In this document: piece after piece, positions 1 to 41,414 of the stretch | Numbering within the stretch: position 1 is the stretch's first letter | Layout: each line of letters starts with the position of its first letter | From: Rhodospirillaceae bacterium | Lineage (GTDB): Bacteria > Pseudomonadota > Alphaproteobacteria > Rhodospirillales > JABHCV01 | Direction: 5' to 3' | Length of the DNA stretch: 41,414 nt | NCBI GenBank assembly: GCA_014382375.1 | Contig: JACNJU010000076.1 | Location: 1 to 41,414, forward strand | Translations under genes and position numbers: made by a program | The notes under the pieces: model-generated | What the model was told of the DNA's origin: nothing | Database searches by the model: none | Seen by the model: the letters and a program-made list of their open reading frames with translations, nothing else

Positions 1-144
<144 letters not shown>

Positions 145-159
145 CTAAGAATTTTATAT

Positions 160-684
160 TCAGTCGTGATCCATGACCACCGTGCCGCGGGCAATGGCGG
201 CGACGCCGGTTCTGGAAACATCAATGAGGCCGAGCGGCACCATCAGTTCGATAAAGGCGTTGAGCTTGCCGGTGTCACCGACAATCTCGAAAATGAACGA
301 GTCATTGGTGCTGTCAACGGCGCGAGCCCGGAAAATATCGGCGATGCGAAGCGCCTCGACCCGTTTCTCACCGACCCCAAGAACCTTGACCAGCGCCAGT
401 TCGCGTTCAACATGCGGGCCTTCGATGGTCAGATCATTGACACCATGGATCGGCACCAGCCGTTCCAGCTGGGCCTTGATCTGCTCGATCACCATCGGCG
501 TGCCCGAGGTGACGATGGTGATCCGCGACAGGTTTTCCTCAACATCAATTTCGGCGACCGTCAGGCTTTCAATGTTGTAACCACGGCCCGAAAACAGGCC
601 GATGACGCGGGCAAGCACACCCGGCTCGTTATCGACGAGCACGGACATGGTATGGGTATTTTGTAATTCGCTAATCGGTGTCAC
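160..684 (-). CDS. ilvN: Acetolactate synthase small (regulatory) subunit
   Basis: A 174-aa protein that starts with a short lead and then an ACT domain (HTMSVLVDNEPGVLARVIGLFSGRGYNIESL, residues about 11-41, abbreviated family pattern DNEPGVLARV). The C-terminal half carries the usual second domain of IlvN/IlvH small subunits, ending near SRTGVAAIARG. Length matches the family (about 160-175 aa). The protein binds the catalytic subunit IlvB, activates it and gives valine feedback control. It lies between ilvB (41 bases upstream) and ilvC (45 bases downstream) on the same strand. Nothing about it is unusual. Confidence 0.95.
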   Translation of the reverse strand: MTPISELQNTHTMSVLVDNEPGVLARVIGLFSGRGYNIESLTVAEIDVEENLSRITIVTSGTPMVIEQIKAQLERLVPIHGVNDLTIEGPHVERELALVKVLGVGEKRVEALRIADIFRARAVDSTNDSFIFEIVGDTGKLNAFIELMVPLGLIDVSRTGVAAIARGTVVMDHD

Positions 685-725
685 TGTCTTCTAAGTCCCC
701 GTTTTCGGGTTAAATCCAAACATTT

Positions 726-2489
726 CTAAACCAGCACCATGCCGTCTTCGGTAACAGGATCGTCGGTTTCGTCTTCGGGGCCGAAAATCATCTCGTTGTG
801 GGCCGCACCGGAGGGGATCATCGGGTAGCAGCTTTCCAGCTTGTCGACGCAGATGTCAGCGATCACCGGACGGTCGCATTCGATCATCTCGCCGATCACG
901 TCGTCCAGTTGTTCTTTTTTCTCGGCCCTAAGGCCAACGCCGCCGAAGGCTTCGGCCAGTTTAACGAAATCAGGCAAGGCCTGCATGTGGCTTTCGGCGT
1001 AGCGGCCACCGTGCAGCAGTTCCTGCCACTGGCGGACCATACCCATGTATTCGTTGTTCAGGATAAACACCTTCACCGGCAGGTTATACTGCACCAGGGT
1101 CGACATTTCCTGAATGTTCATCAGGATCGAGGCCTCCCCGGCAATATCGATGACCAGCGCCTTCGGGTGCGCCAATTGCACGCCCATGGCGGCGGGAAGG
1201 CCGTAGCCCATGGTGCCCAATCCGCCCGATGTCATCCAGCGGTTGGGGCGCTCAAAATGGAAATGCTGGGCCGCCCACATCTGGTGCTGGCCGACCTCGG
1301 TTGTGATGTAGACCTCGTTTTGTTTTTTTGTCAGCTCGTACAGGCGCTCGATCGCGTACTGCGGCTTGATGTTCTTGGCCGCCCGGTCGTAGTCGAGGCT
1401 TTTACGCTCCCGCCACTTGTTGATCGTCTTCCACCAGGACTTCATGGCTTTTTCATCGGCCCGCTTCTGTCCCGACTTCCAGAGCTTGATCATGTCCTCA
1501 AGCACATGGCCGACATCACCGACGATGCCCAGATCGACATGGACGTTCTTGTTGATCGAGGACGGGTCGATATCAATATGGATTTTCACGGAATCCGGCG
1601 AGAACGCATCGAGCCTGCCGGTCACCCGGTCATCAAAGCGCGCACCGACACAGACCATCACGTCGCAGTCATGCATGGCCATGTTGGCCTCGTAGGTTCC
1701 GTGCATACCCAGCATACCCAGGAAATGCTTGTCAGAGGCGGCAAGCGCGCCAAGCCCCATCAGCGTCAGGGTGCAGGGAAAATCCGTCGCCTGGACAAGC
1801 TGGGTCAAAAGCTGTGAGGCGCCGGGGCCGGAATTAATGACCCCGCCACCGGCATAGATCAGCGGCTTTTTGGCGCCAGCCATGATTTTAACGGCCTGTT
1901 CGATCTTCGCAAGATCACCCTTGATCTGCGGCTTGTAGCTTTTGTGAACGACCTTGGCCGGCGGCACATAATCGGCATGGCCCATCATCACGTCCTTGGG
2001 GAAATCGATGACCACCGGGCCGGGACGCCCGCTTTTGGCAACATAAAAGGCCTCGTGAATACGGCGCGCCAGATTATCGACATTCTTGACCAGATAGTTG
2101 TGCTTGGTACAGGGCCGGGTAATGCCGGTGGTGTCGGCTTCCTGAAAAGCGTCGTTACCGATCAGATGGGTTGGCACCTGGCCGCAGATGCAAACCAGCG
2201 GCACGCTGTCCATCATCGCATCGAGCAGGCCGGTCACCGCGTTGGTCGCACCGGGACCGGAGGTCACCAGCACGACGCCGACCTTGCCCGTCGACCTGGC
2301 ATAGCCTTCAGCCGCATGAACCGCGCCGCCTTCCTGTCGGACAAGAATGTGGCGGATTTTGTTCTGCTTGAAGAATTCGTCGTAAATCGGCAGCACAGCG
2401 CCGCCCGGATAGCCAAAGACAACGTCAACGCCCTGATCAGCCAATGCCTTCAGGAGTATTTGTGCGCCGCTCATCTGGTTTTTCGACAT
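726..2489 (-). CDS. ilvB: Acetolactate synthase large (catalytic) subunit
   Basis: A 587-aa ThDP-dependent enzyme that condenses two pyruvates, or pyruvate with 2-oxobutyrate, as the first common step of branched-chain amino acid synthesis. The N-terminal domain has GYPGGAVLPIYDEF and the ThDP-activating glutamate in RQEGGAVHAAEGYAR. The central domain carries the FAD-type region, and the C-terminal domain has GGLGTMGYGLPAAMG and the ThDP/Mg2+ region followed by NNEYMGMVRQWQ. The Mg2+ motif usually written GD(G/A)S reads GEAS here, with a GAG codon, so a ligand Asp is replaced by Glu. The start ATG at 2489 is preceded by GGTAAAGG. Length is normal for the family. It is the first gene of ilvB-ilvN-ilvC. 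Confidence 0.96.
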   Translation of the reverse strand: MSKNQMSGAQILLKALADQGVDVVFGYPGGAVLPIYDEFFKQNKIRHILVRQEGGAVHAAEGYARSTGKVGVVLVTSGPGATNAVTGLLDAMMDSVPLVCICGQVPTHLIGNDAFQEADTTGITRPCTKHNYLVKNVDNLARRIHEAFYVAKSGRPGPVVIDFPKDVMMGHADYVPPAKVVHKSYKPQIKGDLAKIEQAVKIMAGAKKPLIYAGGGVINSGPGASQLLTQLVQATDFPCTLTLMGLGALAASDKHFLGMLGMHGTYEANMAMHDCDVMVCVGARFDDRVTGRLDAFSPDSVKIHIDIDPSSINKNVHVDLGIVGDVGHVLEDMIKLWKSGQKRADEKAMKSWWKTINKWRERKSLDYDRAAKNIKPQYAIERLYELTKKQNEVYITTEVGQHQMWAAQHFHFERPNRWMTSGGLGTMGYGLPAAMGVQLAHPKALVIDIAGEASILMNIQEMSTLVQYNLPVKVFILNNEYMGMVRQWQELLHGGRYAESHMQALPDFVKLAEAFGGVGLRAEKKEQLDDVIGEMIECDRPVIADICVDKLESCYPMIPSGAAHNEMIFGPEDETDDPVTEDGMVLV

Positions 2490-2529
2490 CGTATTGGCCT
2501 TTACCTTAAAGTCACTTAAACAAAGTTTG

Positions 2530-2546
2530 GGCCGCCAAAGGCGGCC
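2530..2546 (-). terminator. GC-rich hairpin between miaA and ilvB (possible miaA terminator or ilvB leader hairpin)
   Basis: A perfect 7-bp inverted repeat GGCCGCC-AAA-GGCGGCC lies 41 bases upstream of the ilvB start and 75 bases after the miaA stop. On the minus strand it is followed only by CAAACTTTGTTT, so the uridine run is poor and intrinsic termination would be weak. I found no leader peptide rich in Val, Leu or Ile codons in the 130 bases upstream of ilvB, so classical attenuation is not supported. Confidence 0.4.
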
Positions 2547-2620
2547 TTTGATACGCTCTGTGCAAGAAATTGCGCCTGATTCCCAGCAATCCCGCTAAAC
2601 AGAACGCGCAAACTAGTCTT

Positions 2621-3583
2621 TCATGACGGCGGGGTCAACATAAATTGACGAATAAATGAAAAGATTTCAGGCCGTAAACTTTCCGAATATTGCTCAAAAA
2701 CAGGTAAATCGGCAGAAATCTGGTTGCGTAGCCAGGTCATCTGGCGTTTGGCGAACTGGCGGGTAGCCCGCTTGGCGTCATCGGTTGCGGTTTCCAGGTC
2801 CGTTTCACCGGCCAGATAGCGCCGCAGTTCCGGCACCCCGACCGCCTTCATCGCTGGCAGGGCCGGATCAAGTCCCAGGTCGTCAAGGGCGCGGACCTCC
2901 TGCAGCGCGCCATTGTCCATCATCCAGGCGAAACGCTGATTAACGCCTTCGTACAGGATTTCCCGGTCCGGGCTTAAGACAATAACGGCAAAAGCGGCGT
3001 CAAGCGGTGGCTGGGCGGGATGGTCCTTTTGCCAGTCGCTTAACGGCCTGCCTGTCGCCAGCGCCACTTCATAGGCGCGGATCAGGCGTTGGCTATCACC
3101 GGCGGGGATTCGAGCCGCCGCCTCCGGGTCAAGACTGGCCAGTGCGCCATGAAAAGCCTCAGGCCCAAGTTCCTTGTGAAGGTCCGTCGCCTCGGCCCGA
3201 TAAGACGCATCGACGCCCGGGATCGGGGCCAGCCCTTCCATCAGCGCCTTCAGGTAGAGGCCGGTGCCACCGACGACCAGCGGCACTTTTCCACCTGCCC
3301 AGGCGGCCCTGATTTCATCAACCGCCATATCCAGCCAGCGACCAACCGAACACGGATCAGCAGCCGCCAGCACCCCGTACAGGCGGTGTGGCGCCTTTTC
3401 CAGATCGCGCTCCGGCGGGCGGGCGCTCAGCACATCAAGCTCGCGGTAGACCTGCATGGAGTCCGCGTTGATGATGAGCCCGGAAAATTCCCGCGCCAGA
3501 TCGATGGCCAGGGCAGATTTTCCACTGGCCGTCGGCCCGGCGATAATGATGACCCGTTGTTGCAAGACGTGATCCTCTGGCAT
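2621..3583 (-). CDS. miaA: tRNA dimethylallyltransferase
   Basis: From the ATG at 3583 the protein is 320 aa and begins MPEDHVLQQRVIIIAGPTASGKSA, with the P-loop GPTASGKS at residues about 15-22. This is followed by DSMQVYRELDVLSARPP (substrate tRNA/Asp motif) and GGTGLYLKAL, all diagnostic of MiaA. The enzyme transfers dimethylallyl from DMAPP to N6 of A37 in tRNAs that read UNN codons. An in-frame ATG at 3631 would add 16 residues, but that stretch overlaps a 26-codon ORF in another frame that has a far better ribosome site. The downstream ATG also gives the normal family N-terminus and sits 8 bases after that ORF's stop, so I prefer it. It appears to be the last gene of tetR-acg-small ORF-miaA. 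Confidence 0.93.
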   Translation of the reverse strand: MPEDHVLQQRVIIIAGPTASGKSALAIDLAREFSGLIINADSMQVYRELDVLSARPPERDLEKAPHRLYGVLAAADPCSVGRWLDMAVDEIRAAWAGGKVPLVVGGTGLYLKALMEGLAPIPGVDASYRAEATDLHKELGPEAFHGALASLDPEAAARIPAGDSQRLIRAYEVALATGRPLSDWQKDHPAQPPLDAAFAVIVLSPDREILYEGVNQRFAWMMDNGALQEVRALDDLGLDPALPAMKAVGVPELRRYLAGETDLETATDDAKRATRQFAKRQMTWLRNQISADLPVFEQYSESLRPEIFSFIRQFMLTPPS

Positions 3584-3591
3584 TCGGGTAG

Positions 3592-3672
3592 CTATATCGC
3601 CACCAGCACCAGCAAAATCCACCATCCCCATTCCGGCAACTCTGCCTTATCGATAAATTCCCTGATCTTCAT
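3592..3672 (-). CDS. Small predicted membrane peptide, 26 aa, between acg and miaA
   Basis: A 26-codon ORF (ATG at 3672, TAG at 3594-3592) is preceded at 8-base spacing by AAAGGAGG, the strongest Shine-Dalgarno match in this area. That site overlaps the stop codon of the nitroreductase gene upstream, as expected for translational coupling. The peptide has a short charged N-terminus (MKIREFIDKAELPE) followed by a Trp-rich hydrophobic stretch WGWWILLVLVAI, which suggests a tiny membrane-associated protein. It ends 8 bases before the likely miaA start, so it may pass ribosomes to miaA, which has no clear site of its own. I do not recognise the peptide. The alternatives are that it is only a leader for miaA, or that it is chance and miaA starts at 3631. 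Confidence 0.55.
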   Translation of the reverse strand: MKIREFIDKAELPEWGWWILLVLVAI

Positions 3673-3686
3673 TTTTCAATCCTCCT

Positions 3687-4841
3687 TTAGTCTCGCATTA
3701 TATCGGATAAACCTCGACGCGCCGAATGGCTGACCGGGTCGGCGATCCCGAGGCGGAACAACATTTGTACCGTGTGACCGTCGGGAACACCCAAGAGCCC
3801 AAGAAACTGACGCTGCAAGGCGCTCATATCCGGGTATTCTTGCAGAACCTGGCTCATGGGATGCATGGCCAAACCCAGCTGCGTCGCCTTCAGGTTGAGC
3901 CGCTCGTAGGCGCGGCCTGTCAGCACCTGATCGAGACGGTTATTGGTTTTGGTCGTGATCCAGCCAAAAGCGGCTGCTGAATTGGCCTGCTCGGTCGTCA
4001 TCTGAACCGCCTGGGCACCGAATTCCGAACTGTCGGCCTCGGTTTCTTGCCGGTCCAGGAAGAACGTTTCGGCGGCGAATTTCATCAAACCCGTCATACC
4101 CGACTGGGCGACCCCAAACCCGTCGCGGAAGCGGGCGCGTTCTTCATCGTTAAAGCGGAACATGGCGATGGTTTCAGCGTCGCGGGCCTTGTCGGCGGTT
4201 TCGATCTGCATAGCCCGACGGGCGGTGTCGGCCAACGTGCGACGTTTGCCCGCCTTATTGGTCAGGCCAAGACCCGGATGATTGATGGAACCAGCCAGTT
4301 CGGAAAGCTGGGCCGCACTCACAGGGGTGTCCTCATAAACCCGTTTGTTCGATTGCCTTTTGGTGATCTGCGCGAACAAGGGATCAACACGGGCACTGCC
4401 GTCCTTTACCAGTGTGAGCGAGGCGACCGGCTTGTCGGCGATTTGCGCATTGGCGTACATGCCGTGCGGGAAATATTCGACATCCATGCGATAGCCCCGG
4501 CGCGCCGCCGCCAGTGCGGCGTTCTCAAGGAAGGTGCCCTGACCGATATGAACCTGACGAAACGGCGGGTCTGTTTCAGGCAGCAAACGCGACTGATCCA
4601 CATACAGATCAAAACTGTCAGGGCCTGTCAGATCGACGATCCACGGCTGCTTGTTGTGCGGGTTAGGGGCCAGGATGGCGTAGGACAAAACAATCCGGCG
4701 AATATCCGTTTCCCCGGGCATGGGGCCATTCCAGGCCTCAAGCCCGGTTTCACCGGTTTCGCCACAACCGCTGAGGATGCTGGGCAGCAACGCCACGCTC
4801 GAACCCGCCGCCATCACTTTGATGAAATCTCGTCTGTGCAT
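3687..4841 (-). CDS. Acg-type FMN-binding nitroreductase with Tat signal
   Basis: A 384-aa protein that begins MHRRDFIKVMAAGSSVALLPSILSGCG. The twin-arginine motif (RRDFIK) and hydrophobic stretch point to Tat export, and the Ser-Gly-Cys near residues 24-26 looks like a lipobox, so the product may be a periplasmic lipoprotein. The mature part opens with IRRIVLSYAILAPNPHNKQPW, the hallmark of the Acg-like nitroreductase family, and ends with a matching C-terminal region (GRAYERLNLKATQLGLAMHPMSQ). Such proteins bind FMN, but their physiological substrates are mostly unknown. It lies 4 bases downstream of a TetR gene on the same strand and is probably controlled by it. A quinone- or nitro-compound reductase role is inference only. 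Confidence 0.85.
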   Translation of the reverse strand: MHRRDFIKVMAAGSSVALLPSILSGCGETGETGLEAWNGPMPGETDIRRIVLSYAILAPNPHNKQPWIVDLTGPDSFDLYVDQSRLLPETDPPFRQVHIGQGTFLENAALAAARRGYRMDVEYFPHGMYANAQIADKPVASLTLVKDGSARVDPLFAQITKRQSNKRVYEDTPVSAAQLSELAGSINHPGLGLTNKAGKRRTLADTARRAMQIETADKARDAETIAMFRFNDEERARFRDGFGVAQSGMTGLMKFAAETFFLDRQETEADSSEFGAQAVQMTTEQANSAAAFGWITTKTNNRLDQVLTGRAYERLNLKATQLGLAMHPMSQVLQEYPDMSALQRQFLGLLGVPDGHTVQMLFRLGIADPVSHSARRGLSDIMRD

Positions 4842-4845
4842 GGTG

Positions 4846-5439
4846 TTATCCTTTAATCAGATAGGGGCGGATGATTTCGCGGATCAAATCAATACCCGCG
4901 CCGATGTTTTTGTCATTAAGCGGTTCCCCTTCGATGCTCAGGAAATCAAGCCAGTAATCACCGATCAACCAGCCGATACGAATTAACCGGGGCAAGGTTT
5001 TCTTGTCTTGCGGGCGGCGCATGACGCCACTTTCAATCAGGTATTCGAAGAAGGCCTCAATCTCTTTCAAGCGGGCCTTGCGAACCTTTTTGCAAGCCTT
5101 CGCCAGCTCAGGGTCATTGACAAGAAGGACCGATAATTCCTTCTGGAAAAACTGATACCTGACGAGCATCCCTTGCAGGGCAGCCAGGGCCGCGAGGAAC
5201 TTTTCCAAAGCCGGCAAACTATCATCGCCTGCCTGCCAGACCGTATCCATATCGGCAACCATTTGCTGATGGATGTGGCGGATGATCTCTTCCTTGTTGG
5301 CGAAGTGGTAGTAAAGATTGCCCGGACTGATCCCCATCGCTTCGGCGATATGGTTGGTCGACACCGCCGCCGTGCCCTGGTCGTTGAACAGGTCCGTCGC
5401 CGTCGTCAGAATGGCTTGCCTTGTCGAGACACGTTTCAT
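4846..5439 (-). CDS. TetR-family transcriptional regulator
   Basis: A 197-aa protein with the TetR N-terminal helix-turn-helix: RQAILTTATDLFNDQGTAAVST, then NHIAEAMGISPGNLYYHFANKEEII at residues about 28-52. The remaining 140 residues would form the ligand-binding and dimer domain, which has no recognisable ligand signature. It is the first gene of the minus-strand unit and lies 4 bases from the Acg-type nitroreductase, so it probably represses itself and that gene. A perfect palindrome sits 30 bases upstream of its start. Family assignment is firm and the effector is unknown. Confidence 0.93.
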   Translation of the reverse strand: MKRVSTRQAILTTATDLFNDQGTAAVSTNHIAEAMGISPGNLYYHFANKEEIIRHIHQQMVADMDTVWQAGDDSLPALEKFLAALAALQGMLVRYQFFQKELSVLLVNDPELAKACKKVRKARLKEIEAFFEYLIESGVMRRPQDKKTLPRLIRIGWLIGDYWLDFLSIEGEPLNDKNIGAGIDLIREIIRPYLIKG

Positions 5440-5469
5440 GGTTGGGGGTGTTCCCTTGATTTAAGTTAC

Positions 5470-5486
5470 TACTCTAATTTAGAGTA
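5470..5486. promoter_or_regulatory. Palindromic operator candidate for the TetR regulator
   Basis: The sequence TACTCTA-ATT-TAGAGTA is a perfect 7-bp inverted repeat with a 3-base centre, inside an AT-rich and roughly symmetric wider region (TTAAGT... to ...ACTTTAA, 5461-5495). It lies 30 bases upstream of the tetR start codon, where an autoregulatory operator is expected. Site geometry (17 bp) fits TetR-family operators. Binding has not been shown. Confidence 0.65.
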
Positions 5487-5531
5487 TTTACTTTAATTGT
5501 CAAGAAATTAATTGCCGCCCGCGCCGGCCAT

Positions 5532-5563
5532 AAAAAAAGCGGGCCCCGCAGGACCCGCTTTTT
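5532..5563 (-). terminator. Intrinsic terminator after trpB2
   Basis: On the minus strand the stem AAGCGGGTCC / GGGCCCGCTT (one mismatch, loop TGCG) is followed by a run of seven T residues and begins about 20 bases after the trpB2 stop codon. Flanking A and T runs make it usable from both strands, but nothing on the plus strand needs it. Confidence 0.85.
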
Positions 5564-5581
5564 GAAGTCTTGATGAAAGAT

Positions 5582-6946
5582 TTATTCGGCCGCCACCTGG
5601 GGCAGGTCCGCCATCGCCGCGTCGAGGGCGGCGTGGTCGTAGTCTTCGTCTTTCAGCTTGCCTGCGAAGTAGTCGGTGTAAGCCTGCATGTCGAAGTGAC
5701 CGTGACCGGACAGGTTGAACAGGATCGTCTTCGACGTCCCCTCCGCCTTGCACTTCAAGGCCTGATCGACGGCGGCCTTCACCGCGTGGGTCGATTCCGG
5801 CGCGGGTACGATGCCTTCGGCGCGGGCGAACTGGACCCCTGCGTCAAAACAGCCGGTCTGGTGATAAGCGACCGCTTCAACAAGCCCCAAGGCGACCAGA
5901 TGGCTGACCAGCGGCGACATCCCGTGGTAGCGCAAGCCACCGGCGTGAATGCCCGACGGAATAAAGGTCGAGCCCAGCGTGTGCATCTTGACCAGCGGCG
6001 TTAAGTGGGCGGTATCGCCGAAATCGTAGGCGAAGGTGCCACGGGTCAGGGTCGGACAGGCGGCAGGTTCGACGGCGATCACCTGGCGTTTCTTGCCGCC
6101 GCGCATTTGCTGACCCAGAAACGGGAAAGCAAGCCCGGCGAAGTTGGAGCCGCCACCGGCGCAACCGATGACGATATCCGGATCATCACCGGCCATTTCC
6201 ATCTGCTCCATGGCTTCCTGACCGATGATGGTCTGATGCAGAAGCACATGGTTAAGAACACTGCCCAGTGAATACTTGGTGTCGTCATTCTTGGCCGCCA
6301 CTTCGACGGCTTCGGAAATGGCGATGCCCAGTGAGCCTGTGGAATCCGGGTGTTCGGCAAGGATCGCCTTGCCGGATTCGGTTTCCATGCTGGGGCTGGC
6401 GACACAGCGCGCCCCGTAGGTTTCCATCAAGGCGCGGCGGTAAGGCTTCTGCTCAAAGCTGACCTTGACCATGAAGACGTTGACTTCAAGGCCGAACAGG
6501 TTGCCGGCGAAGGCCAGCGATGATCCCCACTGACCGGCGCCGGTTTCCGTCGACAGCTTCTTGACGCCTTCTTCCTTGTTGTAGAAGGCCTGGGCGACGG
6601 CGGTGTTGGGTTTGTGACTGCCCGACGGGCTGACGCCTTCGTACTTGTAGTAAATCCTGGCCGGGGTATCCAGAACCTGCTCAAGCCTGCGCGCCCGATA
6701 GAGCGGCGCCGGACGCCACAAACGGTAGACTTCGCGCACCGGTTCGGGGATTTCGATCTCCCGTTCCTGCGTCACTTCCTGCATGATGCAGGCCATGGGG
6801 AACAACGGCGCCAGGTCGTCAGGGCCGATCGGTTGGCCGGTGCCCGGATGCAGGACCGGGGCCAGTGGCTCGGGCAAATCAGCCGCGATGTTGTACCAAT
6901 GCTTTGGAATACGGTCTTCGGATAAGGTGTATTTGTAGTCGCCCAT
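5582..6946 (-). CDS. trpB: Tryptophan synthase beta-like enzyme, TrpB2 type
   Basis: A 454-aa PLP enzyme, longer than classical TrpB (about 400 aa) because of an N-terminal extension ([20 protein letters not shown]...) typical of the TrpB2 group. The PLP lysine lies in GSHKPNTA (residues about 110-117), the substrate region is ETGAGQWG, and the phosphate-binding loop is [10 protein letters not shown]. Classical TrpB joins indole and serine in a complex with TrpA. TrpB2 enzymes often act alone on indole, and some may use phosphoserine. No trpA or other trp gene is in the window, so this is a stand-alone copy. The start has a strong GGGGAGG site 5 bases before the ATG, a 14-bp palindrome lies upstream, and a terminator follows. 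Confidence 0.92.
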
Positions 6947-6977
6947 GATGGCCTCCCCTGAGTTTTGGTTTCCGTAG

Positions 6978-6991
6978 CCTAATCAATTAGG
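6978..6991. promoter_or_regulatory. Palindrome upstream of trpB2 (possible operator)
   Basis: CCTAAT-CA-ATTAGG is a perfect 6-bp inverted repeat with a 2-base centre, 31 bases before the trpB2 start codon and about 45 bases after the aldo/keto reductase stop. Its position suits a regulator of trpB2. The motif does not match an operator that I can name with confidence. Confidence 0.3.
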
Positions 6992-7035
6992 GCGGGCAGG
7001 TGCAAGGGGCAGGCTTACCCAGGCAAAAACCCCGT

Positions 7036-7980
7036 TTAAAGACTTTCCATTAATTCGACTATTTTCCGGCGTTGTCTGGCGTCCGGCACCGGCCCCAGAC
7101 CGGCACCGATGTTATCGGTCATGTGTTTTGCCTTGCTTGTGCCGGGGATGATGCAGGTCACCGCCGGGTTTCCTAAAATGTATTTCAGAAAAACTTGCCC
7201 CCAGCTCGAAGCCCCGAATTCCGCAGCCCAGTCGGGAATTTTTCTTCCCCGAACCAGCCTGAACAACCCGCCCCGCCCGAAAGGCACATTGACCAGTACC
7301 GCTACCCCTTTTTCGGCGGCCAGCGGCAGCAGGATATTTTCGGCATTGCGGTTGAGGACCGAGTAATTGAGCTGGACGAAATCGAGAATTTCCGACTGCA
7401 TCACCATTTCAAGGTCTTCATGGGCGTCATCGCGATAATGCGTGATGCCGACATAGCGAATGCGGCCGGCGTCCCGCCAGTCGCGTATGCTTTCCAGATG
7501 GATGTCCGTACCCTTCAGATTGTGGACCTGCATCAGGTCAATTTTCCCGGTATGCCAACGTCCCATCGAGCCCTTCATCTGACCCAGACCGTCGTCCTTA
7601 CCGCCATACGTGCTGATCTTGGTGGCGATAAAAGCTTTGTCGCGGGCACCCATTTGATCGAGCAGGCGACCGGCGATGGTTTCAGAATTGCCATAGCTGG
7701 GTGCTGAGTCGATAACACTGCCACCGCCGTTAAAAAGCGTTTCCAGAACCTCACGGCGTTGGGCCATCTGTTCGGCGTCGCCCGCCACATCAAAGACCCG
7801 GGATGTGCCAAGACCAATAACGGGCAACATCTCGCCACTTTTGGCAATGGCCCGCCGCGCCATAGGTTGGGGTTGGGGCTGGGCGGCGGTCGCCAACCTC
7901 ATGGGTCCCGTGGACCCCATGGCTAAGGCGGCACCTGCGTTTACGGAAAGTTTCAAAAATTCCTTACGGGTAAGTTTCAT
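7036..7980 (-). CDS. Aldo/keto reductase with Tat-like signal peptide
   Basis: A 314-aa protein. The N-terminus MKLTRKEFLKLSVNAGAALAMGSTG has a Tat-like signal with Arg-Lys (TRKEFLK) in place of twin arginines. The mature domain has the aldo/keto reductase pattern: the active-site Asp and Tyr in DSAPSYGNSE, Lys in ATKIS and His in MQVHNL, then a barrel ending with the NADP-binding region IIPGTSKAKHMTDNI. It would reduce carbonyl compounds; the substrate is unknown. The start ATG has an AAGGAG site 7 bases upstream and lies 13 bases after the transporter gene, so the two are co-transcribed. An exported enzyme of this type must be folded with its NADP(H) before passage, which fits the Tat route. 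Confidence 0.87.
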   Translation of the reverse strand: MKLTRKEFLKLSVNAGAALAMGSTGPMRLATAAQPQPQPMARRAIAKSGEMLPVIGLGTSRVFDVAGDAEQMAQRREVLETLFNGGGSVIDSAPSYGNSETIAGRLLDQMGARDKAFIATKISTYGGKDDGLGQMKGSMGRWHTGKIDLMQVHNLKGTDIHLESIRDWRDAGRIRYVGITHYRDDAHEDLEMVMQSEILDFVQLNYSVLNRNAENILLPLAAEKGVAVLVNVPFGRGGLFRLVRGRKIPDWAAEFGASSWGQVFLKYILGNPAVTCIIPGTSKAKHMTDNIGAGLGPVPDARQRRKIVELMESL

Positions 7981-7993
7981 CGAAGTTCTCCTT

Positions 7994-9259
7994 TTATTCA
8001 GCAGCGGAAGGCTGGCTGGCCATCCGGTCCTGATTTTTACCCAGCGCCAGGGCGACAGCGATCCACAACAGGGCGGCGGGTGCCGCGACCAGGGCGATCA
8101 AACCGCCCTCGAGACCCATAAGCCGGATCGCCCAGCCACTGATGGCGTCACCGCCCCGGTAAATAACAGTATCAATAAAATTCTTCGATTTGTACTTTTG
8201 TTCACGCGAAATAACCGTAAACAGGACCTCGCGCGCCGGTCGGGAAATGCCAAAATTGACGGCCCGTCGCAGGGTTTGAAACCCGGTCACCATCAATACC
8301 CCGGGGGCCACCGCCAACGCCGCAAAACCGGCGATGGTGACAACCGGCAGCAGGGCCGCTGCCAGCCCGACCCCGAACCGGCGCATGAAACGGCCGGTGA
8401 TGAAGCACTGGATGAGGATCGTCGCAAGGCCGACCGCCTGATCAATACGGGCGAAGATGCGCACCCGTTCCGACGGATCGCTTGAGGCCGCCGACACGAT
8501 ATCGGCTTGCAGAAAATACAAAAACGTCGAACTGGCGGTATAGAGAAACAGATACAGACAGATGCCGAGCAGATACGACGATTTGAAGACCTCCGACGCG
8601 CCCGCCAGAATGCCGCCGCCAATGGGGGTTTGCTGCTCCGGCGTGTCCTGCGGCGCCGTTTTCAGAAGGGCGTGAATGCAAGCCACCGCCAGCATCAGGA
8701 ATCCGCACGAGATCAACAACAGATTGTCGGGACCGAACGGGACCGCAATTTCGGCGGCGATGGTGGGACCGGTGATCGCGCCCAGGGAACCCCCGGCGGC
8801 GATAAAGCCGAACAGGCGCTTGCCCTGCTCGTTGCTGAACAGATCGGCCATAAAGCTCCAGAACACGGAAATAACAAACAGGTTAAAGACGCTGACCCAG
8901 ATAAAGAAAGCGCGGCCCACGTAAACCCGGATACCCGGTTCGCCGAACAGGCCATAGAAAATCAACAGATTGGCGATGAAAAACCAATAGACGGCTGGCA
9001 GGAACCGCCGCCGTGGAAACTTCGCGACCAGCATGCCGAACAACGGCACAGCCAGCAGCATGACGGCGAAGGTGCCGGTAAACAGCCACTGCAACTGGCG
9101 AACCCCGCCTGCGATCCCCATCTCATCACGCACCGGCCTTAACAGGTAATAGGCAGTGAGCAGACAAAAGAAATAGGCGAAGGCCAACAACAGGGCCCGG
9201 ACCTCGGACCCACGGACCTCGGCAGTTCGTTCCAGCAGTCGTTCAGGCCATGAGTCCAA
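7994..9259 (-). CDS. MFS-like transporter resembling TLC ATP/ADP translocases
   Basis: A 421-aa polytopic membrane protein with about 12 hydrophobic segments. Its first membrane segment contains FFCLLTAYYLLRPVRDEMG, the conserved opening of the TLC (nucleotide transporter) group also found in free-living proteobacteria under the label MFS transporter. Other features are YWFFIANLLIFYGLF and a basic cytoplasmic loop (KFPRRRFLPA). The start is a TTG at 9259, supported by GGGAG 8 bases upstream. It is followed after 13 bases by the aldo/keto reductase. Nucleotide transport is known only for the intracellular-parasite and plastid members, so the substrate here is open. Confidence 0.75.
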   Translation of the reverse strand: MDSWPERLLERTAEVRGSEVRALLLAFAYFFCLLTAYYLLRPVRDEMGIAGGVRQLQWLFTGTFAVMLLAVPLFGMLVAKFPRRRFLPAVYWFFIANLLIFYGLFGEPGIRVYVGRAFFIWVSVFNLFVISVFWSFMADLFSNEQGKRLFGFIAAGGSLGAITGPTIAAEIAVPFGPDNLLLISCGFLMLAVACIHALLKTAPQDTPEQQTPIGGGILAGASEVFKSSYLLGICLYLFLYTASSTFLYFLQADIVSAASSDPSERVRIFARIDQAVGLATILIQCFITGRFMRRFGVGLAAALLPVVTIAGFAALAVAPGVLMVTGFQTLRRAVNFGISRPAREVLFTVISREQKYKSKNFIDTVIYRGGDAISGWAIRLMGLEGGLIALVAAPAALLWIAVALALGKNQDRMASQPSAAE

Positions 9260-9319
9260 TGGAAATTCTCCCTGAATGAGACCCGATCATAGCCGCTAAT
9301 TACCACCTCTTAAAAGAGC

Positions 9320-10909
9320 TCAGAGCATCTCGCCAATTTTGCGGGTTTTCAGGGTCTCGCGGGCTTTTTCGTATTTGGGATCGTTCCAGAACATCAGGCA
9401 GCCGTTGCACCCCAACCCGCAGCAACTATCGAGGCCGAGAGTCGGGGCCTTGCCGACGTGGGCGCGGCCCTTGACGGTCGGGCGATCCTCGCTGCTGCTA
9501 CGCAGACCGCTTTCCATGTCGAGGCTGACAAGGTTGCCTTCAAGCAGCGTTTGCCGGTCTTCGGACAGTTCGGTTTCCATGCGCGCCACGCTCATCACCG
9601 GAAGCAGGGTTTTTAAATCTTCCCCTTCTTCGTTATGGAAGACAGAGGCTGAAATTCTGATGGAGCGCCCCTGCCCCGGCGCGACCTTTTCAGTGACCTC
9701 ACCGGTTTTGGCGTTTTCAAACGCATACAGGCGCAGGCGCACCGGTTCCATGCGGCCGGGGCTGAGGAATTCGAGCACACAACCGGCGCGCAACGGATTG
9801 CGGATCAGGAAAATCATATCATCGCCGTCCCACTGGGTGATCGCCCCGGCGTAGAGCCAGCCGCCGACCGTGTCCGTGCGGTCGTAGTTATGGGCAAGGT
9901 TGGTCAGGCGTCCTTCATGAAAACCCAAGCTGTAACCACGGCTTTGCAGGGTGTAGAGCTCGCGCAAATAAACGTCGGGTTTCCAGTTTTTGGGGTCGTC
10001 GTACCAGGCGTCGATGGCGTGCCGGTAGGCCCGGGCGGTCATCGCGGCGTAGTATTCGCTTTTGTTGCGGCCTTCGATTTTAAGGCTATCGATGCCGAGG
10101 GCCAGATAGTCATCGAGCTTTGGCATCAGGCACAGGTCCTTGGCGTTCATGATGTAGGAACCGCGCTCGTCCTCTTCGATTTTCATCAATTCGCCAGGCC
10201 GATATTGCTCTTCCAGAAAGAAGTCATAATCATCTTTGTTGTCGGGTGTGATTTCAACATCGAGCCCGTCCTTGGTGCGGGCCAGAACCTTATAGTTCCA
10301 GCGACAGCTTTGCGCGCAGTTGCCCTGATTGGCACCCCGTTCGGCGAGAAAATTGGAGAGCAGGCAGCGCCCGGAATAGGTCATGCACATGGCCCCGTGG
10401 ACAAAGGCCTCGAGCTTGATGTCCGGGCATTTCTCGCGAATTTCGACGAGCTCGGCGAAGCTCACTTCGCGGGCCATCACACACAGCGACGCACCCTGGG
10501 CCTGCCAGCTTTTGACGGTCAGCCATGAACAGGCGTTGGCCTGGGTTGAAACATGCAGTTCCAGTTCGGGGGCGTTTTCCTTCAAATAATGAAAGACGCC
10601 GGGATCCGACACGATCAGCCCGTCAGGCCCGACTTTACGCACGGTCTCGACAAACTGCGGTAATTTTTCGATGTCCCGGTTATGGGTAAACAGGTTGAGG
10701 GTCAGGTAGATGCGTTTGCCGCGGGCGTGGGCGAAGCGCACCCCTTCGGATAATTCCTCCAGGGTGAACGAGGACTGGGTGCGTAAGGAAAGGTCGGGGG
10801 TTCCGGCATAGACCGCGTCGGCACCATAAAGGATCGCCGTCTTCAGCTTCGACAAGGAACCTGCAGGCATCAGCAGTTCAGCGCGATGTGGTTTGGTTGG
10901 CGTTGTCAT
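9320..10909 (-). CDS. Peptidase U32 family protein (TrhP/YegQ-like) with C-terminal cysteine cluster
   Basis: A 529-aa U32-family protein. The first 280 residues have the family core: ELLMPAGSLSKLKTAILYGADAVYAG, STQANACSW, then the signature EAFVHGAMCMTYSGRCLLSNF and GNCAQSCRWNY. These cysteines match those thought to bind an Fe-S cluster in RlhA and TrhP. Despite the name, characterised U32 members (TrhP, RlhA) hydroxylate tRNA or rRNA using prephenate-derived chemistry, so an RNA-modifying role is the best inference. The middle has the usual U32 C-terminal barrel. The last 50 residues (DSCCGLGCNGCLMFWNDP) form an extra Cys-rich tail, making the protein about 70 aa longer than E. coli TrhP. 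It is a single gene; the closest neighbour downstream is the transporter, 60 bases away. Confidence 0.85.
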   Translation of the reverse strand: MTTPTKPHRAELLMPAGSLSKLKTAILYGADAVYAGTPDLSLRTQSSFTLEELSEGVRFAHARGKRIYLTLNLFTHNRDIEKLPQFVETVRKVGPDGLIVSDPGVFHYLKENAPELELHVSTQANACSWLTVKSWQAQGASLCVMAREVSFAELVEIREKCPDIKLEAFVHGAMCMTYSGRCLLSNFLAERGANQGNCAQSCRWNYKVLARTKDGLDVEITPDNKDDYDFFLEEQYRPGELMKIEEDERGSYIMNAKDLCLMPKLDDYLALGIDSLKIEGRNKSEYYAAMTARAYRHAIDAWYDDPKNWKPDVYLRELYTLQSRGYSLGFHEGRLTNLAHNYDRTDTVGGWLYAGAITQWDGDDMIFLIRNPLRAGCVLEFLSPGRMEPVRLRLYAFENAKTGEVTEKVAPGQGRSIRISASVFHNEEGEDLKTLLPVMSVARMETELSEDRQTLLEGNLVSLDMESGLRSSSEDRPTVKGRAHVGKAPTLGLDSCCGLGCNGCLMFWNDPKYEKARETLKTRKIGEML

Positions 10910-10926
10910 TTTGCATACCTAATCGC

Positions 10927-10958
10927 AAAAACGGCCCTACACAAGTGCAGGACCGTTT
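10927..10958 (-). terminator. Intrinsic terminator after degP
   Basis: On the minus strand the stem AAACGGTCCT / AGGGCCGTTT (one G-U-like mismatch, about 10-base loop) is followed by five T residues and lies 28 bases after the stop codon of the protease gene. It separates degP from the U32 gene. Confidence 0.8.
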
Positions 10959-10985
10959 CAGTGAGACTTTACAAGCCTCTTTTGG

Positions 10986-12497
10986 CTATTCCTTCTCGAT
11001 ACTCAAGGCGACAAAACGCAGACCCGACTGGCCTTCAATGAGCAGCAGGATACGCTTGTTGCCTTCCTTGCGGGCTTCATCAATTTTGCCAATGACCTGA
11101 TCAGGCGAGGTCACCTCCTGCTGGCTGACTTCGACAATCAGGTCGCCGGGACGGATACCTTTTTCGAAGGCGACCCCGTCGTCGGCAACTTCGGTGACAA
11201 TGACACCGCGCGCTTTTTCGTCCAGTTTGAACTTTTCGCGCAAGGCCGGTGTCAGTTCAGCCAGGGTCAGGCCCAGCGGGTCGACCATCTTGTCGCCTCC
11301 GGCGGCATTGTCATTGTCTTGGCCGCCGTCGGGTCCTGCCGCCGCCATTTCTGTTTCATCGAGCCTGCCGATGGTTACCTTGACGGTCTTTTTCTTGCCG
11401 TCACGCCAGACAACCACATTAACCGGCTTGTCGACTTCGGTTTCGGCGACGATACGCGGCAGTTTGCGCATTTGCGGGACCGGCTTGCCATCAAATTCAA
11501 GAATGACATCACCGGCCTTAAGGCCAGAATCTTCGGCCGGGCCACCCTTGATCAAGCTGGCGACCAGTGCCCCTTCGGCCTTTTTCAAGCCAAGGGTTTC
11601 GGCAATTTCTTCGGTGACGCCCTGAATATGGACACCAAGCCAGCCACGCCTGACTTGGCCGTGATTGATCAACTGGTTGATGATCGGCTGGGCGCCGGAG
11701 CTGGGAATAGAAAAGCCGATGCCAACACTACCGCCAGAAGGCGAGTAGATGGCCGAATTGATGCCGATGACCTCGCCATCCATATTGAACAGCGGGCCGC
11801 CGGAATTACCCCGGTTGATGGAGGCATCTGTCTGAATGAAGTTGTCATAAGGGCCGGACTGGATATCGCGCCCGCGAGCCGAAATAATGCCGGCCGTAAC
11901 CGTGCCGCCAAGACCGAACGGATTGCCGATAGCAACAACCCAGTCGCCGACCCTGGCGTCGTCGGAGTTACCAAAACTGACGGAGGCCATTTTTTTGGTC
12001 GATTTGATCTTCAGAACTGCCAGATCGGTTTTTGCGTCACGGCCAATGAGTTCCGCCTTCAGGCGGTCATTGTCATGAAGAATGACGGTGATTTCGTCGG
12101 CATCGGCAATGACGTGATTATTGGTGATGACGTAAGCGTCGCCATTCTTCTTGGTATCAATAATGAACCCGGAACCAAGCGATGTCGCCTTGTGTTGGCG
12201 ACGGTCTGGACCTTGCGGCTGGTTACGCTCGAGAAAATCCTTGAAGAATTCCTCAAACGGCGAGCCCGGCGGCAATTGGGGCATTTGCGGGTTGCTGCGC
12301 CCTTCAATCACCTGGGTGGTGGAAATATTAACCACGGCGGGGAGTAACTTTTCAGCCATATCGGCAAAACTGTCGGGAGCCGAGCGGGCATAAGCCGGGA
12401 TTGAGAACGCCATGAACATCATCGCCAGCAAGCCCATGGCAAGCATCTGCCATTGCCAGCGAGAGATTGAATGTATGGTCATTGGTTTACTGTTCAC
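10986..12497 (-). CDS. degP: DegP/Do-family periplasmic serine endoprotease
   Basis: A 503-aa protein that starts at a GTG (12497) with AGGAG 9 bases upstream. A signal peptide spans about residues 1-38 (hydrophobic MLAMGLLAMMFMAFSIPAYA). The trypsin-like domain has the triad His128 (NNHVIADA), Asp158 (KTDLAVLKI) and Ser232 (GNSGGPLF). Two PDZ domains follow (about 290-375 and 405-500, each with a GLKAGDVI or GIRPGDLI type start). The family degrades or holds misfolded envelope proteins. It lies downstream of hflK, hflC and DUF2065, a conserved group in alphaproteobacteria in which the membrane complex and the periplasmic protease share quality-control work. A 103-base gap with an inverted repeat suggests that it also has its own promoter. 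Confidence 0.95.
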   Translation of the reverse strand: MNSKPMTIHSISRWQWQMLAMGLLAMMFMAFSIPAYARSAPDSFADMAEKLLPAVVNISTTQVIEGRSNPQMPQLPPGSPFEEFFKDFLERNQPQGPDRRQHKATSLGSGFIIDTKKNGDAYVITNNHVIADADEITVILHDNDRLKAELIGRDAKTDLAVLKIKSTKKMASVSFGNSDDARVGDWVVAIGNPFGLGGTVTAGIISARGRDIQSGPYDNFIQTDASINRGNSGGPLFNMDGEVIGINSAIYSPSGGSVGIGFSIPSSGAQPIINQLINHGQVRRGWLGVHIQGVTEEIAETLGLKKAEGALVASLIKGGPAEDSGLKAGDVILEFDGKPVPQMRKLPRIVAETEVDKPVNVVVWRDGKKKTVKVTIGRLDETEMAAAGPDGGQDNDNAAGGDKMVDPLGLTLAELTPALREKFKLDEKARGVIVTEVADDGVAFEKGIRPGDLIVEVSQQEVTSPDQVIGKIDEARKEGNKRILLLIEGQSGLRFVALSIEKE

Positions 12498-12548
12498 GGT
12501 TGTATTCTCCTAGAGGGATGTTCTGTGTACCTTTCCCAGATCACCCAT

Positions 12549-12570
12549 TGTGACAAACAATATGGTCACA
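12549..12570. promoter_or_regulatory. Inverted repeat upstream of degP
   Basis: TGTGAC and GTCACA are separated by 10 bases, 52 bases upstream of the degP start codon. The spacing between half-sites is wrong for CRP (12 bases between TGTGA and TCACA rather than 6). It could be an operator for an envelope-stress regulator, but no name can be given. Confidence 0.25.
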
Positions 12571-12600
12571 CTATGGCAATTTGGGTACGATTTTATGGTA

Positions 12601-12792
12601 TTAATATCTAACCAGCCAAACGATACCGACCCCCAGAACGGCTGCCGCGATCCCGACAAAACGCAGATTCCCCGATCCCAGTTCAAGCACTTGCGCCATC
12701 ATTCGCCGCATGGCGTCGGGAAACAGGGCATATGCCGCCCCCTCGAAGACCAGCGCCAGACCGAAGGCGGCGAACAGATCAGACCAATGCAT
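12601..12792 (-). CDS. DUF2065 family small membrane protein
   Basis: A 63-aa protein with two hydrophobic helices (about residues 3-22 and 41-61) and the DUF2065 pattern: DLFAAFGLALVFEGAAYALFPDAMRRMM, then LRFVGIAAAVLGVGIVWLVR. Members are found next to hflC and degP in many proteobacteria, as here (47 bases after hflC and 103 before degP). The function is not known; the location suggests help to the HflKC membrane complex or its FtsH partner. Confidence 0.88.
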   Translation of the reverse strand: MHWSDLFAAFGLALVFEGAAYALFPDAMRRMMAQVLELGSGNLRFVGIAAAVLGVGIVWLVRY

Positions 12793-12839
12793 GGCTTATA
12801 GCTGTGCCTGCCCCGCCCGTAAGCGTGTCAGGCACATAT

Positions 12840-13715
12840 TCATCTCTGCTTGCCACCGGAAGCAGCACCGAAGAAGCGCATGAAATCGCTGCTTGGCGAA
12901 AGCACCAGTGAGGTGTCCTTGTCAAAGGCTTTACCATAAGCCTCCATGGTCCTATAGAAGCCGAAGAACCCAGGGTCACGGCCAAAGGCACTATTGAGGA
13001 TTGCCGTGCGTGCACCTTCACCCTGACCGCGGGCGATTTCCGCTTCCTTCTGGGCGTTAGCCAGAATGACAGTGCGTTCACGGTCGGCACCAGCCTGAAT
13101 TTTGGTCTTTTCCTCCTCACCCTTGGCCCGCAGTTCCGCTGCCTGGGCGACGCGGGATGAGCGCATCCGGTTATACACCGCCTGCGAGGTGGTGCCGGGC
13201 AAATCAGTGCGACCAATGCGAACATCAATCACCTCGACCCCGAAATCCGGAGCCTGGCCCTTCAACTGTTCACTGATCAAGTGCATGACATCGGCGCGCT
13301 TGGCCGTCAGCATGTCGCCGAGCAGCACTTTACCGACTTCGGCGCGCACCGCAGAGTTCAGGCGGCCACCGAAGACCGCGCGAAATTCAATGTCGGTCGA
13401 GACTTTCTTGCGAAATTCCAGCGGATCGACGATGCGGTAACGGGCGAAGCTGTCGACGTTAACGCGTTTCTGATCCTGCAGGATAACTTCCTGCGGGCTG
13501 GGGTCCAGATCGAGGATACGGCGGTCAAAGTATTCGACGTTCTGCACGAACGGCAGCTTGAATTTCAGGCCCGGTTCACGCTCGATCCGGATCGGATTAC
13601 CGAATTGCAGAACCAACGCCTGGCTGGCCTGGTGGACGGTGAACATGGTGCCATAGGCGACGATACCGCCGGCAATGACAACAACGCCGATAATGGCGAG
13701 AAATACCTTATTCAT
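12840..13715 (-). CDS. hflC: HflC, SPFH/band-7 modulator of FtsH
   Basis: A 291-aa membrane protein with an N-terminal transmembrane segment (residues about 4-22) followed by the SPFH/band-7 domain: VHQASQALVLQFGNPIR, then REPGLKFKLPFVQNVEYFDRRILDLD. A helical region rich in Ala, Glu and Lys follows (AAELRAKGEEEKTKIQAGADRERTVILA). With HflK it builds a large periplasmic cage around FtsH and limits its proteolysis of membrane proteins. Its ATG shares one base with the hflK stop codon (TGATG), so the two are translationally coupled. Length matches the family. Confidence 0.95.
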   Translation of the reverse strand: MNKVFLAIIGVVVIAGGIVAYGTMFTVHQASQALVLQFGNPIRIEREPGLKFKLPFVQNVEYFDRRILDLDPSPQEVILQDQKRVNVDSFARYRIVDPLEFRKKVSTDIEFRAVFGGRLNSAVRAEVGKVLLGDMLTAKRADVMHLISEQLKGQAPDFGVEVIDVRIGRTDLPGTTSQAVYNRMRSSRVAQAAELRAKGEEEKTKIQAGADRERTVILANAQKEAEIARGQGEGARTAILNSAFGRDPGFFGFYRTMEAYGKAFDKDTSLVLSPSSDFMRFFGAASGGKQR

Positions 13716-14785
13716 CAGTTAGCTCCCGCGTTTTTCTTTTGCAATTCAGGCAATGGAAGATAGGGAACGACGCCCGCACCACCTTCATTATCGATGATGA
13801 CCTTGTTTGAATTTTGCAGGACTTCCTGCATACGCTCGATATACAAACGCTCGATGGTCACTTCCTTGCCACCTTTGTAGGCTTCATAGACCGACAGGAA
13901 ACGTTCGGCCTCACCTTCGGCCTCGCGGGTTATCTTTTCCTTGTATGCCAGGGCATCCTGTATCAGGCGGGCGGCTTCACCCTTTGCCTTGGGAACGATA
14001 CCATTGCGATAGGCGTCGGCTTCGTTGACGCTGCGCTCCTGATCCTGCTTGGCGCGCTGAACGTCGTTGAAGGCGTCAATCACTTCGGAGGGCGGATCGA
14101 CCTTCTGCTGCTTGACCTCAACGATAAAGACACCGGTACCGTAACTGTCCAGGATTTGCTGCAACAGTTCCTTGGTCTGGGCTTCGACTTCGCCACGCTT
14201 GACGGTCAGGGCGTCTTCCAAAGTCGTCTGACCGATCACTTCACGGATCGCGCTTTCGGCAGAAATTTTAACCGTCGCTTCGGGGTTGCGAATGTTAAAC
14301 AGGAAGTCGGCGGCATTCTTGATACGCCACTGAACAACAAAATCCACATCAATGATGTTCTGATCACCGGTCAGCATCAAACTTTCCTGGGGCACATCGC
14401 GGACACTCGTGCTCCTGTCGTCACTGTTGGTGCGGTAGCCGATGGTAATCTGGTTGGTGTGTTCGACATTGGGTTTGAAAACCTGACCCAGCGGCGCCGG
14501 TGCCCAGTAATTAAGTCCGGGTGCCGTTACCTTGACGAATTTACCGAACAGCAGTTCAACGCCCTGCTCACCGGGCTGGACCCGGTAAAAACCGCTAAAC
14601 AGCCAGATCGCGATAACACCGAGGAGAATCAGGATAAAACCACGCGAAGAGCCTAATCCACCGGGAACCAGGTTCTTGAACTTGTCCTGTGAACGGCGCA
14701 GCAGTTCCTCAATATCAGGTGGAGGCGTTCCGGGGCCACGGCCCCATGGGCCTTGTCCGCCGCCGCCTTGTTGATTCCAGGCCAT
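13715..14785 (-). CDS. hflK: HflK, SPFH/band-7 modulator of FtsH
   Basis: A 356-aa partner of HflC. The N-terminus is a Gly/Gln/Pro-rich cytoplasmic tail (MAWNQQGGGGQGPWGRGPG) as in other HflK proteins, followed by a transmembrane segment (about residues 47-66, FILILLGVIAIWLFSGFY) and a band-7 domain (VQPGEQGVELLFGKFVKVTAPGLNYW). A long helical region then ends in a Glu/Lys-rich tail. The start ATG follows AAGGA at 10 bases. It is the first gene of hflK-hflC-DUF2065-degP and divergent from mrp, with a 171-base region between them that presumably holds both promoters; no clear hexamers could be fixed. Confidence 0.95.
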   Translation of the reverse strand: MAWNQQGGGGQGPWGRGPGTPPPDIEELLRRSQDKFKNLVPGGLGSSRGFILILLGVIAIWLFSGFYRVQPGEQGVELLFGKFVKVTAPGLNYWAPAPLGQVFKPNVEHTNQITIGYRTNSDDRSTSVRDVPQESLMLTGDQNIIDVDFVVQWRIKNAADFLFNIRNPEATVKISAESAIREVIGQTTLEDALTVKRGEVEAQTKELLQQILDSYGTGVFIVEVKQQKVDPPSEVIDAFNDVQRAKQDQERSVNEADAYRNGIVPKAKGEAARLIQDALAYKEKITREAEGEAERFLSVYEAYKGGKEVTIERLYIERMQEVLQNSNKVIIDNEGGAGVVPYLPLPELQKKNAGAN

Positions 14786-14956
14786 TAATTTATAGTCCTT
14801 TTCAAATTAGTCCGAATACCAGTCTTGTATTTTGCAATTCTAATGTTACTTCTAAAGCAATTATTGACTGCCTTATAGGACAGCCAGCGCGGCGGCGCAA
14901 CGTTGCAGCGACACGGCACGAGATGGATATCGGTTTAAATTTTGGAGATTTCAAGT

Positions 14957-16087
14957 ATGTCGGCGATTAATGAAGAACTTATTCTCGATGCCCTGGGGGC
15001 GGTCAAGGATGGCGAGAATGATATTGTCAGCCAGAAAATGGTTAGCGGATTACAGATCAAGGATGGCCACGTCGCTTTCGCCATTGAGGTTGATCCCGCC
15101 CGTGGCGCCCAGATGGAGCCCCTGCGCAAGGAAGCCGAAAAGATTGTACACGCCCTTGATGGGGTGCTGTCGGCAACTGTCGTACTGACTGCCGAAGCGG
15201 GGCAAGGGGGCGGAAATGCCCAGCCGCAAGCCCCGGAACAGCATCAGCACCACCCGGCCGGAACCGGCCCTGACGCCATCATGATGCCTGGCGTTAAAGC
15301 CATCATCGCGGTTGCTTCGGGCAAGGGCGGTGTCGGCAAATCGACAACTTCGGTCAATCTGGCCCTGGCGCTGGCCGCCGACGGCCGCAGCGTTGGCATT
15401 CTGGACGCCGATATCTACGGCCCGTCGGTCCCCCGTATGCTGGGCGTTCAGGGTGAACCTTCCTCCAGTGACGGCAAGACCCTGGATCCCATGCAGGGTC
15501 ACGGCATCAAATGTATGTCCATGGGCTTTTTGATTGAAGAAGAAACCCCGGTCATCTGGCGCGGCCCGATGGCCCAGACGGCGTTGCAACAAATGATGCG
15601 CGACATCAACTGGGGCGATCTTGATGTTCTTGTCGTCGACATGCCCCCGGGCACCGGCGATGTGCAGTTAACCATGGCCCAGCAAGTTCCGTTAACCGGC
15701 GCGATTATTGTTTCAACACCGCAGGATATTGCTCTTGCCGATGCCAGACGCGGCCTCAACATGTTTCGTAAAGTCGATGTTCCGGTCTTCGGCATTATCG
15801 AAAACATGAGCTACTTTGCCTGCCCGCACTGTGGTGAGCGTTCTGATATTTTCAGCCATGGCGGGGCCAAAGCAGAAGCCGCATTGCTGAGCACCGATTT
15901 CCTTGGTGAAATTCCCCTGGCCATCGACATCCGTGAAACATCGGACAACGGTAATCCGATTGTCATTTCCCAGCCCGACAGCGAACACGCCAGGGCTTAT
16001 CGGGCCATCGCCGTGGAAGTCTGGCGTAAAACTGTCGCAGCCCAGGAGAAAGGCGAAGCGGAAGCCCCGCGTATCGTCGTTCAGTAA
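14957..16087 (+). CDS. apbC: Mrp/ApbC-type P-loop ATPase, Fe-S cluster carrier
   Basis: A 376-aa protein. Residues 1-80 form a DUF59/MIP18-like domain, followed by a His/Gln/Pro-rich linker (about 83-105). The ParA-like ATPase domain then has the deviant Walker A SGKGGVGKST (residues 121-130), the switch region DADIYGPSVPRMLG and DMPPGTGDVQL. A CxxC pair (C289 and C292, FACPHCG) is used in this family to bind a bridging 4Fe-4S cluster at the dimer interface. It would load Fe-S clusters onto apoproteins. The ATG at 14957 has GGAG at 9 bases; a TTG 15 bases earlier lies inside that ribosome site and is unlikely. It is monocistronic, with a strong terminator. Confidence 0.94.
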   Translation: MSAINEELILDALGAVKDGENDIVSQKMVSGLQIKDGHVAFAIEVDPARGAQMEPLRKEAEKIVHALDGVLSATVVLTAEAGQGGGNAQPQAPEQHQHHPAGTGPDAIMMPGVKAIIAVASGKGGVGKSTTSVNLALALAADGRSVGILDADIYGPSVPRMLGVQGEPSSSDGKTLDPMQGHGIKCMSMGFLIEEETPVIWRGPMAQTALQQMMRDINWGDLDVLVVDMPPGTGDVQLTMAQQVPLTGAIIVSTPQDIALADARRGLNMFRKVDVPVFGIIENMSYFACPHCGERSDIFSHGGAKAEAALLSTDFLGEIPLAIDIRETSDNGNPIVISQPDSEHARAYRAIAVEVWRKTVAAQEKGEAEAPRIVVQ

Positions 16088-16110
16088 AGCCTCGCGCCAA
16101 ATGTGTTTTA

Positions 16111-16152
16111 AAAAGCGGCAGCCCTGGATTTCAGGGTTGCCGCTTTTTTTTA
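16111..16152 (+). terminator. Strong bidirectional terminator between mrp and the receiver gene
   Basis: The stem AAAGCGGCAGCCCTG / CAGGGTTGCCGCTTT (about 15 bp, one G-U type mismatch, small loop) is followed by eight T residues on the plus strand and preceded by four A residues. It lies 23 bases after the mrp stop. The stop codon of the convergent receiver gene (16152-16150) sits inside the T run, so the same hairpin ends transcription from both sides. Confidence 0.92.
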
Positions 16153-16665
16153 AACATCCCTGATGCTGCGGGTTGCCTTGGTTGCCTCCCAGATCGTCTC
16201 CTGCAGCCCACAAATACACTCTTTTGATTTATCCTGTTCACAGTCGTTCGTGTGCCTTGCATATTTCATCAGGCGGAAGATGTAATTCTTAAGGCTGTTT
16301 GACACCCGATCAAGGGTGCGCCCGACAATGAGGGAAAGATAGACTTCATCAAAAGGCTTGCCGATAAAGTCATCAGCACCAGCGCGGAAACACTGCAAAA
16401 TGACCTGGGGATTGGTATCGGACGTCATTACAATGACGGGGAGCGTCAGCAACTTGCTTCTAAGTTGGCGCAATGCCATCAACCCGTCGATACCGGGAAG
16501 GTGAAAATCAAGCAGGATTAAATCAGCTTCTTCCCGACGCACCACGTTGGCAAGATTGTCGGCGTCGCCCAACTGGCTAACCGTATGGCCATCCGCAACC
16601 AACAGCAGCGCCGTGTATTCGCGCAACGCAACATCATCTTCAACAACTAGAATATTCTGCCCCAT
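16150..16665 (-). CDS. Single-domain response regulator (CheY-like receiver with extra C-terminal tail)
   Basis: About 171 aa from the ATG at 16665. The receiver domain (residues 1-125) has the acidic pair E9-D10-D11, phospho-acceptor Asp53 (LILLDFHLPGIDG), Thr81 (VIVMTSD) and Lys103 (GKPF), so all active residues are present. No DNA-binding output domain follows. Instead there is a tail of about 45 residues with several Cys (DCEQDKSKECICGLQETIWEA). It lies downstream of cheZ on the same strand, so it may be a CheY-type motor or signal protein that CheZ dephosphorylates. The start is uncertain: an upstream TTG would add 12 residues, and none of the options has a clear ribosome site. Confidence 0.85.
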   Translation of the reverse strand: MGQNILVVEDDVALREYTALLLVADGHTVSQLGDADNLANVVRREEADLILLDFHLPGIDGLMALRQLRSKLLTLPVIVMTSDTNPQVILQCFRAGADDFIGKPFDEVYLSLIVGRTLDRVSNSLKNYIFRLMKYARHTNDCEQDKSKECICGLQETIWEATKATRSIRDV

Positions 16666-16755
16666 CACCAGTACACATGGGGCTGCAGCACCAATTTTCA
16701 ATAAAAAGTTGAAAAAAATCTCTTTTTTATGCTAATAGGCTGTAAATGCTATATT

Positions 16756-17472
16756 TTAATCAAACAAAGCATCGATATCGGATTGGTCAATGGCAGCATC
16801 TTCATGTTGAGGGCCATTGAGCAGTGCGGCATCACCTTCGAGGGCTTCCTTATCGACCTCAATCCCCTTGAATCCGTCCTCGCCCCAAATATCGATCATC
16901 GAGAGAATGCGTTCTTCCAGATATTGGATGGTTTTAACGACTTTTGTCGTGCGCTGGCCACTGAGGTCCTGAAAATTACAGGCTTCCATAATGTTAATGG
17001 TTTTACCCATCGCCTCATCAATCATGGCATGGGCACCCAGATCATCGGAGCGTTCTTTCAATTTGTCGAGAAGATCGCCTATTTCTTCCGAAGAATTAAG
17101 GATCTGGTTGGTCGCCTGCTCTGTTACCGCGACAATAGCATCCAGTTCCATGGCGGCACTGGTCAGGCGGTCATCCTCCTGGCCGGGCTGGCGGATCGAG
17201 GCGATTTCCTTTTTCGTTTCATCAATATGATTGCGAAGGTCTACCAGATGCTCGCGAAGCACCGATATTTCAGGCAATTCACTCGCCGCTTCGGGTATCG
17301 CAGCCCCGCCATTTATTAGCCCTTTCAATTCCCTGATTTCGGCCAGCAACTGGGAAAAGTCAGCGGACGTCCCCGTGGCGGCAACAGTCGGGACAGTTTC
17401 AGGAACGATCTCGCCCCGGAGTTCCATCATTTTGCGTTCAGCTGAAAACAGGTGTTTTACAGGGCTATTCAA
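16756..17472 (-). CDS. cheZ: CheZ-type chemotaxis protein phosphatase
   Basis: About 238 aa, mostly helical, with long coiled-coil stretches (about residues 70-200). The catalytic signature NFQDLSGQRTTKVV corresponds to QDFQDLTGQ in E. coli CheZ, keeping the Asp and Gln that attack CheY phosphate. The C-terminus DQSDIDALFD matches the CheY-binding tail of the family. It dephosphorylates CheY-P at the flagellar motor or receptor arrays. I chose the TTG at 17472 because GGGGGGTGGG lies just before it; another TTG at 17487 and ATGs at 17430 and 17427 are alternatives. The neighbour downstream is the lone receiver protein, and an unrecognised 83-aa gene is upstream. Confidence 0.88.
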   Translation of the reverse strand: MNSPVKHLFSAERKMMELRGEIVPETVPTVAATGTSADFSQLLAEIRELKGLINGGAAIPEAASELPEISVLREHLVDLRNHIDETKKEIASIRQPGQEDDRLTSAAMELDAIVAVTEQATNQILNSSEEIGDLLDKLKERSDDLGAHAMIDEAMGKTINIMEACNFQDLSGQRTTKVVKTIQYLEERILSMIDIWGEDGFKGIEVDKEALEGDAALLNGPQHEDAAIDQSDIDALFD

Positions 17473-17566
17473 GATCCCACCCCCCAAGTGACTTTTTTTA
17501 ACGCTTACTCTTCAAGACGACACCATCATTTAAAGACTTGCCCCCAACAGGTCAATATCCAGCCCC

Positions 17567-17818
17567 TCAGACATCAGATTGGCGTTGAATATCCTCGTCC
17601 ATCATCTTTTCAAAGGTATCCCACATACGTCCAACAATCTCGCTGTCATCCATGGACATCATGACGGCCAGCGCCAAAAGCACGTGCTGGGGCGGGGCCT
17701 CGCTCAAACCCTGATCGGAAACATAGGCGTTGATCAGCCCTTCATCGCTCCACACCAGGGCGACATCCCTGGGACCCAGTTCCACCGATTTGGCGACCTG
17801 CAGTTTTTCTCTCTTCAT
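17567..17818 (-). CDS. Conserved-looking 83-aa protein of unknown function upstream of cheZ
   Basis: An 83-aa soluble acidic protein (MKREKLQVAKSVELGPRDVA...) with a possible beta segment (DVALVWSDEGLINAYVS) followed by a helix with many Met and Asp residues (VMMSMDDSEIVGRMWDTFEKMMDEDI). The ATG at 17818 has GGAGG 8 bases upstream, which supports it over a TTG at 17833. I do not recognise the family. It is on the same strand as cheZ (94 bases downstream) and the receiver gene, so a link to chemotaxis is possible but not shown. It is divergent from the RTX gene. Confidence 0.65.
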   Translation of the reverse strand: MKREKLQVAKSVELGPRDVALVWSDEGLINAYVSDQGLSEAPPQHVLLALAVMMSMDDSEIVGRMWDTFEKMMDEDIQRQSDV

Positions 17819-17890
17819 CGCAATGCCCTCCAAATGCGCGAATCCGGCGTTTATTAAGCCATATCAATGGTTAGCGTTTCCCTAACTGCG

Positions 17891-17947
17891 AAAAAATGGA
17901 GCCAAACTCACGAAAAAACCCTTATCACAGTGATTTTAGTGTATAAT
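17891..17947 (+). promoter_or_regulatory. Candidate promoter of the RTX gene with two phased A-tracts
   Basis: A perfect TATAAT hexamer lies at 17942-17947, 74 bases before the RTX start codon. No good -35 hexamer is seen at 16-18 bases. Two A6 tracts at 17891-17896 and 17913-17918 are 22 bases (two helical turns) apart, which may bend the DNA or serve as an UP-like element. The evidence is base composition only. Confidence 0.4.
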
Positions 17948-18021
17948 ACCGGTTAGCGAGAGGAACAGACGTTCCTTTAGCCTTTTCCCCAGATCAACCA
18001 CCAGCCACGGGGGTAAAGAAA

Positions 18022-20406
18022 ATGGCGAACACAGCACCTGTTACTGAAAACTCACAAAGCCATACACCCGCGTATGGCACGGAACCGATCGGTCACATCG
18101 ATACGCTGGAGGGCAGCGTTAGCGTCTTCCGCGCCGATGGGCTGGCCGTTGAAGTGGAAGTCGGCCATCCGGTCTTCCAGGGAGACGAGATCATGACGGC
18201 CTCCGACAGCGCCGTTGGCCTTGTGCTGGTCGATCAGACGGCATTTTCCATGGCCGAAAACGGTCGCATCACCCTGGATGAAATGGTTTACGATCCGGCA
18301 TCCCAGGAAGGATCGATTGGCCTTTCTGTTGGCGCAGGTGTTTTTACCTTCATCAGCGGCGAGATCGCCAAAACAGACCCCGAGGCGATGGTTATCGATA
18401 CCCCGGTCGCCACCATCGGCATTCGCGGCACCCAGCTGGGCGTTGATATCGCCGACGGTGAAACCCTTACCGTGGTGATGATGGAAGAAGAAGGCGGATT
18501 TGTCGGCGAGGCCGTTATCCGCAATGGTCACGGCGTTCAGGTTCTCAACGCCGCCCATCAGGGAACAGTGGTCGCCGGGTTGAACGCCGCCCCTGGTGCC
18601 GTTTACATTCTTGAGTCTGGACAGATTGTCAATCAATTCGGGGCTACCCTGGGATACCTTCCCGACGTCGGCGACGCCAACGCCTACGGCGTCGAAGAAA
18701 GCGCGGTTGAAACCCTCGGCGAAGAAGAACTGGGCGAAGAGCCCTTCGCCGAAGACATTCAGGAAGAAGAAGCCATAACTGAGGTGATGCCAGCTACCGA
18801 AGAAAGTGAGAGGGACACCGATGAAACTCTTGCAGACTTCGAAACGACCGCTGGTGAACCCGAGGCGGAGACGCCCGAAGAAACCATCAAGGTGGTGGCA
18901 GAAGATTACGCCACGGGCAAGACCGGAACCGAGGTGAACCCCGCCGAAGGTGCTATCCCGCAAGCGGCAGTCGAAACGGTATCAACGACCACCGCCCGGG
19001 CAGCCCCGACAGTAACCCGCCGTGACGAGCCGGTTGTTGCAGAAACGGTGCCTGAACCGGAACCGGAGCCTGAACCAGAGGCAGAGCCTGAACCAATCAA
19101 CACGGAACCCGTCGCCTTTAACGAGGTCGGCACAACCGGCGAAGACAATATCCTGAGCGGGCAGTTAACGGCCACCGATGTCGATCAGGACGAACTGACG
19201 TTCACCCTTGATCCGGATGGCGCGCCTGAACATGGCTTTGTCGTTGTGGACGCCAGCGGCACGTACACTTATGTCCCGGATCAAAACTTTAGCGGTGCCG
19301 ACACCTTCACCTACATGGTTTCCGATGGTCACGGCGGTGTCGATAGCGCCACGGTGACGCTGAATGTGACGCCGATAGCAGACCAGCCGACGCTTGATGT
19401 TGCCGATGTCTCGTTCGGAACGGAGCTCCTGCCCGATGACGACAAGATCAAAGGCACCAAGGATGACGATGTTCTGTATGGCGGTGGCGGCAACGACACC
19501 ATCGATGGCAAGGGCGGTGACGACATCCTTTACGGTGATGGCGGCGCGACCGGTGAAACGACGGTTGCCCTTGATATTGCTGCAGCCCTGAGCGATACGG
19601 ACACCTCTGAATCCCTGTCGATCACGCTCAGCGGCCTGCCAGAGGGCGCGAGCCTGTCGGCTGGGATGGAAACCGACGGTGTCTGGACACTGCAAAGCGA
19701 AGATCTTGATGACCTGAGCATGACCTTGCCCGAAGGATATGCTGAGGGATTCCAGCTTGACGTCCAGGCAACGGCCACCGAGACCGCTGCCGGGGATACC
19801 GCCAGCACAGCAGCGACTATCAATGTCGCCTATACGGGGTCCGAAGCCGGTGACGACACCCTTAAAGGCGGCTCCGGCGACGACGTCCTGTATGGCGGCG
19901 ACGGCGATGATAGCCTGAAGGGCGGCGGCGGCGACGACGTTCTCTACGGCGGCGGCGGTGACGACACCCTTAAGGGCGGCGGCGGTGACGACGTCCTGTA
20001 TGGCGGCGACGGCGATGATAGCCTGAGGGGCGGCGGCGGCGGCGACGTTCTCTACGGCGGCGGCGGTGACGACACCCTTAAGGGCGAGGGCGGCGACGAC
20101 GTCCTGTATGGCGGCGGCGGCGATGATAACTTGAGGGGCGGCGGTGGAGAGGACACCTTTGTCTTCGGCACCGGTTCAGGATCCGATACCATCACCGATT
20201 ACAAAATCGGCGAGACCCTGCGCTTCGAAGGTGACAGCTTTAACGAACAGGCCCTGAGCGTCAATCAGGAGGGCAAACATGCGGTCATCACCTTCGGCGA
20301 GCAGAACGTCGAGGTCACCCTCAACAATATGGACCTGTCCGATATGAGCTACACCGTTACCCAGGAACCGGACGCTGTTGTCGTGGTCTTTGGCGAAGCC
20401 GATTAG
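18022..20406 (+). CDS. FecR-domain, cadherin-like and RTX calcium-binding protein (putative type I secreted adhesin)
   Basis: A 794-aa acidic protein without a signal peptide. Residues about 20-200 form a FecR-type domain (GSVSVFRADGLAVEVEVGHPVFQGDEI; DTPVATIGIRGTQLGV). Residues about 215-360 are an acidic, low-complexity linker with a Pro-Glu run (PEPEPEPEPEAEPEP). Residues about 362-455 are a cadherin-like/Ig-like domain (ENDxLSG...DQNFSGADTFTYMVSDGHGG). RTX nonapeptides (GGxGxDxLx) occur as a short block at about 474-512 and a long block at 610-714, with an Ig-like segment between. The C-terminal 80 residues (GSGSDTITDYKIGETLRF...) resemble the end of RTX proteins that holds the uncleaved type I secretion signal. 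No ABC exporter, adaptor or TolC gene is in the window. GGGGG lies 8 bases before the ATG. Confidence 0.85.
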   Translation: MANTAPVTENSQSHTPAYGTEPIGHIDTLEGSVSVFRADGLAVEVEVGHPVFQGDEIMTASDSAVGLVLVDQTAFSMAENGRITLDEMVYDPASQEGSIGLSVGAGVFTFISGEIAKTDPEAMVIDTPVATIGIRGTQLGVDIADGETLTVVMMEEEGGFVGEAVIRNGHGVQVLNAAHQGTVVAGLNAAPGAVYILESGQIVNQFGATLGYLPDVGDANAYGVEESAVETLGEEELGEEPFAEDIQEEEAITEVMPATEESERDTDETLADFETTAGEPEAETPEETIKVVAEDYATGKTGTEVNPAEGAIPQAAVETVSTTTARAAPTVTRRDEPVVAETVPEPEPEPEPEAEPEPINTEPVAFNEVGTTGEDNILSGQLTATDVDQDELTFTLDPDGAPEHGFVVVDASGTYTYVPDQNFSGADTFTYMVSDGHGGVDSATVTLNVTPIADQPTLDVADVSFGTELLPDDDKIKGTKDDDVLYGGGGNDTIDGKGGDDILYGDGGATGETTVALDIAAALSDTDTSESLSITLSGLPEGASLSAGMETDGVWTLQSEDLDDLSMTLPEGYAEGFQLDVQATATETAAGDTASTAATINVAYTGSEAGDDTLKGGSGDDVLYGGDGDDSLKGGGGDDVLYGGGGDDTLKGGGGDDVLYGGDGDDSLRGGGGGDVLYGGGGDDTLKGEGGDDVLYGGGGDDNLRGGGGEDTFVFGTGSGSDTITDYKIGETLRFEGDSFNEQALSVNQEGKHAVITFGEQNVEVTLNNMDLSDMSYTVTQEPDAVVVVFGEAD
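19849..20169 (+). repeat. Tandem 54-bp RTX repeats with a 108-bp higher-order pattern
   Basis: Six units of 54 bp (18 aa, two nonapeptides each) start at 19849, 19903, 19957, 20011, 20065 and 20119; the last decays into EDTFVFG. Units alternate between GDDTLK... and GDDSL(K/R)... types, and units 1 and 3 are more alike at DNA level than 1 and 2, so a 108-bp dimer was duplicated. Each nonapeptide should bind calcium in a parallel beta-roll. Confidence 0.9.
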
Positions 20407-20891
20407 GCCCGCTCGTAAACAACCAGGGTGTAGGCCGGGGCATCTTCATCGGCCGGGAAAGGCTGGCGTGATATTTCGCGCCAGTCGGCCTGATCGAAAT
20501 CGGGAGAGAACGCAGCCCCTTGTGGGTTGAGCGCAACTTCCGACAGGTACAGGCGGTCGGCCTTCGGCAACGCCAGGCGGTAAATTTCAGCGCCACCAAT
20601 GACCATCACCTCTTCGCCTTCCTGTTGGCCGGCGACTGCCAGGGCCTGATCAAGATCACCGGTAACCTCGGCCCCCTCGGCCTTGAAATCAGGCTTGCGG
20701 GTAATCACGATGTTGGTCCGTCCCGGCAAGGGTCGGCCCAGGGATTCCCAGGTCTTGCGGCCCATGATGATCGGTTTCCCCATGGTCGTCTTTTTGAAAA
20801 GTTTAAGATCGCCGGGAATATGCCAGGGCAGGCCGCCGTCTTTACCTATGACGCGGTTTTCGCCCAATGCGCAAACCAGGGCGATGATCAT
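20403..20891 (-). CDS. folA: Dihydrofolate reductase
   Basis: A 162-aa protein. The N-terminus [34 protein letters not shown] holds the Trp-His-Ile-Pro-Gly-Asp active-site stretch, with the acidic residue after IPG acting as substrate ligand. This is followed by PIIMGRKTWESLGRPLPGRTNIVIT (NADPH binding) and VIGGAEIY. It regenerates tetrahydrofolate, consumed by ThyA. Its ATG shares one base with the thyA stop codon (TGATG), so the pair is translationally coupled. Its stop codon overlaps that of the convergent RTX gene (20403-20406), and there is no room for a terminator between them. Confidence 0.96.
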   Translation of the reverse strand: MIIALVCALGENRVIGKDGGLPWHIPGDLKLFKKTTMGKPIIMGRKTWESLGRPLPGRTNIVITRKPDFKAEGAEVTGDLDQALAVAGQQEGEEVMVIGGAEIYRLALPKADRLYLSEVALNPQGAAFSPDFDQADWREISRQPFPADEDAPAYTLVVYERA

Positions 20892-21685
20892 CAGACCGAA
20901 ACCGGGGCCGCGATATGGGGATGGCTCTCATACCCCTGAAGGTTAAAGTCATCGAAGGTAAAGGAAAAAATATCCTTTACGTCCGGGTTGATTTTCATGG
21001 TCGGCAGGGCCATCGGCTGGCGACTCAATTGCAAATCGGTCTGTTCCATGTGGTTGGCATACAGGTGCACATCGCCGAAAGTATGAATAAAGTCGCCGGG
21101 CTCAAGCCCCGTCACCTGGGCCATCATCATGGTTAGCAGAGCGTAGGAGGCGATATTGAAGGGCACACCCAAAAAGAAATCGGCGCTGCGCTGATAAAGC
21201 TGGCACGATAATTTGCCCCCAGCGACATAAAACTGGAACAGGCAATGGCATGGCGGCAAGGCCATGTTTTCAATATCGGAAACATTCCAGGCGCTGACAA
21301 TAAGGCGGCGGCTGTCCGGATTTTTTTTGATTTGCTCAAGCAGATTTGAAATCTGATCAATGGTGCGGCCATCCGGGCTTGGCCACGAACGCCACTGATA
21401 GCCGTACACCGGGCCCAGATTGCCATCCGCATCGGCCCATTCGTCCCAGATTTTAACACCGTTTTCCTGCAGGTAGGCGACGTTGGTGTCGCCGCTTAAA
21501 AACCACAACAATTCATGGATAATCGACTTCAGGTGTAATTTTTTGGTGGTCAGAACGGGAAATCCTGCGGCCAGATCGAAACGCATCTGGGCCCCGAAAA
21601 GGCTACGAGTGCCGGTTCCGGTGCGGTCTTCCTTTACTGTACCGTGATGACGGATTTGGGCCATCAGGTCGAGATACTGTTTCAC
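20891..21685 (-). CDS. thyA: Thymidylate synthase
   Basis: A 264-aa protein, the same length as the E. coli enzyme. It has the folate and dUMP motifs [21 protein letters not shown], the catalytic cysteine in [29 protein letters not shown] and [12 protein letters not shown]. It methylates dUMP to dTMP with methylene-tetrahydrofolate. folA follows directly with one base overlap. The upstream region to the tmRNA (about 120 bases) presumably holds its promoter; no clear hexamers were fixed. Confidence 0.97.
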
Positions 21686-21805
21686 AAGTTGTTCCCCTAC
21701 GCGATTCTGTTAGTCAAAATACCGCATCGACGGCCCTTCCAATAGCATTTCATCAATACAGCCGGTGATTCTCCTTTAATGACGTTTGATCTGGCCCTAT
21801 ATTGA

Positions 21806-22096
21806 TGGTGTCGGGTAACCGACTATAACGATAAACACTATGCGGAATAATCGTTGCGGACCCGGGGGCAGTGCCCGGCGCCTCCACCAAAATTCCCGAA
21901 CCCCTTTATCAGGGGTTTGCAATGGGGGCGAAACAGGATCGACGTACGTGGTAAAGGCATAACTTTCGTTCGGCATGGTATCCACCGTTATCGGGCCAAT
22001 CAGAGAAATGCCAACGATAATGAGGCATTTGCAGTAGCAGCCTAACGGCTCTTACTACGGGGTTCGGGGGGCACCTGGCAACAGAAGCCCCCCACT
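21806..22096 (+). ncRNA. ssrA: Circularly permuted two-piece tmRNA (transfer-messenger RNA)
   Basis: The order is acceptor piece, spacer, coding piece, as in alphaproteobacteria. The acceptor piece ends at 21889 with an encoded CCA (21887-21889). Its T stem is CCGGG (21862-21866) / CCCGG (21874-21878) with a 7-base loop, followed by the acceptor strand CGCCTCC (21879-21885). The coding piece begins GGGGGCG (21924-21930), which pairs with that strand over 7 bp including one G-U, then has AAACAGGATCGAC. The tag frame is at 22010-22045. A GC hairpin GGGGGGC / GCCCCCC lies at 22066-22093. The spacer 21890-21923 should be removed by processing. The outer ends (about 21806 and 22096) are estimates. 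tmRNA rescues stalled ribosomes and tags the unfinished protein for proteolysis. Confidence 0.93.
22010..22045 (+). other. tmRNA tag reading frame encoding ANDNEAFAVAA
   Basis: From the GCC at 22010 the codons read A-N-D-N-E-A-F-A-V-A-A and then TAA. With the alanine carried by tmRNA itself the full tag is 12 residues. The ANDN start and AVAA end match the tags of other alphaproteobacteria (Caulobacter: AANDNFAEEFAVAA), two residues shorter here. The C-terminal end is the ClpX recognition part, and the front part is what SspB recognises. Confidence 0.9.
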
Positions 22097-22140
22097 CGAA
22101 TTGATAAGGAACAAACCGGGCAAACGGCGCGTTAGAAAAG

Positions 22141-22695
22141 ATGGACAACGAATATTTCAGTTACGAAAAGTGGGTCGAAGAAGCTCTGCGCAACGTTATC
22201 AAACGTGCCCTTGAGCAAACCGCCCTCCAGGGACTGCCCGGCGATCATCATTTCTTCATTACCTTTTTGACCGGACACGACAATGTCGACATTCCGGCCC
22301 ATCTGCGCCTGGAACATCCCGAAGAAATGACCATCGTCCTGCAGCACCAGTTCCAGAACCTGACTGTCACCAATGATGGCTTTAGCGTCAGTCTTAGCTT
22401 CAGCGGACGTTCTTGCTTACTTTCCATTCCGTTTGCGGCAATCACCGCCTTTGCCGACCCGGCTGTTAATTTTGTCCTGCAATTGAAAACGTCCATGCCC
22501 GAGGACAATACGCAGACAAAAGACGGCCCCGCACCTGTTGCGGCTGAAGCACTGGCCGCCGCCGAAGCAACACCGTTCCAACCTGCCCCGGCAGTCGAAG
22601 ACGACAAAGACGAGCTGCCGAGGCCCGAACAGGAAGATGATGAAGGCGACAAGATGGGCGAAGTCATAGCGCTCGACACGTTCCGGAAAAAGTAA
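22141..22695 (+). CDS. sspB: SspB, ClpXP adaptor for tmRNA-tagged proteins (alpha type)
   Basis: A 184-aa protein. Residues 1-120 form the compact SspB domain ([17 protein letters not shown], then [21 protein letters not shown] and [16 protein letters not shown]...[18 protein letters not shown]). A flexible Ala/Pro/Asp/Glu-rich linker follows, ending in [12 protein letters not shown], the short C-terminal peptide that docks on ClpX. It binds the tmRNA tag and delivers tagged proteins to ClpXP. It starts about 45 bases after the tmRNA coding piece and its stop shares a base with the fumA start (TAATG), so the two are coupled. Its ribosome site is weak. Confidence 0.93.
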
Positions 22696-24326
22696 TGAGC
22701 GCCTACGACCATCACACCATGTTTCCGCTGGCGCAGGTCGAAACCCCGTGGCGGCTTTTAACCACCGATTATGTCAGCCTCGCCGACTTTGAAGGAACAC
22801 AGGTTCTTAAAGTTGACCCTGAAGCCCTGAAGGTTCTGTGCGCTGCGGCGATGGTCGATATTGCACATCTGCTCAGGCCCGGACATCTGCAACAACTGCG
22901 CAACATCCTTGATGACGACGAGGCATCGGACAACGACCGTTTCGTCGCCCTCGACCTTTTGAAAAACGCCAACATTTCGGCCGGCGGCATCCTGCCCATG
23001 TGCCAGGACACCGGCACCGCCATTGTCATGGGCTACAAGGGCCAACAGGTCTGGACCGGGGGCGGTGATGAAGCGGCTTTAAGTGAAGGCGTCCTTAAGA
23101 CCTTCACCGAAAGCAACTTGCGTTATTCCCAGGTCGCCCCGCTGGATATGTTTACTGAAACCAACACCGGCAACAATTTGCCGGCCCAGATCGACATCTA
23201 CGCCAGCGAGGGCAAGGAGTACAAATTCCTGTTCATAGCCAAGGGTGGCGGTTCGGCCAACAAGACTTTTCTTTTCCAGCAAACCAAGGCGTTGCTCAAC
23301 CCGGAAAGCCTGATGACGTTTCTGGATGAAAAAATCCGCACCCTGGGAACGGCGGCTTGCCCGCCTTACCATCTGGCCATCGTCATCGGCGGCACCTCGG
23401 CGGAAGCCAATTTGAAAACCGTCAAGCTGGCCTCGACCCGCTATCTTGACAGTCTGCCCACTACCGGCAACGAGCACGGCCAGGCTTTCCGTGATCCGGA
23501 AATGGAGGCCGCGGTTCACAAAATGACCCAAAGCATGGGCATCGGCGCACAGTTCGGTGGCAAGTATTTCTGCCACGATGTGCGCGTCATCCGCTTGCCG
23601 CGACACGGTGCCTCTTGCCCGGTCGGCATCGGTGTATCCTGTTCCGCCGACCGCCAGTGCCTGGGTAAGATCACCACCGAGGGCGTCTTTATCGAGGCCC
23701 TTGAGCGCGACCCGGCCAAATACCTGCCCGAGGTTACCGGCGAGGCACTTTCAGACACCGTCGTTGAAATTGATCTCAACCAACCCATGTATCAGATCTT
23801 GGCCGAACTCTCCAGGCACCCGGTCAAAACAAGGCTTTCCTTGAGCGGCACCTTGATTGTCGCCCGCGATATCGCCCACGCCAAATTAAAAGAGCGTCTC
23901 GATAAAGGCGAAGAACTGCCCCAGTATTTCAAGGACCATCCTGTCTATTACGCAGGCCCTGCCAAAACGCCCGAAGGCTATACGTCGGGCTCGTTTGGGC
24001 CGACCACGGCAGGGCGCATGGATTCCTACATCGAACCGTTTCAGGCCGCTGGCGGCTCCATGGTCATGCTGGCCAAGGGCAACCGCTCCAGACAGGTGAC
24101 AGACGCTTGCAAGGCCCACGGCGGCTTTTATCTGGGTTCCATCGGCGGACCGGCGGCACGGCTGGCTCTGGACTGCATCAAAAAAGTTGAAATCCAGGAA
24201 TATGAAGAGCTGGGCATGGAAGCGATCTGGCGCATCGAAGTGGAAAACTTCCCCGCCTTCATCGTCGTCGATGACAAGGGCAACGATTTCTTCGCCGAGT
24301 TCTTCGCCCCCATCCACAATGGCTGA
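22695..24326 (+). CDS. fumA: Class I fumarate hydratase (iron-sulfur)
   Basis: A 543-aa oxygen-sensitive 4Fe-4S enzyme that interconverts fumarate and malate in the TCA cycle. The alpha-like N-terminal region has [15 protein letters not shown] (first cluster Cys) and a second region with [18 protein letters not shown] (two more Cys). The C-terminal beta-like domain begins near [27 protein letters not shown] and carries [26 protein letters not shown]. The length is that of the single-chain FumA/FumB type. Its ATG overlaps the sspB stop by one base. The convergent histidine kinase ends 20 bases beyond it with no hairpin between. Confidence 0.95.
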
Positions 24327-24346
24327 GAATTTTTCTAAAGTCCTTT

Positions 24347-25804
24347 TCAGGCGTTCTTTGGATGTCCCTGAATATCGCCATCGTGCGTACGCTGCGGGGG
24401 AAATGTAATGGTGACGGCGGTCCCCTCCCCCAGTTCGCTATCGAGTTCCAACTTCCCGCCGTGTAAGTCAACAAGCCTGCGGCTGATGGGAAGGCCCAGC
24501 CCCGATCCTTCATGTGAACGGGTTAAAATATTTTCAGCCTGACCGAAAACGGTAAAAACCTTTTCGTAATCTTCCTTTGAAATGCCAATCCCGGTATCGC
24601 TCACCTCGAAGGTTATCTGGTTATTATCGGTTACAAATGCCCGCACCGTAACGCGGCCACCCTTTGCCGTAAATTTGATGGCGTTGGACAGCAAATTTAT
24701 CATCACCTGCTTGATCATGCGCTCATCGGCAAACAACGCGGGGAGCGCCTCGTCAATGTTTTCTTCGATCCTGATTTCGGCTTTTCTGGCCTGTTCATTG
24801 ACCAGCGCAAAGCAGTTCCTGAGCAAATCGGCAATGACAACATTGACTTCGTTCAAATCCTGTTGGCCCGCCTCGATCTTGGACAGGTCGAGAATCTCCT
24901 CAACCAACTGATTTAGATGGGTCGCCGAACCATGAATATGGTCAATGTACTGGCCATACTGTTTATTTTCCAAAGGCCCAAAAACACGCAATTTAATGGT
25001 TTCTGAAAAACCAAGTATGGCATTTAAGGGGGTTCGGAACTCGTGGCTCATATTGGCCAGGAAGCTCGATTTCGCCTCGTTGGCGTTCTCGGCCTCCTGC
25101 ATGGCTAAAATCAACTTCTCCTCACTATGCTTGCGCTCGGTTATGTCTTCCATGATGGCGACAAAATTTTTGACATTGCCGGCCCTGCTCCTGATCGGAA
25201 AGACCTGCAGTTCCTCCCAGTAATATCCACCATCCTTATGTTTGTTAATGATTTCACCGTGCCACTCACCACCGGCCGAAATCGTTTTCCAAAGGTCCTC
25301 GTATATTTCGTCAGGCGTCAGGTTGGATTTGAAAATTCGCGGGGTTTGACCAATGACTTCGTCTTGCGAAAGGCCGGACATTTTTAAGACTTTGGGATTT
25401 GCGTATTCAATGATCCCACTAAGATCGGTGATAATAATGCCGACCGAGCTCTGCTCCACTGCACTCGCCATTTTGCGTTGGTTGTCCATCAACTTGGCGT
25501 AATTATAGATAACAAGCGCCGTCACCCAGATGGCGAACAAGGCCAGCATCCGGTTTGTAAAAACAACCCACGGCACGCCGCCCGGTGGTGATAAATAATA
25601 GCCGACAAAGGTCAGGATGGAGGCAAAAACGGCAAGATAAAGGACATCCGAGCGCTGCCGCGCCCACAGTCCCATCATCACCACGGCGACGTAGGGAACG
25701 CCACCGGCAACCCCGAGTGGCATATTAAGATCAAAAACCAGGGCCATAACCGTGATAGAAACGGTGATGCCCATTGGCAGGGAGTCTGAAAATACACGCG
25801 ACAC
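24347..25804 (-). CDS. Membrane PAS histidine kinase
   Basis: A 485-aa sensor kinase that starts at GTG 25804 (GGGGGG about 12 bases upstream). Four hydrophobic segments occupy residues about 11-104 with little periplasmic sequence. A PAS/PAC domain is at about 113-225 (SSVGIIITDLSGIIEYANPKV). The dimerisation/phospho-acceptor domain has His254 (SFLANMSHEFRTPLNA). The ATPase domain has the N box (INLLSNAIKF), DTGIGIS, FGQAE and GSGLGLPISRR. The signal is unknown; a membrane-embedded or intracellular ligand such as redox or flavin state is possible from the PAS domain. No response regulator is adjacent, so it is an orphan kinase here. Confidence 0.92.
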   Translation of the reverse strand: MSRVFSDSLPMGITVSITVMALVFDLNMPLGVAGGVPYVAVVMMGLWARQRSDVLYLAVFASILTFVGYYLSPPGGVPWVVFTNRMLALFAIWVTALVIYNYAKLMDNQRKMASAVEQSSVGIIITDLSGIIEYANPKVLKMSGLSQDEVIGQTPRIFKSNLTPDEIYEDLWKTISAGGEWHGEIINKHKDGGYYWEELQVFPIRSRAGNVKNFVAIMEDITERKHSEEKLILAMQEAENANEAKSSFLANMSHEFRTPLNAILGFSETIKLRVFGPLENKQYGQYIDHIHGSATHLNQLVEEILDLSKIEAGQQDLNEVNVVIADLLRNCFALVNEQARKAEIRIEENIDEALPALFADERMIKQVMINLLSNAIKFTAKGGRVTVRAFVTDNNQITFEVSDTGIGISKEDYEKVFTVFGQAENILTRSHEGSGLGLPISRRLVDLHGGKLELDSELGEGTAVTITFPPQRTHDGDIQGHPKNA

Positions 25805-25938
25805 TTAAATTTCATCCCCCCAACATATTCAAGGAAATATCACCACCTTGAACAGGCGCTACAGGCTTGACGTTCGCATCCTGTGGTAAACTGTATATAT
25901 AAGAATGAGAAAATAATTGATCCTCATCAACTTTGAAA

Positions 25939-26568
25939 ATGCCAATGTCGAAAATTGAACTTTTGTTTAATGGCCCTGAAAAAGCCAACACCACCATTGC
26001 CATCGCCCATGGTGCCGGGGCACCGATGGATACGCCGTTCATGGACAGCTTCGCCGCTGGCCTGGCAAGTCACGGGTACAGGGTTGTGCGCTTTGAATTC
26101 CCCTATATGGCCGAACGCCGCCTTGATGATAAAAAGCGACCCCCCAATCCGGCCAGGGTGCTGCTTGAAACCTGGAATGCGGTGATCGCGGAACTGGGCC
26201 CGGAAAATCTTGTGATTGGTGGTAAATCCATGGGGGGACGCATGGCCTCAATGATCGCCGACCAGGCTCGCGTCAAGGGACTGGTGTGCCTTGGTTATCC
26301 CTTTCACCCGCCCGGAAAGCCCGACAAGCTGCGCATTGAACACCTGCAAGGGATGACGACCCCGGCCCTTATTCTGCAAGGGGAGCGGGACAGCCTTGGC
26401 AACAGGCAGGATGTCGCGGGTTACCCGCTGTCACCGGCGATCAGGTTGCACTGGCTTGAAGACGGTGACCACGGCTTCAAGCCGCGCAAGAAATCAGGTC
26501 GCAGCGAACAACAGAACTGGGATCAGGCGATCACCGCCTTTGCCGATTTCGTCAGGGCATTGAAATGA
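25939..26568 (+). CDS. Alpha/beta-hydrolase (COG3571/KANL3-like)
   Basis: About 209 aa from the ATG at 25939 (a TTG at 25933 and a second ATG at 25945 are near alternatives; none has a strong ribosome site). The fold signatures are IAHGAGAPMDTPFMD (oxyanion strand), the nucleophile elbow GGKSMGG (Ser about 97), the acid in LQGERDSLG, and the catalytic His in DGDHGFKP. This is the family of small dienelactone-hydrolase-like proteins called predicted hydrolases of COG3571; the substrate is not known. Its stop overlaps the start of the ribbon-helix-helix gene (ATGA). Confidence 0.87.
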   Translation: MPMSKIELLFNGPEKANTTIAIAHGAGAPMDTPFMDSFAAGLASHGYRVVRFEFPYMAERRLDDKKRPPNPARVLLETWNAVIAELGPENLVIGGKSMGGRMASMIADQARVKGLVCLGYPFHPPGKPDKLRIEHLQGMTTPALILQGERDSLGNRQDVAGYPLSPAIRLHWLEDGDHGFKPRKKSGRSEQQNWDQAITAFADFVRALK

Positions 26569-26804
26569 ACAAAGACCCCGCAACCATCGCCAAGCATTCG
26601 GTGCTGATCGCCGGGCATGAGACCAGCGTTTCGCTGGAAAATGCTTTCTGGGATGCCTTTTGCGAGATCGCCCGTGACAAGGGCCTGTCCATCAATGAGC
26701 TTGTCGCCCAGGTTGACAGCGGTCGCGTCGGCAATTTATCCAGCACGATCCGGCTTTATGTGCTTGAAAACACTACCCGCCCAGCCCCTTCAACAGACCT
26801 TTAA
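26565..26804 (+). CDS. Ribbon-helix-helix protein (RHH_4 type)
   Basis: A 79-aa protein with one ribbon-helix-helix domain: strand SVLIAGHETSVSLE, helix NAFWDAFCEIARDKGLSI, helix NELVAQVDSGRVGNLSSTIRLYVLENT. Such short proteins are probably DNA-binding dimers. It overlaps the hydrolase stop by four bases (ATGA), so the two are expressed together. Its last 32 bases overlap the end of the convergent AsmA gene. The target is unknown; the pair resembles regulator-enzyme units, but nothing marks it as a toxin-antitoxin system. Confidence 0.85.
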   Translation: MNKDPATIAKHSVLIAGHETSVSLENAFWDAFCEIARDKGLSINELVAQVDSGRVGNLSSTIRLYVLENTTRPAPSTDL

Positions 26805-29800
26805 GCAGGTCCTGGGGCTTCAGCTTCTGTGGCTCTGAAGGCGGTGGAGGCGGTGGCGGTGGCGGGGTGTTGCCCGTCGAAGTGGACGGCGGCGGCGGCG
26901 CAGGCTGGCTGCCGGTTGATCCCCCCAATCCCGGAATAATCTGTTGCAGGATATTGCCAATACCCTTTTTCTTCAGCACCTTGTCCAGCCCCGGAATGGG
27001 AACCCCCGCCCCTTGCAGCTTCGAGGTATCGAGTTTGACATTCGGGGCGTCCAGATTGCCCTTGATGGAGAACGGCAACAGCGACGCCGTCGTCTGTCCC
27101 TTGTTCAGGATCATACCGAGGAAATTCTGCGACATTTCGACCTGACCTGCGACATCGACAAGCCAACGCGACAAATCGACGTTTCCTTTGGCCTGTCCGT
27201 TACCCATGGAAGACAGCAACGCCAGATCGTTCGACGTGGCAATCCCCTTGTTAATGTTAAAAGAGCCTGTGACATCAGCCAGTCCGGCACCGGCTTTCTT
27301 GCCCGAAAGCACGCCGCCAAGATTATTCAAGCCCGCGACCAGGCCAAGCACGGAAGACAACGCCGTGCCCTTGCCCGTCTTGGCCACATCCAGACCCTTG
27401 AGTGCGATCGATCCCCTGCCGCCAAGGGCCGCCACCAGATCGGCAACCGTGAAGCCGCTGGTCTTCAGATTAACATCCATCGCGGCCCTGCCGGCGGCGG
27501 GCGTTTCGCCGATAACCGCCTTCAGGCCCCGGGCCACATCCAGATTCTTCAAGGAAATGGCGGTTTCAATGGTTGATGGAGAGGCAGCGCGAATGCTGGC
27601 GGTGGCGGCAATAGCGCCGCCGAACAGATCGCCGTTCAACTTTTGCACCTGCAGCAAGCCATCATCAACCGTTGCCGCCACATCCGCATTGTCGAGTTGA
27701 TAGTTGCCGAAAACCAGCGCCGTCGATTTGACCATTATGTCGGCATCAAAACTTTTCAAAACCATGAGGTCTATGGGATTGGTTGGCCAGCGACCTGTTG
27801 CAAAGGCAACAAGACGTTTAAATACTGACGTCCCCGCAGGCCCGCGGGGACTGGCGAAGGCCGCAGGAATGGGCCGGGTCGGGTCCATCATAAACGCCCC
27901 CTTAGCGGCTGGTAAGAATTGGTCAGCAATGATCTTGTCGGTATTGAGGTCGGCGGAAATTCTGGTTCTTGGTCCGCTTAAAGAAACCTTCGCGACACCC
28001 CTCATCTTTACCGGCCCTACTTGCCCGACCAGTTCATTCAGGGTTAACCCTGAAAGGTCAGCCTTGATCTGGCTTCCCAGATTCAGCCCGCCGAGTTTTC
28101 CAGCCGGTCGGTAATCAATACCCAACGAGCGCAACATCTGGATGAGGTCTGCGTGAACAACGTTCAACTTGCCTTCAAAACCACCGACGATGGGCAGGAA
28201 CGATACCTTGCCATCCAGGGCGAGGCTGGTTCCGGCACCTTTCATGCTCATACCCACATCAGGGTTCAGGGCCGGCCCGTCAATTTTTCCGGCAAAGGTC
28301 AGCATTCCCAGTTTTTTGGAATTAAGCTGCGTTTCGACGCCCGCCAGACGCAGCAGACGGGACACGTCGGCGGCCTTGGCATCAATGCGAACATTGCTCA
28401 ATTCCGGGATACCGTCCAGATTCCTGATCAGACCGCTGGCCTTGAATGTCGAATCTGCCAGCTTGTCGACACTAATGTTGCGCACATTGATCGCACCGTT
28501 CTGTACCGAACCATCCAGTTTGACATTCTTGATCTGGGCACCGCCGTAAACGAGGGTCTGAATACGGCCTTTCAGATTGGCGTCAAAATCTTTCAAGGCG
28601 CTGATTGCCGCAATCCCGCCCATTGTGCCGGCGTTTTGGGTTTTGGCTTCCGATGTTGCTGACGGGGTAACAGGAATTTTCGGCGGCGGCGGGGCAGTCT
28701 TCTGCGCTCCCGGAACCAGATAGGCATCCAGGTTGATGCGGTCGAGGGTCAAGTCGGTATCAATCCCCAGGCGCTTGCCCAGACGAACAACCGTCTTGCC
28801 GGTCAAACGCGAACTGTCGAACAGAACATCAAGATCGCTTGCCGAAATGGCTTTTGCATTAGCCGATAATTTGGCGGCCAGCGTCATTTTGCGCAAACGA
28901 TCAGAGGGTACCGGCGGCGGCGGCGCGCCAAGCCATCCCATCACCCCGCGCAAATCACCGACGGACACTTCAAGATCGCCCTCAAAACGGGGCTCGTCTT
29001 CATCTGCAACGACAAATCCGAACAGCGCAACATCGGCGCTGCCTGGCAGCAAGGCGGAAAGCTGGTTAATGATAACCTCGCCACCGCTGAGTTCGACACT
29101 TAAGCGGGCATCCCTGACAAGGCCACCTTTCAGGGTCAGGGAATCAGCATTGAATATCAGCGTGGCCTCTATATTTTTTGGCAAGCCCCCTGCCATCGGG
29201 CTTGAAACAGGCTCACTGATTTTAGCCGGCATTTCCAAAGAGACCGTGGTTTTAGGCTCCGCCCCCTCATTCATGACTTGCTTGCTTTGCGGGGCCGCAA
29301 TGACAGCTTTTTTAATATCCGGAATCGCCAACCACTTGTCGACGTCAATACTGTCAACGCCAAGGTCAAGATCGACGACAATGTTTTCATCCAGTTTAAG
29401 GGCACCGGTTCCCGTCGCGGTGGCGTTGCCAAGGCTGACACTCATATTGGCGAACTTGAGCTCGGACGCCGAAGCCTCGAGCGCACCTTCCATGGCAAAG
29501 GTCTGGCCGAGCAAGCCCGGTAGCGCATCCTTGGGACCCAGCGACTGGATAAGCGCTGCCAAATTCTTGCCGGTGGATTTAAGATTACCTTTAAATGTCG
29601 GCGTCCCATCCAAGCCAATAATGGCGCCCGACAGGCTGGATTTGGTGTCCCCCGGCAGCAATTCAACGGTCAGGCTGAGCGGGGCAGTGCGTTGTTCAAT
29701 GATCTTGCCGACGGAGACGGTATATTCCAGGGGAATGCCGCGGGCAACAAGATTGCCGGTACTTTCAAAGGGACCAACCAGCGACGCCGCCGCAAACGTT

Positions 29801-30375
29801 GCATCAAAGTTCTCAATGCGCTCAATGCTGCCAGCCTTAACGTCCCTATAAATTACCGTCGCATTCTGAACGACGAAATTATCCAGACTAAACCCCGCTT
29901 CGCCACCTTCATCGGACTGCCTTGCGGGCGTTTCAGGCGATGTCTCCGTCGTGCTTTCGGGTTGTTCAGCAGCAGCGTCCCCGCCGCCAAAGGCGAATTC
30001 CATGTTGGTGCGCCCGTCCGCGAATCGTTCCAGCTCGATCACCGGGTCAACCAGATGAACCGTCTGCACTTTAATCTGACCGCTAAGGAGAGGCCCCAGG
30101 GCAACACGAACCTGCAGTGATTTCAAGCTGACCATATCGGCGGCGCTGGCCCCGTCGACGTTGGCCAGGCGAACATTGTTTACGATCAGGGCCGGGGCCG
30201 GCAAAATCGAAATTTCGATGGTCCCGTCGATGCTCAGCTTGCGTCCGGTAAAACGCTCGGCCTGCTCGGTAATGTCAGCCTTATAGCTGTTCCAGTCGAT
30301 CATGCCCGGGCCGACCAGAATGGCGGCAACAATAATGGCCACCAAAATGCCTGCGCCGGTCAGAAACTTGTTCAC
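26773..30375 (-). CDS. AsmA-family envelope protein
   Basis: About 1200 aa from the GTG at 30375, which has AAGGAG 9 bases upstream; an earlier ATG at 30444 has no such site. The N-terminus has one transmembrane helix (FLTGAGILVAIIVAAILV) followed by the AsmA start DWNSYKADITEQAERFTGRKLSIDG and INNVRLANVDG-like strands. Long beta-rich repeats follow, as in AsmA/TamB-like lipid transport proteins, with a C-terminal AsmA domain (SMGNGQAKGNVDLSRWLVDVAGQVEM). The end is a Pro-rich tail (NTPPPPPPPPPSEPQKLKPQ) with a short amphipathic helix. AsmA-type proteins are thought to form hydrophobic grooves for phospholipid movement between membranes. It overlaps the convergent RHH gene by 32 bases and follows the FAD oxidase gene by 81 bases. 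Confidence 0.92.
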   Translation of the reverse strand: MNKFLTGAGILVAIIVAAILVGPGMIDWNSYKADITEQAERFTGRKLSIDGTIEISILPAPALIVNNVRLANVDGASAADMVSLKSLQVRVALGPLLSGQIKVQTVHLVDPVIELERFADGRTNMEFAFGGGDAAAEQPESTTETSPETPARQSDEGGEAGFSLDNFVVQNATVIYRDVKAGSIERIENFDATFAAASLVGPFESTGNLVARGIPLEYTVSVGKIIEQRTAPLSLTVELLPGDTKSSLSGAIIGLDGTPTFKGNLKSTGKNLAALIQSLGPKDALPGLLGQTFAMEGALEASASELKFANMSVSLGNATATGTGALKLDENIVVDLDLGVDSIDVDKWLAIPDIKKAVIAAPQSKQVMNEGAEPKTTVSLEMPAKISEPVSSPMAGGLPKNIEATLIFNADSLTLKGGLVRDARLSVELSGGEVIINQLSALLPGSADVALFGFVVADEDEPRFEGDLEVSVGDLRGVMGWLGAPPPPVPSDRLRKMTLAAKLSANAKAISASDLDVLFDSSRLTGKTVVRLGKRLGIDTDLTLDRINLDAYLVPGAQKTAPPPPKIPVTPSATSEAKTQNAGTMGGIAAISALKDFDANLKGRIQTLVYGGAQIKNVKLDGSVQNGAINVRNISVDKLADSTFKASGLIRNLDGIPELSNVRIDAKAADVSRLLRLAGVETQLNSKKLGMLTFAGKIDGPALNPDVGMSMKGAGTSLALDGKVSFLPIVGGFEGKLNVVHADLIQMLRSLGIDYRPAGKLGGLNLGSQIKADLSGLTLNELVGQVGPVKMRGVAKVSLSGPRTRISADLNTDKIIADQFLPAAKGAFMMDPTRPIPAAFASPRGPAGTSVFKRLVAFATGRWPTNPIDLMVLKSFDADIMVKSTALVFGNYQLDNADVAATVDDGLLQVQKLNGDLFGGAIAATASIRAASPSTIETAISLKNLDVARGLKAVIGETPAAGRAAMDVNLKTSGFTVADLVAALGGRGSIALKGLDVAKTGKGTALSSVLGLVAGLNNLGGVLSGKKAGAGLADVTGSFNINKGIATSNDLALLSSMGNGQAKGNVDLSRWLVDVAGQVEMSQNFLGMILNKGQTTASLLPFSIKGNLDAPNVKLDTSKLQGAGVPIPGLDKVLKKKGIGNILQQIIPGLGGSTGSQPAPPPPSTSTGNTPPPPPPPPPSEPQKLKPQDLLKGLLKGLGG

Positions 30376-30456
30376 GCTTGTTCGCTCCTTAAAGTCATAT
30401 AATAAAAGGGATATTAGTGAATTGGTCTGCAATGGGCAAACCAAAGAACCATCCGT

Positions 30457-31857
30457 TTATCGGGCAGGAAGAATCTTTCCCGGATTCATGATGTTTTGGG
30501 GATCGAGAGCCTGTTTTATCTGGCGCATAACAGCGACGCCTTCACCGTGCTCATCTTCCATATATTCCATTTTACCAACACCAACCCCATGTTCGCCTGA
30601 ACAGGTGCCACCCATTTCAAGAACCCGCCTGATCATCCTGTCATTGAGGGCATGGGCCCGGGTGATGGCGTTATCATCTTCCGGGTCGAGCAAAATGGTC
30701 AGGTGAAAATTACCGTCACCGACGTGGCCTACGATAGGCGCCAGCATACCTGACTCGTCGATATCCCTGCGCGTTTCAAGAAGGCACGTGGCCAGTTTTG
30801 AAATCGGCACACAGGCATCGGTAACCATGATCTTACAACCCGGGCGCAACGCCATATTGGCGTAGGCCGCATTGTGGCGGGCCTCCCACAGTTTTTCACG
30901 TTCCTCATGTCGGATTGACCAACGAAACTCTCCACCACCATTTTCATCACAGATATCCCTGACCAGTTCTGTCTGCTCCCTGACGCTGGCTTCCGACCCG
31001 TTGAATTCCAGAAACAGGGTCGGTTGTTCGGGGTTATCGGTCTTGGAATAAAGATTACTCGCCATCACCTGAACCTCATCAAGCAGTTCAATACGGGCGA
31101 TGGGAACACCGCACTGGATGGTCTGAATGACGGAATTGACAGCCCCTTCAAGGGTTTCAAACGGCACCACGGCGGCGGAAATTGCTTCGGCAATGCCGTG
31201 CAGTTTAAGTGTTACTTCTGTGACAACACCCAAAGTTCCCTCTGAACCGACCATCAGGTGGGTCAGGTCATAGCCGGTAGAAGATTTCCTTGCCCGGCTG
31301 CCCGTATGGACGATGCGCCCGTCAGCCATGACCACGGTCAGCGCCAGCACGTTCTCGCGCATGGTCCCATAGCGCACCGCATTGGTGCCCGAGGCCCGGG
31401 TCGCCACCATGCCGCCCAAAGTCGCGTCGGCGCCGGGGTCCACCGGGAAAAACAGACCCGTATTATGAAGATGTTGATTGAGTTGCTTGCGGGTCACTCC
31501 AGCTTGCACGATGACATCCATATCATCGGCATTGACGCTGACGACCTCGTTCATCTGGCTCAAATCAATACTGACACCACCCCTCAAGGCGGCCAGATGG
31601 CCTTCCAGCGAGGTGCCTGCCCCGTAGGGAATAACCGGCACATTGGCTGCCGCGCACAGTTTGACGATGCGGGAGACTTCTTCCGTACTGGTCGCGAAGA
31701 CAACCACATCTGGTGGCGCAGCAGGGTGATAGGTTAAATCCTGACCATGCTGTTCGCAGACGCTGGCACCGGTTGACAACCTGTCGCCGACAATTGCGCG
31801 TAGGTCTTCAATAAAGTCTTCGGAAACGAGTGCTCTTGATGCTGATGCCAGATTCAT
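30457..31857 (-). CDS. FAD-linked oxidase, D-lactate dehydrogenase (cytochrome) type
   Basis: About 466 aa from the ATG at 31857, whose first bases overlap the glcF stop (ATGA). A longer reading frame extends 74 codons into glcF but has no resemblance to the family. The FAD domain has VIPYGAGTSLEGHLAALRGG and GLFFPVDPGADATLGGMVATRASGTNAVRYGTMRENVL, which is closer to mitochondrial and bacterial LDHD-type D-lactate dehydrogenases than to GlcD. The C-terminal domain includes GHVGDGNFH and GEHGVGVGK, ending DPQNIMNPGKILP. It would oxidise a D-2-hydroxy acid and pass electrons to cytochrome c or quinone. Position after glcDEF suggests use of several 2-hydroxy acids by one operon. The exact substrate cannot be read from the sequence. 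Confidence 0.9.
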   Translation of the reverse strand: MNLASASRALVSEDFIEDLRAIVGDRLSTGASVCEQHGQDLTYHPAAPPDVVVFATSTEEVSRIVKLCAAANVPVIPYGAGTSLEGHLAALRGGVSIDLSQMNEVVSVNADDMDVIVQAGVTRKQLNQHLHNTGLFFPVDPGADATLGGMVATRASGTNAVRYGTMRENVLALTVVMADGRIVHTGSRARKSSTGYDLTHLMVGSEGTLGVVTEVTLKLHGIAEAISAAVVPFETLEGAVNSVIQTIQCGVPIARIELLDEVQVMASNLYSKTDNPEQPTLFLEFNGSEASVREQTELVRDICDENGGGEFRWSIRHEEREKLWEARHNAAYANMALRPGCKIMVTDACVPISKLATCLLETRRDIDESGMLAPIVGHVGDGNFHLTILLDPEDDNAITRAHALNDRMIRRVLEMGGTCSGEHGVGVGKMEYMEDEHGEGVAVMRQIKQALDPQNIMNPGKILPAR

Positions 31858-33140
31858 TTCAGGCCTTCCGGGACGGGGCCGCCGGTCGCCCAGTCGAGTA
31901 ATTCTACAGTGTGGACGACAGGGGTATCCGTCGCACCGGAGATTTGTACCAGACAACCGATGTTGCCGGTAGCGATAACCGCAGCGCCCTGGGCCTCCAG
32001 ATTGGCCGCCTTGCGCACCTTCAAGCGCCCGGCCAGTTCTGGCTGCAACAGATTGTAGGTTCCCGCCGATCCACAACACAAATGACCCTCGACCGGGTCG
32101 CGAACCTCGAAACCTGCATTTTTGAGAAGATTTTTCGGTTCCTCGCGCAGTTTCTGGCCGTGCTGCATGGAACAGGCTGAATGATAAACAACGCTTGGCT
32201 GCTCCTTAAGTGTGTTCTCGCCAATGCCAAGAGCGGACATGACCTCGGTCACGTCTTTTGTCAGGGAAGCTATTTTCGCCGCTTTTTCAGCCCAGGCCGG
32301 ATCACCTTTAAGCATGAAACCGTAGTCCTTGACCGTGGTCCCACAACCCGAGGCATTGATGATAATGGCGTCCAGTCCGGCACCGTCAATTTCGGCCGTC
32401 CAGGCGGCGACATTGTTGCGCGCCGCTGCGTGGGATGCATCTTCCTTACCCATGTGGTGAACCAGCGCCCCGCAACATGCGGACCCCGGCGCGACAACAA
32501 CCTCGCAGCCGTGCCGGTTAAGCAGCCGCACGGTAGCCTCGTTGATGGATGGACGCAGGACTTTCTGGGCGCAGCCGGTCATCAGGGCGACACGCATACG
32601 GCGCTTTCCCTCTGCCGCGAACACCTGCGGGGTGTCACATCTGGATGGCGTCGGGATTTTATCGGGGGCCATGGCGATCATGCCCTTCAGGCGGCCCGGC
32701 ATCAGCGCCCTGAACGGTCTGGCCAACCGGGCCCCGATCAGAGACAGGCGAAAGATCACAGGGTTGGGAACGACAAAAGCCAGCACCATGCGCAAAAGCC
32801 TGTCACCCAGAGGACGGGAATAGGTTTCTTCCACATGAACCCGGGCATGATCGATCAGATGCATGTAATCGACGCCTGACGGGCAGGTGCTGGTACAGGA
32901 AAGGCAGGTCAGGCAACGGTCGATATGCTTGACCACCCTGGCCGGGGCCGGTTTGGCATTTTCCAGCATGTCCTTGATCATGTAGATACGACCGCGCGGA
33001 CTGTCGGCCTCGTCACCAAGCAGGACATAGGTCGGGCAGGTGGCGGTGCAAAAACCGCAATGTACACACTTGCGCAAAATGTCGTTGGCGATGGCAATCG
33101 CCGGGACTTGCATTTGTTCGGGGCTAAAGGTGGTTTCCAT
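31854..33140 (-). CDS. glcF: Glycolate oxidase iron-sulfur subunit
   Basis: A 428-aa protein with two 4Fe-4S ferredoxin motifs near the N-terminus: C25-C28-C31-C35 (CVHCGFCTATCP) and C76-C79-C82-C86 (CLTCLSCTSTCP). Two cysteine-rich CCG domains follow (ACCGALVHH and LCCGSAGTYN). It carries electrons from the flavin subunits GlcD/GlcE to the membrane quinone pool. It starts 4 bases after glcE and overlaps the next flavoprotein gene by 4 bases, so all are co-translated. Length and motif order are as in E. coli GlcF. Confidence 0.95.
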   Translation of the reverse strand: METTFSPEQMQVPAIAIANDILRKCVHCGFCTATCPTYVLLGDEADSPRGRIYMIKDMLENAKPAPARVVKHIDRCLTCLSCTSTCPSGVDYMHLIDHARVHVEETYSRPLGDRLLRMVLAFVVPNPVIFRLSLIGARLARPFRALMPGRLKGMIAMAPDKIPTPSRCDTPQVFAAEGKRRMRVALMTGCAQKVLRPSINEATVRLLNRHGCEVVVAPGSACCGALVHHMGKEDASHAAARNNVAAWTAEIDGAGLDAIIINASGCGTTVKDYGFMLKGDPAWAEKAAKIASLTKDVTEVMSALGIGENTLKEQPSVVYHSACSMQHGQKLREEPKNLLKNAGFEVRDPVEGHLCCGSAGTYNLLQPELAGRLKVRKAANLEAQGAAVIATGNIGCLVQISGATDTPVVHTVELLDWATGGPVPEGLK

Positions 33141-33144
33141 CCTT

Positions 33145-34356
33145 TTATCCCATACGTCCCGGACAGAGGATGCCCTTGGGGTCGAAACTGTCTTTGACCC
33201 GGGCGCTGAGTTCGGCCAGGGCTTGTGGCTGGGGCTGGAAAACCGGAACCCGGGCGCGCACGTCTTCGCTCGCCCTGATCAGGGTCGCATGTCCACCGAT
33301 GCCATCCAGGGCTTCGCGGATTTCCTGATGAGCGGCATCATCGCGGGCCGTGATGGCAAGCCAGATCAAGCCACCGCCCCAATCAAGGAAAGCGCGGCCA
33401 CAAATACTTTCGGTAATTTTTTGCAAGACCCGGGCACCATCTGCGGGCGGCACCGACAGACGCCAGAGCTGTTCACCACCGGAAACAAAATAAGCAACAT
33501 CGCGAATTTCCCGCCACAAGGCATTGGTGTTGGTGGTGTGCAATTCGTCCGTCTCGCCGTAACCGGCCAGTAACTGCCGCAAAGCCCCGGTGCGATATTC
33601 CACTGATGGTCCCGGCCCTTCCACCCGCAGGGCGCAGAGCCCGCCCTTGCCAGCACTGACATACGAGACATCCGAAAGGGCTGCTATGTCGGCAGGCAGA
33701 TAAGCCGCGGCGGAGACTTCGTGAGAACTGTGCAGGGCATCACGCATGGCCGCCACACCCTTGGCTTGATCTTCCGTCCTAACCAGCACGGTTCGCGACT
33801 TTTCGGGTACCGGCAGGACTTTAAAGGTAACATCGGTCATCACAGCCAGGGTGCCGAAGGAACCGGCAAGCAGCTTGGACAGATCAAATCCGGTAACATT
33901 CTTGACCACACGCCCGCCCGATTTGAAAACTTCGCCGCGTCCGCTGACAGCGCGAAAACCGAGTATGTGATCGCGCGCACTACCCGCCGATATTCGTCGC
34001 GGCCCAGCCAGATTGCACGCCAGGACGCCGCCTATGGTCCCGGCCTCGGGCCCTGATTCCAGCAACGGTCCAAAATTGGGTGGTTCAAACGCAAGACGTT
34101 GGTTTTGCTCATCAAGGGTGGCCTGTATTTCACTCATCGGGGTCGCGGCGGCGGCGCTCATCACCAGTTCACCCGGTTCGTACAGGCTGATTCCGCTTAA
34201 GGACGACAGGTCGAGACCGTTATGGCCGCTCGCCGGTTTGCCAAAACCCCGCTTCGTCGCGTGGCCGAGAACATCCAGCGTCTGCTCTTCGGCCAGCGCC
34301 CACTTGAGCGCGTCAAGAACCTGTTCGGGGGTATCGGGCTTGTAGGTTTCGCTCAT
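33145..34356 (-). CDS. glcE: Glycolate oxidase flavin subunit GlcE
   Basis: A 403-aa FAD-binding protein. The FAD domain is recognisable in VLGHATKRGFGKPASGHNGLDLSSLSGI, GPEAGTIGGVLACNLAGPRRISAGSARDHILG, VKNVTGFDLSKLLAGSFGTLAV. It lacks the long C-terminal domain of GlcD, as usual for GlcE, and ends DSFDPKGILCPGRMG. With GlcD and GlcF it oxidises glycolate to glyoxylate. It lies 5 bases after glcD and 4 bases before glcF. Confidence 0.93.
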   Translation of the reverse strand: MSETYKPDTPEQVLDALKWALAEEQTLDVLGHATKRGFGKPASGHNGLDLSSLSGISLYEPGELVMSAAAATPMSEIQATLDEQNQRLAFEPPNFGPLLESGPEAGTIGGVLACNLAGPRRISAGSARDHILGFRAVSGRGEVFKSGGRVVKNVTGFDLSKLLAGSFGTLAVMTDVTFKVLPVPEKSRTVLVRTEDQAKGVAAMRDALHSSHEVSAAAYLPADIAALSDVSYVSAGKGGLCALRVEGPGPSVEYRTGALRQLLAGYGETDELHTTNTNALWREIRDVAYFVSGGEQLWRLSVPPADGARVLQKITESICGRAFLDWGGGLIWLAITARDDAAHQEIREALDGIGGHATLIRASEDVRARVPVFQPQPQALAELSARVKDSFDPKGILCPGRMG

Positions 34357-34361
34357 GACCG

Positions 34362-35849
34362 TCAGAACCTGGGCAGTTCGGGGAAACGGGTTTTGCCATC
34401 ATGGACATGCACGCGGCCCAGCTCGGCACAGCGATGCAAGGTCGGAAAAACCTTGCCAGGATTGAGCAAGCCGCCCGGATCAAAAGCGCATTTGACCCGC
34501 TGTTGCTGATTGAGATCATCTTCCGTGAACATCACTTCCATGAGGTCGCGCTTTTCAACACCAACCCCGTGTTCACCGGTCAGGACACCGCCAACATCGA
34601 CACATAATTTTAGAATCTCGGCACCAAATTCTTCGGTTTTTTCCAACTCGCCGGGAATATTGGCATCATACAGGATCAACGGATGCAGGTTTCCGTCGCC
34701 GGCGTGAAAAACGTTGGCGACCCGCAGCCCGTAGTGTTTTGACATTTCTGCCATCCGCGAAAGAACTTCCGGCAGGCGGGTCCGCGGGATGGTGCCGTCC
34801 ATGCAGTAGTAATCCGGTGATATCCGACCAATCGCCGGAAACGCCGCCTTGCGCCCGGCCCAGAAGATGATGCGTTCTTCTTCGCTTTCACTGATTCTGG
34901 AATAGGTCGCCCCGGCCTCGCGGGCGATGGCGTCGACCCGCTCGATCAGATAAGTGACTTCTGCTTCGGGGCCATCGAGTTCGATGATCAGCAAGGATTC
35001 AACATCCAGCGGATAACCTGCGTGAACGAAGTCTTCAGCCGCCTGGGTCGCCAGTTTGTCCATCATCTCCATACCGCCGGGGATGATACCGGCACCGATG
35101 ATAGCGCCGACGCAATCACCGGCGGCCTCGTTGGACGGAAAGCCGACGAGCACGGCGCGAGCGGTTTCGGGTTTTTTGAGAATGCGCACGGTGACTTCGG
35201 TAACCACACCAAGCAAGCCTTCCGAACCGGTCATAAGTCCCAGCAGGTCGTAGCCTTCACTGTCAAAATGCTTGCCGCCCAGCCGCACCACCTGACCGTC
35301 CATCATCACCACCTCGATGCCGAGCAGGTTATTTGTGGTCAGGCCATATTTCAGGCAGTGAACACCGCCGGCGTTTTCCGCCACATTACCGCCGATGGAA
35401 CAGGCGATCTGGCTTGAAGGATCGGGGGCGTAATAGAAACCTTTGTCGGCAACAGCCTCGCTGATTGCCAGATTGGTGACGCCGGGCTGGCTGACCACGG
35501 CCCGATTGTCGAAATCCACATCCAGTATTCGATTGAGCTTTCCAAGCCCCAGCATCACCGCGTCGACCAACGGCAGGGCGCCGCCCGAAAGCGACGTCCC
35601 GGCACCACGAGGCACCACCTTGATGCCTTCGGCGAAGCAATACGTCAAAACAGCCGCAACGTCCGCCGTCGTTGAAGGCAACACCACGACCATTGGCAAT
35701 TGGCGATAGGCTGAAAGGCCGTCACATTCATAGACGCGCCGTTCGTCAGCGTCGGAAATCACACTTTCGGCAGGCAAAATCCCCGACAAAGCGGCAATGA
35801 TTTCATCGCGCCGGGAGAGAATCCCGGAATCTGGCGTTGGCATCTTCAT
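34362..35849 (-). CDS. glcD: Glycolate oxidase flavin subunit GlcD
   Basis: A 495-aa FAD-linked oxidase. The FAD domain has KVVPRGAGTSLSGGALPLVDAVML and YAPDPSSQIACSIGGNVAENAGGVHCLKYGLTTNNLLGIEVV, both typical of GlcD, followed by LGVVTEVTV. The C-terminal oxidase domain has FHAGDGNLHPLILYD and GEHGVGVEK. It is the catalytic subunit of the glycolate dehydrogenase complex and the first gene of glcD-glcE-glcF and the LDHD-like gene. The ATG at 35849 is close to the rpmJ terminator upstream, so a promoter should lie in 35850-35910; I could not fix its hexamers. A gntR-type regulator, common next to glc genes, is not in the window. Confidence 0.95.
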   Translation of the reverse strand: MKMPTPDSGILSRRDEIIAALSGILPAESVISDADERRVYECDGLSAYRQLPMVVVLPSTTADVAAVLTYCFAEGIKVVPRGAGTSLSGGALPLVDAVMLGLGKLNRILDVDFDNRAVVSQPGVTNLAISEAVADKGFYYAPDPSSQIACSIGGNVAENAGGVHCLKYGLTTNNLLGIEVVMMDGQVVRLGGKHFDSEGYDLLGLMTGSEGLLGVVTEVTVRILKKPETARAVLVGFPSNEAAGDCVGAIIGAGIIPGGMEMMDKLATQAAEDFVHAGYPLDVESLLIIELDGPEAEVTYLIERVDAIAREAGATYSRISESEEERIIFWAGRKAAFPAIGRISPDYYCMDGTIPRTRLPEVLSRMAEMSKHYGLRVANVFHAGDGNLHPLILYDANIPGELEKTEEFGAEILKLCVDVGGVLTGEHGVGVEKRDLMEVMFTEDDLNQQQRVKCAFDPGGLLNPGKVFPTLHRCAELGRVHVHDGKTRFPELPRF

Positions 35850-35910
35850 GTTGCGGCCCTGATTTACTGAGTACCCTGTATATTTAGGCTTTCAGGGGGC
35901 CAGATAAAAG

Positions 35911-35936
35911 AAAAACCGCGCCAAATGGCACGGTTT
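35911..35936 (-). terminator. Intrinsic terminator after rpmJ
   Basis: On the minus strand the stem AAACCGTGCC / GGCGCGGTTT (one mismatch, loop ATTT) is followed by TTTTTCTTTT. It lies 64 bases after the rpmJ stop and separates rpmJ from glcD. Confidence 0.8.
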
Positions 35937-35999
35937 CCTGAAATTTTTCACCATCCGGGCAGAACCAGGAAAAGGCGGAGCTGGACAAGATCTAAGGCG

Positions 36000-36125
36000 T
36001 TAGCCTTGACGCGCTTTAAAGCGCGGGTTGACCTTGTTAATGACGTAGACGCGACCCTTGCGACGCACGATCCGGCAGTTCTTGTCGCGTATCTTGGCCG
36101 ACTTAAGGGAATTTCTTACCTTCAT
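36000..36125 (-). CDS. rpmJ: 50S ribosomal protein L36 (41-aa, zinc-free type)
   Basis: A 41-aa basic protein beginning [20 protein letters not shown] and ending with [16 protein letters not shown]. It is the longer L36 form common in alphaproteobacteria, with only one Cys, so it lacks the CxxC...C..H zinc site of the 37-aa form. It binds 23S rRNA in the large subunit. It is on its own here, away from other ribosomal protein genes, as is often seen for this form. It is too short for many gene finders, but the match is unmistakable. Confidence 0.95.
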
Positions 36126-36243
36126 AGCTCTCAAATCCTCTAACTAAAGCGCAACAACCTGACATTCGGGTGCGCAAGGCGCGGAAAATAGGCAATCAGG
36201 AACGATCTGTCAATGCCCGTGGCTGCTGTTTTTCTGGATTTGG

Positions 36244-37257
36244 CTAAATCGTCTTCTTGTGTTTATCGGGCAGCTTGAAAGCATGGAACCTGTAGACCTT
36301 GAGACCACCGCTGTCGATGGCCGTAAGCTGCTTGGCCCAATATTCACATTCATTGATCAAATCACCCGAAATTTCCAGCAATTCCGATTTGGTAACACCC
36401 GAAAGGTAATTGAAAAAACCTTTAAAAACACCGGCCCGGTACTGAGCCGTAATATTTTCATAGGGTCGAACATCAAGGTTCATTGTTTGCAGGAAAGACT
36501 GGATAGCATCGGCTGTCCATAAGTGAGGCGGTGTCGGTTCGCGCCCGGCCCAGGCTTTCATGATATCGCTGGCCGGTTCGTCATCAGCTTTGACAAAATC
36601 GGTCATCATCAACTCGCCTTCACCGCGAAGGGCGGCAACCATCGCCGTATACAACTGTTCCTTGGCGGCAACCCTATACAGACTTTCAAGGGAAACAACG
36701 GCGTTAAAGGAATTTTCCTTCAGTTTAGGCTGTTCAAGATTGCTCAGCGTTACCGGTGCGCGCTTTTGCATACCCGCCATTCTTGTCATGTCCTTGCCCA
36801 GAGCGGCAAGTTCCTCGTCCGCCTCAAGCCCGGTGACCCAGACGCCGGTCTCATCGACCATCGCCCGTCCCAGCCCGCCAAGACCGGCACCCAGCATGAG
36901 CAGGCTCTTTTTTTCCGACAGACCAAGCAAGGGAAGCATCACACGCAGGAAATCGGCACTGCCAGGGCTGGTGCACCCTTCACCCCACAATTTTTCAATA
37001 ATGTTCAGACGTTCGGGGGGCCAGAGAGCGGCGGGTTGAAAATCGTCATCTGTTGTCTCATCGTCTGCTTTCGGCTTCTCTCGAGCAGAACGGTGATCCT
37101 TTGAAACAGACTTTTTCTGACCTTTTTTGAGGTGCAGGAATTGACCGATCATGTCAAAAAGTTTGCCCAACAAGGCGCGCACCTTGCCCGGCGATTTGAT
37201 TGATCCACCCATGTTGAGGATAGAACCTGCCATTGATATCGCGCCTGTTCCTTCCAT
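36244..37257 (-). CDS. Methyltransferase-domain protein (SAM-dependent, class I)
   Basis: A 337-aa protein. The N-terminal 75 residues are basic and low in complexity (LKKGQKKSVSKDHRSAREKPKADDETTDDD) and probably unstructured. Residues about 115-230 show a Rossmann SAM-binding fold: motif I SLLMLGAGLGGLGRAM, then VTGLEADEELA (acidic residue after strand 2) and VVSLESLYRV. The C-terminal part resembles lipid or small-molecule methyltransferases. The substrate is unknown. Start M1 at 37257 or M9 at 37233 are both possible. The neighbours (hemerythrin upstream, rpmJ downstream) give no functional hint. Confidence 0.75.
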   Translation of the reverse strand: MEGTGAISMAGSILNMGGSIKSPGKVRALLGKLFDMIGQFLHLKKGQKKSVSKDHRSAREKPKADDETTDDDFQPAALWPPERLNIIEKLWGEGCTSPGSADFLRVMLPLLGLSEKKSLLMLGAGLGGLGRAMVDETGVWVTGLEADEELAALGKDMTRMAGMQKRAPVTLSNLEQPKLKENSFNAVVSLESLYRVAAKEQLYTAMVAALRGEGELMMTDFVKADDEPASDIMKAWAGREPTPPHLWTADAIQSFLQTMNLDVRPYENITAQYRAGVFKGFFNYLSGVTKSELLEISGDLINECEYWAKQLTAIDSGGLKVYRFHAFKLPDKHKKTI

Positions 37258-37260
37258 ACG

Positions 37261-37330
37261 TCCCTAAATCTAAACATCAAATACACGAAAACAAGCGCAT
37301 AAAAATCTTAAGATTCCATATATTTAGGGA
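37261..37330. promoter_or_regulatory. Nested palindromes upstream of the methyltransferase gene
   Basis: A 9-bp inverted repeat TCCCTAAAT (37261-37269) / ATTTAGGGA (37322-37330) brackets an AT-rich stretch that itself holds a perfect 12-bp palindrome AATCTTAAGATT (37304-37315). The stretch is the whole gap between the hemerythrin stop and the methyltransferase start. It may be an operator region or an RNA structure; no regulator match is known to me. Confidence 0.35.
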
Positions 37331-37366
37331 GTGATTTTTATATTCAGGTGGCCAACCCCAAGAGGG

Positions 37367-37777
37367 TTATTTGACCAGGCCGCGGGCTTGCAAATAGGAT
37401 TTGAACTGCAGATCACCGGCGATAATGTCATCGATCAGAAATTCAGCCATGCTATTGAAGCATTCCTCCAGCCCGTCCTGACTATCAGTATCCATACAGG
37501 TCGCCTTTACCGCCTTGATCTTCAACAACAGCTCCTGATGATAAAGAATATGTTCTTCGATGTAGGGGTAACTGACCTCGGCCAGATACTCTTCTTCGTT
37601 CGCAAAATGGGCGGCACCCAGAATAACCAGTTCATCAAGCAGAGACGCGCAAAGGTCGTAATCAGGTTTTTCAACAGCAACCTGAATGTCTTGCATGGTC
37701 TGAAGAATTTTTTTGTGATCATCATCAATAGCTTTGATGCCGATCGCAAAGCTCTCGAGCCATTCAATTTTTACCAT
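37367..37777 (-). CDS. Bacteriohemerythrin-like protein with one His ligand replaced by Asp
   Basis: A 136-aa four-helix protein with the hemerythrin pattern. His21 is in DDDHKKI, His57 and Glu61 in HFANEE (HxxxE), His76 and His80 in HILYHQ (HxxxH), and Asp122 in the last motif. In the last motif the canonical His-Ile-x-x-x-Asp reads Asp117-Ile-Ile-Ala-Gly-Asp122, so one of the five His ligands to the di-iron centre is Asp, encoded GAC. Known bacteriohemerythrins bind O2 reversibly and often act with chemotaxis or oxygen supply. Whether this one still binds O2 is doubtful; it could be a di-iron protein of altered chemistry. It is a single-domain protein without a membrane anchor. Confidence 0.88.
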   Translation of the reverse strand: MVKIEWLESFAIGIKAIDDDHKKILQTMQDIQVAVEKPDYDLCASLLDELVILGAAHFANEEEYLAEVSYPYIEEHILYHQELLLKIKAVKATCMDTDSQDGLEECFNSMAEFLIDDIIAGDLQFKSYLQARGLVK

Positions 37778-37881
37778 TTCGCCACTCGACTTAACCTAAT
37801 GTGCGTTGACCGTATAAACGCCAGACTATTCCACACTGTTATAAATCTAGGAAATTGAACAACGCGCTGCATTGACCAAGA

Positions 37882-39120
37882 TCATGCCGGGTCCACATTC
37901 AGGCGGGGAAAGACGAACACGACAAGGGCTGCGGAAAACAGAATGAAGGCGATGCAGACAAGGGCAATCTGCTCCATGGTGATACCCGCATCAAGAGCCA
38001 ATCCCATAATCGGTGGTGACAGGGCTGTCGACAGAACCATCAACGCCGCACCCAGCGCCTTGATGGCACCAAGATGGGCAATGCCGTAAATTTCGGCCCA
38101 GATAGCGCCGTGGGTGACGCTGACAGCACCCGAAGACAGGCCCATAAACGCCATGAAGACTGCGCCACCCCACGGGGCGTCAAAGGCGGCGATAAAGGCA
38201 AGGCCGAGAGCGGCAGGAAGCAGATAAAACCGCATCAGCCGACGGGCCTCGAAACGATCAACAAGCAGACCACTGACCAGGGCGGAAAATATCTGGGCGA
38301 TTGCATAGACGACAAAGAAGCTGACAAAAAGCGGCAAGCTCCAGCCCTTGCTCTGGGTCAGGTGGACCTGATGAAAAAAGAACCCGGTGCCAATAAAGCT
38401 TAAGGCCAGATAACTGGGCAGCAACACATAGAAGCGCCCATCCTTGAGGACTTGGGCGCGCGTCGAACCGAATAACTTCAGCACGCCACCTGTTGAACCT
38501 GCCCGCATGTCCAGTTGTCTGTGACGCTCGCTATGGCCTTTCAGGAGCCACAGCATGAACGGCGCCAGCAGCACCAGCAAGACTACGCCCAGCCCCAGCC
38601 ACATTTGACGCCAGCCGAGCATCGCGATCAAGGCCACGGCAAGGGTTGGGAAAAGGGCTTCACCGACAGGGTATCCCATTGCCGCGACACTTAACGCCTT
38701 GCCCCGATGGCTGTCGAAATAGCGGGCCATGGAAACCGCCGATGCGTGTGACAACAAGCCCTGGCCGGTAAAGCGCAGGCCGAAGATGACCGGAACAAGC
38801 CACAGCGCCGATCCCGCACTGGCCATTCCCAGGCAAGCCAGCGCCAGACCGATGCAGGCGATACAGGTATAGGAGCGTAAATCGATGTCGTCGATTTTGC
38901 GGCCGGCCCAAATCAACAGGCCCGCGCTTGATATGGTCGCAGACGCGTAAATCAGGCCAAAATCGCCATGGCTAAGATCGAATTCAGCCCTGATATCGGC
39001 GCTCGACAAGGCAATGAAAAACGTCTGCCCGAAGGATGAGGCAAAGGCCGTAAAAAAACCGAAAGCCAGAAAGCGCGGACTGGCGGAAAGGAAGGCGATG
39101 ATACTCATGGCCCGGATCAT
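37882..39120 (-). CDS. MFS transporter
   Basis: About 412 aa with 12 hydrophobic segments (for example FLAFGFFTAFASSFGQTFFIALSS and the last one ALVCIAFILFSAALVVFVF). It belongs to the MFS class seen as oxalate/formate-like or monocarboxylate transporters (FGLIYASATISSAGLLIWAG at the second segment; GKALSVAAMGYPVGEALFP in the middle). The substrate is not determined. The start is uncertain: an ATG at 39120 or 39108, or a TTG at 39174; no ribosome site is seen for any of them. It is not in an operon with clear partners. Confidence 0.83.
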   Translation of the reverse strand: MIRAMSIIAFLSASPRFLAFGFFTAFASSFGQTFFIALSSADIRAEFDLSHGDFGLIYASATISSAGLLIWAGRKIDDIDLRSYTCIACIGLALACLGMASAGSALWLVPVIFGLRFTGQGLLSHASAVSMARYFDSHRGKALSVAAMGYPVGEALFPTLAVALIAMLGWRQMWLGLGVVLLVLLAPFMLWLLKGHSERHRQLDMRAGSTGGVLKLFGSTRAQVLKDGRFYVLLPSYLALSFIGTGFFFHQVHLTQSKGWSLPLFVSFFVVYAIAQIFSALVSGLLVDRFEARRLMRFYLLPAALGLAFIAAFDAPWGGAVFMAFMGLSSGAVSVTHGAIWAEIYGIAHLGAIKALGAALMVLSTALSPPIMGLALDAGITMEQIALVCIAFILFSAALVVFVFPRLNVDPA

Positions 39121-39323
39121 GCCGACAAGACAGCAGCGGTCAAAGAAAAAACGACGTTCATTTTCTTCCAGCAAAAGGCCATGAAGGCGGCAGCGTTTGA
39201 GTTGCCGGGATCAGTTTAGCCATTTTTCTGAGGTTTTGGGCGGTTGGCATCCGCCTTGATCAAGCCGACATCATCGCACATCCAACCCTTGCCGATGAAG
39301 GGCCTTGAGTGGCGTGAGTTTTG

Positions 39324-39656
39324 CTACGCTCCATCCTCTGGTTTTGCCAGCGTCCGGGCGATGCGCCGCCGCACCTCCTCAGGTTGGGCGCTGACTGCAT
39401 CGGCTAGACAGCGGAGTTGATGGCGTAGTCCATGCACCTGATCAAGAAGCGGCAAGATAACATCCATCGTGTCCTCATCCAGTTCTAGTTCGGTCGAAAA
39501 TTCGTAGATAAGTCCAACCCGGGCAACGTCGATCTCACGGAACCGGTAACCACCCTGGTCGCGCTCAGGTAAGACCCAGCCACGTTCGACCCAAATGTGG
39601 AGTGTCTCGCGGCGAAGATCCGTGTAACGACCCAGAATTTCCCTTTCTCCCATCAT
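39324..39656 (-). CDS. cbpM: CbpM, modulator of the CbpA co-chaperone
   Basis: About 110 aa from the ATG at 39656, with AAGGA 7 bases upstream inside the end of cbpA. The MerR-like fold begins REILGRYTDLRRETLHIWVERGWVLPE and has RFREIDVARVGLIYEFSTELELDEDTMDVILPLLDQVHGLRHQL, as in CbpM. It binds the J-domain of CbpA and restrains its DnaK stimulation. It directly follows cbpA, as in other proteobacteria. An in-frame extension upstream to 39716 lies within cbpA and is not used. Confidence 0.88.
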   Translation of the reverse strand: MMGEREILGRYTDLRRETLHIWVERGWVLPERDQGGYRFREIDVARVGLIYEFSTELELDEDTMDVILPLLDQVHGLRHQLRCLADAVSAQPEEVRRRIARTLAKPEDGA

Positions 39657-39660
39657 GGCA

Positions 39661-40572
39661 TTATCCTTCCCTACCTTGTCTTGGGTCGTAGCTATGGTCT
39701 TTGGCCCAGTCCTCAAGGAAGGCTTTTAGCTTCGCATCCGACTCCTTCGGCAACACAACACTGAGCGTTACCAGTTGGTCGCCAGCAGCCTGTTTTCCAC
39801 GTGCCGCTACGCCCTTGCCCTTGATCCTGAGAGTATCTCCGGTGTTGGACCCGGGCGGAATGGTCATCGAAACCGAGCCCCGGGCCGTTGGCACGTGCAC
39901 CTTGGCGCCAATTACGGCTTCATTTAACGCTACCGGGAGTTCGACCAGGATATCCCTGTCCCGGCGGCTGAACGTCCGATGTGGTTTGACGTGGACCTCG
40001 ACATGGGCGTCGCCGGCAGAGCCGCCGCCGAGTCCCGGCATGCCCTTGCCCCGGAGCCTCAATATCTGGCCGTCGCGGTGGCCGGGCGGGATGGTGATGT
40101 CGAGGGTCTTGCCATCGTGCATCGTGACGCGCTTTGTTGCCCCATTTACAGCCTCCAGGAAGGATATTTCCATCCGGTAGCCGATGTCGCCACCCTGCAT
40201 GCGGATGTGAGCCTTCTCGCCGGTGTGTTGCTGGGCCCGGAAGATGTCAGAAAAAATATCCCCCAGGTCATCGAACCCGGCGCGCGATGCATAAGGATGA
40301 TCGCCGGTGGCATCGGCATATTCGCGGTAGAACTGGCGCGGCTTCTCCTTGCCTTCGGCATCGATCTCGCCGGCATCATACTGACGGCGTTTTTCCTCGT
40401 CAGACAAAACGTTGTAGGCGGCCTGGACCTTCCTAAACGTTTCCTCCGAAGCCTTGTCGCCAGGATTGAGGTCCGGGTGATGTTTCTTGGCCTGCGAGCG
40501 GTGTGCTTTCTTAATGTCCGCCTTTGACGCATCCTTCTTTACGCCGAGCACTTCATAAAGTTCTTCCGTCAC
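39661..40572 (-). CDS. cbpA: CbpA/DnaJ-class co-chaperone
   Basis: A 303-aa protein with a J-domain (residues 5-69, His32-Pro33-Asp34 in KKHHPDLNPG), a G/F-like region (DLGDIFSDIFRAQQHTG) and two C-terminal beta domains with no zinc finger. This is the CbpA/DjlA-like type rather than DnaJ. It stimulates DnaK ATPase and helps folding or DNA protection on entry to stationary phase. Downstream is cbpM, 4 bases away. The 215-base region upstream, shared with the divergent antitoxin-like gene, contains two inverted repeats. Confidence 0.93.
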   Translation of the reverse strand: MTEELYEVLGVKKDASKADIKKAHRSQAKKHHPDLNPGDKASEETFRKVQAAYNVLSDEEKRRQYDAGEIDAEGKEKPRQFYREYADATGDHPYASRAGFDDLGDIFSDIFRAQQHTGEKAHIRMQGGDIGYRMEISFLEAVNGATKRVTMHDGKTLDITIPPGHRDGQILRLRGKGMPGLGGGSAGDAHVEVHVKPHRTFSRRDRDILVELPVALNEAVIGAKVHVPTARGSVSMTIPPGSNTGDTLRIKGKGVAARGKQAAGDQLVTLSVVLPKESDAKLKAFLEDWAKDHSYDPRQGREG

Positions 40573-40664
40573 GGCCTAACCCCATTGGCTTGAATTCATT
40601 CCAGTGTTAACTTAGCAATTGTTGTTAACACACGCACGTCCAGATTAGATATGGGAATATAGTT

Positions 40665-40677
40665 CGTGACCGTCACG
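40665..40677. promoter_or_regulatory. Palindrome in the cbpA / antitoxin-like divergent region
   Basis: CGTGAC-C-GTCACG is a perfect 6-bp inverted repeat with a one-base centre, between divergent genes (93 bases from cbpA, 111 from the plus-strand gene). A looser pair GTTAAC (40606-40630 region, with AGCAATTGTT between) is also present. Either could be an operator; none is assigned. Confidence 0.3.
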
Positions 40678-40743
40678 CGGATTGTTTTTTCTTCCGTTAC
40701 CTGATTGCCTTGTCACGTACTTCCGGCGCATTCACATACATAC

Positions 40744-40749
40744 TATAAT
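40744..40749 (+). promoter_or_regulatory. -10 element of the antitoxin-like gene
   Basis: A perfect TATAAT lies 39 bases upstream of the start codon. At 17 bases upstream of it the sequence is TTCCGG, a weak -35 box. It is the only good promoter-like motif in this interval on the plus strand. Confidence 0.4.
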
Positions 40750-40787
40750 CAGAACGGCAGGTTCGCGTCGAAAAGGAATTAAACAAA

Positions 40788-40979
40788 ATGAGTTATTATG
40801 AAAGTGCCTTGAATAGGGCAATTGAGGTTCTCGGTGACAAAGAAAGGGCCGTCGATTGGCTGGAAAAAATGAGTGATGCTTTTGGCAAATCCCCCAGAGA
40901 AATTCTTTCAGATCAAGATGGGCTAGATCGTGTGCTTCGCCATCTTCACAGCATTGAATTGGCCCTCAATCCGGATTAA
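40788..40979 (+). CDS. Orphan Xre/MbcA/ParS-type toxin-binding domain protein
   Basis: A 63-aa protein made almost entirely of the C-terminal domain found in Xre/MbcA/ParS antitoxins (DUF2384-like): AIEVLGDKERAVDWLEKMSDAFGKSPREILSDQDGLDRVLRHLHSIELAL. The full-length antitoxins carry an N-terminal helix-turn-helix that is absent here. The partner in such systems is a RES-domain toxin encoded next to it; the window shows none between 40980 and 41414. AAGGA is 10 bases before the ATG. It may be a lone anti-toxin, a remnant, or a DUF2384-type domain used for something else. The family assignment is from pattern only. Confidence 0.7.
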   Translation: MSYYESALNRAIEVLGDKERAVDWLEKMSDAFGKSPREILSDQDGLDRVLRHLHSIELALNPD

Positions 40980-41080
40980 ACGGACATTCAACTATTTAGC
41001 TTCTCTATCAAAAAGTTCTGGTGGGAAGTATTGCCGGGCGTTGATGTCGACCCAGCATGTGGTAGCAGACCGCCCGCATT

Positions 41081-41362
41081 CTATTTGCACAAAGAAGGCT
41101 TGTCGATAAACCCCCAGCCGTACACTTTGTCCTTGCCGCTGGAACCCAGGTCGACGGTCAATCCCTTGAGGTGCGTACGGATGGAATTGGGGTCCGATTT
41201 TTTGTTGCGCGCCTTTTCCATGGCGATCAATGAGGCGACCATCGGCGTCGCAAACGAGGTGCCGCTGACGTAATTTCCGCCACTACCATTACTGGCCGCC
41301 CAAACCCGCACACCCTTGGCGGCGAATTCCACATAGGGCCCCTTATTGGCCCGCGGATAAAT
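41081..41362 (-). pseudogene. Subtilase (S8) C-terminal fragment, probably cut by an insertion element
   Basis: On the minus strand, ending at TAG (41083-41081), 93 codons of a subtilisin-like peptidase are present: YPRANKGPYVEFAAKGVRVWAA, then the Ser active site YVSGTSFATPMVASLIA and a C-terminal segment that ends GWGFIDKPSLCK. The catalytic Ser motif GTSxATP is intact, but the Asp and His parts and any signal peptide lie beyond the break. Upstream of about 41362 the frame continues through repeats that look like the end of an insertion element (41363 on), so the reading frame there is not peptidase sequence. It is either inactivated or a partial gene at an assembly edge. Confidence 0.7.
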
Positions 41363-41414
41363 TGTCAACGCCGGAGTAAAAATACACCAGAGGCCGGAGT
41401 AAAAGTACACCACC
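41363..41414. mobile_element. Terminal end of an insertion element, IS21-like
   Basis: From 41363 the plus strand begins TGTCAACGCCGGAGTAAAAA and contains two 20-bp direct repeats (41370-41389 and 41393-41412), 19 of 20 bases identical, 23 bases apart. A TG start and repeated terminal motifs are typical of the ends of IS21-family elements. No transposase is visible because the window ends here. The family name rests on this pattern and on memory of such ends. Confidence 0.55.

Follow-up and report, generated by a model that had tools for sequence, protein, structure and literature searches.

A 26-codon open reading frame (ORF) situated between acg and miaA in a stretch of Rhodospirillaceae DNA of 41,414 nucleotides (the window) is probably a real small protein-coding gene that was missed by annotation. 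The best reading of our results, to which we assign a probability of about 0.62, is that this ORF is a genuine, lineage-restricted gene for a small membrane peptide, located upstream of miaA in a tetR-acg operon and likely serving Acg. An earlier note on this DNA had described a Shine-Dalgarno (SD) sequence overlapping the acg stop codon and followed after 8 bases by an ATG and a 26-codon ORF, and these features were recovered at exactly the same coordinates (Table 1).

Table 1. Positions of features discussed in the text
Feature	Position	Strand	Remarks
miaA, 314 aa, most likely from conserved TTG 3565	2621..3565	(-)	TIGR00174; start position by G001, G002, G003 and G007
miaA SD, AGAGGA	3573..3578	(-)	7 nt before TTG 3565; AGGA at same spacing in G001
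26-aa peptide ORF, MKIREFIDKAELPEWGWWILLVLVAI	3592..3672	(-)	ATG start, TAG stop
Peptide SD, AAAGGAGG	3681..3688	(-)	Overlaps acg stop TAA (3689-3687)
acg, Acg-family FMN-binding oxidoreductase	3687..4841	(-)	NF047509, E=1.9e-77, above cut-off
TetR-family regulator	4846..5439	(-)	PF00440, PF13972; first gene of probable operon
Sigma-70-like promoter match, TTGACA-16-TAAATT	5476..5503	(-)	Before tetR; consensus scan only
794-aa ORF	18022..20406	(+)	FecR-like, cadherin-like, RTX-type GGxGxD repeats
Two-piece (permuted) tmRNA gene, alphaproteobacterial	21771..22096	(+)	Rfam RF01849, 262 bits

Conservation of the peptide ORF

The spacer between AAAGGAGG and the peptide ATG is 8 nt long. The pattern AAAGGAGG-N4-10-ATG was detected 12 times in the 3.3-Mb genome versus 5 times for a reversed-pattern control. 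As ORFs of at least 134 codons begin at just 6 of the 12 sites, the SD is suggestive and by itself predicts a gene only moderately, and the case for the peptide rests on conservation.

One other species of the same genus (G001) had the same gene order of tetR-acg-peptide-miaA. The encoded peptide was identical at 25 of 26 residues (96%), the sole change being Asp8 to Glu, and the ATG, the TAG and the length of the ORF were the same in both species. Comparison of the 81-nt ORF detected no indels and four substitutions, all of which were at third codon positions and three of which were silent. Indels were present in both of the flanking spacers (that of 14 nt preceding the ORF and the one after it), and the SD was kept in G001, as AAAGGAG, although its spacer was altered. 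Under random substitution, the probability of all four changes falling at third positions was 0.012 and that of at least three being silent was 0.045, in a test that covers two genomes and four changes. The dN/dS value was about 0.07 for the peptide and 0.05 to 0.21 for real genes in the neighborhood (ilvB, 0.05; tetR, 0.08; miaA, 0.12; acg, 0.21). At the synonymous divergence of the neighboring genes, the probability of observing no more than four differences across 78 nt was about 1e-6 or less. Within acg, 25% of windows of 26 codons had a difference count similarly low to that of the peptide ORF, and one antisense frame over the ORF showed the same single change. The antisense ORF in question (3089-3733, plus strand) was interrupted in G001 and was rejected as a coding frame. 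Conservation due to an RNA element was unsupported, the predicted folds being no better than those of shuffled sequences (z, -0.61 and +0.40).

These comparisons supported the action of purifying selection on the peptide sequence, as judged against one independent genome. The earlier note had proposed real translation and had named absence of the peptide or SD from close relatives as the finding that would speak against it; both were retained in G001, and the selection, the retention of SD, start and stop, and the operon-like layout all point to translation. A chance or relic ORF, in which a non-coding spacer is conserved through the closeness of the species or a lost gene has left behind its decayed end, would be in keeping with a frame of 26 codons found in two genomes only and preceded by an SD of a strength that leads into a long ORF in about half of its genomic occurrences. 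However, the two species have diverged (synonymous difference, 0.27 to 0.50), and the presence of indels in both spacers but not in the ORF, the restriction of changes to third positions and the identical length and stop made this explanation distinctly improbable.

The start of miaA and the surrounding operon

The miaA gene most likely starts at TTG 3565, 26 nt beyond the peptide stop, with AGAGGA as its own SD. This start was assigned because the TTG and its SD were kept in G001, in which TTGCAACAACGGGT was retained with AGGA 7 bases ahead, and because the starts of other relatives align with it. A GTG in G002 (after AAGGAG) and an ATG in both G003 and G007 were exactly aligned with TTG 3565, and the start in G004 falls one codon later. 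The earlier note had placed the start at ATG 3583, 8 bases after the ORF, and had described miaA as lacking an SD of its own, and both statements must be corrected: the codon at the position of ATG 3583 is not a start in G001, and AGAGGA precedes the conserved TTG. A start at ATG 3631, which the note had raised as evidence that would count against the peptide, was excluded, as stop codons and an indel of a length not divisible by three break the miaA frame upstream of the TTG in G001 and the relatives start at the TTG position; ATG 3583 was rejected on the same grounds.

The tetR, acg, peptide and miaA genes share one orientation and are separated by 4, 14 and 26 nt, and a scan of positions 2400 to 5700 revealed no terminator-like site. 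A single co-transcribed operon comprising these four genes is probable from this arrangement. As read from the sequence, the N-terminus of the acg product is of Tat type (TAT_signal, E=0.07, below cut-off) and includes a SILSGC motif resembling a lipobox, and Acg has the appearance of a lipoprotein flavoenzyme exported by the Tat pathway. In G001, the interval between tetR and a TrpB-like gene was approximately 1.3 kb longer (L154 4846-6163, opposite window positions 5505-5583) and carried an ORF for a 391-aa MFS-like transporter, which is absent at that place in the window. Elsewhere in the window, the product of the 794-aa ORF, judged from its sequence, resembles a calcium-binding repeat protein of the secreted kind, and the two-piece tmRNA is of a type ordinary for this class.

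Composition, distribution and probable role of the peptide

Residues 15 to 26 of the peptide are hydrophobic, with a mean Kyte-Doolittle value of 2.3, and are preceded by a charged segment. Three Trp residues are present among the 26 residues (P of about 0.003 against local usage), encoded by UGG at codons 15, 17 and 18. The hydrophobic, Trp-rich C-terminal end reported previously was thus confirmed. The 12-residue run had a favorable sum of -1.7 on the biological scale but is short for spanning, as a full membrane span needs a hydrophobic segment of approximately 15 to 20 residues. Insertion into or association with the membrane is plausible, and with it the label of membrane peptide given in the earlier note.

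Searches of Pfam, NCBIfam, PHROGs and PDB sequences with the peptide produced no significant match, the best being Presenilin (Pfam; E=0.25); no structure match was found, and a literature search yielded nothing specific to the peptide. The length and hydrophobic tail resemble, in general terms, those of the short hydrophobic toxins of type I toxin-antitoxin pairs. Such a toxin is extremely unlikely here: the strong, accessible SD lies inside an operon with acg, the gene is single copy, Pfam, NCBIfam and PHROGs contained no match, and no typical antisense promoter was detected over the ORF end, the sole plus-strand consensus match (3519-3547) being inside miaA.

In a search of 317 genomes from the order, matches to the peptide at E<=0.01 were confined to the two species, and a sample of 385 genomes of the class gave only weak matches (E of 0.03 or worse) at unrelated positions; a 26-residue query detects only fairly close relatives, and distant homologs could be missed. 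The peptide was not found in the plasmids or phages searched or after acg at 23 acg-homolog loci elsewhere. It was present only where acg precedes miaA, and the remaining genomes of the same family with miaA (G002, G003 and G004) had neither acg nor the peptide. A contig search with MiaA as the query produced distant relatives only. In G002, G003, G004, G007 and G008, a divergent gene named from its sequence as a serB-like phosphatase precedes miaA. The best serB match in the window genome (G000) and in G001 is on another contig, and tetR-acg-peptide takes its place before miaA. The serB-like gene of G000 (G000:C204:6301-7098, away from miaA) is 45% identical to the miaA-adjacent copy of G003; the corresponding value for G002 and G004 is 55 to 59%. 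A displacement is possible.

We propose that the peptide gene would be the third cistron of the probable operon, its own strong SD serving for initiation when ribosomes complete acg. The charged N-terminal segment and the Trp-flanked hydrophobic tail suggest that the product most likely inserts in, or lies on, the cytoplasmic membrane and buries its C-terminus there. We favor a role as a membrane accessory to Acg because of the position of the gene and its phylogenetic association with the tetR-acg module, and the peptide would by position most likely serve the Acg side of the operon rather than MiaA. Tempering this reading are the acg homologs elsewhere that are not followed by the peptide, a hydrophobic run of only 12 residues, a comparison of two carrier genomes and four changes, and the lack of family, structure or literature matches. 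If the peptide does partner Acg, it would offer a way into the function of exported Acg-like flavoproteins; failing that, it would be an ordinary gene.

Relation to miaA and comparison with known systems

The ORF could act mainly in cis, with its translation bringing ribosomes over the junction between acg and miaA, opening structure at the miaA SD and coupling miaA to acg, and with the peptide being a by-product. The layout is compact, and in G000 pairing between the miaA SD and the final part of the peptide coding sequence was predicted at approximately 92% (mean unpaired value of the SD, 0.08). However, predicted pairing was much weaker in G001 (unpaired, 0.42), the folds did not exceed shuffles, and the distance from the peptide stop to the miaA start was 26 nt in G000 versus about 51 nt in G001. 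Furthermore, coupling alone would not need a conserved amino-acid sequence. The earlier note had taken the layout to suggest coupling; because miaA has its own SD, the layout does not require coupling, which becomes optional. A mainly cis-acting ORF is consequently judged unlikely.

A second miaA-centered possibility arises from the Trp codons. MiaA modifies tRNAs that read U-starting codons, including UGG, and slow reading of the UGG cluster could let MiaA sense its own activity and alter miaA expression. MiaA is known to be linked to UNN codons, the three UGG codons lie directly before miaA, and the helix predicted over the miaA SD in G000 involves codons around 17 to 21. Conversely, with 6 of 26 codons starting in U, enrichment was not significant (P=0.14), pairing of the miaA SD was weakly conserved, the relatives that were inspected have no such ORF ahead of miaA, and membrane interfaces, too, are typically rich in Trp. 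Trp codons apart, the features of attenuation were lacking, with no terminator-like site and folds no better than shuffles. We consider a leader of this kind very unlikely, and slightly less probable still is the specific mechanism in which MiaA activity feeds back on miaA translation via ribosome speed over the helix covering the miaA SD. If true, this would be a leader through which a tRNA-modification enzyme senses its own activity.

Regulatory leader peptides that respond to tRNA charging or modification resemble the ORF in being short, with a Trp cluster, ahead of a tRNA-modification gene; unlike them, it has no terminator or conserved alternative structure, and no counterpart was found upstream of miaA in those relatives that were inspected. 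Translationally coupled cistrons (review PMC12548453) share the SD overlapping an upstream stop and the short gaps, but here, in a case known from sequence, the downstream miaA has its own conserved SD.

The analysis corrects the miaA start in this genus and places one more probable small membrane peptide among the many that annotation has overlooked. Bacterial small membrane proteins of under 50 aa encoded in operons are a known general class. The peptide, known here from its sequence alone, has no detected sequence relationship to them and a hydrophobic run shorter than the usual span, but it is like them in its short length, its own strong SD, its hydrophobic stretch, its omission from annotation and its location adjoining genes that it may serve.
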